Shown here in pieces: positions 1 through 64,000 of a stretch of 64,000 nt of DNA. Location of the stretch: the NCBI GenBank assembly GCA_016929595.1, contig JAFGIN010000212.1:1-64000 (forward strand), given 5' to 3'. Within the stretch, counting starts at the first letter, position 1. Each line of letters starts with the position of its first letter. The position numbers were made by a program, and so were the translations under genes. Under the pieces are notes generated by a model. It worked only from the letters and a program-made list of their open reading frames with translations, searched no databases and was not told where the DNA came from. Origin of the DNA: Chitinispirillaceae bacterium. GTDB taxonomy: Bacteria > Fibrobacterota > Chitinivibrionia > Chitinivibrionales > Chitinispirillaceae.

Positions 1-602
1 TACGATGTTTGTTTTGACCTATTCTGTTTATCGTAAAAAGAGGCTATTTTTTTAAGGTCTTTTATTTTCTACGCCATCAAAATATTAGCATTCGTCTGTT
101 AGAAAGCCTTATTTCTTAATTAAAAACCGAGTATAAGTTCTGATCATATTATATTTCAACGGAATTATTCCCATCTGATATGCTGAAAGTATCATCAGAA
201 ATCGAATAATACTTGTCACTGGAGGAACAACATCCTATTTGTCTATTCTTGTCCGGTCGCTCAATCTTCCGTTTCTGACACTTGAAGAGTTCCTTGTAGG
301 AAAGAAAATTGTTTATAATAGCATAAAAGATTTACAAAACAAAAAGAAGAAAACCTCTGATAAAATCATACATTGTTGAATGATTAAAGTACCTTCGGTT
401 CTATCTTTCATCAATGAATACGACCGAAATAGCAGGAAACATCAGGAGACAATACAGAAAAATAGATTCCCGCGAAGTTTTTACTCTTGCAGAAACAATA
501 TCTTCAACTGGAAAAAATTCTTAAATCGAAAGATTACTTTTGGATGGATTATTAAAAAAGTGAAGAGTGTTGCAGGATAAAATCCCGCAACATACTTTAA
601 AA
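1..602. other. Gene-poor left edge with decayed coding sequence
   Basis: No intact gene is supported here. The 66-codon frame from 380 to 580 has no good ribosome binding site and matches nothing I recognise. Parts of several frames read like protein but are cut by stops, as in decayed DNA; the best of these is listed separately at 179-379. Confidence 0.4.
179..379 (+). pseudogene. Possible relic of a PEP-utilising-enzyme swivelling domain
   Basis: Read in the frame beginning at 179, this stretch encodes a segment containing VTGGTTSYLSILVRSLNLP and ends at a TGA at 377-379. That resembles the phosphohistidine-domain signature of PEP-utilising enzymes such as PtsI or PtsP (GG-x-TSH-x-A-I-x-A-R-x-L-x-I-P). 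The phosphorylated His position is Tyr here. The same frame has stops at 134 and 176, so no open start exists. I infer a dead fragment; the similarity is short and judged by eye. Confidence 0.22.
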
Positions 603-1067
603 TTAGCTTTTCTTACCTTTTTTTACCGGAGCTTTAGCTTTTTTTACCGGCGTTTTAGCTTTTTTTACCGGCGTTTTGGCTTTTTTTACCGGAGCTTTTG
701 CTTTTTTTACCAGTACTTTAGCTTTTTTTGCTGGAGCTTTTTTAACTGCGACTTTAGCTTCACTTTTTGCAACAGCTTTCTTTGCACCTTTTTTGGCAGG
801 CTTTTTAGTTTCATTGATGATTCTGTAGGTCTGAGAAATTGAAAGCTTGTATTTCTTTGCAATATCAGTTCCAGGTGTGCCAGCATCATAAAGAGACACA
901 ATTTCTGCATTTCTTTCCGGATTGTTGGACAATGAAGATTCAATAGCATATTTTTTTCTCAACTGGTGAACTGCCTGACGTGTGATCCCGAATTGTTCTC
1001 CGATTGCAGCATCGGTTACCAGTTTCTTCTGCAGTTTGACGAGGTCAGCTTTACTGATTCTTGCCAT
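603..1067 (-). CDS. HTH DNA-binding protein with histone-H1-like Lys/Ala/Pro tail
   Basis: A 154-aa basic protein. Residues 1-85 hold two helix-turn-helix-like segments: one around DAAIGEQFGITRQAVHQLRKK and one around GTDIAKKYKLSISQTYRIIN. From about residue 88 to the end it is an almost pure Lys/Ala/Val/Pro tail built on a seven-residue repeat (KKAKTPV/KKAKAPV), like the tails of histone H1 and bacterial H1-like proteins. The ATG follows a strong GAGGAG site. I infer a nucleoid-associated or regulatory protein that binds sequence through the head and DNA non-specifically through the tail. The gene stands alone. I do not recognise a named family for the whole protein. Confidence 0.72.
   Translation of the reverse strand: MARISKADLVKLQKKLVTDAAIGEQFGITRQAVHQLRKKYAIESSLSNNPERNAEIVSLYDAGTPGTDIAKKYKLSISQTYRIINETKKPAKKGAKKAVAKSEAKVAVKKAPAKKAKVLVKKAKAPVKKAKTPVKKAKTPVKKAKAPVKKGKKS
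610..735 (-). repeat. 21-bp in-frame tandem repeat encoding the basic tail
   Basis: The core ACCGG/ACCAG recurs at 625, 646, 667, 688 and 709, an exact 21-base period, matching the seven-residue protein repeat. Copies differ by only a few bases, which suggests recent expansion, and the tail length probably varies between strains. Confidence 0.7.
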
Positions 1068-1114
1068 AGAGTCTAACTCCTCATTTGAAATTTAATAAAA
1101 TTAAACGACTGTTG

Positions 1115-1143
1115 TGTATATGATAATGTTTTATATTTTGCAA
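1115..1143 (-). promoter_or_regulatory. Candidate sigma-70 promoter for the H1-like gene
   Basis: On the minus strand TTGCAA (1143-1138) is followed after 17 bases by TATACA (1120-1115), about 50 bases ahead of the start codon. The elements are only moderately good and the region is AT-rich, so chance is possible. Confidence 0.35.
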
Positions 1144-1780
1144 TCTAATTTCAAAAGTGTTCAGATGAGGAGTAAAGTTTTATTACCTTTACCCGACTAA
1201 TATAATAGAATTTAATTCACTATGCAACTTTTTTTTTAAAATGTCAGTTAACTCACCAGAAGGCGACTGTTCAGACACCACAGTTCCCATTTGCCCCCCT
1301 GCATTTGTCTGTGCTTTTTAACTTTTTGTCAACCTAAAATCCTTAATACCCCTTTTCTGAAATGTGGTCACAGGAGAATGCAGCTACATTCCTCTCTATC
1401 GCGAAACGAGGAAGGCGAATACTACCTGGTAATATTTAACTGACGAGTGACAAAGATAGAAAGGGAAAGAGCAAGTAAAACGTGAATATATTTATGAAAT
1501 GGGGTACTCAGGCCCTATGACCTGGTCAATATTCGAGTTGCACCACTATCAACTATTGTTATGGTTATAACATATTGTTTTAATGATAACAGCGCATAAT
1601 TGCTACTTATACATTATATTTGAGTTGTAAAATTGTGACTGAAACAGCGGCTGATTACAAGTGTAATCATCCAGGCGGGTTGTCCATATCTTTAAAATAA
1701 AGGCGCAACAAATACGCAATTGTAATACTTGTTATGGCCATATCATTAACTTTTTCAGATCTATCTGGAGCAATCGATTA
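1144..1780. other. 637-base intergenic region, no gene seen
   Basis: No frame has both length and a ribosome binding site, and I see no RNA gene or strong hairpin. It must carry the promoter of the GIY-YIG gene, but I cannot place it. Confidence 0.4.
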
Positions 1781-3196
1781 ATGCAGGAAAATATTGTAAC
1801 ATACTTAAGGGAACATCCCGATGGAGTGCCATCACAGGTACTGGCCGAATTATTTCTCAAATTTAAAAATCCCGAACCAACCATGGCTCATTGTGCAATT
1901 GCTGCAATCCTGAAAAATGATAAGCGATGCAAAACGAATAAACAGCATGAGTGGTTTGCTGAAATTAAACAAAACATTAGCTTCCCTCTTCGTAATAAAT
2001 TATTCACGGCAGTATATTGCCTGATCGACTCATCCAATAAGCCGCATAAACTTTCTTTCATTTCCATTTTGGATATTTTTGAAAATCAATCTACTATTTT
2101 TAATACCTGGCTTACAAAAACAATACCTTCATCTCAGGATTTGTTTCCTGCTGAATTTAATTTAGATATCAACTGCGAACAATGCAGTACCATTGAAGAA
2201 CCAATTGGAAAACTCTATCAGATATTACAGAGCCGGATACCTGTTTTTCTTTCATATTCCGAATATTCAATAGTAAAACGCACTCTATCTCAATATGGTT
2301 ACTGTTTAACAGATGATTTTATCTTACTTCCTGAATTGTTTAAGGCTGCCGGGATTCCAATCATCAAGCCAGTATCATTTGAATCTGTCTGCCAGACACT
2401 TAATCACCAGATAATCCCTCCAACAGACATTCGAAAAGCCCCGCAGCATTTCGCCTGCATCCTCCGGGAGATGTTTGAATCTCTCTTGGAAAAAGGTATC
2501 GAATCGAGAGAAATGCTCGACAATCTATTAAATAATTTTAGCGTAGACTGGTTTAAAGACAAAGAGTATGATCTAAACACAATCCAGGCACTACCATCAG
2601 GTGCTGGTGTATATGGGTTTAAGGACAAAAACGACACCTTTATTTACATTGGAAAGGCAAAAAATCTCAACCGCAGACTATCGGGCTACTTTCGTTCGAC
2701 CGACGAGTCACCAGATAAATTAAATCAATTACGGGCTAACTCGCACAAACTGATTACTTATCAATGCGGCTCTGAACTCGAAGCGATAATTTACGAATAC
2801 AGACTTATCAGGAAACACAGACCAGTGTTGAACTCCCAGATAGATATTAACGAGAGACCCGGCCATTATAAGCCTGTTCCAGATATTATTATTGTCCTTC
2901 CACATGCCCTGAACACAAGACTGATGCTCTTTATGCTACGTCAGAATCAAAAAATCATCATGAAACAGATTGAATTTCCGACTTACGACAAAGCTTCTTT
3001 ACATAAAGATATTGAAGAATACTTTTTCAAGGGAGTGTTAAAAGCTGAGCCAACAGATTTTCCTGAAATTGAACTTGCAACAAGGTGGATAAAAAACAAT
3101 CGGGACGAGCTCAACTTTATCGATGTATATAATCATAGTGATGCACAGGCGACGACTGATGTCCTTACGGATCTTATCAGATCACTATGTCTTTAA
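1781..3196 (+). CDS. GIY-YIG (UvrC N-terminal-like) nuclease domain protein
   Basis: A 471-aa protein with a GIY-YIG nuclease domain at about residues 270-355: GVYGF, then YIGKAKNLNRRL carrying the catalytic Arg, and the acidic-rich LEAIIYEYRLIRKHRP helix with the metal-binding Glu, ending in N-S-Q. This is the layout of UvrC and of the Cho/DNA polymerase epsilon-linked nuclease domains. The first 265 residues have no exonuclease motif that I can see; residues 1-65 look like a small winged-helix. The C-terminal 115 residues are also unassigned, and there is no UvrC C-terminal RNase H-like region. Probably a DNA repair or restriction-type nuclease. No partner gene adjoins it. The start codon lacks a clear Shine-Dalgarno sequence. 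Confidence 0.68.
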   Translation: MQENIVTYLREHPDGVPSQVLAELFLKFKNPEPTMAHCAIAAILKNDKRCKTNKQHEWFAEIKQNISFPLRNKLFTAVYCLIDSSNKPHKLSFISILDIFENQSTIFNTWLTKTIPSSQDLFPAEFNLDINCEQCSTIEEPIGKLYQILQSRIPVFLSYSEYSIVKRTLSQYGYCLTDDFILLPELFKAAGIPIIKPVSFESVCQTLNHQIIPPTDIRKAPQHFACILREMFESLLEKGIESREMLDNLLNNFSVDWFKDKEYDLNTIQALPSGAGVYGFKDKNDTFIYIGKAKNLNRRLSGYFRSTDESPDKLNQLRANSHKLITYQCGSELEAIIYEYRLIRKHRPVLNSQIDINERPGHYKPVPDIIIVLPHALNTRLMLFMLRQNQKIIMKQIEFPTYDKASLHKDIEEYFFKGVLKAEPTDFPEIELATRWIKNNRDELNFIDVYNHSDAQATTDVLTDLIRSLCL

Positions 3197-3197
3197 A

Positions 3198-3224
3198 AAC
3201 GCCGCCAGAGTAATCAACCCTGGC
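3198..3224 (-). terminator. Weak candidate terminator after pilQ
   Basis: On the minus strand GCCAG and CTGGC form a five-pair stem (3224-3220 with 3208-3204), followed a few bases later by five Ts. It lies in the gap between convergent genes. The stem is short and the loop long, so support is modest. Confidence 0.28.
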
Positions 3225-3260
3225 AGACATTATAAGCCCGACAGTCGGTTAGTGGTTGTA

Positions 3261-4571
3261 TCACTGCTGTACCTGCTCGGAAATGTCCTGCTCTATGACA
3301 GGTATCTGAGTCGAGACTGCCCCCAGACTCCTGTTAATAATGTGTGGCGTAACAAATATTATCAAATCCTTTTTATCTACATTTTTAGATGATTTTTTAA
3401 AAAGATTTCCAATAAGAGGAATATCCTTTAATACAGGTATTCCTGATTCACTTTCGATAGTTTCATTAGATGTCAAACCTGCAATAACTACCGTTTCACC
3501 ATTATTTACAGCTACGTTAGTGCTCGCACTTTGTTTATTGATAACGGGTATGCCATCCTGAAGTGTATAAGATTCTTTTTTGGGATTAAGTTCCATCAGA
3601 ATACGCCCATCTCCGGAAATATGTGGTTTAACGACAAGCTCTGTACCAGCATCAACCATTTCAACAACTGTATTGCCAGCTTCATCAAGGTATTTAACAG
3701 GGATCTGCTGTCCCATAAATATCCGTGCTGATTTATTGTCCATGGTTGTAACCTGAGGCTGAGCAACAATTTCACCCTGATTATCGGTAAAAAGATACTC
3801 AAGAGCTGCAGAAAAACTTTCGGGATTTATAATACCATAAGTAATCCTTTCAAGCGCACCAGTAACAAATCCGGTTTTTTCAGGAATATGCTGCGCCGAA
3901 ACACCAGCTCTCCCATCCATATATCCCCAATGTACACCCATGCGTTGAATCGCCCCGGAACTTACTTCTATTATTTTACATGCGATTGATATCTGGGGTG
4001 TCTCGACATCCAGCTCTTTTATCATTTGCCTTACTTGTCTGATATTTTCCTCGGTATCGTAGATAATCATCGCATTATTTCGTTCCACTACGGTTATCTT
4101 CCCTCTTAATGACAGCAATGATTGAATTGATTCCATCATCTCTTTAGCCTGAGCATTCTGCATCGTAATAATTTCTCTTTTAAGCGGGCTGAGTTCCTCA
4201 GCGGCCTGAAAAGTTGTTGCCTGATTTATCTTCTGTTTGTTGAAATCTTCAAAAGGTACAACGTAAATATACGAACCTTCCACAGCTACTGAGAGGTTTG
4301 TCATTCTGCACACAATAGCGAGTATTTCGTTCCATGGTTTATTTGTAACAGTCAAAGTAACATTCCCTTTAACCGCTTCAGATGCAACAATATCGACACC
4401 ACTGTAAACGCTTAATTGTTTGAATACCGATCTGATATCAGCATCATGTACTTCATAAAATTCAATAAGCTTACCACGCGTTTTTAACAAATCGTTTTCA
4501 CAATTGCCATCAGAAATTATAACAAGTAAAATTGCCGGTACTATTAAAGTGAATAGTGATCCAGTTTTCAT
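3261..4571 (-). CDS. pilQ: Type IV pilus secretin PilQ
   Basis: The outer membrane channel through which the pilus passes. The 436-aa protein has a signal peptide (about 1-25), an STN/N0-like domain (about 30-110, with DIRSVFKQLSVYSGVDIV), and a NolW/N1 domain (about 130-195). The secretin domain follows and contains the family signature VVIAGLTSNE followed by GIPVLKDIPLIGNLFK and a closing LIIFVTPHII. It is shorter than many PilQ proteins because the usual N-terminal AMIN domains are absent; AMIN-like sequence sits instead in the gene just upstream, which it overlaps by 4 bases. Last gene of the pilMNOPQ operon. Confidence 0.9.
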   Translation of the reverse strand: MKTGSLFTLIVPAILLVIISDGNCENDLLKTRGKLIEFYEVHDADIRSVFKQLSVYSGVDIVASEAVKGNVTLTVTNKPWNEILAIVCRMTNLSVAVEGSYIYVVPFEDFNKQKINQATTFQAAEELSPLKREIITMQNAQAKEMMESIQSLLSLRGKITVVERNNAMIIYDTEENIRQVRQMIKELDVETPQISIACKIIEVSSGAIQRMGVHWGYMDGRAGVSAQHIPEKTGFVTGALERITYGIINPESFSAALEYLFTDNQGEIVAQPQVTTMDNKSARIFMGQQIPVKYLDEAGNTVVEMVDAGTELVVKPHISGDGRILMELNPKKESYTLQDGIPVINKQSASTNVAVNNGETVVIAGLTSNETIESESGIPVLKDIPLIGNLFKKSSKNVDKKDLIIFVTPHIINRSLGAVSTQIPVIEQDISEQVQQ

Positions 4572-6478
4572 CTGGCCCTCGCTTCCTGGTCCATATTTGA
4601 ATTTTTCAAATGCAATGTAAATGAACGTGAAATCCCGAACTCAGTCAGTAGAAAAACCACCCTGTCTGGAAATATTTTTAATAGCTTCCCATTCTCAACA
4701 GCGTCACTTTCCCTGAGTGTCAGTGCAAACTTTTTGTTACCTTTATCCTCGAAAAGGGCCACTTTCTCTCCTCCATCTATTAATACACCCACCAGCAATA
4801 ATTGTTCTAACGATGCCTTACCACGCTGTAACAATGAATCTTTTATCAAGGGTATGAAAGGGTCTCTCCCATTCTGTTTGTAATGTATCACATCGTTAAG
4901 CGCATCGCTTTCTTCTCTTAAAACAATATCATCTATCAGTAACTGTGAGACTTTCTGAATTGCAATCGAATCATGCGAAGCAGCAAACGAGCTCAGGCTT
5001 GTCTGTATATTACCCTCATTTTTATGTAATCGGAAACTCCCGGTCTGAGCAACAGGATCAATTTCAGCCTTTTTTTCTTCTCTGACAGTTTCCGGACTCA
5101 ATATAAATTGGTTTTTAATCCAGCCTGTTGATCCATTGATAGTAACTTGAGTCCAGTCACTATCTGTTTTTTTCCTTAAAGCTCTCATTCCTTTCATCGC
5201 CTTGGCAATTGCGGGAGAGTTCACTGTTGGTCGTCGTCTGATATTCACCTCGTCAGCATTTATAACGACCTTGTCTGAATCATCTGGATTTAATTCATTC
5301 AATAAATCTGTTCTAAGGGTATTTTGTGTTATTTCAGCGGCATTTCCTGATGCAGTGTCCTCCCCTTCCTGATTTTGTTTTATACTGTTTTCCACAAGTT
5401 CACTTTGCTTTATTTTCTTTTCAGGCGGTCCTGAATAAAAATCACCAACCCTGAAAACCGGTCCATCAGGAAAGTTTACTCCCACGTCTTTTTCAGCCCG
5501 TTCACGGAGCTTCTTTAAATCAACTTCAAAAGGTTTCACATACGTCAATTCATGTTCCCAGATGGTTCCAGAATGAGCGTTCCAGAATGCATTGTATGAA
5601 GATTCTTTATTTAGTGCCATAATTGTTAATAGTGAAGAATCTTCAAAAACAATATTTACTATTGACTGAAATGCTGCAGAATCGATAATGACTTTTGCAA
5701 TCACTTTTTTTTCTTTTTTGTTTTCCAAGAGTAAAACTTTGCGATAAACAGTTTGCGGGAACAAGTCGAAGCTCTTTTTTTCCATACCATTTTCGGCTCC
5801 CGAGAACATACAGATAAGTGAATCCCGATTTCTGTACACATCTTTTGCTACATTTCCACTGAACTTAAAATTAATCCTGCATACCTGCTCCCGATATACC
5901 ATCGCAATATCGATAAGCCTGCCAGTAGAATTTTTCTCACCTTTATCTCCAGCACTGTCACGTGAAACGTCCTTTGCGTTGACAACATTCTTTTCACCCT
6001 GTTCTCTTTTTGTTACCACTTTTACAGGTTTTAGCACAGATGCAGCTTTCCAACTAAACGTATTGCCGGCACTTTTGGATATCAGAATGTAGGTATCCCG
6101 ATCCTTAATTTTAACAACCGGTAAATCACCAACATTACTTTTCAAGGATACAGTTAACACTATCCCCGAACCGTCTTTTTTTTCAACTGCCATTATGGAG
6201 TTCACTGGCGACTCGTTTTCAAACTTTGAGTATGAAAAATCCTCCAGCCCATAAACACAACCTGGTATGACAATCTTTACAAGGGTTTTTGCCGGAGTAG
6301 ATACAATACAGTTTATTGGATTATCCGATCTCAGAGAGAGTATCGTCCCTCTGGAACCTGAGATAAGTTCCATTCCGGAGAGTACCGTCGCAGAAATCGC
6401 ACTGCATGGCACTATGCTTAGAAATAAAGCTGCCATTATCATTCGCTGTGCCATTGAGCAATATTTCCTGATTTGCAT
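4568..6478 (-). CDS. PilP-like protein fused to AMIN-like and SH3 domains
   Basis: This 636-aa exported protein occupies the pilP position. After a signal peptide (about 1-30) come two AMIN-like beta domains (about 30-140 and 185-300). A low-complexity polar linker follows, then a bacterial SH3 domain (about 405-470, with VNIRRRPTVNSPAIAKAMKG and GWIKNQFIL). The C-terminal PilP-like region (about 535-625) has the typical DPF motif and LLLVGVLIDGGEKVALFED. AMIN domains bind peptidoglycan and are normally part of PilQ; SH3b domains bind cell-wall peptides. I infer an extended periplasmic link between the PilMNO inner-membrane complex, the wall and the secretin. It overlaps pilQ by 4 bases and follows pilO after 6. 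Confidence 0.75.
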   Translation of the reverse strand: MQIRKYCSMAQRMIMAALFLSIVPCSAISATVLSGMELISGSRGTILSLRSDNPINCIVSTPAKTLVKIVIPGCVYGLEDFSYSKFENESPVNSIMAVEKKDGSGIVLTVSLKSNVGDLPVVKIKDRDTYILISKSAGNTFSWKAASVLKPVKVVTKREQGEKNVVNAKDVSRDSAGDKGEKNSTGRLIDIAMVYREQVCRINFKFSGNVAKDVYRNRDSLICMFSGAENGMEKKSFDLFPQTVYRKVLLLENKKEKKVIAKVIIDSAAFQSIVNIVFEDSSLLTIMALNKESSYNAFWNAHSGTIWEHELTYVKPFEVDLKKLRERAEKDVGVNFPDGPVFRVGDFYSGPPEKKIKQSELVENSIKQNQEGEDTASGNAAEITQNTLRTDLLNELNPDDSDKVVINADEVNIRRRPTVNSPAIAKAMKGMRALRKKTDSDWTQVTINGSTGWIKNQFILSPETVREEKKAEIDPVAQTGSFRLHKNEGNIQTSLSSFAASHDSIAIQKVSQLLIDDIVLREESDALNDVIHYKQNGRDPFIPLIKDSLLQRGKASLEQLLLVGVLIDGGEKVALFEDKGNKKFALTLRESDAVENGKLLKIFPDRVVFLLTEFGISRSFTLHLKNSNMDQEARAR

Positions 6479-6484
6479 ATTCGT

Positions 6485-7078
6485 TCACTTTTTTGAAGAA
6501 AATGTAGTCATTTCAAATGAAGAAACAATCGTTTCCGGCTCTGTTTCTATTGCTGCCACACCCTCCTGCGGCTGATTTTCCGGATTGGCAAGAATACTCA
6601 CAGTAGACAGATTTATAATTAACTGGAAATTAGCAAGAAATGCAAAAAAATTAGCGAGATTATGGTATGTTCCTGAAACCGTTATATTATATCTGTTTTC
6701 GATATAATATTCCCGTTCTACATCGGCGAGAGGATTAAATTTCGTTGCCGTTATTCCAGATGCCCGCGCAACCCCGGTTATTTCGCGGATTAACTTTGGT
6801 ATCTCCTTATTATCCGGAAACATTGACTTTAATGAATCGAGCGTATTTTCACTGCGGTTCAGATCCTCTTTGAGAGTATTAAGCTGAGGCTTTAGAGCCA
6901 TTATTGTTCTGAGCGTATCTTTCTGATTATCACGGTCTTTTTTAAGTGAAATTATTTGTGAATGTATCGGTGCAAACACCTGCTGATACCACAAAAAGCA
7001 CGCACCAGCGACAATTGCAGTAATCAACAATGGATATTTAAGCTTCGAATTTTTTAAATTGAATTTAAACGCCGTCAT
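6485..7078 (-). CDS. pilO: Type IV pilus assembly protein PilO
   Basis: A 197-aa bitopic inner membrane protein: short cytoplasmic start, one membrane helix (about residues 14-32), a coiled coil (about 36-80), then the ferredoxin-like PilO core containing RYNITVSGTYHNLANFFAFL, a strongly conserved stretch of the family. PilO pairs with PilN and positions PilP in the periplasmic alignment complex. It starts 3 bases after the end of pilN. Confidence 0.88.
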   Translation of the reverse strand: MTAFKFNLKNSKLKYPLLITAIVAGACFLWYQQVFAPIHSQIISLKKDRDNQKDTLRTIMALKPQLNTLKEDLNRSENTLDSLKSMFPDNKEIPKLIREITGVARASGITATKFNPLADVEREYYIENRYNITVSGTYHNLANFFAFLANFQLIINLSTVSILANPENQPQEGVAAIETEPETIVSSFEMTTFSSKK

Positions 7079-7081
7079 TTT

Positions 7082-7699
7082 TTATAGTCCGTTCACTGCG
7101 ACTGTTGTTTTTTGTTCATTATCCAGTTGTACATCCGGATTAATTACACAGGAGATTTCAAACCTGTACAATTTCTCTTTCGTATCAATCTGCTCTATAT
7201 TTGAAAGATCAACACTGGTGACATAAACACTTTCTTTCAAACTCGACATGTAATTGGCCACTTCCGGAAAGGAAAACGTTCTTCCTTCAATATGAAGGAT
7301 CGGCGGAGTAGAACCATCCTCTCTAACAGAAAGTATCCAGGTATAATCCGGTAGTCGCTGACTTAGCTCTTCCATCAGACGAACCCATTTTTCTCTGTTA
7401 ATACTGATTCGTTCAAGCGCCCTGATCTTTTCCTGAATCGTTATTTTATCTTCTCTAAGTTTATTAATTTCGTTTTGTATAGGTTTATTCAACGATATCT
7501 GCTGCTTAATAGTTCTGATTTCATTATTATACTGACTGATTGAACTTTGAAGCGTGACAGTCCAGGAAAGCAATCCCACCCCAATTATCGCAGCACCCAA
7601 CAGGGGGTAAACCACTTCCCGTTTCAGTTTAAAAGATCTTTTATGAACCCGATATTCTGCCGGCAGCAGATTTATTTCTATTCGTTCAATCATCTTCAT
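7082..7699 (-). CDS. pilN: Type IV pilus assembly protein PilN
   Basis: A 205-aa protein with the PilN signature at its N-terminus (IEINLLPAEYR), which is the peptide that docks in PilM. One membrane helix follows (about 30-52), then a coiled coil and a ferredoxin-like periplasmic domain containing FSFPEVANYMSSLKES. The start overlaps the end of pilM by 14 bases, so the two are probably translationally coupled. Confidence 0.9.
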   Translation of the reverse strand: MKMIERIEINLLPAEYRVHKRSFKLKREVVYPLLGAAIIGVGLLSWTVTLQSSISQYNNEIRTIKQQISLNKPIQNEINKLREDKITIQEKIRALERISINREKWVRLMEELSQRLPDYTWILSVREDGSTPPILHIEGRTFSFPEVANYMSSLKESVYVTSVDLSNIEQIDTKEKLYRFEISCVINPDVQLDNEQKTTVAVNGL

Positions 7700-8756
7700 C
7701 CACTTTTCTTAGTGCAAGCCCGATAGCTACTGTTAACAAAGCTGAAAAATTCTGCGGTTCCAGATTACCAAACAGACCTGGATCATACTTTATAAATGCC
7801 AGAGGATTGGATATCTCGACTTTTGTCGAATGTCTCCTCTCGAAAAATTGAACAAGTCCGGGAATATAAGCCCCCCCTCCGGAAAGAACGATTTTATCGA
7901 TAGTATCAGTTTTCTCTGAACTTCTGTAATATGAAAATGCCAAATCTATACCAGATGAAAGCTCCTCAGATGCGTATTCAATACACTGTTTAACTTTGGC
8001 ACTATCCAGTGCGACCGTTCTGCCTTTCAAAGCCAGGATAGACTCTTCTCCTGATAATCCGAGATTTCTTTGAATTGTCCTGTTGAAAAATTCTCCGGCA
8101 GTTGCTATATCTCTTGCCGAATGATACACACCATCTTTTACAAATGTTACATTTGTAAGATCGTGTCCAATATTAATAAGCGCTGTAACTCCATGTTGTG
8201 GTGTACCCTGCGACTCAAGAGCGTAACAATTATTCATGGCAAAAGCATCAACATCAACAATGACCGGTCTCAAACCGGCATCGTATAACAGATCAATATA
8301 GGCTTGCATCACCTGATTTTTTGCTGCAACCAGCAGCACCTCAATTTCATTAGTATCTTTGTTTTTGTGAAGTATTTTGTAATCTAAGGTAATGTCATCA
8401 ACATCAAACGGGCTGCGCTGTCCCGCTTCCCACAGAATAAGCTCCTCAGCATTTTCTTTCGGATCCACTTTAAAGGTGAATTTATCTGAAATTATTCCAT
8501 GCCCGCTCATCGACACCACCACTTCGATTGTAGATGGATCGCATTGATTTACAAGTGTTGTAATGGCATCTATCAGAACATCCTTTTTTTTAATTTCGCT
8601 GCCCTCAATAGTCCCGCCGGGTAATTCCTTGATCCCAGTTGCTTCAAGATAATATCCATCACGGGACCGGGACATCTTCACAAATTTGAGAGAATGATTA
8701 CCGATATCTATAGCTGAAGTTGAATTATTTGCTTGGAATTTTGAAAAAAATTTCAT
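7686..8756 (-). CDS. pilM: Type IV pilus assembly ATPase-like protein PilM
   Basis: A cytoplasmic actin-like (FtsA/MreB fold) protein of about 356 aa. Visible are the phosphate-1 loop IDIGNHSLKFVKM, the family motif LILWEAGQRSPFDVDDITLDY, the second loop INIGHDLTNVTFV, and the adenosine loop VLSGGGAYIPGL. PilM binds the PilN N-terminus and anchors the PilNOP complex. A GTG three bases upstream (8759) is an alternative start; neither has an ideal ribosome binding site. First gene of the pil operon, with a good promoter upstream. Confidence 0.9.
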   Translation of the reverse strand: MKFFSKFQANNSTSAIDIGNHSLKFVKMSRSRDGYYLEATGIKELPGGTIEGSEIKKKDVLIDAITTLVNQCDPSTIEVVVSMSGHGIISDKFTFKVDPKENAEELILWEAGQRSPFDVDDITLDYKILHKNKDTNEIEVLLVAAKNQVMQAYIDLLYDAGLRPVIVDVDAFAMNNCYALESQGTPQHGVTALINIGHDLTNVTFVKDGVYHSARDIATAGEFFNRTIQRNLGLSGEESILALKGRTVALDSAKVKQCIEYASEELSSGIDLAFSYYRSSEKTDTIDKIVLSGGGAYIPGLVQFFERRHSTKVEISNPLAFIKYDPGLFGNLEPQNFSALLTVAIGLALRKVDEDD

Positions 8757-8829
8757 CACTCTATACCCATCCTGACATTAACAATAGTTTTTTTGCATTG
8801 ACACTCTCCCCTGGCAGCTACTCAACTTT

Positions 8830-8858
8830 ATTGTATCAATCAGGGAAAAATTTGTCAA
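8830..8858 (-). promoter_or_regulatory. Sigma-70 promoter for the pilMNOPQ operon
   Basis: On the minus strand a perfect TTGACA (8858-8853) and TACAAT (8835-8830) are separated by exactly 17 bases, about 70 bases ahead of pilM. This is the best promoter match I found in the window. Confidence 0.65.
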
Positions 8859-8987
8859 CCCTCAATATTAAATGAATCAATTGTGAAAATATTCGATTCT
8901 CATAACCAGACCGCTGATAAGTAATTAAATTGTACTATAGGAGCGACACAAAAAACTATAAACAAGTGAGCGGATACAATAAATCAA

Positions 8988-9455
8988 TCAGAAATGGTTC
9001 CAGATTGTATCTGTACCGGTGACAATTCTGCGTAATGTAACAGTTCTCTGATCAACAATTGATCCGATCTGACCATTTGACTCCACTTTGAGGAATAAAG
9101 TATCTCCGGAATATTCATCTTTCAGGGTAACAGAATACCACCCATCTTCAAACCTGATATGGTTAAATCCATCTCTCCACCCTGGTTGTTCATTTAACTT
9201 TTGCATTGCCTGCAATAAGCCATACTCACTGATAGACATTGCTTTTCTCCCATTAATCTCTTCCCTGTTACGAAAATTTTTAAGCAAAAAAACAACCGTT
9301 ATTCCAATCAAAAGCAGTGTTGCTGATATAATTACAATCCGAAGAATTACTCCACCGGATGAATGCCCTGATCGTTCATTGCAACCGGTATTCAGACCTC
9401 TTTTTTTTTCATGTGACCTGCGAAGTAGATCGGTAACCAGCTTTTGTATAATCAT
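8988..9455 (-). CDS. Single-pass membrane protein, possibly pilus-related
   Basis: A 155-aa protein with a basic N-terminal 30 residues, one membrane helix (about 37-58), and an external domain with EYGLLQAMQKLNEQPGWRDGF and GWYSVTLKDE. The helix followed by a periplasmic domain, the spacing and the position beside the pil operon recall minor pilins of the PilX type, but I see no prepilin peptidase site. It lies 38 bases after the PilZ gene on the same strand. The function is not known from the sequence. Confidence 0.55.
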   Translation of the reverse strand: MIIQKLVTDLLRRSHEKKRGLNTGCNERSGHSSGGVILRIVIISATLLLIGITVVFLLKNFRNREEINGRKAMSISEYGLLQAMQKLNEQPGWRDGFNHIRFEDGWYSVTLKDEYSGDTLFLKVESNGQIGSIVDQRTVTLRRIVTGTDTIWNHF

Positions 9456-9493
9456 TTATAAAAATCACCTTTCCCGGATAACGTTGTCACAGT

Positions 9494-10660
9494 TTACCGC
9501 CACTGATTAAGCTGCCGCTGTTTATCAAAAACAAATTTAATGATCTTTTCACGTGATGGAGTATCCATATCAAGAAATGATACATGATGCCTGTACATAG
9601 AAGCAGATTTAACATCAATCAAGCTAACTTTCAAAATTTTTCCTGTCTGCCCGTTAAAAGCCACAGTACTTAGCTGAAAATTGATGTTTATTAGCCCCCC
9701 AGGTACCAGTGGTCTGTTAAGAATAAAACTAAGTCCCCCACCACTGATATCGACAATTTTCCCCTCAAACTGTTTTCCAACCAGCAGCTTGTCATCATCA
9801 CTCACGGCTTGAAGAATACGTATTTTTAATGGAAGATTAACCTCAATTCTTACAAACTGCCGTAATTGATTTCTTTTCATCTCTCTTGTATGCTGCAACT
9901 CAACAATCTGACTATCTTTGTCAAATGATAGTACCCGCATTTCAATTGCATATAAACCATCCCCCTGCCGGGCAAAGGCAATCGCAACCTGATGACCTGG
10001 ATGAAAAGCGGGTACATCTTCCATACCGCGCTCAATCTGGATTCTCAGATAAGGCTCAAAATTCATTATGACCAATGCGCGATATGAAGTTGATTTATTC
10101 GAACCGCAAAGCAGCGAGATTTTCTGTCCGATTTCAATATTCCGTGTTGATACGATCGGATGTTCAAATGGCAGATAATTGTATCCAAGCTTCTTTCGAA
10201 TATTTGAAAGAATCATACATTCATCAATCATCTCTTTCGATGATAACTTTTTACCATTTAATAACTCGATCTCTTTTTCGATGCCTATTTCGAAAATCGC
10301 GATGGATTGAAAAATTGCATTAATATCAGTGATATTACCATGTGCAGCAATTTGTCTGAGTCTGAGGATTTCATGCTCAGTCAGCTCAGATTTCTTAAAA
10401 TAATCATTCAATAGTGATTCAGAAAATTCCCTTTTATCCTGATGAATTTTTAATCTCATTCTCAAATAAAAAACCATTAAAACAGCAAATATCGTAATAC
10501 AGGTGATTGTCATCCATATTACAATCCCGGTGTCAGCACCTTTCCAGTTTATTTGCTCGAGCAAACTTCTGGCCTGTAATGGTTTGACAATACCCAAAAA
10601 CAGCAGTACCACTAATGCTATCACTGTTTCATGATTTTTTTTCATCATGCAAAGAGACAT
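9494..10660 (-). CDS. Membrane-anchored PilZ (c-di-GMP-binding) protein
   Basis: A 388-aa protein with a hydrophobic N-terminus (about 12-30), a second membrane helix (about 47-68), a cytoplasmic coiled region, a YcgR-like N-domain (about 175-260), and a C-terminal PilZ domain (about 265-380). The PilZ domain carries both c-di-GMP contacts: RxxxR in RQFVRIEVNL and DxSxxG in DISGGGLSF. It probably senses c-di-GMP to control pili or surface motility, given the neighbouring pil genes. The start at 10660 is favoured by an AGAGG site six bases upstream over the internal ATGs. Confidence 0.8.
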   Translation of the reverse strand: MSLCMMKKNHETVIALVVLLFLGIVKPLQARSLLEQINWKGADTGIVIWMTITCITIFAVLMVFYLRMRLKIHQDKREFSESLLNDYFKKSELTEHEILRLRQIAAHGNITDINAIFQSIAIFEIGIEKEIELLNGKKLSSKEMIDECMILSNIRKKLGYNYLPFEHPIVSTRNIEIGQKISLLCGSNKSTSYRALVIMNFEPYLRIQIERGMEDVPAFHPGHQVAIAFARQGDGLYAIEMRVLSFDKDSQIVELQHTREMKRNQLRQFVRIEVNLPLKIRILQAVSDDDKLLVGKQFEGKIVDISGGGLSFILNRPLVPGGLININFQLSTVAFNGQTGKILKVSLIDVKSASMYRHHVSFLDMDTPSREKIIKFVFDKQRQLNQWR

Positions 10661-10970
10661 ATCTGACCTCTATTAATCGTATCTTCCGTCGATATTAAAG
10701 TCTATCTTTTTTTAAATAAATACTTTACTCCAAAAAGAAGCATGATCTTCTCAGCACTTTTCCACAAGAGGAACTCTATCCTTACAGGAATATATAGTTG
10801 TATATGCTCCTGAGTTATGATACAATCCATAATACGTTCAGAAACAAAATTACTGCTATGTATCTTGAAGTAACAACCGCTCCAGTATGATTTTTTTTAA
10901 GGAAAAAATCATAAAGCGGCCAGCAAGTATAACAAAACAGACAGCGCGCATTGAATATCAGGAGTTTTTA
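10661..10970. other. 310-base divergent intergenic region
   Basis: Separates the leftward PilZ gene from the rightward HDOD pair and must hold promoters for both. I could not place them confidently. An open frame runs through the last 84 bases (from 10887) into the next gene but lacks a ribosome binding site, so I treat it as non-coding. Confidence 0.4.
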
Positions 10971-11294
10971 ATGAAAAAAATCCCGGTTGATAAAGTTCAG
11001 GATGGTATGATTCTATTTCGGGATGTATGTGGCCCATCAGGAAACATCTTACTATCCAGGGGAACCGTTATCTCTTCAGCACTGGGAAGAAGGCTTAAAA
11101 ACTGGGGTATAACGACAATAACAGTTGAAGGGAAAGAGGATTCAACGCAGGAACAGAAAGAGGTATCCGTTTCTGAAGAGGAACTAAGAAATGAGATGCA
11201 GGGCATATTCTCAGGTGTTACTGACAATCCCATAATGAAAAAAATATTTATTGCAGCTTATCATTACCGTTTACATAAAACAAAACAGGAATAA
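10971..11294 (+). CDS. Small protein of HD-domain type N-terminal region
   Basis: A 107-aa soluble protein starting at an ATG preceded by AGGAG. It begins MKKIPVDKVQDGMILFRDV and continues GNILLSRGTVISSALGRRLKNWGI; this resembles the small beta-barrel module found ahead of HD-GYP domains (DUF3391-like), here as a free-standing protein. It sits 52 bases ahead of an HDOD gene and is probably co-transcribed. I infer a signalling partner of the HDOD protein. Confidence 0.6.
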   Translation: MKKIPVDKVQDGMILFRDVCGPSGNILLSRGTVISSALGRRLKNWGITTITVEGKEDSTQEQKEVSVSEEELRNEMQGIFSGVTDNPIMKKIFIAAYHYRLHKTKQE

Positions 11295-11346
11295 CATCTG
11301 TACCCGGTGATCTTATACATATCCAATCTAAAAATGAGGATTTCAA

Positions 11347-12207
11347 GTGCAGCAAAAAAAACAAATCAGACAATCACTAGAATTGATCTCTTCAATTCCG
11401 ACTCTTCCTGTCGTTATTGAAAAACTCACACGTCTGCTTCAGAATCCCCAGACATCAGCCGAAGAGATTGGAAAGGCTATTACAACAGATCAGGCGCTTG
11501 CATCAAAGGTACTCAAGCTTGTAAACTCTGCATTTTATGGATTTCCTGGAAAAATCAGCACTATCACCCATGCGATAGTAATTCTCGGTTTTTCTACAGT
11601 CAAAAACGTTGTACTTACTGCATCAATTTTTGACGCATTCCGAAAAAAGGGAACCGGCATTGAAGGCTTTGATCTTGAACACTTCTGGCTTCATTCGATC
11701 GCCTGTGGTGCTGCAGCGCAGTCAATAGCAAAAATTACAGGAAGCAATCAAAAAGAGGAATGTTTTATCGCCGGCCTGGTCCATGACATTGGGAAAATAA
11801 TACTTTGTCAACACCTTCCGGAAGAGTTCCATGAGGCATATGTTTTCGCAAAAGAAAACTCAATACTATTTTTCCAGAGTGAAAACGCACTCTTTGATGT
11901 GACACATCAGGAAATCGGCGGATTTCTGGCTGAACGCTGGAATCTACCCAAAGATCTTCAAAACGCAGTTAAATTTCACCATGCCCCATCCCCAACCCGT
12001 GATTATTATATGATGACTGCAATTGTTCATTGCGCAGATATTCTCATTCGTGCCCTCAACTATGGTAACGGAGGAGATATGAAAATACCCGTTATGTCAG
12101 ATAATGTCTGGAAAAATCTCGGAATGGATTCAATACCCCTGAGCCAGCTTTTTGAAGCGATAAATGATGAGATCGAAAAAGCATCGATTTTTCTTCAAAT
12201 CACGTGA
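11347..12207 (+). CDS. HDOD domain signalling protein
   Basis: A 286-aa protein made of one HDOD domain (about 10-210): LISSIPTLPVVIEKL, the long helical SSAEEIGKAI-like segment, LKLVNSAFYGFPGKISTITHAIVILGF, and an HD motif in CFIAGLVHDIGKIILCQHL. HDOD proteins act in signal transduction linked to c-di-GMP, motility and stress and often lack enzymatic activity; here the HD pair is kept. The GTG start is preceded by GAGGA. It is paired with the small gene upstream and lies close to a PilZ gene, which suggests one c-di-GMP-linked surface control unit. Confidence 0.82.
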   Translation: MQQKKQIRQSLELISSIPTLPVVIEKLTRLLQNPQTSAEEIGKAITTDQALASKVLKLVNSAFYGFPGKISTITHAIVILGFSTVKNVVLTASIFDAFRKKGTGIEGFDLEHFWLHSIACGAAAQSIAKITGSNQKEECFIAGLVHDIGKIILCQHLPEEFHEAYVFAKENSILFFQSENALFDVTHQEIGGFLAERWNLPKDLQNAVKFHHAPSPTRDYYMMTAIVHCADILIRALNYGNGGDMKIPVMSDNVWKNLGMDSIPLSQLFEAINDEIEKASIFLQIT

Positions 12208-12211
12208 TATC

Positions 12212-12415
12212 CTAACCAAGATCTTCTCCTGCTTGTACATCTTGTACCGACTGTAACCGCTCCATTTCTGCTATTTTTTGTTTAAGTACCCGCCGGGCAG
12301 CCTGCTTCTGGTAATAATCTTTAGGTAATTCGATACCTTTTAGAAGGGCATACAAGGCCGATAGTCCAATCAACAACCCTACCTGAAAGGGAATTGGAAC
12401 ACTAAAGATATCCAT
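12212..12415 (-). CDS. Small membrane protein coupled to the glycosyltransferase gene
   Basis: A 67-aa protein with one membrane helix (about 9-27) and a charged C-terminal helix (KDYYQKQAARRVLKQKIAEMERL). The ATG at 12415 has GAGG eight bases upstream and lies just after the stop of the upstream gene; a GTG at 12424 would overlap that gene. It is probably co-translated with the GpgS-like enzyme. I do not recognise the family. Confidence 0.5.
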   Translation of the reverse strand: MDIFSVPIPFQVGLLIGLSALYALLKGIELPKDYYQKQAARRVLKQKIAEMERLQSVQDVQAGEDLG

Positions 12416-12417
12416 AC

Positions 12418-13329
12418 TCAGCACCTCATCAGTTTACCATATGGCTCCAGCTCAATGTCACAGCCATCATTACTAAGTATACAATTACCCAACATAGACA
12501 TTTCAATACATTCATTTGATAGGGTCAGAATTCCACGTGAATGCATCTTATGCATAAATACTCTGAGAATTGAAGCAGCCATAAAGTGCAACTGCTCAAT
12601 TGAACGGTTCCGGTGCGTTCGGTGATCCATATCGACCTGTGCAATGCAATCTCCTCCACAGTTAAACCAGGTATCCAGTAGAAGCCCGATCTCTACAGAG
12701 TAACCTGACCAGAACGGAAATGCCCTGAATACATCACGGCGTAGAGCATACTCTCCTGAAAGCGGCTGACATATATCTTTTAGCTCTGGAACAAAAAACT
12801 CGATCAATGGTTTTACCAGCAGCTCAGTTACTCGCCCCCCCTGCTGTTCCAACCGACAGGAATCAATCACCAATGGTCGATTGTAAAAAGATTTTACCAA
12901 TACCTTTTCAGGATAATTGAGCATCACTCCCAGCAAGCCATAAATAAACCTTTGATCAAAATCGATCAGATCAGAATCAATAAAAATTATAATCTCACCT
13001 TTTGTAACAAATTGCGATTTCCACAGTGCAACGCCTTTTCCCTGGCATTGAACCGAGGGGCCGATATCATCCAGTGCAAATACTTTCGCCCCATTTTTTT
13101 CTGCGACCCTTGCAGTTTCATCACTTGAGTGACCATCAATTACAACTATTTCATCAACAAGAGCCCACTCATCAACACAATATCTTTTAATTTTTGAGAT
13201 TATGGTCCCAATAGTTGATTCCTCGTTTAATGCTGGAATAACAACCGAAACAGAATGCCCACACAGCTGTTTAGCATTTACTAATGAAACAGCATCGGAA
13301 AACAACGAATGGTGAAAAGTATCAAACAC
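12418..13329 (-). CDS. Glucosyl-3-phosphoglycerate synthase-like glycosyltransferase
   Basis: A 303-aa GT-A glycosyltransferase. Motifs: SVVIPALNEESTIGTII (nucleotide-sugar binding), DEIVVIDGHSSDETA, and the DxD-type IIFIDSDLIDFD. The family-specific acceptor region has QGGRVTELLVKPLIEFFVPEL, QPLSGEYALRRDVF and GYSVEIGLLLDTW, with AQVDMDHRTHRN near the end. These match GpgS, which makes glucosyl-3-phosphoglycerate from an NDP-glucose and 3-phosphoglycerate on the way to the compatible solute glucosylglycerate. No phosphatase (GpgP) gene is adjacent. The GTG start has a perfect GGAGG eight bases upstream. Confidence 0.8.
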   Translation of the reverse strand: MFDTFHHSLFSDAVSLVNAKQLCGHSVSVVIPALNEESTIGTIISKIKRYCVDEWALVDEIVVIDGHSSDETARVAEKNGAKVFALDDIGPSVQCQGKGVALWKSQFVTKGEIIIFIDSDLIDFDQRFIYGLLGVMLNYPEKVLVKSFYNRPLVIDSCRLEQQGGRVTELLVKPLIEFFVPELKDICQPLSGEYALRRDVFRAFPFWSGYSVEIGLLLDTWFNCGGDCIAQVDMDHRTHRNRSIEQLHFMAASILRVFMHKMHSRGILTLSNECIEMSMLGNCILSNDGCDIELEPYGKLMRC

Positions 13330-13548
13330 TTAAAATGCCTCCATCAAGACAGACAAAATAGTTACGCAAACGGTCAGGTTCAACATTTAAATACATAAGG
13401 TTTTCTTTAAATCGTATAATTGAAGTATCTGAAAGTGTAAGGCGAATAATTTCCATGGGTATTGTGTACACTCTTGGATAGACCTGAATTTTATATATAT
13501 ATTATGTAGTATAAGCAATCATTTGTGATACATTTTGAAGGTTGTGCT

Positions 13549-14664
13549 ATGATTTTTTTAATACAATTTTTATATATGCCTAATTTAGTTAAACGCTTAT
13601 GTAAGTTAGTTCTAACTCTCTTTTTTGTTTCAACTTCTTTTACGGCATTCTCTCCCGCTTACTCAAAAACCATCCATCTTTCACCGGTGATCCCTATTCG
13701 ACCATTACCTGTTCGTAATATTCAATTCAGTCCTGATGGCAAATTTATGGCAGTCCCCAATCTTATAACTGCCGGCAGCATAGGAATTTTTACCGTTTCC
13801 CAAGAGAGTAAAATCTCTTCTCTTCCATCACGTGTCAGCGAACGTGATTTTTACCGTGTCGCCGGAGTTTCTTATTTTGCAAACAAAAAAAAGAATGTCC
13901 CTCCTCTTATTTACCTGAATCTTCCCGAATTAATGAGCGGGTATACAGTGGCATTTTCACCTGGAGGAGAGGAGCTGGCTGTTAGTGGAGGCGATAAAAT
14001 TTTAATGTACTCAACAAAAGACTGGAAACAATCCCGAACGATAACTATGGGCCGAAATGCAACCAGATGCGTTTTTTCGCCTGATGGTAAGCACCTTGCA
14101 GCACTGGCGGATGGTAAAATCTACATAATCGAAACATCTATGTATACAGTTCGTGCAACCATAGAGCCGGCAACAAATCACCTCTTCGCAGACATGACAT
14201 TCAGCGGGGATGGCTCCATCGTTGCCACACTTGAATACCGTAATATTATAATGGATCATGTACCCCGTGTGCGTCTTTTCAGCACTGTAAACGGTGACAT
14301 AGAACGGGAATTACCCTATTTTGAAGAAAAGCTCGATGACAATCCTGGGAAACATTACCCATTGATCTCCTTTACTCCTGCCGACAGTGCACTGATTGTT
14401 ACCTTTGAACGGCCATTTAAAGGGAAAACTGTTATTATTAAAAGTAATGATGGAAGCAGGATACGGGAACTGAAAGGTTCACATCATAATATTTCGCCCG
14501 ATAAATCCATGCTAGCAGCTGGTGGAACAATCTATGATCTCGCAACCTGGAACAGCATTGGAAAATATAAGTCAGGAACGCTATGCTGTTCTTTCTCGCC
14601 AACCGATCACACTATTGCAACTGTAGCCACGGAGTCGCTGAGACGTTATAAGATTGAGAAATGA
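13549..14664 (+). CDS. Exported beta-propeller (WD40-like) protein
   Basis: About 371 aa, with a signal peptide ending near AYSKT and then repeated propeller blades, recognisable by repeats of F-S-P/G-D-G-x-x-(L/I)-A: FSPDGKFMAV, FSPGGEELAVSGG, FSPDGKHLAALADG, FSGDGSIVATLE and FSPTDHTIATV. The ATG at 13549 has AAGG upstream; a GTG at 13525 is in frame but has no such site. Propellers of this kind usually mediate protein contacts; no catalytic motif is visible. The gene is single. Confidence 0.7.
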   Translation: MIFLIQFLYMPNLVKRLCKLVLTLFFVSTSFTAFSPAYSKTIHLSPVIPIRPLPVRNIQFSPDGKFMAVPNLITAGSIGIFTVSQESKISSLPSRVSERDFYRVAGVSYFANKKKNVPPLIYLNLPELMSGYTVAFSPGGEELAVSGGDKILMYSTKDWKQSRTITMGRNATRCVFSPDGKHLAALADGKIYIIETSMYTVRATIEPATNHLFADMTFSGDGSIVATLEYRNIIMDHVPRVRLFSTVNGDIERELPYFEEKLDDNPGKHYPLISFTPADSALIVTFERPFKGKTVIIKSNDGSRIRELKGSHHNISPDKSMLAAGGTIYDLATWNSIGKYKSGTLCCSFSPTDHTIATVATESLRRYKIEK

Positions 14665-15118
14665 GAAGTATTAAAGTTGACTGCCGGTGTATACTACTAT
14701 TAACTCTTAATAACTGTGCCGGCATCATCTTTCATCCATATGTACGCTGGAATAGGCATAATTTAACCCCTTAAAAAATGATAAATGGGTATATTAATCA
14801 TCATGGGATTAATATACCAAGATGTAATCACCCCGCGATGTGACGGCCGTTACTAATCGTCACTTTTTTTATTTTTATCTTTTACCATAGGTCCTGTAAC
14901 AGAAATGAATCACCATTGAACGCAATAAGTATAATTTCATACAAAATCTCTACAGATCAGTATTTTTATTACTAAGGATAGAACGTGCTGGAAGGTTTTA
15001 ACCCCAATAAACATACAGATTCAAATTTTATTTTCGGACTATTTTCGATATTTGAGACAGGAACGAATTTCCTATGCATAAAACCTTCCTGAAAAATCGA
15101 TCAGACAGAGGTAAGATC
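14665..15118. other. 454-base intergenic region
   Basis: Holds a perfect 12-base inverted repeat at 14788-14818, listed separately, and the upstream region of the fibro-slime gene. An in-frame ATG at 15074 exists for that gene but lacks a ribosome binding site. Nothing else is recognised. Confidence 0.4.
14788..14818. repeat. Perfect 12-bp inverted repeat
   Basis: GGTATATTAATC at 14788-14799 is mirrored by GATTAATATACC at 14807-14818 with a 7-base loop. No T-run follows on either strand, so a terminator is unlikely. It could be an operator for the fibro-slime gene or a simple hairpin. Confidence 0.5.
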
Positions 15119-17326
15119 ATGAAAAAAGATCTATTTTTACGAATTTTCTATACTACACTATTAATTTCACCTCTCTTTTTCCTATTTCTAAGCAGCGAAA
15201 GTGCAGCTCAAAATTTCCCGGATACGCTGGACATGGATGTCACCTTTTATGATTTTCATCCGGATAAGAGTAATCCGGAGTTCGAGCCAGACCACGAGGG
15301 CGGATTACGTCGCGACATGGTGTCTTCAACCCTTTCACCGGACAGAAAGCCTCTAAAAGGACCAGCTCCATTTTTCAGCCACTATATAAACAAATGGTTC
15401 AAACCGTGGACTCCGGGAGATTTTACACGGCCGGTTTATACAGATAGAAACGGCACATTTGGAGGAATTGACACGGTTGACCATGATACATCATTCAAAA
15501 ACATTGTCATTCAAAAAACTTTGCCGTTTATCCATAAAGGAAATGGCATATACCTGTTTGAACGATCTGGACAAAACGGAACGGAAGAGTTTTTCTGGAT
15601 AGATAAAGACGGATTCGGAATAGAACCGGCAAACAAAAATCACAACTATTCATTCACCATGGAACTTCATACTGTATTCACTTATAAAAGCGGCCTCACC
15701 TTTGAATTTCTCGGTGATGATGATGTATGGGCATTCATTAATGGTAAACTTGCAATGGATCTTGGGGGAATGCATCAGGCGGAAGCAGGCTCAATCCATC
15801 TTGACAATAGGGCTTCCGAACTTGGCCTTGAGGCAGGAAAACAGTACACATTTGATTTCTTCTATGCCGAACGTCACACACACAACAGTAGAATCAAGAT
15901 CACCACGAATCTCTTTACACCTACATCGATACTGCGGCTCTACGAAAGGCCGGGGGCACCTGATATAAACGGAAACACCCCATTGAAAGCTCTTGATACC
16001 ATTCCGGCAGGATCATCCTATACCATTTATGCACACGCATTTGACAGTATCAGATGGAGACCGGAATGGGACAGCCACGTCACCTGGCAAATTGATGACC
16101 CGCAGCGTAAAGTAACCATCACTTCTCAGAATGAAGGTATCCTCTCTATTTTGCCAAACGGAAGCTCTGGCAGTATCACGATCACTGCCAGATTTATAAA
16201 CCCTGATATCCCGAATGCTGAGCCGGTTTTCACATCATTACAGCTTTTTATCAACTCTGGGAAGAATGATCCGGTATCACTTAAACCGCTATCTGCAGTT
16301 ACCAGAGACAGTGATGGAAACGGGTATATAGACAGAATAGAATTAAAATATGACACAACAATGACGCTCATCAAAAAACCGGAAGAAAATATTACTGTAA
16401 AAAGTAATGGCATTACCTTTAAGGTTGATAGCATATATTCTGAAAACGGAACAGCATCCGGAAAAACATTTTATCTTATTCTTGCAGAACAGCGTGGAAA
16501 AGAACTTCAGACAGACTGGACTCCATCACTGACAATTGGTGCATTTGAAAATATCAATTCTGTTACTACTGTTCCAGTCTCAGACGGAGCTGGTCCGGTT
16601 GCAGATAAGGTATATTACTACCCGGGAAGCACAAACTCAGCCGATACTCTGAGAGTTATCATCAGCGAGCTGATCAAATGGCCTCCGAATCCGGATGTTA
16701 ATCAGATTTTCAGGTATTTTCAGGGTACAACGCCCAGAAGCAATGCATTTACATCAATGACTGTTGTTGATGATTCAACTGCCACACTGATTGTATCTTC
16801 AACTATAGACATAAATGTTCTAAAGGACAGCATTCAATTGACATCATCGGGAGGTGTTACTGACCTTCTGCTCACGAAACCTCATCAAAACGGGCGTAAA
16901 GCACCAATACAGTGGGGAACACTATCAATTACCTATTCACCAAGCTCAAATCCGTTTTCTCCAGATACGCCCATACCTCTTACTATACGTGACTATTACA
17001 AAAACGTACTCGACAAAACAGATAAGAATGCTGCAACCGGAGTCGTCGTAGGAGTCCATGTGAAAGGGAAACCACTTATGGTACTGCCCGGTAGTAGGGA
17101 CAGCTCATATGGTAAGGTTTACATCTATGATCCGACAGGTAATCTTATCAACCAGCTGAGTTTATACAAAGCCAAAGGCAGCAATGATTATGGAATCTAC
17201 TGGAATGGCAAAAATAAAAAAGGACGGGTAGCAGGGAGAGGCAGCGCCTATCTGTTTGTTGTCCTGACAACAGATGCTGATCGAGTGACAAGGAAGGGGA
17301 GATTTAAAGTGGGGATCAAATTCTGA
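15119..17326 (+). CDS. Fibro-slime domain surface protein
   Basis: A 735-aa exported protein. After the signal peptide (about 1-30) is a fibro-slime/PA14-like domain (about 35-265) with LTFEFLGDDDVWAFINGKLA, MDLGGMHQAEAGSIHLD and YTFDFFYAERHTHNSRIKI. This domain is characteristic of Fibrobacter outer-surface proteins linked to adhesion to cellulose. Ig-like beta regions follow. The C-terminal 90 residues form a FlgD-Ig-like tail (VYIYDPTGNLINQL, then GIYWNGKNKKGRVAGRGSAY) of the sort used for sorting or anchoring. The start at 15119 has AGAGG seven bases upstream and gives a proper signal peptide; the longer frame from 15074 does not. Probably a substrate-binding surface protein. Confidence 0.82.
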   Translation: MKKDLFLRIFYTTLLISPLFFLFLSSESAAQNFPDTLDMDVTFYDFHPDKSNPEFEPDHEGGLRRDMVSSTLSPDRKPLKGPAPFFSHYINKWFKPWTPGDFTRPVYTDRNGTFGGIDTVDHDTSFKNIVIQKTLPFIHKGNGIYLFERSGQNGTEEFFWIDKDGFGIEPANKNHNYSFTMELHTVFTYKSGLTFEFLGDDDVWAFINGKLAMDLGGMHQAEAGSIHLDNRASELGLEAGKQYTFDFFYAERHTHNSRIKITTNLFTPTSILRLYERPGAPDINGNTPLKALDTIPAGSSYTIYAHAFDSIRWRPEWDSHVTWQIDDPQRKVTITSQNEGILSILPNGSSGSITITARFINPDIPNAEPVFTSLQLFINSGKNDPVSLKPLSAVTRDSDGNGYIDRIELKYDTTMTLIKKPEENITVKSNGITFKVDSIYSENGTASGKTFYLILAEQRGKELQTDWTPSLTIGAFENINSVTTVPVSDGAGPVADKVYYYPGSTNSADTLRVIISELIKWPPNPDVNQIFRYFQGTTPRSNAFTSMTVVDDSTATLIVSSTIDINVLKDSIQLTSSGGVTDLLLTKPHQNGRKAPIQWGTLSITYSPSSNPFSPDTPIPLTIRDYYKNVLDKTDKNAATGVVVGVHVKGKPLMVLPGSRDSSYGKVYIYDPTGNLINQLSLYKAKGSNDYGIYWNGKNKKGRVAGRGSAYLFVVLTTDADRVTRKGRFKVGIKF

Positions 17327-17568
17327 TTCCAAATCATTGTTCACTCCCCCGCCGGGCTCAATGACGCCCATTGATTAAACTTTCCAGGTGCAAAACCGGG
17401 GCTTCGGGGCCCTCAGCCACCGGTGACCGGAAAATGTCTGATTGATCTTGTCGAAATGCTCTCGAACGGTGGCTGAAGCTCTCGAAACCACCTTCCGAAA
17501 TTCAGAAAAAAAGTCCGCGCTCTATATGGATGATCCCGTAAGAGCTGGCAGGCGATATTTTCTGATGT

Positions 17569-18774
17569 TCAGGCATCCTCCTCACCAGTTCCCCAGTGTT
17601 CGAGAACGTAATCCAGATCCTTATCCCCTCGGCCACTAAGGTTAACCAGAATGGTTCCACTGCCCATTTCACGCGCTTTTTTAAGTGCGAAAGCAACGGC
17701 ATGAGAGCTTTCGATTGCAGGGATAATGCCTTCCTGACGGCTCAATTTGAAGAAGGCATGCTTACATTCTTCATCAGAACAGGTTACATATTCAACCCGC
17801 CCGGTATCTTTGAGGTAGCAGTGCTCCGGTCCAACACCGGGATAGTCCAGACCACTTGCACAAGAGTAGACAGGAGCAGGAGAACCGTCCTCATTTTGCA
17901 GCAGGTAGCATCTGAAGGCATGAATGATCCCTTCGGTGCCATAAGTCATTGTTGCAGCATGTTCACCAATTTTTGTACCAACGCCCAGAGGTTCCACTCC
18001 ATAAATGTTACATGGATCATCAAGAAACCCTGTAAAAATACCCATCGCATTTGAACCGCCCCCTACACAGGCGCAGATAGCATCAGGGAGTTCACCTGTC
18101 ATCTCAACAAATTGCTCTCGGGCTTCCACACCTACAATAGCCTGGAAATCCCGAACCATCATAGGAAACGGGTGTGGCCCAACCACCGAACCGATGCAAT
18201 ATATTGAATTCTGATAATCAGCCAGGTAGGCTTCAAATGCCGAATCCACAGCTTCCTTCAGGGTTTTGAGACCATGAGTAACCGGGATAACCTTGGCACC
18301 AAGAAGTTTCATGCGGGAGACATTGGGTGCCTGTTTGACAATATCCACTTCTCCCATGTGAACTTCGCACTCAAGACCAAAATAAGCAGCCGCTGTTGCA
18401 AGAGCCACACCGTGTTGGCCAGCTCCGGTTTCTGCGATGATTTTTTTCTTACCCATGAAACGTGCCAGAAGCCCTTCACCCATACAGTGGTTGATCTTGT
18501 GAGCACCAGTATGGTTGAGATCTTCACGTTTAAGATAGATCTGAGCGCCACCGTTTTTTTCGGACAGCTTTTTGGCATGATATACAGGAGTCGGTCGTCC
18601 CTGAAAATGTTTGCGAATATAGCGCAATTCATTGATAAAACTCGCGTCCCGGGAGATACGCCCATACGCTTCAATTATCTCTGTGAAAGCGGCTTCAAGC
18701 TGTGGTGGTAAAAATTTGCCGCCGTATTTTCCGAAAAAACCCTCTTTATCGGGAAGTTGGGAAGATTTTTGCAT
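17569..18774 (-). CDS. trpB: Tryptophan synthase beta chain
   Basis: A 401-aa PLP enzyme that joins indole and L-serine to give L-tryptophan. It shows the TrpB start [15 protein letters not shown], the PLP lysine in [15 protein letters not shown], the [10 protein letters not shown] loop, the phosphate-binding [12 protein letters not shown], and [12 protein letters not shown] near the end. Length and motifs fit the standard TrpB1 class. The start at 18774 is chosen because AAGGA lies eight to nine bases upstream; an in-frame start at 18822 would add 16 atypical residues. No trpA or other trp gene is beside it. Confidence 0.93.
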
Positions 18775-18919
18775 GACATGATCCTTTGATAGTAATGAAA
18801 AACTGTATTTCATAATATACAAATATTTTTCGACAAAAAGTAACTCTGTGTCAGTATATCATAACGGAACTAATAGTAACTCCCGTGGAGACTCAACCCT
18901 ATATGCATAAATCCGGGTG

Positions 18920-19858
18920 CTACAATGCAGCATCAACAAATTGAGTAACTCTTTCAGCATCAGCAGGAAAAACTTTTCCATGCAGATTCCTACATAATGA
19001 CTGCATTTGAATGGGAATACAAAACTGCTGTGTTTTACGGCGATATCTAAAACTTTTCCGATCCACCATTTCAGGCAAAATACCATTCTCAAATAACAGC
19101 TGCGCGCTCTCTCTTACTTTATAACAGGGATTGATGCAATAGCTTATCCCAGCCTTTTTGTATTTACGTATAATAACATCCAGATTTTCCCTGTATTGCA
19201 TCTGCCATGGATATGAACCGGATTCCTCACTCGATCCATCAGAAACGAAACGTATATAATGCTTTTTACAATATTCAATCGTCAGTTTATGCATTGCGAC
19301 AGTACACGCAGGACATAGTGAAACCCGAAGGAAATCGTTATGAGTAATAAATTTCTGATAAAGTCCAAAATAGATTTCGTTTCGGATAGTCTCCAATGAC
19401 ACAATCGTATGTACAAAACGATCTTTTCCGAAGCGTTTTTGTAAAAATCCGACATTTACACATGTGCTTCGCGGACTGGATCTTATCATCCCAAACGTAA
19501 GATTTTCATACGAAGATGCAAACGTCAGAAGATGGACCCGCCGGTATCGGCTGGCCATATATGCAGCTGTTAAGGTGGAATCGGTCCCTCCAGAATACCG
19601 GATACATATTTCTTCGTCAGAGCAGGAATCTGCCAGTATCTGAAAACTACTTTTTGCAGTAGAGACAGTTGAATATTCAGCTTTCTCTGCTGTTACTCCA
19701 TGCCAAATAATACTTCGTCTTCTATTCAGGGATCTTTTCGAGAATTTTATGACAATATATGGCAGAGTCAACCAGAAGATGAAAAAGGACCGCACGGAAA
19801 GACGCTGCGGAAGAAGATTAAACAAGTTGATTATTACTGTTTCGATTGCTTTACGCAT
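18920..19858 (-). CDS. PP-loop (asparagine-synthase/QueC-like) ATPase with CxxC motifs
   Basis: A 312-aa protein with a PP-loop pyrophosphatase motif at residues 89-95 (YSGGTDST), preceded by beta strand EICIR, as in enzymes that adenylate a substrate before amide formation or sulfur/nitrogen transfer. Two cysteine pairs follow: LCPACTVAMH (C182, C185) and CINPC (C241, C245). These could hold zinc or an Fe-S cluster, as in QueC- or TtcA-like enzymes. It lacks the glutaminase domain of asparagine synthetase. The ATG at 19858 overlaps the LarA-like gene by 8 bases. It is last in the leftward operon; I infer a ligase or thiolation-type step of its pathway. Confidence 0.65.
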   Translation of the reverse strand: MRKAIETVIINLFNLLPQRLSVRSFFIFWLTLPYIVIKFSKRSLNRRRSIIWHGVTAEKAEYSTVSTAKSSFQILADSCSDEEICIRYSGGTDSTLTAAYMASRYRRVHLLTFASSYENLTFGMIRSSPRSTCVNVGFLQKRFGKDRFVHTIVSLETIRNEIYFGLYQKFITHNDFLRVSLCPACTVAMHKLTIEYCKKHYIRFVSDGSSEESGSYPWQMQYRENLDVIIRKYKKAGISYCINPCYKVRESAQLLFENGILPEMVDRKSFRYRRKTQQFCIPIQMQSLCRNLHGKVFPADAERVTQFVDAAL

Positions 19859-21104
19859 ATACCTGTTTTTCTCTGGTTTTTGGATTAATGACCAGATTGG
19901 ACGAGTCGGGCACCAGAAACACATCGGCACCAGTATCTGTTTTCTTTAATATCAGATCTTCAAGATGACCCATGGATGAAATCAGGTCAAGATTATATTT
20001 CGTACCGATTGCCTCTTCCCATGAAGTAAGAAACGATACCTTTGCACCTGCCATATTTCTAATCATTAAAAGAGCGCTGTGCATTCCGATCTCGATCTGC
20101 TCAGGTCTTATGTTATTCAAAACATTCTCACGATCTATCAGGCAGTCTGCAAGACACTGATTACCAATCAGGTTTGAAAATTCACCTATAATAACCATCA
20201 TTCCGCCAGGATTTACAAGTTTTGAAGCTACGGAAATACACCGTTGCCCGCTGTAGAGACTGTCATCGCAGGGAGCACCTCCGCATGAAGCGATCACCAG
20301 ATCTGCGCATTTACCTACAGTTATACCATTGCATTTGATGATGCAGTCAATCGCATTATCATATGAACACGGTAAATCGCCATAAAAAATTCCCGCCAGA
20401 GTCCCCTCAGCCGAGCGTACCGTTTGTATAGCATAATCGATTTTTACCAATCGTAAAGCTTCCATCATCTGTTCATGAACCGGATTATCAATCTGGCAGC
20501 AAAGATCAGCTCCGGAAGATCTTATCTGACTGTGATTGGCTCTGATTGTTTCATAGTCTGCTATTCCGGGCAATATTATTTTCGGGCCACCTGTAAAACC
20601 TGCAAAAGCATGTGGTGCAACTGACCCAAGGGCAATAATAAAATCGGCACTGGCAACAGTACTATTAATCCTGAGTACTTGTCCCGATAACAATGCACCT
20701 GCCGGTGAGAGTTGTGCCTGGTTATGGCAGTCATGCTCAACCAGTGTAACCCGCTTCAGGACTTCTTCACTGTATAACTTTTTGTGATCAGGTAGGGAGT
20801 GTGCTGGATGTGTTCCATAAGCGGGGACAAGAAAAATGTTATTTACAGATTGAGATTCGAGAACATCAATCATTGCATTCAATAACAGGGGATATTCAGG
20901 ATTTTCCCTTGTTCTGTCTTCAGTAATAATGGCGACCTTGTGTATGTTCCTCGAAGCAATCTTTTGAGCAAGTTTTTTACAGATTGTTTCAACATGCTCC
21001 GACACATCACATATTACTGATTCTTTGCGCGGAGCAATGGTAGTAACTTTTCTGATAATATCATCCCGCAATATTATATTGCCTTTTCCCCATGCTATCT
21101 CCAT
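19851..21104 (-). CDS. LarA-family nickel-pincer-nucleotide racemase/epimerase
   Basis: A 417-aa member of the lactate racemase LarA family. Every cofactor and acid-base residue of Lactobacillus plantarum LarA appears at a constant offset of nine: D63 and R66 (EDRTR), H99 (GTHPAH), H165 and K175 (APHAFAGFTGGPK, the Lys that carries the nickel pincer) and H191 (ANHSQ). The substrate region differs: the LarA Tyr-Gln-x-x-Lys is Tyr-Ser-x-x-Arg-like here (SLYSGQR). I infer an active Ni-dependent racemase or epimerase of a different 2-hydroxy acid. The cofactor genes larB, larC and larE are not in the window. It overlaps both neighbours (10 and 8 bases). Confidence 0.82.
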   Translation of the reverse strand: MEIAWGKGNIILRDDIIRKVTTIAPRKESVICDVSEHVETICKKLAQKIASRNIHKVAIITEDRTRENPEYPLLLNAMIDVLESQSVNNIFLVPAYGTHPAHSLPDHKKLYSEEVLKRVTLVEHDCHNQAQLSPAGALLSGQVLRINSTVASADFIIALGSVAPHAFAGFTGGPKIILPGIADYETIRANHSQIRSSGADLCCQIDNPVHEQMMEALRLVKIDYAIQTVRSAEGTLAGIFYGDLPCSYDNAIDCIIKCNGITVGKCADLVIASCGGAPCDDSLYSGQRCISVASKLVNPGGMMVIIGEFSNLIGNQCLADCLIDRENVLNNIRPEQIEIGMHSALLMIRNMAGAKVSFLTSWEEAIGTKYNLDLISSMGHLEDLILKKTDTGADVFLVPDSSNLVINPKTREKQVYA

Positions 21105-22144
21105 GCGATCCCCTGACTAATAAACGAAGTTTTCAAAATCATTTTAATCATTGTATGAAATGATATCCCATGTAGTTTGCAACAGGTTGCGAGGGTCTTT
21201 TCCGGATGAAGTGTAGCATCAAGATTATAATCAATCAGATAAAATGCGCCACTCATATCTTGTCTTATGTCAAATACTGCATAGTCTGCGGGAGAAAAAA
21301 GTGAATAGACAAGGTCGCATTGTTTTTTGAGCATTTCAAATTCGGGAGACCAAAAATCCCGTTTTTCTTTTTTAAACATTCTTTGTACTTTTGCGGTGTA
21401 ATGGAAAAAGTCTGAGCCCAGAGAAGTTCCATCATCATGAGTATCCTCTATCATACCTCGCCACAAATCATTTCCATTTCCAACATAGCAAACTTTGAAT
21501 TCCTTACCGGTAATAAATTGCTCCACAATAACCGGATAACCAAGGTCATTGAGTACATAACTCACATACTCTTCCAGCGATGTCTTCGTAAACACGACAG
21601 CATCTTCATGGATTCCAACTGAAGTTCCTTCACAGGATGGTTTTACAATCAATGGGAATGGAGGAAACTGCTGGTAAAGCATAGTATCATTCTGTATGTA
21701 AACCCATGCAGGAGTACTGATTGACCATTTATCAAGCATAGCTTTGAGCAGTTGCTTATTCTGACCCGTAATCTTTGCATAGGGATCCGGACCCGAGTAA
21801 GGCTTATTCACTAATTCGCAAGCCATTGCTCCCAACGCCTGTCTGTAGCGGGATCTGAACCCGACCGAAAGAGTCACTATAAAATCAATTTGAGACTTCA
21901 TCTGATCACTCAGAGCAACCAGATCACAAGGTGTACCAATTCTTGTTGTTGAGAATCCGGCTTCTTGTATAGCCTGTTCAATAGCGGCGAGTTCATGCTC
22001 TTCCCGCCAGTGATCCAGCACCTCCAGTGGAAGGCCCATCTTTCTGGCATCTTCAATGGTTTCATAAAGAATGCCTATTGTCTCTATTCTAACGGGAGTA
22101 TTACACCCGATATTTTTCAGTTTTATCATAGGTAACTCGCTCAT
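21095..22144 (-). CDS. D-alanine-D-alanine ligase-like ATP-grasp enzyme
   Basis: A 349-aa ATP-grasp ligase. Motifs: LVNKPYSGPDPYAKITGQNKQLLKAML, the glycine-rich loop IVKPSCEGTSVGI, the nucleotide-binding VIVEQFITGKEFKV, and the metal-binding end FDIRQDMSGAFYLIDYNLDATLHP. In true Ddl proteins the last segment reads E-I-N-x-x-P-G; here it is D-Y-N-L-D-A-T. It therefore probably joins two amino-acid-like or carboxylate substrates through an acyl phosphate, but not necessarily two D-Ala. The start overlaps the end of the VanW gene by 44 bases and the stop overlaps the LarA-like gene by 10, which shows tight coupling. A second ATG at 22129 is possible. Confidence 0.75.
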   Translation of the reverse strand: MSELPMIKLKNIGCNTPVRIETIGILYETIEDARKMGLPLEVLDHWREEHELAAIEQAIQEAGFSTTRIGTPCDLVALSDQMKSQIDFIVTLSVGFRSRYRQALGAMACELVNKPYSGPDPYAKITGQNKQLLKAMLDKWSISTPAWVYIQNDTMLYQQFPPFPLIVKPSCEGTSVGIHEDAVVFTKTSLEEYVSYVLNDLGYPVIVEQFITGKEFKVCYVGNGNDLWRGMIEDTHDDGTSLGSDFFHYTAKVQRMFKKEKRDFWSPEFEMLKKQCDLVYSLFSPADYAVFDIRQDMSGAFYLIDYNLDATLHPEKTLATCCKLHGISFHTMIKMILKTSFISQGIAWR

Positions 22145-22856
22145 GCCCTTTACTATCTATTGAGTACCTTCTTGTTCTGACCATTTTATCAGAGTTATCT
22201 TTGTTATCACGATGTCTGTTCTGAAATAACTCAGACTCTATTCTGGCAGTACCAGTATCAGCAGTAACGGGAATAAGTATGCGGCAGGTCAAATTCATAA
22301 GATCAGTATTCATATTGATTCTTATCACAACATTGTAATTATTACAATTCTGGAACATGAGATTTTTTCTTAGAAACACGTATACGGCATCTCTTCCCAG
22401 ATCGATCATTCTGGCCTCACCCCAGATATCTCTGCTGTGAGAGTGTTTTTCGACGATTTTTAAATTCCCGACTAAAGCAGTATTAAAAAGAACAGTCGAA
22501 ACCTGACATATGCCACCACCAAAACCCACCCCTAACTCTCCACGGATAATTACCGGGCCGGTTTTGAATCCGCGCATGTCAGTTGGTTCACCAATCAGGT
22601 GCTCAAGTGAAAAAACAGAACCAGGCCGCAAAATAGTTCCATCAATCATATCGCAACAGAGTTTCATATTATGGATACGATGAGCGTTTTGACCACCTAA
22701 TCCGGGCCTTATTTTAACAGGTAGAGAAAATTGTACACCCATTTTGGGGCACATTGCAACTTCGACGGAAGAACCTTTCTTTGCAATATGTTTCATGTAC
22801 CCTTTTAAAAACAGTAGAGTATTCCTTCTAATTGTCCGAATTTTTTTAAATTTCAT
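22101..22856 (-). CDS. VanW family protein
   Basis: A 251-aa protein with the VanW signature at about residues 77-130: LRPGSVFSLEHLIGEPT, GFKTGPVIIRGE, and GVGFGGGICQVSTVLFNTAL with its invariant Cys. VanW was first seen in vancomycin-resistance clusters, has no settled function, and is common in cell-wall contexts. There is no signal peptide and no peptidoglycan-binding or G5 domain, unlike the larger Gram-positive relatives. Its position between a radical SAM aminomutase-like gene (15 bases) and a Ddl-like gene (overlapping) suggests a role with a peptide or amino-acid substrate. Confidence 0.8.
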   Translation of the reverse strand: MKFKKIRTIRRNTLLFLKGYMKHIAKKGSSVEVAMCPKMGVQFSLPVKIRPGLGGQNAHRIHNMKLCCDMIDGTILRPGSVFSLEHLIGEPTDMRGFKTGPVIIRGELGVGFGGGICQVSTVLFNTALVGNLKIVEKHSHSRDIWGEARMIDLGRDAVYVFLRKNLMFQNCNNYNVVIRINMNTDLMNLTCRILIPVTADTGTARIESELFQNRHRDNKDNSDKMVRTRRYSIDSKGHERVTYDKTEKYRV

Positions 22857-22871
22857 TGAAGCGGTTTGCCT

Positions 22872-24023
22872 TCAGACGACATCAGGATAATCAACCCAGA
22901 CGCCACGCCAGTTACGAAATGTAATATACGGTTTTCCGTCCTGATCCTGCAGATATCTGAATTCCGCAGTTCCATTTTCATCAAAAGGGATATCCTGCTT
23001 TCCGCTCTGATGAAACAGTGTATAGCGAGGCATCGCTGGTCCAGGAATTCTTCTCCGGAGATAATTCAGTAAAGAAGCGCCCTCCGATACAGTTGTCCCC
23101 AATTGATCTCTGCAAATCACATAAGGAGCGAAATGAAACATATAATAAGGGAAAATACCTCTTTGGTACAATTCAAGGAACAGGGCCTCAAGCTCTTCAA
23201 TACCATTGTTTACACCCTTTAGAAGGGGTGCCCGCGAAAGAAACATCGGGTTATAATTGTTAAGAGAAAACAGATCCAGGATTTCATCAACCTGCGGAGT
23301 CAACTCCTTATGTGAACTGAAATGCACTTCTATTGCATTCACATCGAATTTCTTTAATATCCGGACCAGCTCCGTATCGATCCTGAAAGGACAATAGGTA
23401 AAAGCCCGCGTATTTATCCTGATAAACCGTATTGATGGAATTGATCGTAGGTCTTGAAGTATCTCCGAGAGTTCCTCATTAGAAAGGATCAGCGGATCTC
23501 CTCCACTTATGAGAATCTCATAGATGTCACTATGCTCCTTTAAATACGAAAGTATCTGAGGCCACACTGATTTATAGTGAATCTGATTATTCTTATTATT
23601 ATCAATTGTACGATGTGCACAGTAACAATAGGTACAATAGCTGAAACAGGTATCTGTAATTCTAATCAACGCCCTCCCGGGATACTTCTGATGCAGAATT
23701 TCATAATGAATTTCTTCTGGTACTTCCCAATTACTATCAGGCAGAACCGGGATAGTATAATCACAGTCTTCACAATGCAACTGACGCCAGATCGGATCGT
23801 TCGGTAAAGGATTGCCGTAATCATCCAGTCCGACGCACGCCAGTGTATAGGGAGTGACAAAAAACCTGTAACTATCAATATGCTTTTCAATTTTTTCAAG
23901 CCGATCCTGTGGCAGTGAAGGAAAAAACCGCCTAATATCCTGCACAGATCTGCATCCATTACTTAACTGCCAGTGCCAGTCCCGCCATTGTCTTTCATTG
24001 ATTGAACAAAATAGTGAATTCAT
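22872..24023 (-). CDS. Lysine-2,3-aminomutase-like radical SAM enzyme
   Basis: A 383-aa protein of the KamA/EpmB family. It has the radical SAM cluster CFSYCTYC (C126, C130, C133), SGGDPLILS, the RINTRA segment, and a C-terminal region matching where KamA binds PLP (MPRYTLFHQSGKQDIPFD, candidate PLP lysine K342). The usual PGGxGK is degenerate. By hand alignment the two aspartates that hold the lysine side chain in clostridial KamA are missing (QCD is HFA; VDAPGG is LFHQSG). I therefore expect a 2,3-amino shift on another amino acid, or altered chemistry. It is first of the five core genes and starts 24 bases after the SH3 gene. Confidence 0.75.
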   Translation of the reverse strand: MNSLFCSINERQWRDWHWQLSNGCRSVQDIRRFFPSLPQDRLEKIEKHIDSYRFFVTPYTLACVGLDDYGNPLPNDPIWRQLHCEDCDYTIPVLPDSNWEVPEEIHYEILHQKYPGRALIRITDTCFSYCTYCYCAHRTIDNNKNNQIHYKSVWPQILSYLKEHSDIYEILISGGDPLILSNEELSEILQDLRSIPSIRFIRINTRAFTYCPFRIDTELVRILKKFDVNAIEVHFSSHKELTPQVDEILDLFSLNNYNPMFLSRAPLLKGVNNGIEELEALFLELYQRGIFPYYMFHFAPYVICRDQLGTTVSEGASLLNYLRRRIPGPAMPRYTLFHQSGKQDIPFDENGTAEFRYLQDQDGKPYITFRNWRGVWVDYPDVV

Positions 24024-24047
24024 TAGTATAATCGTTATCTCTACCGG

Positions 24048-25004
24048 TCAGTTTTTAGGTTTATATGAATAATATTTCTGTTTCAAACTATCTTCTATAC
24101 TGGAGATTATTCTGTATCTGTGCATTGGATAGACATTCTCATTTTTACCAGTTAACTTCCATATACCATCAAGTATCTCTCTGATAGCGTTTTCATTATT
24201 ACCAAAAATACAGCTCATACGGTTAAAATTCTGAGGATTCTGAATTGCCAGTTGAATAAGAAATTTCTTGTTTTTCTTGAATTCTTCTGGAAGACAATCG
24301 AACACTGATGGACCATATTTAGTTATATCCAGAAACAATTTTTCTCTATTATTCACTTGCGACGCTACAGCCGCATAGATCTGCGTTGCATATGGCGAAC
24401 ATTGTACCTCATCTTCATAGTACGAGAGATAACTGAGCTTCGATAAAAATTCCGGTGAGAAAAGTATCTCTTTAAGATAAGGAAAGGGAGCCTTGTTCAT
24501 ACTATCCTTATTCTTTTCAATTTTACTGTAGAAAGAGTTATACAAAAGCACAGCGACTCTCTGCTCTGTAGTTACAGCAGTAATCAAAGACCTGTATTCT
24601 TCGAGAGTAAATGTTGTCATTTCCATTTCCAGTTCCTCCCAGGTGCTGTAACTGTACCTTTTATGAAACCATTCCATATCAGGGTTTGCATAGTAGGTTT
24701 CATATCCATCTTTCGGGAGATTTTTAAAATCAATCAATGCACCAAACGTCCAACCTGAAATATCTTTGCAGGCAATTTTATACCAGTAATCGGTTTTTTC
24801 TCCAATTTTATCTTTTCCCGCACTTCGTTCAGTTACTGTCACTTTCATCTTTTTGTAAAGAACCCCAACCTTATCACCATCTTTTGAGGGTGTAGTCCTC
24901 ACCGATACAAAATCATCATTCACCCATGCTTCTGCAGGAAGTTTTTCCTGAGCAGTTATGATAAAACATACTGAAAACAACAGTACCATATTTTTTAGGT
25001 TCAT
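24048..25004 (-). CDS. Exported SH3-domain protein
   Basis: A 318-aa protein with a signal peptide (about 1-23), then a bacterial SH3 domain (about 25-95: FVSVRTTPSKDGDKVGVLYKKM, then YWYKIACKDISGWTFGALIDF). Such domains bind cell-wall peptides. The remaining 220 residues are helical and unassigned. The start at 25004 has GGAG eight bases upstream and gives a good signal peptide; an earlier in-frame ATG at 25043 lies inside the previous gene. It is 4 bases from the ligase-like gene and 24 bases from the radical SAM gene, so it belongs to the same transcript. Confidence 0.65.
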   Translation of the reverse strand: MNLKNMVLLFSVCFIITAQEKLPAEAWVNDDFVSVRTTPSKDGDKVGVLYKKMKVTVTERSAGKDKIGEKTDYWYKIACKDISGWTFGALIDFKNLPKDGYETYYANPDMEWFHKRYSYSTWEELEMEMTTFTLEEYRSLITAVTTEQRVAVLLYNSFYSKIEKNKDSMNKAPFPYLKEILFSPEFLSKLSYLSYYEDEVQCSPYATQIYAAVASQVNNREKLFLDITKYGPSVFDCLPEEFKKNKKFLIQLAIQNPQNFNRMSCIFGNNENAIREILDGIWKLTGKNENVYPMHRYRIISSIEDSLKQKYYSYKPKN

Positions 25005-25008
25005 CTGT

Positions 25009-26715
25009 CTACTCCACCTTGAAAAGCTTTGGTCCGGTAACATTAATTATTTCGGAAGCAATCATTTTATTTCTGAAATCAGATTCATTTTTTACTCTCG
25101 GCTTACAATCTAACACTGATGACGCATACTCATAAGCTTTTTTATACTCTTTTCTTGAAAAATATATCTGTGCCAGTTTGGCGAGGGTGGTTAAGTGATA
25201 CGGGTAGCATTTTTCTATCTCCAGATATAATTTTTCCGCCTCTTCATGCATCTCTGAAAAGAAAAACATATGAGCCGAAATTTTCAGAGTATTCATTGAT
25301 TTGAAATTTTTTATGGACTTAAAAAGAGGGGATTTCATACGCCCAGTATCCTTATTTAGAAAGTATATATGTCCCAGTGCAAGATCTGCATCAAAATTCT
25401 GTGGGTTTATTGCAAGGGACTTCCTGATAAATGTTTCTCCTCTTTTAAGATCTTTTAAAGTAATCGCACCAATCCCTTTTCTATACCAGAAGTCTGATAC
25501 AACCAGATAACCGGCAAACAACGAACCTGAAAAAACCAAAACTATCAGTGAAAACAGTACGACTACTCTCTTTTTTGCCGCAAGTACCACAGTTTTGGCT
25601 GGCAAAGAAACTCCTAACAACAGAGCAAATAAAATCAGAGATGTCGAACAATTATGCATCACCGTATAGAAACTTTTGAAAACAAGAAACAGCAACGCAA
25701 TACCAGTATAATTATTAATTTTTTTTGCATGGAAAACAACTGATACTACAAACAGTATCGATACCAGTAATCCAGCGATGCCCGTTTCTACTCCGAAATT
25801 AAGAACAATATTGTGCGCATCAAGCACTGCGCCTACATTCTGCGCGAATGCAGTTTTTATCAAAGGAATATTGACAAAAAGAGCTTCGATAGAATCCAGA
25901 TAATAATGACCAATCTGGCGTATTCCAGTCCCAGTCAATAAATGATGCTTAAATGTAAAAGCCGATGAGATCCATACCAGTAATCGTCCTTTGAACTGTG
26001 ATGGAAAAAACCAAAGCGCCACCCCGGCTGACACCAGCAGGACGGCCCCAGCGACAATTTTCTTCTTTGTTATACAACAAATGAAAAAAATGCTCAGAAA
26101 CAGTAGCGTACCTTTATTTTCAGTTAACAGAACGGCTGTACTAATCAGACCAATTCCACAATAAACCAGTTTTTTGTATCTTTCCGATTCATCAACCAGC
26201 TTTAACCCTATAAGCAGTCCAACAGCAAGAAAAGTTGCCAGAAACTCAGCGTTCCCCATCGTTCCGATCACATTTTTTTCGCATGTCGAAGAGGGAAGTA
26301 CAGTAGAAATTTTTAGATCGAAAAATTGAAAGTATGCAAGCAATGACTCTGCTAACGCAATAAAAAATAATACAATCAGCAAGTATCTCTTTTCATCCGA
26401 TGTAAAATCGCAAACGGTTATACAGATTACTGCCGCTGACAAAAAGAGCATACATTGTGGTACACTGTTCAATGGAGCGTGAGAAAAAGCTACCGAACAC
26501 CAGGAGAGAAGAATCAAGCCAAAGCCTGTCAGAACAGCACCCCCCGATGGAACCATCAACGAGGGTTTAAATAAAAAGCTCATTGAGAGCATGCTTGCCG
26601 CAATAAACGTTACCAGGATTTTTGGACAGTGAAATGATTGACTGAAAAGAGGAATATAAATAACAAAAACTGAAACAATCAGTGCAATTTTGATCCAGAG
26701 AAAGGGTTTATTCAT
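25009..26715 (-). CDS. O-antigen ligase-like membrane protein with TPR tail
   Basis: A 568-aa protein with about 10-12 membrane helices in residues 1-400, then a soluble TPR region (about 410-550, with ALGHIYFLNKDTGRM and KLAQIYFSRKEYKKAYEYA). The central loop LLTGTGIRQIGHYYLDSIE followed by AHNIVLNFGVETGIAGLLVS is the Wzy/WaaL-type motif of O-antigen ligases and polymerases, which move lipid-linked polymers onto acceptors on the periplasmic side. Some homologues glycosylate pilins or other proteins instead. It overlaps the M23 gene by 8 bases. Confidence 0.72.
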   Translation of the reverse strand: MNKPFLWIKIALIVSVFVIYIPLFSQSFHCPKILVTFIAASMLSMSFLFKPSLMVPSGGAVLTGFGLILLSWCSVAFSHAPLNSVPQCMLFLSAAVICITVCDFTSDEKRYLLIVLFFIALAESLLAYFQFFDLKISTVLPSSTCEKNVIGTMGNAEFLATFLAVGLLIGLKLVDESERYKKLVYCGIGLISTAVLLTENKGTLLFLSIFFICCITKKKIVAGAVLLVSAGVALWFFPSQFKGRLLVWISSAFTFKHHLLTGTGIRQIGHYYLDSIEALFVNIPLIKTAFAQNVGAVLDAHNIVLNFGVETGIAGLLVSILFVVSVVFHAKKINNYTGIALLFLVFKSFYTVMHNCSTSLILFALLLGVSLPAKTVVLAAKKRVVVLFSLIVLVFSGSLFAGYLVVSDFWYRKGIGAITLKDLKRGETFIRKSLAINPQNFDADLALGHIYFLNKDTGRMKSPLFKSIKNFKSMNTLKISAHMFFFSEMHEEAEKLYLEIEKCYPYHLTTLAKLAQIYFSRKEYKKAYEYASSVLDCKPRVKNESDFRNKMIASEIINVTGPKLFKVE

Positions 26716-27589
26716 CAGATGAAAGATTATCCCTGAAAAAAAGTAATGGATCTATACAGTATTTTTTTAAAGCCTCCATTGTCATACTGTATGAACTGGC
26801 TGCCCCTTTATCATCATAGGATGTTCTGATTTCCAGGTGAACATGAGGGTGGCTATATCCACTTTGCTTAAGATCATTCTGATTAAAAATTCGACCGATC
26901 GGTGAATTATGATCAATATAGTCTCCTGCATTTACTTTGATTACTTTCAAATGTACATATTTTGAAAAGAGTGTCTCTCCGTTCTTTAATCTGTGGCAGA
27001 CAACAACATAACTGCTGAATCTATCGTTTGATGTAGAAATGACAACACCATTGCTGATTGGAAAGACCATTTCACCGGAACTCCCTTTCAAATCCACTCC
27101 GGCATGTTTATGTCCTTTTTTTTCTGAGGCTCTGTAGTCACCAAATTTTGATATCAGCCTGTTTTGTATCATCTTAAAAGAACTACGTCTGGTATCGTTA
27201 TAAGAAGTGTACCATTTTTCCGAAATGGAACTGGTATCCGCATTCATACCCTCAACCGTTATCTCAATACCCAGATTCGTTACAAACTTAATTTTGTCGC
27301 AACTATCCTGAAATGAACCAATTCTTGTGAAAACCCCTCCGCTATTGGTTTTGCTGGAAAAAACCGTCATTCCGCTCAGAGGTGAAAAATGGTAATCAGG
27401 TCCGGCAAGATGGAGTATCACCGCTGAATCCTGCATCATTTGTATAACTCCAACCATGGATCTCTTTTCAATTCCATTCAGTTGATAGGAGGATTTAACA
27501 ATTCTCTCCGAAGAGTTCACACATATACAAAAAAAAACAATAAAGATAGCTGGATGCTTATTCAAACGTATCAATAGACTTTCATTCAT
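26708..27589 (-). CDS. M23-family metallopeptidase (LytM-like)
   Basis: An exported protein of about 293 aa with a hydrophobic N-terminus. It has a C-terminal M23 domain (about 140-280) with intact zinc ligands: HAGVDLKG (HxxxD) and HPHVHLEIR (HxH). It also has the usual SNGVVISTS and GDYIDHNSPIGRI strands. M23 enzymes cut peptidoglycan cross-links or act as activators. The 130 residues before the domain are unassigned. ATG 27589 has GAG at good spacing; an in-frame ATG at 27613 is the alternative. It is the first gene of the eight-gene leftward run. Confidence 0.8.
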   Translation of the reverse strand: MNESLLIRLNKHPAIFIVFFCICVNSSERIVKSSYQLNGIEKRSMVGVIQMMQDSAVILHLAGPDYHFSPLSGMTVFSSKTNSGGVFTRIGSFQDSCDKIKFVTNLGIEITVEGMNADTSSISEKWYTSYNDTRRSSFKMIQNRLISKFGDYRASEKKGHKHAGVDLKGSSGEMVFPISNGVVISTSNDRFSSYVVVCHRLKNGETLFSKYVHLKVIKVNAGDYIDHNSPIGRIFNQNDLKQSGYSHPHVHLEIRTSYDDKGAASSYSMTMEALKKYCIDPLLFFRDNLSSDE

Positions 27590-27909
27590 AGAGCACTCAT
27601 AAAAAACATTCAATCGGATTCTATAATGAAATATACTGTCTTTACCACAGGTTTTCTACAGCTACGTTCATCGCTGGCGCTTCGCAGAAGTACCGAGTTG
27701 AACATATTGATTTGTATTTCTTCAGATGAGTATATTGGAATTAATGAATTTTTTCCGGTATTTTTTCAAATCGATTGGTTTAATATGCGACGTAAAACTA
27801 TACCGTACGAATTGACATACCTCACCTAAGACATTCAATAATCTCTTTTACGTCTGTTTTGATGAAACTAACATTACCTGTCACATTGTTTTCTACGAAA
27901 GGATGATCC
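27590..27909. other. 320-base divergent intergenic region
   Basis: Lies between the leftward M23 gene and the rightward tautomerase-like gene. It should hold the promoter of the eight-gene operon, but I see no clear -35/-10 pair. A 67-codon frame at 27626-27829 has neither a ribosome binding site nor protein-like composition. Confidence 0.4.
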
Positions 27910-28299
27910 ATGCCACTCATTACAATCTCATTATTCAGGGGCAAAACGGCAGAACACAAAAAAAGGATCAATGATGCAATTCATGAATCGCTTATGATTC
28001 ACTTTAACATTAAAAACTGGGATTACAACCAGAAAACGAATGAATACTCACGAGAAGACTGGACAATCCCCGACGGACGTAGCGATAATTATGTCCTGAT
28101 TGAGATCTGTGTGTTTCCAGGACGATCGAAGGAAACAAAAAAGAATCTTTATGCTGAAATTGTCAATCGGCTCGAAGACACTGGGATTAAGAAGGAAGAT
28201 GTATTTATCGCCCTTCAGGAGCAACCGATGGAAAACTGGGGGATACGAGGAGGTATTTCGGCCGATGAAGTTGACCTGGGATATAACAGGTTTGTGTAA
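27910..28299 (+). CDS. Tautomerase-superfamily protein
   Basis: A 129-aa protein starting MPLITISLFRGKTAEHKKRI, which places Pro2 after removal of Met as the catalytic base, as in 4-oxalocrotonate tautomerase and malonate-semialdehyde decarboxylase relatives. The second half repeats the beta-alpha-beta unit (YVLIEICVFPGRSKETKKNLYAEIV), and the end WGIRGGISADEVDLGY fits the longer tautomerase subgroup with one gene-internal duplication. The substrate is unknown. It has an AAAGGA site upstream and is a single gene. Confidence 0.78.
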   Translation: MPLITISLFRGKTAEHKKRINDAIHESLMIHFNIKNWDYNQKTNEYSREDWTIPDGRSDNYVLIEICVFPGRSKETKKNLYAEIVNRLEDTGIKKEDVFIALQEQPMENWGIRGGISADEVDLGYNRFV

Positions 28300-28475
28300 G
28301 TTTATGAGATACGCGATACAACAATATTTAAAAACATAGTGACTATGATTCTTGAGATGGAGCATTACGAAGTACTCAAATATAATACACATTTCAAATT
28401 TTATATCTGCATTTTCAGACAAAGTTGTTTATACTAACTATGATGTTGTGCTTTAAAAATTATTAAGGTTAGTTT

Positions 28476-29357
28476 ATGCGCTTAAATTATTTGATGCCGT
28501 TTTTTTTAATTGTGTGCTCCTCTCAGATATTTTCATGGGGAAGCAAGAAGTTTAAGACAGGTGATGTAATCAGCTCAAATGATGTAGGTACACAGGATGA
28601 CTACCATATTGAGTACTGGAAGGACGGTGGAAGTGGCACTATGACACTCGCCGATGGATGTGATTTCTCCTGCCAATGGGGTAGCGTAAACAACATACTT
28701 TTCAGAAAAGGGGTACGCCCCGGCTCAGAAAAAGTGATTATTGTCTATACCGCAGATTACAAACCGCAGGGAAATTCTTATCTCAGTATCTATGGATGGT
28801 TTAAAAACCCACTTGTAGAATACTATATCATTGAGAGCTGGGGTTCCTGGAAACCACCCGGTAACGCAACAAGAAAAGGTACTGTCGAAACAGACAGCGG
28901 AAAATATGAAATTTTTCAAAACTCTCGAACAGGTGCCTCTATTGAGGGAAATAAAACATTTCAGCAATACTGGAGTGTTCGTACAGCAAAACGTACCAAA
29001 GGGACGATAACATGTGGAAATCATTTTGACGCATGGAAAAAAGCTGGAATGACTATTGGATCATTTTATGAGGTTTCCTTTAACGTTGAAGCCTATCAAA
29101 GCCCGGGAGGACAGGCAACAGTGCAAGTTAAGATGTATAAAAGTCTGGAAGAAATGATTTCAACATCAACATTTTTCTCCAGGCAGGCAGCGCCAGTACT
29201 GCCGTTGAAAAACAATGCACCAATCATGCTGTATAATTCTCTTGGACAGCAAGTGGATGGTTTCTCTGCATCGGTAAGACGAGGCCAACAACCTATTATT
29301 CTCAATCCAAATAACGGAGCCAGCGGCGTTTTTTACTCACACCAGTCCAAAAAATAA
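28476..29357 (+). CDS. GH11 endo-1,4-beta-xylanase
   Basis: A 293-aa secreted enzyme that cuts the xylan backbone. After the signal peptide (about 1-21) is a GH11 jelly-roll (about 30-225). The nucleophile Glu lies in PLVEYYIIESWG and the acid/base Glu in VEAYQSPGG (usually VEGYQSSG). YWSVRTAKRTKGTITCGNHFDAWKKAG is likewise typical of the family. About 65 extra C-terminal residues (APIMLYNSLGQQV, ending in NGASGVFYSHQ) resemble a worn C-terminal sorting tail like those on other exported proteins nearby. A strong terminator follows, so the gene is monocistronic. Confidence 0.92.
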   Translation: MRLNYLMPFFLIVCSSQIFSWGSKKFKTGDVISSNDVGTQDDYHIEYWKDGGSGTMTLADGCDFSCQWGSVNNILFRKGVRPGSEKVIIVYTADYKPQGNSYLSIYGWFKNPLVEYYIIESWGSWKPPGNATRKGTVETDSGKYEIFQNSRTGASIEGNKTFQQYWSVRTAKRTKGTITCGNHFDAWKKAGMTIGSFYEVSFNVEAYQSPGGQATVQVKMYKSLEEMISTSTFFSRQAAPVLPLKNNAPIMLYNSLGQQVDGFSASVRRGQQPIILNPNNGASGVFYSHQSKK

Positions 29358-29387
29358 CAGCAAAGTCAGGTGTCCATCCTACATTTT

Positions 29388-29420
29388 AACAGCCATGTAT
29401 CACATGGCTGTTTTTTATTT
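29388..29420 (+). terminator. Rho-independent terminator after the xylanase gene
   Basis: AACAGCCATG (29388-29397) pairs perfectly with CATGGCTGTT (29403-29412) around a 5-base loop, followed by a T-rich run. Confidence 0.9.
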
Positions 29421-29600
29421 AAATTTGATTCGAAATTTCAAAGTATCTGGAACATTTCTTCATTACCGAACTACATATAGTATATCAATAACAGTTGCGA
29501 CTGATTTTATTATATTTTAATAAATATCGGTACTTTTTTCCATGTGATAAACGTAAATTTTAAGTCAGAAATTTATTATATACTTTCATTGGAAGAGATT

Positions 29601-30257
29601 ATGGCACCTTTAATAAAAGTCGTTCTTCTTGCAGCATCTGTATATTCAATGGCTTTGTCATCTCCCCTATTTACCCAGAAAACTCTTGCACTCTGGATAA
29701 AGGCATGTCCGGATTCGGATTTTGTTCTTATCGATATACGAGATCCCTATGAACTTGAAAGTACTGGTGTAATCGGTTCCGACAAATGCCTTCCCTACAA
29801 TCTGTCTTCAAATCAGGGTATTCTCTCCCGGAATATTTCCAGACTCAGCAAAAATCAGTATATCGTTCTTTATTGCCACACTGGTTCGAGAGCATCATCA
29901 GCGGCAGCTACTCTAAAACAACAAGGATATAAGCATGTACTCAATGCCGGTGGTATAACCACCTGGGAAGACCAGTCACTTTTACTATCCGCAACACGGG
30001 TAAAACCTCTCAGCACTCTTCCTGAACCTTCAATGACTGCAACCAACGAGTGTCAAACATCTGTTGTTAAAATTGTAAACAAGCCTGTTTCCTCTCAAAT
30101 TTCACGTTCTGCGGTACTCGTTTTTGACAAAGACAAAGTATTGCCATCAGGGTATTTTTTTGATATTACTGGAAGAAAAACTGTCGTAACTCCTATTTAC
30201 AACAATGATACCAGAAGTGTTTCTGCCGGTTTATTTTTGTTTATTAGTAAATTTTAG
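29601..30257 (+). CDS. Exported rhodanese-domain protein
   Basis: A 218-aa protein with a signal peptide (about 1-22) and a single rhodanese domain (about 25-125): LIDIRDPYELESTGVI, the active-site Cys in IVLYCHTGSRASSAAATL, and YKHVLNAGGITTWED. Such proteins transfer or sense sulfane sulfur; in the periplasm they often serve thiosulfate or sulfide metabolism. The C-terminal 60 residues (GYFFDITGRK, then SAGLFLFI) resemble a sorting tail. ATG 29601 is chosen because GGAAGAG lies just upstream and the signal peptide starts there, not at 29544. Confidence 0.78.
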   Translation: MAPLIKVVLLAASVYSMALSSPLFTQKTLALWIKACPDSDFVLIDIRDPYELESTGVIGSDKCLPYNLSSNQGILSRNISRLSKNQYIVLYCHTGSRASSAAATLKQQGYKHVLNAGGITTWEDQSLLLSATRVKPLSTLPEPSMTATNECQTSVVKIVNKPVSSQISRSAVLVFDKDKVLPSGYFFDITGRKTVVTPIYNNDTRSVSAGLFLFISKF

Positions 30258-30508
30258 CAAGGGTAATCAAACGCCTGATGGCCAGCATCACTGAATTGTA
30301 AAACACAGTCAAAACATTACAAATACAGTTATACATATATACCTGATTCAGTTGATTTCTTGACCCGATCCTCTTCGCGTCCTGATATGCGGGCTTGCAG
30401 ATGCTTGAAGCTAACATTTCGCTGGATTGTCCTTAGCATCCACAACCCCAATCTAATAAAGAGTACTGAGCATCTTGTCGTCAACCGATTATCCAAATCT
30501 GATAATTC

Positions 30509-32455
30509 TCACGATAAAGCATAAGCAGCATCGAATGCCGTTCGAATTGCAAACGCAACCTTTGATGGAGCTTCTGCATCACCAACTACATATGTTCTTT
30601 CGAACACCTCTTTCCACTGCTTGATTTCATCCCTCTGAGGTGACAATCCAAGCGAAAGAACTGAATAATCTGCCCTGATCTGTTTTTTCTCACCGGTTTT
30701 TATCTCCTCCAATTCGAGGGTCTCTTCTTTTATCGCCAGAACCTTAAATCCTGTTAATATTTCTATTTTTGCATTTTCATCAAGTCGTTTGAGCATTACA
30801 CTTCTGGTTATCGAGTTTTCATTGGTTGCAAGTTCGGATTTCATTTCGATTATGGTAACGTTACAATTTTTCCCAGATATAAGTTCAGCAAGCTCACAAC
30901 CAGTCATACCTCCACCTACAATCGCCACTTTTGACCCATCAGGTATAAGGAATAAATTATTAAGAACATCCAGAGCAGTAAAAACATTTACATTATTTAC
31001 TCCAGGGATTTTTGAAGGGATAAGCGGCTTTGCTCCTGTTGCCACTATCACTGCAAAAGGATGGTGATCAGCAAGTATCTGTTGCGGTTCAGCTTTACAT
31101 CCCGTAACCACTTCAACATTCAAAGATTTTATATTTTTAAGCAGCGCGTTCTGATACCATTTTATTACCTCCTTATCTGGTGGTTTACATCCAGGTACAA
31201 GTTGTCCCCCAACCTCATTTCGCTGCTCGTACACCACCGGTTGAAAACCACGCAACTTGAGAACCCGGGCTGCTTCCATCCCGGCCGGCCCGGCCCCGAT
31301 AATCGCTACACCCCTTCCCAATCCATCTCTTTTGAAATCCGAAAACTCGAGTTCTCTTCCGGTTCGCGCATTTACAGCACATTCGATTTTTCGCATTGAG
31401 AATATTGACTCGATACAATGCATGCATCCGATACAGGTGACAATTGAATCATCATTTCCCGAGCGGGCTTTTTCTGCCCATTGGGAATCACAGAGATGCG
31501 CTCTGCCAAGTGCGATGAAGTCAGCTTGATTTTGACTGAGAATCTCTTCAGCTTTTTGAGGACGTTTTATTGCGCCCACTGCAATTACCGGTATAGCAAC
31601 CAACTGCTTCATTCCATGTGCAAGATAACTTTTCCACCCCTCTTTAAACATATAAGGCTCAATCACTACAGGCATGCTTTCATATGTTCCGCTGCTCACA
31701 TCAAGGGCATCTGCACCCGCAGCAGCCAGTGCAGTACCGATTCTTTTTCCCTCCTCAATGTCAATACCGCCCGGAATAAATTCATCGGCACTGAACCTGA
31801 TTATCAGCGGAAAATCCGAACCACACTGTTTTTTGATTCCCTCCATTATTTCAGTAATAAATTTTAACCGGTTCTCACCATATTCATCCTGGCGATGATT
31901 GGAATGAGGACTCATGAACTGATTTATCAGGTATCCATGTGCCCCGTGTAACTCCACTCCGTCAAAGCCTGCTGTTTTAGCTCTTACAGCAGCAAGTATG
32001 AACTTCTTTACAAGATCTTTTACCTCTTCGGTAGAAAGTGCTCTGGGCTCAATACCGATTGCTTTGCTGGTTACTGCACTGGGAGCAACAATTTGTCCTC
32101 CATTGGTGGAGCTGTGGAAAGCCTGATTTCCTGCGTGATGAAGCTGGGCAAATATTTTTGCACCATATTTTTGTACCGCACCTGTCAGTCGGCTGAACCC
32201 GGCTATGAACCTGTCGTCGTCAAGTCTCAGTTGATTGACCAATGCTTTACCAGACTGATATTCGACTGTGATAATCTCTGTGATTATCAGGCCAGTCCCA
32301 CCTTCTGCTCTTTCAGAATAGTAAGCTGTCAGATGGTCGGTCATCTCCCCATTCGATCCACACAACATTGTTCCCATTGGTGGCATGACAATACGATTTT
32401 TAATAGTGACGGATCCAATTTTTCCTTCTGAAAACAGACATGGATATTTTTTCAT
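30509..32455 (-). CDS. Old-Yellow-Enzyme-type NADH:flavin oxidoreductase (FadH-like)
   Basis: A 648-aa iron-sulfur flavoenzyme in the 2,4-dienoyl-CoA reductase/trimethylamine dehydrogenase family. An FMN-binding TIM barrel (about 1-340) has the motif GFDGVELHGAHGYLINQFMSPHSNHR. Cluster cysteines follow in CIGCMHCIESIF and IECAVNAR. A C-terminal FAD/NAD(P) region has two Rossmann motifs (GAGPAGMEAARVL and VGGGMTGCELAELI). It reduces activated C=C bonds using NAD(P)H. The physiological substrate cannot be told from the sequence. A single gene, leftward, divergent from the DUF1622 gene. Confidence 0.85.
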   Translation of the reverse strand: MKKYPCLFSEGKIGSVTIKNRIVMPPMGTMLCGSNGEMTDHLTAYYSERAEGGTGLIITEIITVEYQSGKALVNQLRLDDDRFIAGFSRLTGAVQKYGAKIFAQLHHAGNQAFHSSTNGGQIVAPSAVTSKAIGIEPRALSTEEVKDLVKKFILAAVRAKTAGFDGVELHGAHGYLINQFMSPHSNHRQDEYGENRLKFITEIMEGIKKQCGSDFPLIIRFSADEFIPGGIDIEEGKRIGTALAAAGADALDVSSGTYESMPVVIEPYMFKEGWKSYLAHGMKQLVAIPVIAVGAIKRPQKAEEILSQNQADFIALGRAHLCDSQWAEKARSGNDDSIVTCIGCMHCIESIFSMRKIECAVNARTGRELEFSDFKRDGLGRGVAIIGAGPAGMEAARVLKLRGFQPVVYEQRNEVGGQLVPGCKPPDKEVIKWYQNALLKNIKSLNVEVVTGCKAEPQQILADHHPFAVIVATGAKPLIPSKIPGVNNVNVFTALDVLNNLFLIPDGSKVAIVGGGMTGCELAELISGKNCNVTIIEMKSELATNENSITRSVMLKRLDENAKIEILTGFKVLAIKEETLELEEIKTGEKKQIRADYSVLSLGLSPQRDEIKQWKEVFERTYVVGDAEAPSKVAFAIRTAFDAAYALS

Positions 32456-32601
32456 AAAAGAGCCCCTCTGTTAAAACGGTAAACATTATGAAATCTCTTT
32501 TCAGGTTTTTTCACACCTATTCTATCAATGATTATGGCGAGGTGTGCTAAAAGTGCACATTTCCTGGTAATCGGATCAGATATTGCAGATTTTATACCAA
32601 T

Positions 32602-32967
32602 ATGATTGAAAATTTGATAGAAACTGTCGGATTATGTATAGATATCACCGGTGTTGTGATAATTACAGGAGGAACAGTATACCTTTTAGCCAGGGCTGTG
32701 ATCGTTGGACTTTCTCATAGTAAAGAAAAAGGGTTCCTGAGATTTGAGGAATACCGAAAAAACCTTGGTAAAATTATTCTCACTGGTCTTGAGTTTATGG
32801 TTGCCGGCGATCTGATCAGGACAGTAGCGGTCGAGCCGACCATTACAAGCGTTGGAGTGCTTGCAGCTATTGTCGCAATCAGAACATTCCTCAGCTTTTC
32901 ACTCGAAATTGAGATGACTGGAAAGTTGCCATGGGCGAAAAGTGAGAGAAATGATAATCAGCCTTAA
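32602..32967 (+). CDS. DUF1622 family membrane protein
   Basis: A 121-aa integral membrane protein with three or four helices. FRKNLGKIILTGLEFMVAGDLIRTV-like sequence (here EYRKNLGKIILTGLEFMVAGD) and AAIVAIRTFLSFSLEIEMTGKLPW are characteristic of DUF1622. The function of the family is unknown. Confidence 0.8.
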   Translation: MIENLIETVGLCIDITGVVIITGGTVYLLARAVIVGLSHSKEKGFLRFEEYRKNLGKIILTGLEFMVAGDLIRTVAVEPTITSVGVLAAIVAIRTFLSFSLEIEMTGKLPWAKSERNDNQP

Positions 32968-33068
32968 CAAAAACGAAACTCCACTCATCCTCATAGCAGA
33001 AAACCGATTCTGAAGCTGAAGCTGAATCCGGACGAATACCTTTCTGTCAGAACACTTTGCATAAGAGA

Positions 33069-33950
33069 TCACCTGACTGATACCGCCAGCAACGCATCAG
33101 ATATTTTAATTGCAAAAGCCCCAATCTCTGCACTAGCACTAAACCCGTAATCGCTCTGCCCATCTACCTGCCCATATCCATATCCAGCTTCTAATCCCAA
33201 AAAGAGTCCATCAGCTCGAAGAGCACATTATCAAAAAGACCGGTTTCATGCAGTCGACTTATCGAACGGTCAATCTCATAAGCAGTCAGTATCTCACCTT
33301 CCCTGTATAGTAATCTCCCGTTCAATTACTGTTCGCTTTACTTCCTCTGCTCCGATTATTTCAAGTTCACCCCGAACCATCACTGGCCCTTCAGTTATTT
33401 CATACAGTATCCTAACACTATCACCCTCCTCATTGAGCTCAAAACTCCTGTACACTTCAGCCAGAATGTACCCCCGGTTTGCAAGACTATCCTTTATGAT
33501 CCGACCGCTTAATTCAAAAGCAACCGAGTCCAGAAGCATACCTTTCTGCAAAGGAACATATACAGATAATACTGAATCAGCATAAATCGTATTACCTTCA
33601 AATAAAATCGTATCTACAATCGTCGGTATACCTTCACAAATTCTCAGCCGGATCACAACTCCCTACAGTGCAGTATTTTTTTCAATCCCTGCTATCACTA
33701 CGCTTGCACCAAGATATCCTTTTTTATAGTAGTAGCGCTTAATTGCCGAAATGTCATCAATCAGTTTTGAAAACGAGTACTCTGAACGTGTGAAGAATCC
33801 GGGCGGCTGAAGCTGCATCAGTGGAACTAACTCACTCTGTTCAATACGTTCATTACCCGAAAAGTGTATTCCCTCCACATACCAGCTCAGATCCTGAGCC
33901 GCACGAATGTATACAAAAGAAAGCATAACCAGCGCGGTAATATATTTCAT
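33069..33950 (-). pseudogene. Broken Omp85/BamA-like outer membrane protein gene
   Basis: Reading leftward from ATG 33950, a signal peptide and a POTRA domain run to an in-frame TAG at 33665-33663. The same frame continues with two more POTRA-like repeats (VDTILFEGNTIYADSVL, GELEIIGAEEVKRTVI) to a TGA at 33296. After a one-base shift the next POTRA signature goes on (GEILTAYEIDRSISRLHETGLFDNVLF). A last shifted segment reads like a beta-barrel strand end (GYGYGQVDGQSDYGFSASAEIGAFAI). Most of the barrel is missing. I infer a dead, truncated BamA/TamA paralogue. Confidence 0.72.
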
Positions 33951-34189
33951 AGCATCATATCCGCACGCTTCAATATATTCAGAGGGTCTTATTAGTGATA
34001 TCTTTAAAAGCTCTTCTACTTCTGGTAATGGAGTCCACTGTCAGCTCAAATACAGGCAAGTTATGTACCTGTTTCGTTGTTTCAATCATTGGTTTTCTTC
34101 ATTTTCTGCAGGTGATCAGAAAAATGGCTGTACAGGCATGAAACAGAATTACTGTCATAAAGTAACAGGAGTTAACAGATAGAACCAGT

Positions 34190-35359
34190 TCACTTAACAG
34201 ATACATTTTTAAAACTGAAAATTGTTCCTGAACATTTCATCCGTATCAGGGTCATACTGTTTGAAGTACATTTTCCTTTTCCATGTAATAGCCCTGTTGT
34301 CTTTTGCCTGCCACCCTGGAGATTAAAGGTCTCGAAATTAACAACTGAAGCTCCGGATGCACTATTTACAATTTTGCGCCAGTACTGAGTATTCGATTTA
34401 TCTTTGGACAACAGGGTTATCCGTTTAGATCTAACCACCGATAATAGGCCGTTGGTATTTCTTCCAGCCACTGCAGTCTTCAACCTGTAAATCGCTGTTT
34501 TTCCTGCTATATAAAGCGTTTTCTGACCCTCTCCACCAAAAGCGCAGTTCTGTATACTCTCCTGTCCATCAAGGACTATTTCACCAAGTTTTTTTCCGGT
34601 AGAATCGAAAACTGTAATCTGATGATTACCATTTGTATGTGCGACCCACAAATTTCCTTCAGTATCAAGAGCAAGTCCATCCGGTGATGGAGTTTTGCAA
34701 AACGGTTCAATTGTGGTAATATTCATATTTTCATCAATACCACACTTGTAAATTGAATCTTTCTGTGTAATATTTACATATAGGCAATTTTTTTCTTCGA
34801 TAAGTTCTATTCCATTTGGATAATTAGGCGTTTTTGTAAATGATAGTACAGTTTTAAGTGCACCTTCAGGTGAAAGGTAAAAAATCTTTCCATTCCCGCC
34901 CCATACAGAACTGGTAAAAAATATTCCTCCCGACGCTGTCAATGTCAAATCGTTCGGTCCTTCAGTTCCAAGTGTGTCTGATGTCAAAAGTCTGGTAATC
35001 GTACCATCTTTCGCAGTTCGGGATAATCCTTTTTTTTCACAAACAACAAGACCGCCATCACTGTCAAAAACCATACCGTTTGCATCATTGGCAGGATTGC
35101 GGAATACGGAAGCCGTCCCATTTACAGGTACTTTCCAGATCCTGCTTGGATTTCTGTCAGAAAAATAAAGATTCCCATCATGATCAACCGCAGGTCCTTC
35201 ACCGAAACTAATCCCCGTTTTGACCGTAATTACCGTTTCACCTGATGAAACCAGTGTTGATGGAAGATCTACTGTATGAGCACAAGCTGTCAGATGCACC
35301 ATAAAAACGCAAAAAATGGTAATAAAAGCCGACGTTTTTAATGATTGTACTTTGACCAT
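34190..35359 (-). CDS. SMP-30/gluconolactonase-like lipoprotein
   Basis: A 389-aa protein with a lipoprotein signal (lipobox LTAC, about residues 23-26) and a six-bladed SMP-30/gluconolactonase propeller: GEGPAVDHDGNLYFSD, NDANGMVFDSDGGLVVCE, GTEGPNDLTLTASGGIFFT, YPNGIELIEEKNCLYVN and PSPDGLALDTEGNLWVAH. Metal-binding Glu and Asn positions of the family are present. It could hydrolyse a lactone or be a non-enzymatic propeller. The last 80 residues resemble a worn sorting tail (FETFNLQGGRQ, then SGTIFSFK). It lies 21 bases after the DUF362 gene, in the same operon. Confidence 0.76.
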   Translation of the reverse strand: MVKVQSLKTSAFITIFCVFMVHLTACAHTVDLPSTLVSSGETVITVKTGISFGEGPAVDHDGNLYFSDRNPSRIWKVPVNGTASVFRNPANDANGMVFDSDGGLVVCEKKGLSRTAKDGTITRLLTSDTLGTEGPNDLTLTASGGIFFTSSVWGGNGKIFYLSPEGALKTVLSFTKTPNYPNGIELIEEKNCLYVNITQKDSIYKCGIDENMNITTIEPFCKTPSPDGLALDTEGNLWVAHTNGNHQITVFDSTGKKLGEIVLDGQESIQNCAFGGEGQKTLYIAGKTAIYRLKTAVAGRNTNGLLSVVRSKRITLLSKDKSNTQYWRKIVNSASGASVVNFETFNLQGGRQKTTGLLHGKGKCTSNSMTLIRMKCSGTIFSFKNVSVK

Positions 35360-35380
35360 GGAGACTCCTCCGATTCTATA

Positions 35381-36892
35381 CTATTTAACAACTGTTATAT
35401 TATCATTCATCGAACCTGAGCCGTAGCTCAGTCTGATAAAATAATTACCGGATACAACTGCTGCACCAGCATCATCACGGCAGTCCCAGACAGCAGAATA
35501 CCGTCCACTAGACAAAAACCCAGAATCGATCCTGCGTATCCGTGCCCCCTGCATGTTAAAAATCTCCAGATTTATACGAAATGATACTGGCAGGCTGAAC
35601 TCGATCCTTACCTCTGTACCAGTAAATGTTTTATTCATCTGAGGTTTCAGAAAGGGTTTTGGATCGAGAAAACGGGAATCTTTAATTTCTGATTTATCCA
35701 GTACCATCGGAGGTGGTCCACCGGTCCAGTTAGTCTCGTACGAGGGATCTCCGGTATAATTAGATGACATGATGTATTGTTTTACATATTTTTCTACATC
35801 TGATAACGATCCGCGTATAAAGTTAATTTTGTTAAGATCGTAATTGCCAAATCCTGCATTCGAAATCCACACAAGAGCCCGCATATCGGTATAACTTGGT
35901 GTAGTGTTGTTCATTGGATCTGTTGCGGTATCAGAAAACCCCATCAATTTAGCGGTGATTCTATCCACCGCAAGCGGGTCGATTCCTGCGACTGCACAAT
36001 ATTGCATGATACTGGTTCCAGACGCCGGACCGTCCCCCTCCATTCCCTCCCAGGCATCAAGGACACAAAGTGCTGGTGTACCTTTGGAATAGAGCAGATT
36101 TGCCATCTGAAACATATTATAGGCAAGGCACTTATTCTCATCAGGCTGCGTTCCACTGCACCAACCGTTCATTCCATGCATGAATTGTTTAGGAATAACA
36201 CCCTCATCAGTTCCTCCACCAGAATTCAGAGGCGCTCCCATAAGTATATTTTTATTAACACCTGTCATAACTGCACAATTATGTGTTTTTGGCCGGGTGA
36301 TCGAGATAACATAATAGTTGGGATCTGTAAAAGCCTTAACCATCGGTATGGAAACTGTACTTGACGATGAAAATTCGGGAGTCCAGAAATTATCAACGGT
36401 ACCGGCCATTGTATTGAGGTCAACCAGTGTCACACCGGAATACTCTGTTTTTAATTCGTCATAGCCTGAATTTGTAAACATTTCAACAATGTTACCGCCA
36501 AGCCCGGGATTACAGGTACAATCTCCTATTATAATCGGAGCAGATGAGCTCAGAGACCTTAAGAAATCAAGAAGACCGCGGACGGCATCTACATGAGTCA
36601 ATGCCAATGTTGGATCATCAATCCAGCTGTTCCAGTACACCATATTTACTTTGATGAGAATAGTCCTTTTTTTTATCTCTGCAGATACTTTCTCCTTCCA
36701 CGGTTCCAGCACATCAGTGATCATTTTTTTCCGTGTTCCTTCAGAAGATGATCCAACGAATGAGATGTCGCTTCTTTCCTGAAATTTCGAAGGATTCATC
36801 GCAAATACACTGCTTTTTATTGCAGCACCTCCAGCGATCAGGGTTGTTCCTGCGGCTGTGGTCTTTAGAAAATCTCTTCGATTAATGGACAT
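35381..36892 (-). CDS. Tat-exported DUF362 protein with C-terminal sorting-type domain
   Basis: A 503-aa protein beginning MSINRRDFLKTTAAG, a twin-arginine signal, which suggests folding or cofactor loading before export. The body is DUF362: IKVNMVYWNSW, PIIIGDCTC, and ITRPKTHNCAVMTGVNKNILMG. DUF362 proteins are often linked with Fe-S clusters, but the ferredoxin part is absent here. Residues about 415-503 form a FlgD-Ig-like tail (LEIFNMQGARIRRID, then WDCRDDAGAAVVSGNYFIRLSYG). It is followed by the SMP-30-like gene. Confidence 0.8.
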   Translation of the reverse strand: MSINRRDFLKTTAAGTTLIAGGAAIKSSVFAMNPSKFQERSDISFVGSSSEGTRKKMITDVLEPWKEKVSAEIKKRTILIKVNMVYWNSWIDDPTLALTHVDAVRGLLDFLRSLSSSAPIIIGDCTCNPGLGGNIVEMFTNSGYDELKTEYSGVTLVDLNTMAGTVDNFWTPEFSSSSTVSIPMVKAFTDPNYYVISITRPKTHNCAVMTGVNKNILMGAPLNSGGGTDEGVIPKQFMHGMNGWCSGTQPDENKCLAYNMFQMANLLYSKGTPALCVLDAWEGMEGDGPASGTSIMQYCAVAGIDPLAVDRITAKLMGFSDTATDPMNNTTPSYTDMRALVWISNAGFGNYDLNKINFIRGSLSDVEKYVKQYIMSSNYTGDPSYETNWTGGPPPMVLDKSEIKDSRFLDPKPFLKPQMNKTFTGTEVRIEFSLPVSFRINLEIFNMQGARIRRIDSGFLSSGRYSAVWDCRDDAGAAVVSGNYFIRLSYGSGSMNDNITVVK

Positions 36893-37102
36893 TTTGTTCC
36901 TTTATTTTTATTTTTTTAGCAGAAAATAGTACCGTGGTCATATCATCACAACATTATAGCATAAAATCTATGGATATGTTTATCCACGTTTTACCTTAAT
37001 CGGACGATTTCTTCATGTGATCCGCTGATTAGCTATACTAACCCTGAAACTCTATTTTTTAATTAAAAATTCAGCCTTCCTTTAATTTATTTTACTCTGA
37101 TT

Positions 37103-39637
37103 ATGCGAACAACTCTTTTTGATATACTTCATACCTCTGATGCCACATCCAATGACGATCTGCTGCTGGATTTTTTCACTTACGTTGAGAACCAGAACAT
37201 AACGCTCTATGAGGCTCAGGAAAATGCTATTCTTGAGTTGTATGATGAAAAAAATGTCATACTCAACACACCAACCGGCTCTGGTAAGTCACTGGTAGCG
37301 ATGGCACTTCACTTTAAAAGTCTGGCACAGAACCACCGCTCGGTGTACACATGCCCGATAAAGGCACTTGTCAATGAAAAATGGCTGGCGCTCTGCCGGG
37401 AATTCGGTCCGGAGAATGTAGGCCTCTCCACCGGTGATGCATCAGTGAACTGGAATGCTCCGATTCTCTGCTGCACAGCCGAAATACTGGCCAATCTTGC
37501 ACTTCGGGAGGGTTCCCATGTTCCTGTTGATGATGTGATCATGGACGAATTCCACTACTACGCAGACCGGGAACGGGGAGTTGCCTGGCAGATACCACTC
37601 CTCACCATGCCGCAATCACGTTTTCTTCTCATGTCGGCTACACTCGGTGATACCTTCTTTTTTCAGAAAGAACTTACCAGACTTAACAGAAAAGAGACGG
37701 TAACAGTCACCTCGGATACCCGTCCGGTACCTCTTGATTTTACATATTCCGATACATTGTTAAGTGCTACTGTTGAAGAGCTTGTAAAACAGAACAAGGC
37801 TCCCGTTTATGTTGTGCATTTTACGCAGCTTGAAGCAGCACAGAGTGCGCAGAATTTTACCAGTCTCAACATTTGTACCCGTGAAGAGAAAGATGCTATT
37901 GCTGATGCACTCGGTGATTTTAAATTCACTACACCGTATGGTCCTGATATTCGCAGATGGGTTCGACAGGGAATTGGTCTCCACCATGCAGGTCTTCTTC
38001 CAAAATACCGTATTTTAATGGAACAGCTAGCACAAAAGGGACTGCTTAAGATCATTTGTGGAACTGATACTCTGGGTGTCGGAATAAATGTACCGATCCG
38101 AACTGTATTACTGACAAAACTCTGTAAATACAACGGTGAAAAAACAGCATATCTCAGCGCCCGTGATTTTCATCAGATATGCGGCAGAGCGGGACGTAAA
38201 GGATTTGATGATGTGGGATATGTGGTAGCCCAGGCTCCCGAACACATTATCGAAAACAAGACGCGAACTCAAAAGCAGGCGAAAAGCGGCAAAAAACAGG
38301 TGAAGAAAAAAGCGCCGGAAAAAAACTTTCTTAACTGGGATATTCATACATTTAACCGACTGATTACATCAGCCCCCGAACCCTTAATGTCCCGTTTTCA
38401 AGTGACTCACGGCATGCTGCTCAATGTATTATCTCGTGATAGTGATGGATGCAGTGCGATGCGACAACTGATTGATGATTGCCATGATTCTATCAAACAG
38501 AAAGAAGCACACAAAACAAGAGCCTGGCAGCTTTTCAAGTCTCTTGTAAACAGACAGATCATTACGTTCATTCCTCCACAGCCAAATGGCATGAAACTAC
38601 GGGTGAATGTTGAGTTGCAGGATGATTTTTCGATGGATCAGACATTGTCCCTCTATCTTCTGGAAACGACACCACTTCTTGACACTCAGGATCCGGAATA
38701 CCCGTACAAAATGCTTACGCTGATAGAGTCGATCCTTGAAAATCCCGATACTATCTTACGCAGGCAGCTCGACAAAATAAAAGAGCGGAAAATGGCATCA
38801 ATGAAAATGGAAGGTGTACCATTTGAAGAGCGTATCGAAGAACTCGATCGTCTCGAATATCCAAAACCCGACAGAGATTTTGTCTACTCGACTTTTAACG
38901 AATTCAGTGATCGTCATCCCTGGGTTGGTCAGGAAAATATTAAACCCAAATCGATTGTCCGCGAAATGTTTGAAACATACAGTACGTTTGCTGATTATAT
39001 CCGGACCTACGGACTCGAACGCTGTGAAGGCCTTCTGTTGCGTCACATTAATTATGTTTACAAAGTGTTATCACAAACAGTACCTGAAATTGCCAAAGAT
39101 GAAACTTTACAGGAGATGGAAGCATACCTGAGTGTAATGATTCGTCAGGTAGACTCCAGCATGATTGACGAGTGGGAGAAAATGAAAAACCCGGCTTATC
39201 GGGTTACCGAAGGAAAAATTGCACTCCCGCCAGGTGCTCAGGAGCTTGAAAACGATATCACTAAGGATACTAAAAAATTTACGACCCTTATCCGCACCAG
39301 AATTTTCAGCTTTTTGTCATCACTGATACGACAGGATTACGAAGTTGCTATTGACGGAGTTAATCATCCCGGTAATACATGGACTCCGGAAATGATTGAA
39401 AATGCAATGAAGAGCTACACCGCAGAGCATGGTACATTTCTCCTCGATCCGGAGGCACGCAACGTACGCCATACCTATGTAAAAAAAGAGCCTGGCAATT
39501 CGGTCTGGCATGTGCAACAGGTACTTGTTGATCAGGACGAACAGAACGACTGGGCGGTTGATTTCGATGTCGACCTTGCACTTTCCCGCGAACGCAAAGA
39601 GGCTGTTCTGAAACTAATCAACTTTGAAGAAATTTAA
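37103..39637 (+). CDS. Ski2-like DEAD/DEAH-box helicase
   Basis: An 844-aa superfamily 2 helicase. Walker [10 protein letters not shown] (about 56-63), motif Ia region [11 protein letters not shown], Walker [11 protein letters not shown] (about 148-157), SAT (178-180) and motif [12 protein letters not shown] are all present. The long helical C-terminal half is like bacterial HelY/Ski2-type proteins, which unwind RNA. A basic insert (about 395-410) is rich in Lys. An RNase D-like gene follows after 18 bases. I infer an RNA-processing or decay pair, by analogy with Ski2-exosome coupling. No clear ribosome binding site is seen at the ATG. Confidence 0.82.
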
Positions 39638-39655
39638 AAAAGAAACGGATTCGGT

Positions 39656-40501
39656 TTGAAAAAATTCACCTTGATTGAACGCGACTCACAAGTCACCGAT
39701 CTTCAACGACATTTGTCAAACAATAAAATCGGAATGCTTGCTTATGATTTTGAACAGGAAAGTAACCTGCACATTTACGGTCAGAAAATCTGTCTGATTC
39801 AGATCTATGATGGCACCAACTATTTTATAATCGATCCATTCAGGATCAGCCGGGATAAGCTTGCCGAACTTCTGGAAGATAAGAAAATCCTTAAACTGTT
39901 CTTTGCTGCTGATTCAGATCTAAGTTTTGCATATGTTCAATACCGGATTAAAATAAAATCTGTTTTCGACCTTCAGATCATGGTTGACCTTCTTAACTTC
40001 GAGAAAAAAGGCCTTGATGATGTGCTTTTGAAAGTTCTGGGAGTTATACATAAAAATAAAAGCAAATATCAGCGCTTCAACTGGACCGTTCGCCCCATTC
40101 GCGAAGACGCTCTTGAGTATGCATTGACAGATGTTGAGTACCTTTTTCAACTTCACACGGAACTGATGAAAATGATCGATGCTTCAGGTCTGAATACCGA
40201 ACTGCTCTACACTGTAATAAAACGCCGAAATGAATTCGACAATAAAACGGTACCATCAGCTTTCAAATCTGCTGAGTACAAATCACTTGATGACAATGAT
40301 AGAAAACGTTTCGAGAAAATCTACATCGTCCGTGACAATTTCGCACAAAAGATAAACTGCCCGCCTGATTGTGTTCTAACAAAAAAACAGATGGCAGATA
40401 TTGCCCGGGACAGCAGTTCCATATCGCAGATTTTATTCTCCAGAAGAGTGCCTGAGCGATTTTACACGTTAATTTGTGATGCTTTGAGAGTGGTTCGGTG
40501 A
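39656..40501 (+). CDS. RNase D-like 3'-5' exonuclease with HRDC domain
   Basis: A 281-aa DEDDy exonuclease: D31 and E33 in MLAYDFEQES, an Asp in FFAADSDLSF (D86 or D88), VFDLQIMVDLLNFEKKGLDDVL, and the Y155/D159 pair in YALTDVEYL. The C-terminal 70 residues fit an HRDC domain, giving the RNase D layout but shorter than the 375-aa E. coli enzyme, with one HRDC instead of two. It starts at a TTG 18 bases after the helicase gene, so co-transcription is very likely. It probably trims the 3' ends of structured RNAs. Confidence 0.8.
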   Translation: MKKFTLIERDSQVTDLQRHLSNNKIGMLAYDFEQESNLHIYGQKICLIQIYDGTNYFIIDPFRISRDKLAELLEDKKILKLFFAADSDLSFAYVQYRIKIKSVFDLQIMVDLLNFEKKGLDDVLLKVLGVIHKNKSKYQRFNWTVRPIREDALEYALTDVEYLFQLHTELMKMIDASGLNTELLYTVIKRRNEFDNKTVPSAFKSAEYKSLDDNDRKRFEKIYIVRDNFAQKINCPPDCVLTKKQMADIARDSSSISQILFSRRVPERFYTLICDALRVVR

Positions 40502-40859
40502 ATTGTTGACTGTCTCATAATACAATGCACAGGTTTTCATTTCGGGGTCGGGATCGGGATCGAAAAACACAGTAATTGAGGATCGATCCCGATTCCGATA
40601 CCGACAGCGACCCCGATAACTACTATGCCGATAATTATGAGATCGTTAAGTCTCACAGCAGATCTCTCTCTACCATTACGCTAAGATCCCACAGACCCCG
40701 TTAATAAAATATTACCGAAATGGTATAATTGAAAATAACGTATTTTTTTCTTCCGATTTCTAGTAAAAAATACCATTTTAGTTAACGATTCATTTTGTTG
40801 GCACGAAATGTGATTGCAATTGTTTAGTTTCGTTCTTAAAAAATCCAAGGAGAGATGCT
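40502..40859. other. 358-base region between the RNase D-like gene and rpoN
   Basis: Contains the inverted-repeat element at 40544-40620, listed separately, and the AT-rich leader of rpoN. I see no gene; a minus-strand 81-codon frame overlaps the rpoN start and is not protein-like. Confidence 0.4.
40544..40620. repeat. GGGATCG-type imperfect inverted repeat
   Basis: GGGGTCGGGATCGGGATCG at 40544-40562 is followed about 20 bases later by GATCGATCCCGATTCCGATACC and then CGACAGCGACCCCG, so the two arms pair imperfectly into a long hairpin. Low-complexity elements of this sort are usually dispersed intergenic repeats. Confidence 0.55.
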
Positions 40860-42290
40860 TTGAATCTTGGCTTAGACATGTCATTAAAGTTGCAGCAGAA
40901 GCTGTCATTTCAGATGATACAGTCACTGAAGCTGCTTCAAGTTAATACCCTCCAGCTGGAGCAGGTACTTAAAACTGAACTAGAAATGAATCCGGTACTC
41001 GAAGCTGGCGATGAAACGGATCAGGAAGCTGAAGAGGCACGTGAACGTGAAGAAAAAGAGGATAATGAAAATGAGAAGGAAGCCGAAGAGCTCGATGTAA
41101 ATGAGGACTCCATCGATTGGGAGGAATATCTTGAGGAGGGCTTTGATCTGGGCTATTCCTATAATGAAGAAATTGATCCAAATGGGGAACGGTATGAGCC
41201 GACACCGGTGTACCAGGATACACTCGAGGAACATTTAAAAAAACAGCTGATCGAGAAAAAGCTATCGGAGAGTAAACAGCTAATATGCGAGTTTTTAATC
41301 GGAAGCCTTGACACCGATGGTTATCTCCGATTTCCAATAACCGATCTGGCCGAATTTATACAGGCAGACCCCTTCGAAATTGAAGAGTTACTTCAGGTAC
41401 TCTGGACCATGGATCCGCCAGGAGTTGGAGCACGGAACCTTCGTGAATGCATGCTGCTTCAGTTGCGAGCCCGCCGGAAAGAGGGCACGCTTGCAATGCG
41501 AATTATTGAAGAAACCTGGGATCTGTTTGAAAAGCTTAAAATACCAGAGATTTCACGACATTTCAGTGTAGAACCTAAGCAAATTCAGGATGCGCTTGAA
41601 ACGCTCAAAACGATTAACCCTAAGCCAGGCTATCAATACAATCCCGATAAACCTTCAACTATTATTCCGGATCTGATTGTCGAAAAAATTGATGGGAAAT
41701 TTGTTGTGATGCTTAACGACCGCTCGGTTCCATCACTGCACATAAATAAATCTTATGCAAATATGATAAAAAGAGGAAGCGGCGCAAAGAAGGATGTAAA
41801 GAAATATGTCCGTGAGAAATTCAACAGCGCCACCTGGTTTATCCGATCGATAGAGCAGCGGAAAACTACCATGCTTAAAGTGATGTACGCGATTATCGAA
41901 CGTCAGGAAGTCTTTTTTGAAAAGGGCCCCCCAAATCTCAACCCACTCAAACTTCAGGATGTTGCCGACATGGTGGAGATGCATATCTCGACCGTCAGCC
42001 GTGTAACAAGTAATAAGTTTGTTCAGACGCGCCATGGGATATTCGAACTGAAATATTTCTTTACTGAAGCGGTCGGACGTGATGCCGAAGGTGCCGATAT
42101 TTCATCTGAGCGTATCAAAAACCGCATACGACAGCTTGTCGAAATGGAAAACACAAAAAAACCTTTGTCCGACCAGAAAATCTCCGATATCCTTTCTCAG
42201 GAAAATCTCGCTGTTGCCCGCAGAACTGTAGCCAAGTACCGCGAACAGATGAAAATTCTGCCGGCGCGGTTGCGGCAGAAGTATGAGTGA
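40860..42290 (+). CDS. rpoN: RNA polymerase sigma-54 factor
   Basis: A 476-aa sigma-54. Region I is Gln/Leu-rich (LKLQQKLSFQMIQSLKLLQ), region II is a long acidic stretch (about 50-100), the core-binding domain follows (LLIGSLDTDGYL, MDPPGVGARNLRECMLLQLR), then the HTH (LQDVADMVEMHISTVSRVTSNKF). The RpoN box reads ARRTVAKYREQMKILPARLRQ, with Ala where RpoN boxes usually show the ARRTVAKYRE start intact. Promoters of this type need an enhancer-binding ATPase; none is in the window. The TTG start has AAGGAG seven bases upstream; ATG 40878 is the alternative. Confidence 0.95.
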   Translation: MNLGLDMSLKLQQKLSFQMIQSLKLLQVNTLQLEQVLKTELEMNPVLEAGDETDQEAEEAREREEKEDNENEKEAEELDVNEDSIDWEEYLEEGFDLGYSYNEEIDPNGERYEPTPVYQDTLEEHLKKQLIEKKLSESKQLICEFLIGSLDTDGYLRFPITDLAEFIQADPFEIEELLQVLWTMDPPGVGARNLRECMLLQLRARRKEGTLAMRIIEETWDLFEKLKIPEISRHFSVEPKQIQDALETLKTINPKPGYQYNPDKPSTIIPDLIVEKIDGKFVVMLNDRSVPSLHINKSYANMIKRGSGAKKDVKKYVREKFNSATWFIRSIEQRKTTMLKVMYAIIERQEVFFEKGPPNLNPLKLQDVADMVEMHISTVSRVTSNKFVQTRHGIFELKYFFTEAVGRDAEGADISSERIKNRIRQLVEMENTKKPLSDQKISDILSQENLAVARRTVAKYREQMKILPARLRQKYE

Positions 42291-42331
42291 GTTGATCAGT
42301 GACTAAGTGACTGGTGACTAAGTCACTTGGG
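42290..42331. repeat. Short tandem repeat of the AGTGACTA type after rpoN
   Basis: Several overlapping copies of GTGACTAAGTGACT follow the rpoN stop codon directly. The reverse complement recurs at 42500-42533, so the two arrays could pair across the intergenic region. It is too short and too simple for CRISPR. Confidence 0.65.
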
Positions 42332-42499
42332 GATGCTTTTGGGAGACAACAGGACTATAGATAAGACTTGCCGCTGACATACACCAGAATGAAAAATACC
42401 AGACAATAAGTGATTAAAGTATGTCAAAAGTAAAATGTCAAAACAGATCTGTTTTATGAGGGATCGAATGGTAAAAACGATCTCAAATCAAGGGCCTTT

Positions 42500-42533
42500 C
42501 AGTCACTTAGTCACTTAGTTACTTAGTCACTAC
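42500..42533. repeat. Short tandem repeat of the CTTAGTCA type at the end of hydE
   Basis: Consecutive CAGTCACTTAGTCACTTAG and TTACTTAGTCAC, complementary in sense to the array at 42290-42331. The array touches the stop codon of hydE. Confidence 0.65.
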
Positions 42534-43609
42534 CCCCTGTCACCCCAGCAATTGTATGCTATCGTCCTTCCTACTGCTGCAACCCGCAAGGCTAAACAGG
42601 TCCGGCACTGCTCTGCATTTTCATCGAGACAAGGTTTTCCTTCGTAGAGAAGGTAATTTTTCCGTACTTCAACCGGGGTGACCTGCGGCATAATGACGTT
42701 TGCTCCAAATGTTAACCCGGTCTCGCGCCCGTCCTCTTTCATTGCCTGAAGCGCCGTGCTGGCTGCGATATTGACATTTTTCAACGTCAGACGGGTTACT
42801 GCAATCATTTTCTGTGACAACTTGAAAATCATTTCAGACTGTGCCGCAATCTCATCTTTAAAATGAGCCAAAGGCGTAGCATTATGTACAATATATGGAC
42901 CCATGCCGATCATATCTGCATCGATAGCTCTGTAAAAGAGAATATCATCCGCAAGATTTTCAATAGTCTGACCGGGAAGGCCGATCATTACTCCAGTTCC
43001 AACCATATACCCAATCTTTTTAAGAGTCCTGAGTGCTTCAATTCTTGGCTGTAACTTCTGGACCGGAGGATGCAGTGCTGCAAACAGCTCTGGCGTTGAG
43101 GATTCAATTCTTAAAAGGTAACGATGAGCACCCGCATCAAACCAGCGTTGATATACCTGTGCTGTCTGTTCTCCACAGCTCAGCGTTATACCCAACCCTT
43201 CAGGGATTTGTCGACTTATAGTTTTATCCTTTATTTCCCGTATACACTGCTCGACAAAATCAGCAAACGCCACGTCACTGCGCTCTCCCGATTGAAGCAC
43301 AATTGAACCGTACCCCTGCTGTGCACACCAGGCTGCAGATTGAACAATCTGGTCTTTACTAAGTGTATAGCGGAAGACATCAGTATTGCTCCCGCGTATG
43401 CCGCAGTAATAACAATCGCAACTACAGACATTGGAAAATTCAATCAGCCCGCGGAAATAGACCTCTTTTCCCCGCAGCCTTAGCAGCAGTTGCTCCGCAG
43501 AATAACGAAGACGCTCGATATCAACCGGAGACTTAAGTGATAAAAGTTCAATAATCTCCTGTCTGTCGGGTATACAATCGGAATGTTGAAACTTTTCTAT
43601 ATCGATCAC
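42530..43609 (-). CDS. hydE: [FeFe]-hydrogenase maturase HydE (radical SAM)
   Basis: A 359-aa radical SAM enzyme that acts on the HydG-made Fe(CO)2(CN)-cysteine unit during H-cluster assembly. The SAM cluster motif is CSCDCYYC in FSNVCSCDCYYCGIRG; the barrel carries SIVLQSGERSD and GITLSCGEQT. The C-terminal CX7CX2C (CLDENAEQCRTC) matches the optional second cluster of Thermotoga HydE. The GTG start overlaps the stop of the 76-aa gene (GTGA). The end abuts a tandem repeat. Last gene of the maturation operon. Confidence 0.93.
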   Translation of the reverse strand: MIDIEKFQHSDCIPDRQEIIELLSLKSPVDIERLRYSAEQLLLRLRGKEVYFRGLIEFSNVCSCDCYYCGIRGSNTDVFRYTLSKDQIVQSAAWCAQQGYGSIVLQSGERSDVAFADFVEQCIREIKDKTISRQIPEGLGITLSCGEQTAQVYQRWFDAGAHRYLLRIESSTPELFAALHPPVQKLQPRIEALRTLKKIGYMVGTGVMIGLPGQTIENLADDILFYRAIDADMIGMGPYIVHNATPLAHFKDEIAAQSEMIFKLSQKMIAVTRLTLKNVNIAASTALQAMKEDGRETGLTFGANVIMPQVTPVEVRKNYLLYEGKPCLDENAEQCRTCLALRVAAVGRTIAYNCWGDRG

Positions 43610-43836
43610 GGTAGCTCCATTAATATTGATCTCATCCGGGAAACCTCTTCATCCGTAAGCTGTGACAGTGGATAGATAATAAACCCCGCATTATTATTAG
43701 TACTGATCCTGAATGGTTGAGACAACGGAATACAATTCGCTGGTTTTACAAGACAAGACCACCGGTTCCCTTTAATCGTTGCAGGGATAATTATTACTTT
43801 AAACCGCTGCTCGATATCCTTATATGATGCAATCAT
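43606..43836 (-). CDS. Small unknown protein between hydG and hydE
   Basis: A 76-aa protein with no membrane helix or cysteine cluster (only two Cys), containing VIIIPATIKGNRWSCLVKPANCIP and a helical end LTDEEVSRMRSILMELP. ATG 43836 is preceded by AGGAAG, and its stop overlaps the GTG of hydE by 4 bases, so translation of the two is coupled. It is not the TM1266-type regulator, which is encoded separately at 48284. I do not recognise it. The position suggests a maturation accessory or RNA-level spacer protein. Confidence 0.62.
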   Translation of the reverse strand: MIASYKDIEQRFKVIIIPATIKGNRWSCLVKPANCIPLSQPFRISTNNNAGFIIYPLSQLTDEEVSRMRSILMELP

Positions 43837-43848
43837 AATATTAACTTC

Positions 43849-45348
43849 CTAAAAGTATAAATCTCGTTGACCATCAACGGTTTTTTTATAATTCTCCATA
43901 AATGACTCATATGCCTGAGGCATTTTTGTTCTTATCTCTTCAATCTCTTTCATAATAATAGGCTCACCAACAAGCCGTGTTTCATCACTGGCGAAATCAT
44001 CAAGCCATTCTCTGAAAGTAATAACCGCATTTAATTTACAAAATTTACCTTCAGCGCCGGATTTAAGCAGATCCATGATACACTGCCCGGTTCTTCCACA
44101 GCGATATCCGGCAGTACAGAATGATGTGATATATCCCATCTGAGCAAGTTCTCTTACCACTTCGTCAAGACTGCGTGTATCCCCCAGTATGAATTGTTGA
44201 CGTTTTGAGACCTGCTCAATACTTTCTGCATCATTGTATGCGCCAAGACCAATTTTGCTTGATGCATCAGTTTGAGTGATACCAAGGGGAATAAGTTCGC
44301 GACGCAGTTTCGCATTTTCGCGAGCGGTAAGAATCATACCGGTATAGGGAACTGCAAGTCGGATTATTACTATAGCTTTTCGAAAATCGTCATCCTTTAC
44401 TTTTTTATTACTCTTGTCATTAAATGGAGTGTTTTCAGCCGGTTCGATACGCGGGAAAGAAATGGTATGGGGGCCAAGACCGAATTTACTTTCAAGCTCG
44501 ATTGTGTGATAGAGCAGACCCATGATTTCAAAGCGCCAGTCATAAAGTCCAAAAAGCGCTCCAATTCCTACATCATCAATCCCGGCTTCTAACGAACGGT
44601 GCATACAGGTGATTCTCCAACGGTAATTACCTTTCAATGTGTTTTGCGGATGAACATTTCTGTATGTCTGATGGTGATAGGTCTCCTGGAATACCTGATA
44701 GGTACCGATACCCACTTCGTTTAGCATTCGGAGGTCCTCAACAGACATGGGTGCTGCATTGACATTGACTCTTCGTATTCCACCCTCCCCTTTACGAGTC
44801 TTAACCTTTACACTGTAAATCGCTCTGAGTGTATCAGCTATATACTGTGAGTCAGATAACGGATGTTCGCCATAAACAACGATAAGCCTTTTATGCCCGA
44901 TTGATCCCGCAAGGATCTCAGCCTCCCGTTTTACCTGATCAAGAGATAATATACCATGGTTCACATCCTTGTTGTCTGTACGCAGGCCGCAGTAAGCGCA
45001 GTTATTAACGCAGGCGTTAGAAAGGTATAGTGGCGCAAAGGTAACAATGCGGTTATCATAAACTTTACGTTTAATCTCACCGGCGGCAGTTTCCATTTCT
45101 TTCCAAAGCTCAGGATCTTCAACATGACAAAGAATCGCCACTTCTTCAGGAGATAGTGTGTTTATTCCAAGTGACTTCTGAATAATTTCTCTTACCCGCT
45201 GCTTATTGGTTCCATTTCGTTTAGCAGTCTCCAGTTTTTCCTCAATAAGAGTATCATTTATAAAATCATCACCATTACTTCCAATATATTTTGAAATCTG
45301 ATCCTCATGTATGCGCGTATCAATCCACTCTTTAACGTTAACGTTCAT
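43849..45348 (-). CDS. hydG: [FeFe]-hydrogenase maturase HydG (radical SAM tyrosine lyase)
   Basis: A 499-aa enzyme that cleaves tyrosine to supply CO and CN for the H-cluster. The SAM cluster motif CVNNCAYC is intact, and the tyrosine-binding barrel (HHQTYRNVHPQNTLKGNYRWR, ALFGLYDWRFE) is typical. The C-terminal dangler-cluster motif of HydG is CX2CX22C. Here the first and third Cys align (C411, C437), but the second position is Gly (G414, in CTAGYRCGRTGQC), with other cysteines at 417 and 423. Either a shifted ligand is used or the cluster is altered. The ATG has AAGGAG upstream. It is followed by the 76-aa gene after 12 bases. Confidence 0.92.
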   Translation of the reverse strand: MNVNVKEWIDTRIHEDQISKYIGSNGDDFINDTLIEEKLETAKRNGTNKQRVREIIQKSLGINTLSPEEVAILCHVEDPELWKEMETAAGEIKRKVYDNRIVTFAPLYLSNACVNNCAYCGLRTDNKDVNHGILSLDQVKREAEILAGSIGHKRLIVVYGEHPLSDSQYIADTLRAIYSVKVKTRKGEGGIRRVNVNAAPMSVEDLRMLNEVGIGTYQVFQETYHHQTYRNVHPQNTLKGNYRWRITCMHRSLEAGIDDVGIGALFGLYDWRFEIMGLLYHTIELESKFGLGPHTISFPRIEPAENTPFNDKSNKKVKDDDFRKAIVIIRLAVPYTGMILTARENAKLRRELIPLGITQTDASSKIGLGAYNDAESIEQVSKRQQFILGDTRSLDEVVRELAQMGYITSFCTAGYRCGRTGQCIMDLLKSGAEGKFCKLNAVITFREWLDDFASDETRLVGEPIIMKEIEEIRTKMPQAYESFMENYKKTVDGQRDLYF

Positions 45349-45444
45349 TGTAACTCCTTATGTAATTTTGTTTCTTCAATCCTGATTATTTATACTTCGT
45401 ACCTATTCAGGTAGTATACCTTTTTATTCCTTTACCGTTTTTAC

Positions 45445-45540
45445 GCCCCCTAAATCTCACAGGGGGACTTTAAGGCTTTCTACGTAGAATTTTTCTTTCT
45501 AAGTCCCCCTGCGCGGGCCCCTGCGGGGGATTTAGGGGGC
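45445..45540. repeat. Inverted-repeat element at the end of hydF
   Basis: GCCCCCTAAATC (45445-45456) is the exact inverse of GATTTAGGGGGC (45529-45540). Inside are further complementary arms (AGGGGGACTT and AAGTCCCCCT). The right arm supplies the last codons and stop of hydF. It looks like a small dispersed intergenic element and could also act as a terminator-like hairpin between hydF and hydG. Confidence 0.7.
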
Positions 45541-46779
45541 ATTTGCAGCCTCCATATATGCTTCAAGCGCAGCAGGAAAGGGTGTCAGTACTCTCTCGAT
45601 TACCCCTTGAAGACATGAAATTGCAAGGCCATAATTGGTAATCGCAACTTCAGCGCCCAGTGCTTTATTTATACGATTATTCATTTCCTTGTGTGTCAAC
45701 ATACAGGCTCCACAGTGAATTGCCAGTTTGTAATCTAAAAGCCGTTCTGGAAAATCCCGACCACTGCAGATATCAATGGTCAGGTCGAGTCCTGTATACT
45801 GACGCAACCAGCGCGGAATTTTCACTCTTCCAATATCATCCTCTGCCGGATGATGTGAGCAGGCTTCTGCAATCAGCACACTATCACCACTTTTTAGAGA
45901 TTCAATTGCAGCTGCACCTTCTGCAAGCTTTGCAAGATCTCCTTTTAATCGGGCAAAAAGGATGGAAAATGTTGTGCACGGTATCTCAGGAGGAGTGTCA
46001 GCTACCATTTTTAGAACGATCTGAGAATCACAAACAACAACCGATGGCGGCTCGTTAAGAAGGGACAGCATGTGTGTGTACTCCCGTTCCTTCACAACAA
46101 TTGCAGATGCATCATTATCAAGAAGGTCACGAATAGTCTGTACCTGAGGAAGAATAAGTCTTCCTTTCGGTGCCTGAAGATCGATTGGAACGATCAGTAT
46201 GGCAGTTCCGCCCGGTGGAACAAGATCACCGATGAGCAATGGCGGCTGCAGTTGATCCTGCGATAGTATAGCTGACACTGTTTGCTTGAAACAGTTGACA
46301 TACTCTTCCCGGTTTGCAGTAGCTATGCTTGAACATGTCACAATCCCACGTACCTGTTTCCGGATTTCAGCAAGAAAGTTTTCGGTTGGAACTGTGATGT
46401 CAGTTTTATTTACAACTACTATGACTGGAGTGTGACGCTTATCCGATTCTGAAATAATCGATTCTTCGTAAGGTCCCCAGACACCAGCTTCAGTGATTAT
46501 AACTGTAATATCAGCACGATCATAAATCGCTGCAGTTTTTCGAAGTCGCGCATCAGAAAGCTGTGATTCATCATCAACACCCGCAGTGTCAAGAAAAACT
46601 ACCGGACCTATCGGTAGAAGTTCCATTACTTTTTCGACAACATCGGTTGTTGTCCCCGGAATAGAAGAGGTTATTGCAACATCCTGCCCGGCAATCATAT
46701 TGAGAAAACTGGACTTTCCAACATTGGTCCGCCCAAAAAGACCTATCTGTAAACGCATCGATTTAGCTGTTTTTTCCAT
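45532..46779 (-). CDS. hydF: [FeFe]-hydrogenase maturation GTPase HydF
   Basis: A 415-aa scaffold GTPase on which the [2Fe] subcluster is finished before transfer to HydA. G1 FGRTNVGKSS, G2/G3 SIPGTTTDVV and LDTAGVDD, and G4 VVNKTD are present. The C-terminal cluster ligands are ACSHHP (CxH) and IHCGAC (HCxxC). Start 46779 is chosen because GGAAAG lies upstream and the G1 loop then comes at the usual distance. The frame is open to 46848, but those 23 codons are mostly tandem-repeat sequence. The last codons lie in the 45445-45540 repeat. Confidence 0.92.
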   Translation of the reverse strand: MEKTAKSMRLQIGLFGRTNVGKSSFLNMIAGQDVAITSSIPGTTTDVVEKVMELLPIGPVVFLDTAGVDDESQLSDARLRKTAAIYDRADITVIITEAGVWGPYEESIISESDKRHTPVIVVVNKTDITVPTENFLAEIRKQVRGIVTCSSIATANREEYVNCFKQTVSAILSQDQLQPPLLIGDLVPPGGTAILIVPIDLQAPKGRLILPQVQTIRDLLDNDASAIVVKEREYTHMLSLLNEPPSVVVCDSQIVLKMVADTPPEIPCTTFSILFARLKGDLAKLAEGAAAIESLKSGDSVLIAEACSHHPAEDDIGRVKIPRWLRQYTGLDLTIDICSGRDFPERLLDYKLAIHCGACMLTHKEMNNRINKALGAEVAITNYGLAISCLQGVIERVLTPFPAALEAYMEAANAP

Positions 46780-46810
46780 GTAATTACTTTCCGAAATATA
46801 ACGTTGATAT

Positions 46811-46908
46811 GGACTGAGTGACTGAGTGACTACCTCTTCACTCTTCACTCTTCACTCTTCACTCTTCACTCTTCACCCTTCATCCTTCATCCTTCACCCT
46901 TCACCCTT
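46811..46908. repeat. Heptanucleotide tandem repeat between aspA and hydF
   Basis: GACTGAGTGACTGAGTGACTA is followed by at least five consecutive copies of TCTTCAC and then variants CCTTCAT and CCTTCAC. This is short tandemly repeated repetitive DNA. It runs into the 3' end of aspA, whose last codons and stop are made of it. The copy number is likely to vary. Confidence 0.8.
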
Positions 46909-48284
46909 TTTTCCATCCTGTATCCTAGCGACATAAGTGCCTGTGACGAAAGAATTGAATCGATAAATTCACTGCCAAGTCTTTCTGACAGGAATTTTCT
47001 AAAATCTGAATCGTCCGATCGATTGAATTCACCAACCAGAGATTCAGCTTTTTTGTACCCTATATAAGGAACTAATGCCGTCGCAAATGCTGTACTTGCA
47101 TTAATATTTAAGGTGCATTTTTCGACACGAGCCTTACAATTCTCAATATGTAATGCAGCTATTTTTGATGCATTTGTAAGAATCGATAACGATTCCAGCA
47201 TTGCAAATGCAATGAGTGGTAAAAACTCGTTAATCTGCAGGCTTCCACGCGAAACCGCATTCGAAATGAGTGCATGATTTGCAGATGTTTTCAGTGCACT
47301 GCTGATAACCGCTTCAAGAATAACCGGATTCATCTTTCCGGGCATTACTGAAGATCCAGCCTGAACTGGTGTCAGATAGACTTCTCCCAACATATGTAAA
47401 AGGCGAAGATCATTGCAAATTTTAATAAGGTTTGCACTATGAGAATCAAGGATACCCGACACTTCAACAAAGACATCAGTATTAGCAGTCTGATCGATAA
47501 GATTCTCGCCTCGGGTTAGACCATATCCTGTCAGAAAGCGTATTTTTTCATTTACAAGAAATATATATCGCCGTGGTGCTGTCAATCCTGTTCCTATAGC
47601 GGTTCCGCCAAGATTAATCACCCGTAGTCTCTCTTCACATTTGAACGTGCGCCAGCGATCGCGGGAAATTGCTTCTGCAAATGATGAAAACTGCGCACCA
47701 AGGGTCATGGGAACCGCTTCCTGCAGTTCTGTTCTTCCAATGATAATACAATCAGCAAATTCTTTCTCTTTTTTCTGAAGAACACCCTGAAGCTGCGCGA
47801 TTGCATCACTAAGCACGCGAACGCCCTCAATACAGGCAATTTTAAGTGCTGTTGGGTAAACATCGTTAGTAGATTGATGGAGATTTACATGTTCAACAGG
47901 GTGACAGAAGGCATACTCTCCTTTTTGATACCCCATTATTTCTAATGCCCGGTTTGCGATAACTTCATTTACATTCATATTGGTAGAAGTACCGGCTCCG
48001 CCCTGAAGTACATCGAGTGGAAACTGGTCTTCCAATCCACCTGAAATAATTTCCGACGATGCTGTACGGATAGCCGATGCACACTTCTGTTCAAGAAACC
48101 CCAGTTCATGGTTAGCCTCGCAACACGCATATTTTACCTTGGCGATAGAACGAACCAGTACTGGATGTACAGAATAAGGCGAAACCGAAAAATTATCGAG
48201 CGCCCGCTGCGTATGAATACCCCAGTAAACATGCGCAGGAACATTCAGTTCCCCAAGCAGGTCTTTTTCAATTCGAAAGTCCAT
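46887..48284 (-). CDS. aspA: Aspartate ammonia-lyase
   Basis: A 465-aa fumarase/aspartase-superfamily enzyme converting L-aspartate to fumarate and ammonia. It has GGAGTSTNMNVNEVIANRALE, the catalytic loop GSSVMPGKMNPVI, and HQSTNDVYPTA. Aspartase and the class II fumarases are close; the start (RIEKDLLGELNVP...YWGIHTQRA) and NVNEV fit AspA. The gene lies inside the hydrogenase maturation operon, with the TM1266-like gene overlapping its first base, as in other anaerobes. Inference: it may supply ammonia for the dithiomethylamine bridge. The C-terminal KRVKGEG comes from a tandem repeat. Confidence 0.88.
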   Translation of the reverse strand: MDFRIEKDLLGELNVPAHVYWGIHTQRALDNFSVSPYSVHPVLVRSIAKVKYACCEANHELGFLEQKCASAIRTASSEIISGGLEDQFPLDVLQGGAGTSTNMNVNEVIANRALEIMGYQKGEYAFCHPVEHVNLHQSTNDVYPTALKIACIEGVRVLSDAIAQLQGVLQKKEKEFADCIIIGRTELQEAVPMTLGAQFSSFAEAISRDRWRTFKCEERLRVINLGGTAIGTGLTAPRRYIFLVNEKIRFLTGYGLTRGENLIDQTANTDVFVEVSGILDSHSANLIKICNDLRLLHMLGEVYLTPVQAGSSVMPGKMNPVILEAVISSALKTSANHALISNAVSRGSLQINEFLPLIAFAMLESLSILTNASKIAALHIENCKARVEKCTLNINASTAFATALVPYIGYKKAESLVGEFNRSDDSDFRKFLSERLGSEFIDSILSSQALMSLGYRMEKRVKGEG

Positions 48285-48535
48285 CAGGTTCCTTTACTGA
48301 GTGCTGATTTAACCGTTACACCATGTACCATACCTATCCTTCCGGTGAGTACACCCAGCTCATCTGTAGTTGCATCAATAACAAGCGTAATCACACAGCA
48401 TTTTTTCTGCTGATATGGCACCCCGGTCCTTGCTATTATTATTTCTCCGAAATCAGAGAGAATTTTATTGACCTCATCAGCGCTTTTTTTCCGGTCCTCA
48501 ATGACGATTCCAACAAATCCTAATCTTTTTTGCAT
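48284..48535 (-). CDS. TM1266-like iron-only hydrogenase system regulator
   Basis: An 83-aa ACT-like/NikR-C-like protein: RLGFVGIVIEDRKKSADEVN, FGEIIIARTGVPYQQKKCCVITLVIDAT and LTGRIGMVHGVTVKSALSK. It matches the small TM1266 family found with hyd maturation genes and proposed to be regulatory. It has no DNA-binding domain of its own. Its stop overlaps the start of aspA. It is the first gene of the maturation operon, after the hydA terminator. Confidence 0.85.
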   Translation of the reverse strand: MQKRLGFVGIVIEDRKKSADEVNKILSDFGEIIIARTGVPYQQKKCCVITLVIDATTDELGVLTGRIGMVHGVTVKSALSKGT

Positions 48536-48554
48536 TTTTCATCCATTTCTGAAA

Positions 48555-48648
48555 TAAAAAAGGCCCGAATTTTTTAATCATTTCGACGGCTTAGGGACAC
48601 CCGGCCGGGCGTCTCTACACTCGATAATGATTAAAAAATTCGGGCCTG
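48555..48648 (-). terminator. Long-stem terminator or nested inverted repeat after hydABC
   Basis: AGGCCCGAATTTTTTAATCA (from 48561) and TGATTAAAAAATTCGGGCCT (to 48647) form a stem of at least 21 perfect pairs. Inside is a second hairpin centred on CCCGGCCGGG. On the minus strand the stem is followed by six Ts, which suits termination of the hydCBA transcript. The nested GC-rich core looks like a dispersed REP or MITE-type element that has been put to use. Confidence 0.72.
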
Positions 48649-48732
48649 AAATGTAAAATATCGTCGAATTCATGAATCCCCCCTTGTGTTCAGAACCTGA
48701 TGGCCCCTTACCGCAGGAAATTTTTTTATACT

Positions 48733-48762
48733 GTTTCAGCCTCCATTTCTGGAGGCTGAAAC
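48733..48762. repeat. Perfect 12-bp hairpin downstream of hydA
   Basis: GTTTCAGCCTCC (48733-48744) and GGAGGCTGAAAC (48751-48762) around a 6-base loop. There is no T-run on the hydA-sense side, so it is more likely an mRNA 3' stabilising or attenuating hairpin than a terminator. Confidence 0.55.
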
Positions 48763-48836
48763 ATATTCTTTACAATTTTACTCAAAAAGTGCTATTCATG
48801 CAACATTCAACTGAGACATAAACACACTAAATATAA

Positions 48837-50582
48837 TTACCGCTGGTACTCAGGACGTGCAATATAATGCGTATGCAGCAGGTGATGAGATTTTTCACCG
48901 TTGGGTGTACCAAGGAATTCCGAATAGAGCTGCTTGATATGAGGATTCTCATGAGAATAACGAATCACACATCGGCTGTCTTCATCATATAGACCTTCAG
49001 CACGTGCAGCACGGAGTTCATCGGTAACACCATAGGGCTGACCACCACCACCAACACAACCACCAGGACACGCCATGACCTCAATGAAGTGATAGGGAAG
49101 TTCTTTGCCGGTCATTTTAGCTTCTTTTACTTTGTTGAGTACATATTCTACATTTTTAAGACCGTGTGCAACAGCAACTTTAACGGTATGAGGACCAACC
49201 TGAACGGTACCCTCTTTCACACCACTGAATCCGCGAACGTTCTCGAATTCAACATGCGATAATTTACCACCGGTCACATAATCGTAAGCGGTACGAAGTG
49301 CAGCTTCCATAACCCCACCGGTTACACCGAAGATGGTTCCAGCACCGGTATATTCACCAAGAATATAATCCGGTTCTTCATCGGGGAGATTTACAAAGTC
49401 GATACCGGCCTGTTTAATCATACGAGCTAGTTCTCTAGTGGTAAGAGATATGTCGATATCCTGCACTCCGGATGCAAACATATCTTTAGAACGACGAATC
49501 TCATACTTTTTAGCAGTACACGGCATGATTGAAACAAGAAACATCTTTTTTGGATCAAGACGTTTTTTCTGTGCATAGTAGGTTTTTGTAAGTGCACCAA
49601 CCATTGCCTGAGGTGATTTACATGTAGAAAATATATCCTTCATGTCTGAATGAAATTTTTCCATGAAATCAACCCATGATGGACAGCAGCTGGTAATCAA
49701 GGGCAACTTATCAGGTGCAGTTGTAAATCGAGTGACAAACTCAGTTGCTTCTTCAACGATTGTCAGGTCTGCACCAAAGTTAGTATCGAAAATCGCATTG
49801 AAACCCATTCTGCGCAATGCAGCATAGATTTTACCGGTAAGGTTAGCACCTGGCTCAAAACCGAATGCTTCACCAATTGCAACACGTACTGCCGGTGCAA
49901 TCTGAACGACACAATATTTCTCTGGATCCTGAAGAGCTTGCCAGACAACAGGCGCTTCACAATTTTCAACTATAGCCCCGGTCGGACAATGTGCTGAGCA
50001 CTGACCGCAACGCACACATGGTGATTCTCCGAGATTGATATCTCCAGCAGGAGATATTCGTGTATCAAATCCACGTTCCAGGAATGAGAGCGCCCAGACA
50101 TTCTGAACATCCTGACATACAGTAACACAACGGCCACAGGAGATACATTTTCTTGGATCAAGAACTATAGTACCTGTTGAAATATCTGATTTCAGATCCG
50201 GTACACAGTTAGGAAATGCATCTCTTCTGATACCAAAATCTGCAGCAAGAGTCTGAAGTTCACAATTGCCATTTCTTCCGCAGGTAAGACATTCGTTTGG
50301 ATGCTTTGACAGAATCAGTTCGATAACAGTTCTGCGAACATCTACAATCTCAGCATCATGAGTGATGATTTCCATATTCTGCTCGATAGGTGTGCAGCAG
50401 GCACGGAGCATTTTGTTTGATCCTTTGACTTTAACAATACAGATTCCGCATGATGCAGTCGCGGGAAGATCCGGATGTTTACACAGTGTTGGAATTTTTA
50501 CATTTACCTTTTTGGCAGCATCCAGAATGGTTGTGCCTTCAGGTACCGAAACAGTAATACCATTAATTTTTGCTGATATCAT
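48837..50582 (-). CDS. hydA: [FeFe]-hydrogenase catalytic subunit HydA
   Basis: A 581-aa hydrogenase large subunit of the HydABC bifurcating type. It has a [2Fe-2S] domain (about 1-75), a His-ligated cluster segment (HPNECLTCGRNGNCELQ), and two [4Fe-4S] motifs (CISCGRCVTVC and CVRCGQCSAHCPTGA). The H-cluster domain has all three signatures: L1 TSCCPSW (about 298), L2 MPCTAKKYE (about 350) and L3 ACPGGCVGGGGQP (about 505). It makes or consumes H2, coupling ferredoxin and NADH with HydB and HydC. It starts 2 bases after hydB. Confidence 0.95.
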   Translation of the reverse strand: MISAKINGITVSVPEGTTILDAAKKVNVKIPTLCKHPDLPATASCGICIVKVKGSNKMLRACCTPIEQNMEIITHDAEIVDVRRTVIELILSKHPNECLTCGRNGNCELQTLAADFGIRRDAFPNCVPDLKSDISTGTIVLDPRKCISCGRCVTVCQDVQNVWALSFLERGFDTRISPAGDINLGESPCVRCGQCSAHCPTGAIVENCEAPVVWQALQDPEKYCVVQIAPAVRVAIGEAFGFEPGANLTGKIYAALRRMGFNAIFDTNFGADLTIVEEATEFVTRFTTAPDKLPLITSCCPSWVDFMEKFHSDMKDIFSTCKSPQAMVGALTKTYYAQKKRLDPKKMFLVSIMPCTAKKYEIRRSKDMFASGVQDIDISLTTRELARMIKQAGIDFVNLPDEEPDYILGEYTGAGTIFGVTGGVMEAALRTAYDYVTGGKLSHVEFENVRGFSGVKEGTVQVGPHTVKVAVAHGLKNVEYVLNKVKEAKMTGKELPYHFIEVMACPGGCVGGGGQPYGVTDELRAARAEGLYDEDSRCVIRYSHENPHIKQLYSEFLGTPNGEKSHHLLHTHYIARPEYQR

Positions 50583-50584
50583 TA

Positions 50585-52324
50585 TTATGCCCTCGCAATC
50601 GCTTCAAATTTGCATACATCAAAACAGCGTCCGCATTTAATGCATTTCTCCTGATCGATTGTGTACCCTTTTTCACGATCACCGGAGATTGCATTAACAG
50701 GACAGTTGGTAACACAGAGCCTGCACTTCTTACACTTTTCAGGAACAATTGTGAATTTGAGAAGTTTTGTGCACTTTCCGGCACGACATTTTTTCTTCTC
50801 AATATGATCAAGATATTCACTTTCAAAGTATCTCAGTGTTGACATTACGGGGTTTGGAGCAGTCTGGCCAAGTGCGCAGAGTGATGCTTTCTGCATTCCC
50901 TGTGCGATACGCTTGATAGAGGTAATATCTTCCAATGTACCTTTTCCAGCAGTGATTTTTTCGAGAATAGCAAGCATTTGATAACCGCCAATACGGCACG
51001 GCGCACATTTCCCGCAGGATTCATCGACACAGAACTTTAGATAGAACTTTGAAATGTCAACAAGACAGTCATCCTCATCCATAACAATCATACCACCTGA
51101 TCCCATAATTGAACCAAGTTCGATAAGATGTTCATAGCTCACAGGGGTATCAAAATTTTTCTCGGGGATAACACCGCCTGATGGACCACCGGTCTGAACT
51201 GCGATCATCTTGTTCTCCGGTACAAAGCAGCCACCACTGATCTGAAAAACAATATCCCGCAGAGGTGTCCCCATTGCGATCTCGACAAGACCGGAGTTCT
51301 TTACTTTTCCAGTAACGGCGAACACTTTAGTTCCCTTGGATTTATCTGTTCCAATAGTTGCAAACCACTCTGCCCCCTTCTGGAAAATCACTGCTATATT
51401 GGCAAGTGTCTCTACGTTATTGATAATTGTCGGCTTATCCCACAACCCTCTGTCTGATGGATACGGCGGACGTGGTTTTGGTGTACCCCGTTTACCTTCG
51501 ATCGATGCGATAAGTGCGGTCTCTTCGCCACAGACAAACGCACCGGCACCAAGCCGGATCTCAAGATCAAAAGAAAACTTCGAACCAAGTATGTCTTTAC
51601 CTAACAGACCTTTTTCGTATGCCTGATCGATTGCTTTTTGAACACGTTCAATTGCCAGAGGATATTCGGCTCTGATATATGCAAAACCTTTACTTGCACC
51701 AATCGCATATCCGGCAATGATCATACCTTCGATAACAGAGTGTGGGTCACCTTCAAGGACACTCCTGTCCATATATGCACCCGGATCACCTTCGTCAGCA
51801 TTACAAATGACATACTTTTCATCACCGAATGAACCTCGTGCAAGATTCCACTTCATCCATGTCGGAAAACCGGCACCACCACGTCCTCTGAGACCGCTCT
51901 TTTTCATCTCTTCGATCACTGTCTCAGGTGTCATATCGAAAAGACACTTTCCAACAGATGCATATCCGCTTCTGCTTATGTAGTCATCAATGCTTTCCGG
52001 ATCTACAATACCACAGTTACGCAGAACAATACGTGTCTGCATAGCCTGGTTTTCAAGAAGAAGATCCTCGATCGGAGTTCCCTCCTTTATAGTGGTCTGG
52101 ATAATTTTCTCCGCATCACTTAGCTTAACGTTAACATAGATAATGTCAAGCGAACAGATTTTCAGGGCAACACCTTTATCGTAGATACCGAGATCTGCGA
52201 CTCTGATCACCTGAAGATCTTCGATGCCCTTTTCACGTGCAACTTTAAGAAGCTGAGTCTGTATCTCGCGGGAGGAATCGCCAGTCAAACTCGTGTCCTT
52301 TATAAAAATTATAGGCTTTTCCAT
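50585..52324 (-). CDS. hydB: Hydrogenase NuoF-like flavoprotein subunit HydB
   Basis: A 579-aa subunit that binds FMN and NAD(H) and is the bifurcation site of HydABC. It has an N-terminal thioredoxin-like region, the FMN/NADH motif GRGGAGFPTWMKW, CNADEGDPGAYMDRSV, EETALIASIEG, the [4Fe-4S] motif ESCGKCAPCRIG, and two C-terminal ferredoxin clusters (CKKCRLCVTNCP and CIKCGRCFDVCK). The start at 52324 has AAGGAG upstream; the frame is open to 52384, but those 20 codons overlap the preceding gene. It lies 2 bases from hydA and 5 from the upstream gene. Confidence 0.95.
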   Translation of the reverse strand: MEKPIIFIKDTSLTGDSSREIQTQLLKVAREKGIEDLQVIRVADLGIYDKGVALKICSLDIIYVNVKLSDAEKIIQTTIKEGTPIEDLLLENQAMQTRIVLRNCGIVDPESIDDYISRSGYASVGKCLFDMTPETVIEEMKKSGLRGRGGAGFPTWMKWNLARGSFGDEKYVICNADEGDPGAYMDRSVLEGDPHSVIEGMIIAGYAIGASKGFAYIRAEYPLAIERVQKAIDQAYEKGLLGKDILGSKFSFDLEIRLGAGAFVCGEETALIASIEGKRGTPKPRPPYPSDRGLWDKPTIINNVETLANIAVIFQKGAEWFATIGTDKSKGTKVFAVTGKVKNSGLVEIAMGTPLRDIVFQISGGCFVPENKMIAVQTGGPSGGVIPEKNFDTPVSYEHLIELGSIMGSGGMIVMDEDDCLVDISKFYLKFCVDESCGKCAPCRIGGYQMLAILEKITAGKGTLEDITSIKRIAQGMQKASLCALGQTAPNPVMSTLRYFESEYLDHIEKKKCRAGKCTKLLKFTIVPEKCKKCRLCVTNCPVNAISGDREKGYTIDQEKCIKCGRCFDVCKFEAIARA

Positions 52325-52329
52325 TGTAT

Positions 52330-52680
52330 TTATCTCCTTATCGGCAGATCGAAAATGTGATCGTTGACCAGTCGTTTTCCGCAAACATGCTCTTCAATAA
52401 TACGATGCGCGACTTCTCCGTTTACTCTTCCGTAAATTACTGAAGGAAGTCCTTCGACTGATACTTCAACAAGCGGTTCTGCATGACACATACCAAGACA
52501 GCCTGTTTTGGTAACGACAACATTGAGATCGTGCTGCTTAATCTCTTTTGTGAACAGTTCAAATACTTCCTGCGCACCTGCAGCTATACCGCATGTTGAC
52601 ATTCCAACTTTTACATATTGTTGTCCAGCCTTGATCTTCGGCTGTACTTTTTTAAGATCATCACGGGTTAATTGTACCAT
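52330..52680 (-). CDS. [2Fe-2S] thioredoxin-like ferredoxin of the hydrogenase operon
   Basis: A 116-aa thioredoxin-like [2Fe-2S] protein: VGMSTCGIAAGAQEVFELF and VVVTKTGCLGMCHAEPLVEVSV give the four-Cys pattern (one Cys, long gap, CX3C). It corresponds to the small ferredoxin-like gene often lying between hydC and hydB. It probably carries electrons within or to the complex. It lies 2 bases from hydC. Confidence 0.86.
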   Translation of the reverse strand: MVQLTRDDLKKVQPKIKAGQQYVKVGMSTCGIAAGAQEVFELFTKEIKQHDLNVVVTKTGCLGMCHAEPLVEVSVEGLPSVIYGRVNGEVAHRIIEEHVCGKRLVNDHIFDLPIRR

Positions 52681-52682
52681 AA

Positions 52683-53162
52683 TCAGTCCTCTTTCTTATA
52701 CTTTGAAAGGATTCCCATCACTTCGCTGCGTTTAACTTTTCCGTAGATCTGCCCATTGACAGACAAAACAGGAGCCAGACCGCAGCAACCCAGACAACGA
52801 ACAACATCCAGATGGAAAAGCCCGTCTTTGGATGTTTGCCCTTCTCCTATATCAAGAAGGTTTTTAACCTCATCAACAAGATCGGGTGCGCCTTTAAGAT
52901 AACATGCTGTTCCAAGACAGATTGCAATGGTGTATTTACCCGGAGGATCAAGCTTGAAATAATTATAAAAAGTGATTACTTCATAGATTCTCGCCAGCGG
53001 TATATCGAGCTGCTGCGACAATTGAAGCGAGACATCACGGGGGACATACCCATAGTGGTTCTGAAGTTCATGGAGAACCATTATGAGGCTGCCTTTTTTC
53101 CCCCGCCATTTTTCAACCAGAGTGGAAATCTCCGGACTCGTCGTAGTACTAGTGCTACACAT
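52683..53162 (-). CDS. hydC: Hydrogenase NuoE-like subunit HydC
   Basis: A 159-aa [2Fe-2S] thioredoxin-fold subunit. It has the N-terminal helical bundle (GSLIMVLHELQNHYGYVP, YEVITFYNYFKLDPPGKY) and cluster cysteines in CLGTACYLKG and RCLGCCGLAPVL, as in NuoE. It is the first gene of the hydC-ferredoxin-hydB-hydA operon. The upstream region carries a Rex operator and is divergent to rex. Confidence 0.93.
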   Translation of the reverse strand: MCSTSTTTSPEISTLVEKWRGKKGSLIMVLHELQNHYGYVPRDVSLQLSQQLDIPLARIYEVITFYNYFKLDPPGKYTIAICLGTACYLKGAPDLVDEVKNLLDIGEGQTSKDGLFHLDVVRCLGCCGLAPVLSVNGQIYGKVKRSEVMGILSKYKKED

Positions 53163-53498
53163 AGATAGGCCTTTCTGGAGTCGGTAACCGTTAATGTGAA
53201 AATTATCACATTTATTGTTGCAATTTGTTCGAATAAGTTCTTAATATACAATCAATTTTTTTTTGTATCAATTTTTTTTTGTGATTAACAGAAGTAAAAA
53301 TGTCCAATTTATGTGAAACTCGACATCTTTATTGATTCCACCACCCAATATGCAACCTTTTGTCTCTCTTCTTGAAGGAAGTACCAATTTAAAGACTATT
53401 TATTGTGATAATAAATACATTAATATTGATTAAATCAGTGAAATTGAATATTTTATGAATTGATATAAAGGCTTACATTATGTGAACAGAGGTACTAT
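53163..53498. other. 336-base divergent control region of hydC and rex
   Basis: AT-rich. It holds one full Rex operator (53195-53210) and several half-site-like TGTGA words on the plus strand, for example near 53279, 53311, 53403 and 53481. The last two are within 100 bases of rex, in line with self-regulation. Confidence 0.55.
53195..53210. promoter_or_regulatory. Rex operator upstream of hydC
   Basis: TGTGAAAATTATCACA is a palindrome matching the Rex consensus TTGTGAAnnnnTTCACAA in its TGTGA/TCACA arms and AT-rich centre. It lies 33-48 bases ahead of hydC. On the hyd strand it contains TGTGATAAT, an extended -10-like word, so bound Rex would block transcription. A high NADH/NAD+ ratio releases Rex. 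Confidence 0.72.
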
Positions 53499-54155
53499 AT
53501 GGTAACCAACAAAAATTGTATTCTCAGACTATCACGATACAAAAACGCTCTCTACAGGTTCAAAACACTGGGTTTTCATAAAATCTTTTCTGACTACCTC
53601 GCAGATGCAGTAGGTGTTACCAGTGCTCAGGTACGAAAAGATTTTTCCTTATTCGGTATCAGTGGTAATAAACGGGGCGGTTATCAGATCGACGCACTTA
53701 TCATAAAACTCAACGATATTCTTGGAAAAAACGAGCTGCAGAAAGTGATTATTGCGGGAGCTGGAAATCTGGGCAGCGCCCTGATGAAATACAAAAATTT
53801 CGAAAAGGAGGGAATCAAGATTGTCGCGGCTTTCGATATTGATCCCTCAAAACGTAATCCAAAATTTCCGATACCGGTTTTCGCTCTTGAGGAACTTGAA
53901 GAATTTGTAAAAACCAACGAGATCAAGATTGGTATTATCAGTGTGCCTGATATCGCAGCGCAGCATACTCTCGATATAATGATACGGGCAGGGATCAAAG
54001 GGGTTCTTAATTTCGCTCCGATGCAGCTCAAGAATGCCGGAGATTGTGTGGTCAATAATGTCAATCTGGAACTGGAGCTGGAAAATCTCATCTATTTTGT
54101 TAATGCAATGCAGAAATCAGCAGGAGTGATAACCCTTAATGACCCTTTGATATAA
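53499..54155 (+). CDS. rex: Redox-sensing transcriptional repressor Rex
   Basis: A 218-aa repressor that reads the NADH/NAD+ ratio. It has an N-terminal winged helix (about 5-80: LRLSRYKNALYRF, VTSAQVRKDFSLFG), a Rossmann NAD domain (IIAGAGNLGSAL), FDIDPSKRN, and the C-terminal swapped helix ELENLIYFVNAMQ. Its divergence from hydC, with an operator between, makes the hydrogenase operon the obvious target. The ATG has AGAGG six bases upstream. Confidence 0.94.
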   Translation: MVTNKNCILRLSRYKNALYRFKTLGFHKIFSDYLADAVGVTSAQVRKDFSLFGISGNKRGGYQIDALIIKLNDILGKNELQKVIIAGAGNLGSALMKYKNFEKEGIKIVAAFDIDPSKRNPKFPIPVFALEELEEFVKTNEIKIGIISVPDIAAQHTLDIMIRAGIKGVLNFAPMQLKNAGDCVVNNVNLELELENLIYFVNAMQKSAGVITLNDPLI

Positions 54156-54191
54156 TTCTCAGATCTCCCTTGTCGACGGAAAGTTCAATGT

Positions 54192-54761
54192 ATGAATGGT
54201 GATATTTCAAAATTGGCCTATGTAGCAATCTCTTTCGACAATGTCAAGAAAGATGCATACGTTGACAATAGTCTTTTACGCAAACTGGAGGTTCCCGATA
54301 ATAACGGACGTAAAATCTTTGCAACGTCAGTAATGCCTCAGAAGGGTGAAACTCCAATTGATAAAGAGTTATGGGTGGCCCCCTCTATATTTCCAACCGG
54401 AAATGGTGGAATCGAAATAGCGACTTTCACCGAATTTTCCTCCCAGGACCGTCACCGGCATGATCGCGCGACAGAAATATATACCGTTTTAAAAGGTCAC
54501 TTAACTTTTTATATTAACGACCGGGAGATACCAGCCCTTCATGAAGGTGATGAAATAGTAATTCTTCCAGGCACTACACATCAGGTCCGAAAATCCTCAT
54601 ACAGCCTTAAGAAAAAAGACAACTTTGAACTGATTGTCCGTGTTCATTCAATTTCGTGCTATGGGGAGGATGATAAGTACGTTCAGCTTGAACCCGATGG
54701 ACAATGGCAACGATGGAACACCCTTTCATCCCTGCAGCGAAGCAACGCATACAAACTATAA
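54192..54761 (+). CDS. Cupin-domain protein
   Basis: A 189-aa protein with one cupin barrel (about 70-150): RHRHDRATEIYTVLKGHLTFYIN, with the His-x-His...Glu metal set of motif 1, and LHEGDEIVILPGTTHQV giving motif 2 with its His. It could be an isomerase or a small-molecule sensor. It lies 36 bases after rex on the same strand and may share its transcript. The substrate is unknown. Confidence 0.76.
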   Translation: MNGDISKLAYVAISFDNVKKDAYVDNSLLRKLEVPDNNGRKIFATSVMPQKGETPIDKELWVAPSIFPTGNGGIEIATFTEFSSQDRHRHDRATEIYTVLKGHLTFYINDREIPALHEGDEIVILPGTTHQVRKSSYSLKKKDNFELIVRVHSISCYGEDDKYVQLEPDGQWQRWNTLSSLQRSNAYKL

Positions 54762-54769
54762 TATCGAAA

Positions 54770-56269
54770 TTATCGACGTAACATCGCGTTTCCGGGCACA
54801 GGAACAGAGATCATTTTCCTGCTCTGAATTGCCATGAGCAACTGTCGCTCTGAAAACTGCACCGGAGCGACTGCGAATTCAGCTACATTATACATCTGGG
54901 TAAAGGAGTCATAGAATAAAGGATCCTTCTGAGGCAGGATAAATGGTTTTGAGGCATTTCCTGAAGAATCGATATAACTTATGTAAAGTCGGGTAAAAAT
55001 TCCTCCCCCACGTTTTGATGAAAAAAGAATCCAGCGGCTGTTTTTTGACCATGAATGCCAGCCTTCATTGTATTCACTGTTTATTGGCAATTTTTGATAC
55101 TTTTTAGTAGTCATATCCATAAGGTAAAGATCACTGGTTATTTCAGTATGCGGATAAGCGCCATACTCCTGCATGCAGAAGAGGCAGTATCTGTTATCCG
55201 GAGAGATTTTTGGCTGAGCAATACTTAACCCTGTTTCCAATGCACTCAGTACAGTGTCAATATCGCCCCAGCTGTTCCTCGTTGCATTGTAAGAGATCCT
55301 CATAAGATTGTACTTTGTCTTGTTAAAATTGTCCGGTGGCTCTTTTCTGTGATCATCCCAGGGTATCGGAGCACTGCAGTAGTATAGATAGTTGCCATCA
55401 GCTGACCATGAAGGCCAGGTCTGGAGATAATCATTCTGATATAGTTTAGGAACCGGAACGATCTTTTGCTGAGCAATATCATAAATAATAATACCAGAAT
55501 TATTATCGTAGACATCAATGAACTGTCTGCCTGTTGAATGGAAATACTGCTGTACTTTATATGCTGCAAATGCGATACAGTTCCCTCCCGGATGCCACGA
55601 TGTATGACCAAGCTGTGAAGAGAGTGTGGAAATAGTATCACCGTCGGCTATCAGCGTCTGACATCCGTAAGTATCACTGCGCACCTGAAGGGTAAAACGG
55701 GTGGGATCGTTATTCATTGGCGTATGACAATTAACACATTTGACTTCATAGTTCTGTGTGTTTATAAGATTTTTTTCTGAAAAAGTACCAAGATCCCTCT
55801 GACACTGGCGCAGATAGCGGCTGTAATTGTATTGATAGTTAAGAATACGGTACGTACAGTAACGGTCAATCGGTTCTGTTGCAATACAGCTTTCGATTGT
55901 TGCATACCGACTCCATTTTCCCCGTTTATCACGTGAACAGATCGTTATATGTAATTGTTCACCGGCATTTTTTGAAATAAGCTGCTTCCACTGTTTCGGA
56001 TCGATATAAAACTTGTTTTTTTTACTCCGTACAGTAATTGTTTTTCCTTTTACTGATGAAATTATCGCAACACCTGCAGTACTTGAATCCTGAAGAAAAA
56101 AGTTCAGTGGTGCAATGTTGTGTGGAATGGTAATACCCGAATAATCTGGTTTGATTGGTGGTGGCTGATTATTATTTTCGTTATTATTTACAATTGTTTC
56201 AAGACCTGAATCACAACTGATAATCAGCACTACGCAGAAAAATAACAAGCCGCACCAGATGTTATTCAT
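54770..56269 (-). CDS. Lipoprotein with CxxCH motif and TolB-like propeller
   Basis: A 499-aa lipoprotein (lipobox IISC, about residues 16-19). A proline-rich linker is followed by a beta region. A CVNCHTPMNNDP segment (about 177) has the CxxCH heme c pattern but no other heme site. A TolB/PD40-type propeller fills the rest (HTSWHPGGNCIAFAAY, WPSWSADGNYLYYCSA, QPKISPDNRYCLFCM, WHSWSKNSRWILFSSKRG). Its ATG overlaps the end of the big membrane protein gene by 4 bases. I infer an outer-membrane or periplasmic partner of that protein. The function is unknown. Confidence 0.65.
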   Translation of the reverse strand: MNNIWCGLLFFCVVLIISCDSGLETIVNNNENNNQPPPIKPDYSGITIPHNIAPLNFFLQDSSTAGVAIISSVKGKTITVRSKKNKFYIDPKQWKQLISKNAGEQLHITICSRDKRGKWSRYATIESCIATEPIDRYCTYRILNYQYNYSRYLRQCQRDLGTFSEKNLINTQNYEVKCVNCHTPMNNDPTRFTLQVRSDTYGCQTLIADGDTISTLSSQLGHTSWHPGGNCIAFAAYKVQQYFHSTGRQFIDVYDNNSGIIIYDIAQQKIVPVPKLYQNDYLQTWPSWSADGNYLYYCSAPIPWDDHRKEPPDNFNKTKYNLMRISYNATRNSWGDIDTVLSALETGLSIAQPKISPDNRYCLFCMQEYGAYPHTEITSDLYLMDMTTKKYQKLPINSEYNEGWHSWSKNSRWILFSSKRGGGIFTRLYISYIDSSGNASKPFILPQKDPLFYDSFTQMYNVAEFAVAPVQFSERQLLMAIQSRKMISVPVPGNAMLRR

Positions 56270-58239
56270 CGCGAACCTCCGCGGGAATATCTATACATCG
56301 AAAAGTAAAAAAGGGTAGTACCGTGAGATGGTGCCAGTTTAATTGCTGCATCAGGATCATTTTCCATTTGAAGCCAAGATTGAGTAAATATATGAAATCG
56401 ATTAACTGTTTCCTGACGCAATCCGGAGAATGAGACCTCGGAAGAGTTTTTTTGTGCATGCAAAGCATTGATGAGACACAGCGCCTCCTCCCAGTATCGC
56501 GGCAGGGTCTGATATCCGAATGTGTGCGCGAATTGTACATAAACAGGTATGTCATCGAGCCGACCACTCAGAAGACAATAGCTAATCAGATAATCGTAAG
56601 CCAGTTTATTATCGGGATTGCTCTGAAGCAGATTTCTCAGAAGTATATCATGGCTGACTCCGTTGAATAGAAAATAATCAACAGTATCCCTGAAGGTAGC
56701 CATTTGAACCAGCCTCGGATGTGAATTGAGTATCTCTTTTTTGTTCAAAATACCAAGCAAACGTTTTGCCTCTTTTTGATAAAATGGCATATACGAAAGT
56801 TTATTCAGATACACTGCAGCTGCCTCATGGTTATCTCTGGCAATCTGTATAAGCGCTCTCCGGTAAACAATCTCCGGATAAGGACCCATCGTCTCCATGA
56901 GTTCACCAGCTATTTTTTCAGCACTGTTAATCATGCCAAGATCCATTGACAGATCAAGTGCTGCAAACCAGTTTACAACGCCATTACTGAGTGTACTTTC
57001 AAGCATCAGAAGTGGATCATAATTGAATGATGCCTGTGGATAGGCAAATAGTTTTTCACCTGCCTGCCCGGTGCGGCAAAGTGCCTGATTTGCAGCATGT
57101 ATCATAAATAACTGCAGCGGTCCGGCTTTTTGTGGAAATTGTGAAAAGAGTACCGTTGTTTTTTCAGCCAGAATAGCATCCCAATTTCCTTTAATGATAT
57201 GATGAACTGTACGGGCAATCGTTCGTGTATACCGATTTACAGACCCCATACATATCCACCCACCAGCGGCAACTATACCACACGCCAACAGTGCTGCTTT
57301 TATGATTTCTGTGTATTTTTTCTTTTCAGCATTTGTGAAAGCAGATCGATTCATTAAAGAGACAACCACCGCAGCGACAGGGAAAAAAGTAACCATTACA
57401 GGTACTGATCCGGAATGATTGATAAAATCACCCCAGCGCATAGCCTTGTCAAGGGGCAGAAGATTTTCGACTAAAAAGAAAATCCCAACACTGACTATTG
57501 ATATAATAGCAGAAGGAGCATTTCGCTCTTTACTAAAGAATTCATCGATATGAACAAAAATGAGAAAAAACAGACAACCCCAATGTGTCAGATACCAGGA
57601 AAGCCAGAATAACGATACTATCCATACCATTTTTTTTGAAAGTGAAGCCGGCTTTTGATGATGATATAACAATGCCAGCAATAGCGCACCTGCAATTGGT
57701 AGTAGAAATGCAAAGGGACGTAATTCATACCACGAGCAGAAAATTAAAATAAAAATTATTGGAGTATAGTGGACATAATACAGATCCATTGCACCAATTT
57801 TTTTAATGTATAATGCAAAGAGCATAAAGAAAACAGATGCAATTGCGGTAATTAGTGCAGCTCCCCAAAAAGTTTTATTACACGAGTAAATTATACATGC
57901 AACAGCAAACCTCGTCCAGCCACCAGGAGTCGAAGCGATTTTCTGGAAATACTGCGGAGTCAGCTCAAGAATAAAAAGATTCTGAAACCAGGGGTCCTTG
58001 TAAAGAACCGTGCTGTCAGCCTGCATCGCAGCAACATACGAATGCGTGTTAAAACCGTTATTTGAGTAGATAACCGATGGATCAATATGAACTATCAGAA
58101 ATAGAAACATACCAATAAAAAAAACAAGTGGAATCCCGATGCGCACCAGACTTTTATCAAATAGCACCACCTTTTCAGCGATCTCAACAGGTTTTTTGAG
58201 TTGCTGGCTGTTTTTTTTCGGAATAGGCTTTTTTTTCAC
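56266..58239 (-). CDS. Large polytopic membrane protein (DUF6057-like) with helical repeat tail
   Basis: A 657-aa protein. A basic cytoplasmic start is followed by about 10-12 membrane helices within residues 30-350. A soluble helical-repeat region (about 380-657) is TPR-like, for example ALIQIARDNHEAAAVYLNKLSYMPFY. The long loop after the first helix (NNGFNTHSYVAAMQADSTVLYKDPWFQ) recalls glycosyltransferase-C type proteins. It resembles the DUF6057 family, as far as I can tell from memory. It is translationally coupled to the CxxCH lipoprotein. Confidence 0.6.
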   Translation of the reverse strand: MKKKPIPKKNSQQLKKPVEIAEKVVLFDKSLVRIGIPLVFFIGMFLFLIVHIDPSVIYSNNGFNTHSYVAAMQADSTVLYKDPWFQNLFILELTPQYFQKIASTPGGWTRFAVACIIYSCNKTFWGAALITAIASVFFMLFALYIKKIGAMDLYYVHYTPIIFILIFCSWYELRPFAFLLPIAGALLLALLYHHQKPASLSKKMVWIVSLFWLSWYLTHWGCLFFLIFVHIDEFFSKERNAPSAIISIVSVGIFFLVENLLPLDKAMRWGDFINHSGSVPVMVTFFPVAAVVVSLMNRSAFTNAEKKKYTEIIKAALLACGIVAAGGWICMGSVNRYTRTIARTVHHIIKGNWDAILAEKTTVLFSQFPQKAGPLQLFMIHAANQALCRTGQAGEKLFAYPQASFNYDPLLMLESTLSNGVVNWFAALDLSMDLGMINSAEKIAGELMETMGPYPEIVYRRALIQIARDNHEAAAVYLNKLSYMPFYQKEAKRLLGILNKKEILNSHPRLVQMATFRDTVDYFLFNGVSHDILLRNLLQSNPDNKLAYDYLISYCLLSGRLDDIPVYVQFAHTFGYQTLPRYWEEALCLINALHAQKNSSEVSFSGLRQETVNRFHIFTQSWLQMENDPDAAIKLAPSHGTTLFYFSMYRYSRGGSR

Positions 58240-58599
58240 TTAATCACTAACCACCCAATCGCACACAATTTTATTCATCCGATTATGGGATATACATAAT
58301 TTATTTCAGATTTAAAAGAAGTTCCTGAACAATTCTCTATATAAGTGCCCCCGGAATACCTCTAATTATGAAATAAGTTTCTAAATAACTTGCACCGACA
58401 CAAACCTCAAAGTATATTTAAGCATCCTTTTTTGAAATGAACGTTGCTGGAACAATATTTGAAGTAAAAAAAGGGTATAACTTTGAAATTATCGCGGGGT
58501 GGAGTCCCGATCTAAATCGGGAGTGGCTCGTTGGGCAAAACGAATGAGCTATCGGGCTTTAAAAGAGTTCGATTCATAACGCAAGTAAAATAGAATTAT
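58240..58599. other. 360-base region ahead of the initiator tRNA
   Basis: No gene. It contains a degenerate partial copy of the tRNA at 58493-58550, listed separately, and presumably the tRNA promoter. Confidence 0.45.
58493..58550 (+). repeat. Degenerate partial copy of the initiator tRNA 5' half
   Basis: ATTATCGCGGGGTGGAG occurs at 58489 and again at the start of the real tRNA (58596). The copy then has a TCCCGATCTAAATCGGGA palindrome in place of the D-loop and continues GGCTCGTTGGGC, the D/anticodon stem words, without an anticodon loop. It cannot fold as a tRNA. It may be left by recombination or a former insertion at this site. Confidence 0.6.
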
Positions 58600-58676
<77 letters not shown>

Positions 58677-58707
58677 AATACAAAACTCTGATAAATCAGG
58701 GACTTAG

Positions 58708-58746
58708 GGCGGTTGAAAGAGCAAGTTTCAACCGCCTTTTTTATTT
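58708..58746 (+). terminator. Terminator after tRNA-fMet
   Basis: GGCGGTTGAAA (58708-58718) and TTTCAACCGCC (58726-58736) form an 11-pair stem with a 7-base loop, followed by six Ts. Confidence 0.9.
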
Positions 58747-58773
58747 CTTTGGTGTCCACAAGGTGTCTTAGTC

Positions 58774-59922
58774 TCATAAATCACTATATTCCCGTGTAAA
58801 TAAAGCCTGGGCATCAGTTCTGCGGAACTGCGTGTAATATTCATCCATGGACTGTGTAGCGTGCCCCTGGAGATACATAGAAATTTCCGGTGTGGCGCCA
58901 GCAAGTTTCACTTCCGTTTTAAAAGTTTTTCGGTAATCATGGAAGGGCCGGAGGTTTTTAAGTTCTGCCTGATTCATGATCCCGAGATTCTTTATCAGTT
59001 TATACGGTGGATTCTTCCAGGACCAGACAGGGCCCGAGGGTCTTCCGCCGATAACTCGTACCATTAGATCGTAGAGAGCTCGTCGCATGGGCAATTCCTG
59101 CACTACCGGTATCCCGCGTTTTGTGATAGCGGTTCGATAATACGGCAATTCAACAATTTCTCCCTGGTCGTTTTTACCCACTACCAGTTTAAAATGTTCG
59201 CACTGCCAGCGCAGTACCTCCCCGATCCGGAGCCCTGATTCTTTTACGGCTGTAAAAAGATCCATAAGTTCTTGCGGAGCTTTGCATTCCACACACGCCA
59301 CAATGAGCCGGTTGAAATCGGATAGAGACGGCCGGACCTCCCGGATGTTTGTAATGGGGCGCAGCGTAGAAACCAGGGCTGGAATAACTTTGCAGGGATT
59401 GACCATTTGCATTCGGTGCATTGTAATCCAGAACTGGATAGCTGCTCGTAATTTCAAATAGTAATTCCATTGATATTTCGGGGACCAATCTTTTTCAGGA
59501 AACCGTTTGAAGTGATCGACCAGTAAAACCGGGTTACGATCGCATTTATCCAGAGTTAATTTACCAATATGCTCAGTGATCTTTTTACCGATCGTTCGAG
59601 TGTCCGGACTATTGTTTTTGTACTCGATGAAATAATTGACTACTGTTTCCAGCGTTACCCGGCGATCATCCGGACAATCAAACATTCCATGGCTGACCTC
59701 TGTACGTCTCTGGCGCTCAAGCTTCTCTGCTGCTTGCCTGGTGTTTTTGGAAGGTTTTTCGCGTCGTCTGGTGCCGGTTCGATCATACCAATCTGCCCAA
59801 TATTCAGGACCAGCATCAACGAGTCGCTTCATTCTTCTCCGGATCCGCTCCGGATCTCCCTGGAATGTTTTTAGTTTTTTCTGAAGTGCTTTAATTCTTT
59901 CAGCATTTTTATCAAAGATCAT
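58774..59922 (-). CDS. Tyrosine-family site-specific integrase
   Basis: A 382-aa recombinase. It has an N-terminal DNA-binding region with a SAM-like core (about 60-200). The catalytic domain has Arg in KESGLRIGEVLRW, the HxxR box in PFHDYRKTF, His in GHATQ and the nucleophile Tyr in DEYYTQF. It stands beside tRNA-fMet, the presumed attachment site, with the excisionase-like gene 61 bases upstream. It catalyses insertion and excision of the element. Confidence 0.9.
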   Translation of the reverse strand: MIFDKNAERIKALQKKLKTFQGDPERIRRRMKRLVDAGPEYWADWYDRTGTRRREKPSKNTRQAAEKLERQRRTEVSHGMFDCPDDRRVTLETVVNYFIEYKNNSPDTRTIGKKITEHIGKLTLDKCDRNPVLLVDHFKRFPEKDWSPKYQWNYYLKLRAAIQFWITMHRMQMVNPCKVIPALVSTLRPITNIREVRPSLSDFNRLIVACVECKAPQELMDLFTAVKESGLRIGEVLRWQCEHFKLVVGKNDQGEIVELPYYRTAITKRGIPVVQELPMRRALYDLMVRVIGGRPSGPVWSWKNPPYKLIKNLGIMNQAELKNLRPFHDYRKTFKTEVKLAGATPEISMYLQGHATQSMDEYYTQFRRTDAQALFTREYSDL

Positions 59923-59983
59923 AGATGACCATCCTTTCCGGTACCGGTCACCAGATTATCACCGGTGGAAAATATAACTGTTT

Positions 59984-60238
59984 TCAATTTTTTTCGGAGA
60001 GATATTTTCGGAGGGACCTGGTGTTGACCAGGAAGGGACGGTTTTGGAAGCCATCGACAAGTCCCTTACGAACCCACGAACGAACCGTCGCTTCTTCGAT
60101 TGAGAAGCGTTCATACACCATCTGAGGAGTAATGTATTCTGGTTCGTTTATGGGCTCTGCAAACGATTCCTGGAGTAATGCAGCCAGACGCTGCATTACC
60201 TGGGTAATAATTCGGTCTTCTTCGAGTTTAGAAAGCAT
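59984..60238 (-). CDS. Excisionase-like helix-turn-helix protein
   Basis: An 84-aa protein with a MerR/excisionase-type winged helix: YITPQMVYERFSIEEATVRSWVRKGLVDGF followed by VNTRSLRKYLSEKN. This is the layout of recombination directionality factors and similar adapters. Its position directly upstream of the integrase supports that role. Confidence 0.75.
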   Translation of the reverse strand: MLSKLEEDRIITQVMQRLAALLQESFAEPINEPEYITPQMVYERFSIEEATVRSWVRKGLVDGFQNRPFLVNTRSLRKYLSEKN

Positions 60239-60319
60239 AATTAATCAAAATCTATTAGTACTCTGTCGAACAAAAAAGACCAGGTTCGATGTGCATCTTT
60301 AATGCATCTCTAAATGTTA

Positions 60320-60436
60320 TCAATTTATTAATTTCCTCATCAAATCTACACCTGTAAGGTCTTTATAAAATCTGATTGCTTCCTCAACAGAATTTGCACA
60401 TACTTTATCGTAATCATTCATCTCGTATACTTGCAT
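60320..60436 (-). CDS. 38-aa small protein
   Basis: Starts at ATG 60436 with AAGGTGA nine bases upstream. It contains YEMNDYDKVCANSVEEAIRFY followed by KDLTGVDL, which recalls the N-terminal motif of small phage proteins that fold as beta-helix units (N-D-Y-x-x-V-A-x-S-x-E-E-A). It ends early at TGA, so it may be a fragment. Confidence 0.5.
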   Translation of the reverse strand: MQVYEMNDYDKVCANSVEEAIRFYKDLTGVDLMRKLIN

Positions 60437-60469
60437 TTAAATATTTCACCTTTCATTTAAGATTGATTA

Positions 60470-60550
60470 CTACCATCTACCCGTAAAAATGCGACCACAA
60501 ATTTTAACGATAATAAACAGTACAAACGGTATTACAAATAGGAACTCCAT
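60470..60550 (-). CDS. 26-aa putative membrane micropeptide
   Basis: MEFLFVIPFVLFIIVKICGR and a short basic end form one membrane helix. AAGG lies 5 bases ahead of the ATG, which sits inside the end of the 40-aa gene. Plausible as part of the tiny-ORF chain, but short and thus uncertain. Confidence 0.35.
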   Translation of the reverse strand: MEFLFVIPFVLFIIVKICGRIFTGRW

Positions 60551-60654
60551 ACACCTTCAATCATTAGATAATTGGAGGTGCAAACTCGACATGGATATTG
60601 ATGTGCTGGAATATTGTTGTTTGAGCACTTTGCACAGTGTTCGCTTATCGGCAT
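60532..60654 (-). CDS. 40-aa small protein with two CxxC knuckles
   Basis: MPISEHCAKCSNNNIPAHQ followed by YPCRVCTSN gives CX2C-X11-CX2C, a zinc-ribbon spacing. AAGGAG lies 8-9 bases upstream, inside the end of the preceding tiny gene; the stop of that gene and this ATG are separated by one base (TAATATG). This is strong evidence of real translation. The function is unknown; zinc ribbons of this size are common in phages. Confidence 0.6.
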   Translation of the reverse strand: MPISEHCAKCSNNNIPAHQYPCRVCTSNYLMIEGVWSSYL

Positions 60655-60655
60655 A

Positions 60656-60766
60656 TTACTTTACTCCTTCAGAAATGTTTATGATACAACACTGAGCATC
60701 ACCACAATCTTGATATTCACATTTACCGTCATTCGGACAATGGTCGCATTGATTTGTTCGAATCAT
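60656..60766 (-). CDS. 36-aa cysteine-rich small protein
   Basis: Six cysteines in 36 residues (QCDHCPNDGKCEYQDCGDAQ, then CC) suggest a metal- or cluster-binding knuckle. ATG overlaps the stop of the 136-aa gene (ATGA), and AGGAG lies seven bases upstream. The coupling makes it a likely real gene. I do not recognise the family. Confidence 0.58.
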   Translation of the reverse strand: MIRTNQCDHCPNDGKCEYQDCGDAQCCIINISEGVK

Positions 60767-61173
60767 TTATTCGCTCCTGCAGAAAAAGAAATATTTATAA
60801 ATATTTTATCTATAGTGTCGTCTCGTTGCTCAAGGATGTACGGATTAAAAATCACAGGGTTTATGCTGTGTGCGCAGGTGTGCGACCAGCCTATTCCGAA
60901 ATTTTTGTAACCGTACCCTATCGTATTCGTCCAGATGCCCTTATATGGTGCAAATTGGATTTTTCCAGAACTTTTCGATGCGTAGTAGGAATACTCAAAA
61001 TCTATATAAAACCCACTAACCTCTATTGTGGGATTGAGTGTTGTGTAAAAAGATTTGCCTCTGCTACACAGGAAGTGCGCTGGAGCCTGAAACTCTGCTG
61101 TTGTCGAAACGGGTATATAACCAGCCTCAAAATCGAAAGAAAGTAACAGGGATGCCATAATAAAGTTAAACAT
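60763..61173 (-). CDS. Exported small protein of unknown function
   Basis: 136 aa with a hydrophobic signal-like start (FNFIMASLLLSFDFEAGY), then alternating beta-strand-like sequence with many aromatics (GFYIDFEYSYYASKS, TIGYGYKNFGIGWSHTCAHS), which resembles a small outer-membrane barrel or lysis-associated protein. The His-rich GWSHTCAHS is notable. AAGGGAA lies eight bases before ATG 61173. It is coupled to the Cys-rich ORF. Not recognised. Confidence 0.55.
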   Translation of the reverse strand: MFNFIMASLLLSFDFEAGYIPVSTTAEFQAPAHFLCSRGKSFYTTLNPTIEVSGFYIDFEYSYYASKSSGKIQFAPYKGIWTNTIGYGYKNFGIGWSHTCAHSINPVIFNPYILEQRDDTIDKIFINISFSAGANK

Positions 61174-61189
61174 CAATATTTCCCTTCCG

Positions 61190-61963
61190 TTAAATTTTTA
61201 CATTGGGCAATATTTTTAACATTTCCTGGTAACCGTGATCATCACCGGATTTTACACAATAATCAATAAGAGATTTTGTGTATTCGGAATAAAAATGATG
61301 TTTGATTCGAATGAATTTAAAAACCCTCGTAATCTTTTTTGCTGGTAACCAAAGTAGTTTTCCAGGCTGACGAAACCCGAATGATTTGGGAGGGAGCGTT
61401 GTAACAATATCATAACCTTTTACTACTCGAGTCAGATTGATTGGTAATCCATCAATCTCATCCCTGAGTTCTTTGTTGCCAGGCGCCGGAGATCCGCTTG
61501 CTACACAGCTGCATGGTATGTTCAAATTTTTAGCGATGTGTCGAGCGCTCAGTATTGACAACGTCCCGCCTCTCGAATGACCTGCATTGAAGATTGGCTT
61601 ATAACCCCACTTACCTTCCTTATTTTTAATAGGATCAGAGTTTCTAATAAGACTAGTTATTACTGGCTTAAACGCACTCCAGCCCGTGTAAAATCCATCA
61701 CAGATAGTCCCTTTACCCCAATACCCATCAGATATGTGATAATCGCTTCGGAGAGGGTAGACATCAAAATCAGACACCCAGGCTGCGGGGTTTTTTGTAC
61801 CCTGAAAACAAATGATAATCCTGTTGTCGTACTCCGCATAATACCCGAAATCAAGACTGTTTTCCATCGGAATAAAAATCGAATCCGCAAATAACTCTTC
61901 TGATCCGTTTGGTGTATGTGAGCACATTTCAGCGTGCAACCACATTTGAGCAATGATATTCAT
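61190..61963 (-). CDS. Class 3 lipase-like alpha/beta hydrolase
   Basis: A 257-aa protein with the Lipase_3 fold: RIIICFQGTKNPAAWVSDFD (oxyanion region), nucleophile Ser in FNAGHSRGGTLSILSA (GxSxG), Asp in VVKGYDIVTTLPP, and a His in RIKHHFYSEY. There is no signal peptide. It probably cleaves a lipid or other ester; in mobile elements such genes serve as cargo or lysis aids. Its start overlaps the 168-aa gene by 4 bases. Confidence 0.8.
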   Translation of the reverse strand: MNIIAQMWLHAEMCSHTPNGSEELFADSIFIPMENSLDFGYYAEYDNRIIICFQGTKNPAAWVSDFDVYPLRSDYHISDGYWGKGTICDGFYTGWSAFKPVITSLIRNSDPIKNKEGKWGYKPIFNAGHSRGGTLSILSARHIAKNLNIPCSCVASGSPAPGNKELRDEIDGLPINLTRVVKGYDIVTTLPPKSFGFRQPGKLLWLPAKKITRVFKFIRIKHHFYSEYTKSLIDYCVKSGDDHGYQEMLKILPNVKI

Positions 61964-62466
61964 TTTAATGACCTTCCTTCAAAGTTTTGTACTGTAGACA
62001 GTTTTTTAATCGGCAATCCTTTCATTTTGTCCACATTGCCTAATCTGCAAAAGTTAGGAACGTAGGGAACGCAGATGATTGTGTTGTCTTTTTTCTTATA
62101 TTCACGGTAACGAAGATTTCCGGCAACATTTTTGAACAGCAACTTTTTTTCATCCCAATTCCAGACGAAGCCCTTATTTGCATCAGTAACACAAGTGATA
62201 AACGCTTTCAGCCTGCTTAAGTTTTCTTTAGAAAACTTTAAACGAATGAGAAGATCTTCGCGGGTTATATCAAATAGTTTGGAATAATAAAACTTAAATC
62301 TACCTTGAATAATATCAAGCTTAACTCTCAGTATTTCCACACCAGCCTCTGTTGTTACCGTTGAGCTCAATATATGAAAAACAGTGCCTCCTGCGGGGGG
62401 GGCTTCTTTCAGGATGTTTTCTGTTGCTTTTTCCTGTACATCATCCCAGTTTTCTGGCTTTTTCAA
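61960..62466 (-). CDS. Unknown 168-aa element protein
   Basis: A soluble protein beginning MKKPENWDDVQEKATENIL, with RVKLDIIQGRFKFYYSKLFDI and a basic C-terminus. TTG start with AGGAGG just upstream. It is coupled to the lipase gene by an ATGA overlap. No recognised domain. It might be a lipase partner or immunity protein, but only its position suggests this. Confidence 0.55.
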   Translation of the reverse strand: MKKPENWDDVQEKATENILKEAPPAGGTVFHILSSTVTTEAGVEILRVKLDIIQGRFKFYYSKLFDITREDLLIRLKFSKENLSRLKAFITCVTDANKGFVWNWDEKKLLFKNVAGNLRYREYKKKDNTIICVPYVPNFCRLGNVDKMKGLPIKKLSTVQNFEGRSLK

Positions 62467-62474
62467 ATCTCCTC

Positions 62475-62879
62475 CTATGTGCGTTTTTTGTTACCGGTTG
62501 ATATTTTCGCAAGGTCAGGTACTAATGCATTTTTTGTTTCAAAAAACTTCAATCTACCCGGGCACCGAACGAATTGTGTTTCTGTCGGATTGCGCAAAAC
62601 AAACCCGTATTTACCCTGAAACCACTTACTACTACTGTGTTGTACGCAGTTAACAATCTCAACAGATCCTACTATCCCGCCAGTTGACGGAAACGGCGGC
62701 ACTTTTATACCACAACACTCTTCGATGTAATCAAAACCGTCAAGATCAATTTTTTGTGAGGCGTGTATCAGTACTCTTCCGCGAACAGATGTAGGCCAGG
62801 ATCGGTTCTCGACATCTTTTCCGGCATGGAGAATTGCCCATGCCCATGGTTGTTGGATTGACAATGCTAACATTCCCAT
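62475..62879 (-). CDS. ASCH-domain protein
   Basis: A 134-aa ASCH/PUA-like protein: LALSIQQPWAWAILHAGKDVENRSW and RGRVLIHASQKI are diagnostic. It also has GGIVGSVEIVNCV and GKYGFVLRNP. ASCH proteins bind RNA or modified bases and some hydrolyse modified nucleosides such as N4-acetylcytidine. They are common phage cargo. An in-frame ATG at 62873 is the alternative start. Confidence 0.86.
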   Translation of the reverse strand: MGMLALSIQQPWAWAILHAGKDVENRSWPTSVRGRVLIHASQKIDLDGFDYIEECCGIKVPPFPSTGGIVGSVEIVNCVQHSSSKWFQGKYGFVLRNPTETQFVRCPGRLKFFETKNALVPDLAKISTGNKKRT

Positions 62880-62894
62880 AATGTTTTTAATCCT

Positions 62895-63158
62895 TTATAA
62901 ATTATCAAATAATGAAATTTGCACAGCGTTAAGTGTCTCTTCTTTTTTCTTTACAGGCTCTGCCTTACCATAAAACTCAAATTCTCCTCCAAAAACTGCT
63001 TTTACCCAGTGGATTTTTTTTATATCCTCTTTGGTCTCGTTGGCTTTTTTCAGCACTACAATTTCATCATGGGTGTAAACGGTACCATCACTGAATGTGA
63101 CAGCACCTTCGTTGACTTCACCAGATAATTGCAGTAATTTGGAGAAGAATCTATCCAT
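62895..63158 (-). CDS. Small unknown element protein
   Basis: An 87-aa protein with a compact N-terminal part (VNEGAVTFSDGTVYTHDEIV, then KANETKEDIKKIHWVKAVFG) and the C-terminal motif VQISLFDNL, which resembles a beta-clamp-binding QxxLF peptide. It has GAGGG upstream. Inference: it may interact with the host sliding clamp. Confidence 0.58.
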   Translation of the reverse strand: MDRFFSKLLQLSGEVNEGAVTFSDGTVYTHDEIVVLKKANETKEDIKKIHWVKAVFGGEFEFYGKAEPVKKKEETLNAVQISLFDNL

Positions 63159-63202
63159 GATTAACCCTCGTAAGAATCCATTTCACCAACATCATCGAAA
63201 TT

Positions 63203-64000
63203 TTATAAATCCTCGCCAGCTATGGTAACTTCCTGTTCGTTTGGTTCATTAACAGTTGATTCTGAATTCTTTTTCTTTTTTGATTTTGCAATTTTCTTTT
63301 TAGCAGCAGCTTTCTTTGCGGGATGGTTTTCTTTCTTTTCACCTGGTGTAGTATCGGGTTCTGCATTTGCCAATTCCTGAGCAAGTTTTTTTGGTATTTT
63401 TACAGTAGAATGAGCCTGAGAAACAAACTCTTCCCAGTTAATACTGAAAAACTTTGCGATACCTTCACAAAATGCAACACCACTATCCGGAGTAGTATGA
63501 TACTGTTTATTCATCGATTGCTCAAGGGTTTTTATCCATCGAGTAAAAACAAGTGTTAACATTCTTGTTAATGCATCTTGCCATCTCGTTCGTTTATTGT
63601 ATTTTGCAACGTTTTTCCATTGATCTGCATGATCAAAATCATCACAGCCCGATATATCATCAGGCAACGATTCAATGTTGTCACAACCAAAAACAACGAT
63701 TACAGGAAGTATTTCTTCAACTTCCATATCTGACGATCTTTTTGGTGTTTTCTGTTCGTTGATTAGAAATGCTATCATTGCATTGATCACAGCTATTTTC
63801 TTTTTTGTGTCAAATTTAACTTTGACATCAACTTCGGTTTTTTCTTTTTTTACCCTGGCATCCTTATCAAGTTTTACCCATTTGGTTGTACCGGCATTCG
63901 GACCATCGGTTATCAGAGCCTGTTTTGCTCCTGAATCCGACTTCTTACAGTCAGTAGTATGATGTAAGTAAACGGCACCCTTTGAAAGATCGTCAATATC
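63203..64000 (-). CDS. Unknown element protein with basic tail (runs off the right edge)
   Basis: The frame is open leftward from the window edge, so the gene is partial at its 5' end: at least 265 residues are visible. The part before 63790 includes LHHTTDCKKSDSGAKQALI and GPNAGTTKWVKL. The middle is a helical region. The end is a Lys/Ala stretch (AKKAAAKKKIAKSKKKK) with an acidic finish. A GTG at 63790 would give a 195-aa product, but the continuing frame makes the longer gene likely. A replication or partition-type role is possible, not shown. Confidence 0.55.
   Translation of the reverse strand, partial: DIDDLSKGAVYLHHTTDCKKSDSGAKQALITDGPNAGTTKWVKLDKDARVKKEKTEVDVKVKFDTKKKIAVINAMIAFLINEQKTPKRSSDMEVEEILPVIVVFGCDNIESLPDDISGCDDFDHADQWKNVAKYNKRTRWQDALTRMLTLVFTRWIKTLEQSMNKQYHTTPDSGVAFCEGIAKFFSINWEEFVSQAHSTVKIPKKLAQELANAEPDTTPGEKKENHPAKKAAAKKKIAKSKKKKNSESTVNEPNEQEVTIAGEDL

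Follow-up and report, generated by a model that had tools for sequence, protein, structure and literature searches.

A five-gene run encoding KamA-like, VanW, ATP-grasp, LarA-family and PP-loop proteins in a Chitinispirillaceae bacterium, possibly an operon for a short pseudo-peptide

Gene organization

The window analyzed here is a 64,000-nucleotide stretch of contig JAFGIN010000212.1 of a Chitinispirillaceae bacterium, an anaerobe. In the list of its open reading frames (orfs), five consecutive leftward orfs with predicted products of 383, 251, 349, 417 and 336 aa fill positions 24023 to 18920. These genes, and three that lie immediately upstream of them, are as follows, with the basis of each assignment in parentheses.

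22872..24023, minus strand: KamA-like radical SAM enzyme assigned to a divergent PboF-like subfamily, 383 aa (profile, alignment, tree)
22101..22856, minus strand: VanW-domain protein, 251 aa (profile, alignment, hydropathy scan)
21095..22144, minus strand: predicted ATP-grasp amino-acid ligase of the KamA-linked type, 349 aa; alternative start ATG 22129 (profile, BLAST)
19851..21104, minus strand: LarA-family nickel-pincer racemase/epimerase, 417 aa (profile, conserved residues)
18920..19858, minus strand: PP-loop ATPase-like protein, 312 aa from the likely ATG at 19858 (336 aa from GTG) (motif)
24048..25043, minus strand: SH3_3-domain protein, possible upstream member of the five-gene transcription unit (profile; 24 bp gap)
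25009..26715, minus strand: Wzy_C/O-antigen-ligase-like membrane protein with TPRs, possible upstream member (profile)
26708..27613, minus strand: M23 peptidase, possible first gene of the run (profile)

The KamA and VanW genes are separated by 15 bp, and overlaps are present at the VanW/ATP-grasp, ATP-grasp/LarA and LarA/PP-loop junctions, so that the compact leftward arrangement described in the earlier note (gaps of at most 15 bases and three overlaps) is borne out. At the last junction the genes overlap through ATGCGTAA, with 8 bases common to the PP-loop start and the LarA end; because of this overlap the ATG at 19858, rather than the GTG at 19930, is most likely the start of the PP-loop gene, giving a 312 aa product. 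The M23, Wzy_C/TPR and SH3_3 genes lie upstream of KamA in the same direction, with overlaps and the 24 bp gap, and since they are so tightly placed the transcription unit may hold eight genes. The Wzy_C/TPR protein gave no match among 40 relatives. A putative trpB-like gene, named from its sequence, lies 97 bp past the five-gene run, and there is no transporter gene inside the five-gene unit.

The GC contents of the genes (0.39–0.42, against a window mean of 0.407) do not support recent acquisition of foreign DNA. No antiphage family fits; the sole PADLOC match is of the radical SAM domain to viperins (E 1.5e-4) and is generic. Between the orf at 15074-17326 and the trpB-like gene, positions 17327-17568 contain inverted motifs (GGTGGCTGA / TCGAGAGC) with the look of a dispersed repeat.

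The KamA-like protein and its closest relatives

In profile searches the first gene product matches the radical SAM/KamA model TIGR04368 at E 5.8e-53, its scores to KamA models lying far below their cut-offs, and it aligns with the lysine 2,3-aminomutase structure 2a5h at E 3e-41. The CxxxCxxC radical SAM motif is present, TDTCFSYCTYC aligning with TDMCSMYCRHC of 2a5h. It is not, however, a lysine 2,3-aminomutase (AblA): equivalents of the substrate-contacting D293, D330 and R134 are not kept (D293 is N, D330 is replaced (F/H), and the R134 region is changed), and the score is 167 against a cut-off of 525.

In an alignment of about 40 relatives the window protein alone departs from the standard GK-I spacing, and it alone has an insert after the cluster cysteines. 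The lysine in HQSGKQDIP is shifted by a two-residue insert, and the other rows have an invariant GK-[IVT]; the PLP lysine is probably kept at this displaced position. Both indels recur in a homologue from Burkholderia cenocepacia (L180), in which TCNSYCQFCFEALRT and AKGKFTVP correspond to TCFSYCTYCYCAHRT and QSGKQDIP of the window protein, and the two form a clade with 99/100 support in the tree, both on long branches. By the insert after CxxxCxxC, the GKxx[IV]P motif and the clade with Burkholderia, the window protein belongs to a divergent, PboF-like subfamily; a scan of viral contigs with this subfamily gave no match.

In Burkholderia the KamA gene is followed by an ATP-grasp gene (a LAL_C2 match), a 2OG-Fe dioxygenase gene and an MFS transporter gene, an arrangement that matches the pboF-G-H-I run in Pseudomonas syringae pv. 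phaseolicola (PMC8473136); it is by this gene order that the Burkholderia gene is provisionally equated with pboF. The Pbo cluster and the window each have a KamA-type radical SAM gene together with an ATP-grasp ligase gene, directly downstream in Pbo, within what is presumed to be an operon for a secondary metabolite (PMC8473136). An ATP-grasp of the L-amino-acid-ligase type, the dioxygenase, MFS transporters and NRPS/PKS parts are found only in Pbo, whereas VanW, LarA and PP-loop genes, of which none is seen in the available description of Pbo, are found in the window. The authors of the Pbo study suggest that its product is a secondary metabolite (PMC8473136).

The ATP-grasp ligase and recurrent KamA/ATP-grasp pairs

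The third gene product matches Pfam Dala_Dala_lig_C (E 5e-13) and had been read as Ddl-like. Its best ATP-grasp matches are instead KamA-adjacent ligases (E 4e-28 to 1e-26), with which its N-terminal region also aligns, and the genome's true Ddl (L199, elsewhere at C27) gives no BLAST match at 1e-3. Judged by these comparisons, it is a ligase of the KamA-linked type and not Ddl kin.

KamA followed by two tandem ATP-grasp genes is seen on four contigs of the same phylum (L032, L033, L034 and L035) in differing gene surroundings. These ligases are of the window ligase's subfamily (25–27% identity over most of the length), but in these modules the KamA residues are the standard ones (GGGGK, VND/IND), there are two ligases instead of one, and VanW, LarA and PP-loop genes are absent. 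The set on these four contigs appears to be a portable and uncharacterised module. KamA and ATP-grasp genes also occur together on Bradyrhizobium and Thioflavicoccus plasmids, so that the KamA/ATP-grasp pair is a recurrent module. The Bradyrhizobium plasmid locus (L057:2087-6852) is an aminomutase-ligase cluster encoding a lysine 2,3-aminomutase, a gamma-glutamyltransferase, a 7TM protein and an ATP-grasp protein. In two contigs classed as viral (IMG/VR; L155:8001-10162 and L157:3181-5302) a KamA-type gene adjoins an ATP-grasp ligase gene.

The LarA-family enzyme

The LarA-family protein matches Lar_N (E 1e-38), NF052593 (E 8e-71) and structure 6d6z (E 3e-37). Along with that structure, its best-scoring characterised families are the malate racemases MAR1 and MAR2 (LarAH5/LarAH6), at half of the curated cut-off score, and MAR2 is its nearest characterised relative. 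As in MAR1 and MAR2, the NPN-binding and catalytic residues are retained: in the alignment these include the NPN-binding lysine K175, the nickel-ligand histidine H191 and the catalytic histidine pair H99 and H165, and D63 and R66 are also kept. Unlike the characterised LarA proteins, it reads YSGQR at the C-terminal YQxxK and lies in a biosynthetic-looking genomic context.

Most genomes of the phylum lack a strong LarA. Here LarB, LarC and LarE are all encoded elsewhere in the genome, and the window gene is the sole strong member of the LarA family, a second match being weak (34 bits in a 780-codon frame); because of this, the NPN cofactor is probably available and the window LarA probably its main client.

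The VanW protein

The second gene product matches PF04294 (E 8e-34) and is the only VanW protein of the genome. It retains C117 in GGGICQVST, H140 and R155-D156, of which C117 and H140 are the conserved Cys and His of the VanW L,D-transpeptidases. VanW had been taken as a family of unknown function; in 2024, however, the VanW proteins LdtCd4 and LdtCd5 of Clostridioides difficile were demonstrated to be L,D-transpeptidases, and it is for VanW proteins without this activity that a review gives roles as unknown. The window protein shares the VanW domain with its Cys and His but, unlike LdtCd4 and LdtCd5, has no evident PG4 domain or membrane anchor; its hydropathy, scanned by a simple method and not with a signal-peptide predictor, shows no hydrophobic segment of membrane length. 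A full-length relative (34%) is present in a Clostridia MAG (L064), unlinked to the other four genes.

The PP-loop protein

The fifth gene product has an SGGTDST motif, in agreement with SGGxDS(T/S), and matches QueC and Asn-synthase at E 0.002–0.01, with no family above cut-off. Of the CxxC pairs that had been reported in it, CPAC is a true one; CFWC lies in the longer GTG-start frame, in DNA overlapping LarA and ahead of the likely ATG start. It is not a missing LarE, as there is no TIGR00268 match and a full-scoring LarE is encoded elsewhere, at C34. By analogy with its superfamily, the protein may adenylate a substrate for amide or sulfur transfer.

One distant relative was found, a Vibrio plasmid protein (27.5%). 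A profile that includes the Vibrio row matches structure 9kq6 ('asparagine synthetase domain-containing protein') at E 3e-74, a value that comes mostly from that row, and the window protein alone matches at E 0.005. An AlphaFold model from the single sequence has a pLDDT of 38. The Vibrio protein, itself close to 9kq6, is encoded in a Vibrio coralliilyticus plasmid operon (L054:8899-12777) together with a NUDIX/HAD fusion, a DUF6024 (aminotransferase-like) protein and an EamA transporter.

Occurrence of the gene set elsewhere

In a non-exhaustive search that covered 168 genomes of the phylum, the best 80 VanW loci, plasmids and viral contigs, the five-gene set was found nowhere else. None of the best 80 VanW loci listed has relatives of the other four genes. 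Among the 168 genomes, VanW relatives are present in four others, LarA relatives are unlinked to other cassette genes, and the PP-loop protein is seen only in the source genome, one marginal fragment aside; a genome scan with it for the same cassette gave nothing. In all of the loci examined, VanW, LarA and PP-loop relatives never adjoin KamA or ATP-grasp. As no second locus with the set was found, it is the overlap of the genes, and not comparative evidence, that argues for a joint function.

We found no described pathway in the literature that combines all five families, in agreement with the earlier note, although the KamA and ATP-grasp pair is already part of the published Pbo cluster. Of the two products that the note had suggested, the peptide or depsipeptide stands as the best inference, and the modified wall precursor has less in its favour, as the ligase is not Ddl kin and no anchor is evident in the VanW protein.

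Possible pathway and alternative explanations

The chance that the five genes form a small biosynthetic operon, with a short pseudo-peptide made non-ribosomally as its product, is in our estimation close to even. The synthesis of short peptides by ATP-grasp ligases is established, for example by MboC and MboD of mangotoxin, and a short peptide-type product is the best-supported part of the proposal, owing to the KamA-ligase pair and its kinship to peptide-type modules; it is the coupling of the genes that assigns the other three proteins to this pathway. We infer the substrates, the order of steps, the product and the joint action of all five genes as follows. A beta-amino acid would arise by migration of an amino group on the PboF-like radical SAM enzyme, which is not a lysine 2,3-aminomutase; with its nickel-pincer cofactor, the LarA-family enzyme would fix the configuration of a 2-hydroxy acid; the units would be linked by the ATP-grasp ligase via an acyl phosphate; an acid group would be adenylated and amidated (or thiolated) by the PP-loop enzyme; and the VanW cysteine could be an acyl carrier for transfer or release. 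Most likely, the product would be a short pseudo-peptide of the ATP-grasp type in which one residue comes from the aminomutase.

The operon might instead combine two or more unrelated functions, such as a KamA/ATP-grasp peptide module with separate roles for VanW, LarA and the PP-loop protein. This would agree with the separation of VanW and LarA relatives from KamA and the ligase in other genomes and with our finding neither the whole set nor a pairing of VanW or LarA with KamA or the ligase in the loci searched. We consider it rather unlikely, however, given that the four junctions consist of a 15 bp gap or overlaps, one of them a stop/start overlap, and that the genome, which retains LarB, LarC and LarE for NPN synthesis, has no other clear LarA. 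Somewhat less probable again is a modification of the envelope, in which the ligase and LarA would supply a precursor whose terminal residue is a D-hydroxy acid or an unusual amino acid, in the manner of van systems, for VanW to insert into peptidoglycan as an L,D-transpeptidase. The activities of LdtCd4 and LdtCd5, and the M23 peptidase and Wzy_C-type membrane protein encoded upstream in the same direction, would fit such a role, but the kinship of the ligase is not with Ddl, neither a signal peptide nor a membrane helix is evident in the VanW protein, LarA is nearest to a malate rather than a lactate racemase, and we recognised no further van gene in the neighbourhood examined; this reading would also leave KamA and the PP-loop protein unexplained.

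KamA enzymes make the osmolytes beta-lysine and beta-glutamate, and LarA-family malate racemases exist, so that one could picture a compatible-solute or catabolic operon, with the aminomutase supplying a beta-amino acid osmolyte or a fermentation and LarA racemising malate for catabolism. This we regard as very improbable: there is neither an acetyltransferase (AblB) nor a catabolic gene, and the substrate residues differ from those of lysine aminomutase and of standard KamA.

The proposal of a pseudo-peptide operon has a wider, and more doubtful, form, in which the locus would specify an undescribed natural-product or wall-conjugate pathway with a biosynthetic nickel-pincer stereochemical step, a cytoplasmic VanW acyl transferase, and a new aminomutase subfamily feeding an ATP-grasp ligase. 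If this is true, the nickel-pincer cofactor would gain a biosynthetic rather than a catabolic role, VanW proteins without a membrane anchor would acquire a function, and a substrate would be defined for a divergent KamA subfamily that is ligase-adjacent in Burkholderia and, by gene order, in Pbo.
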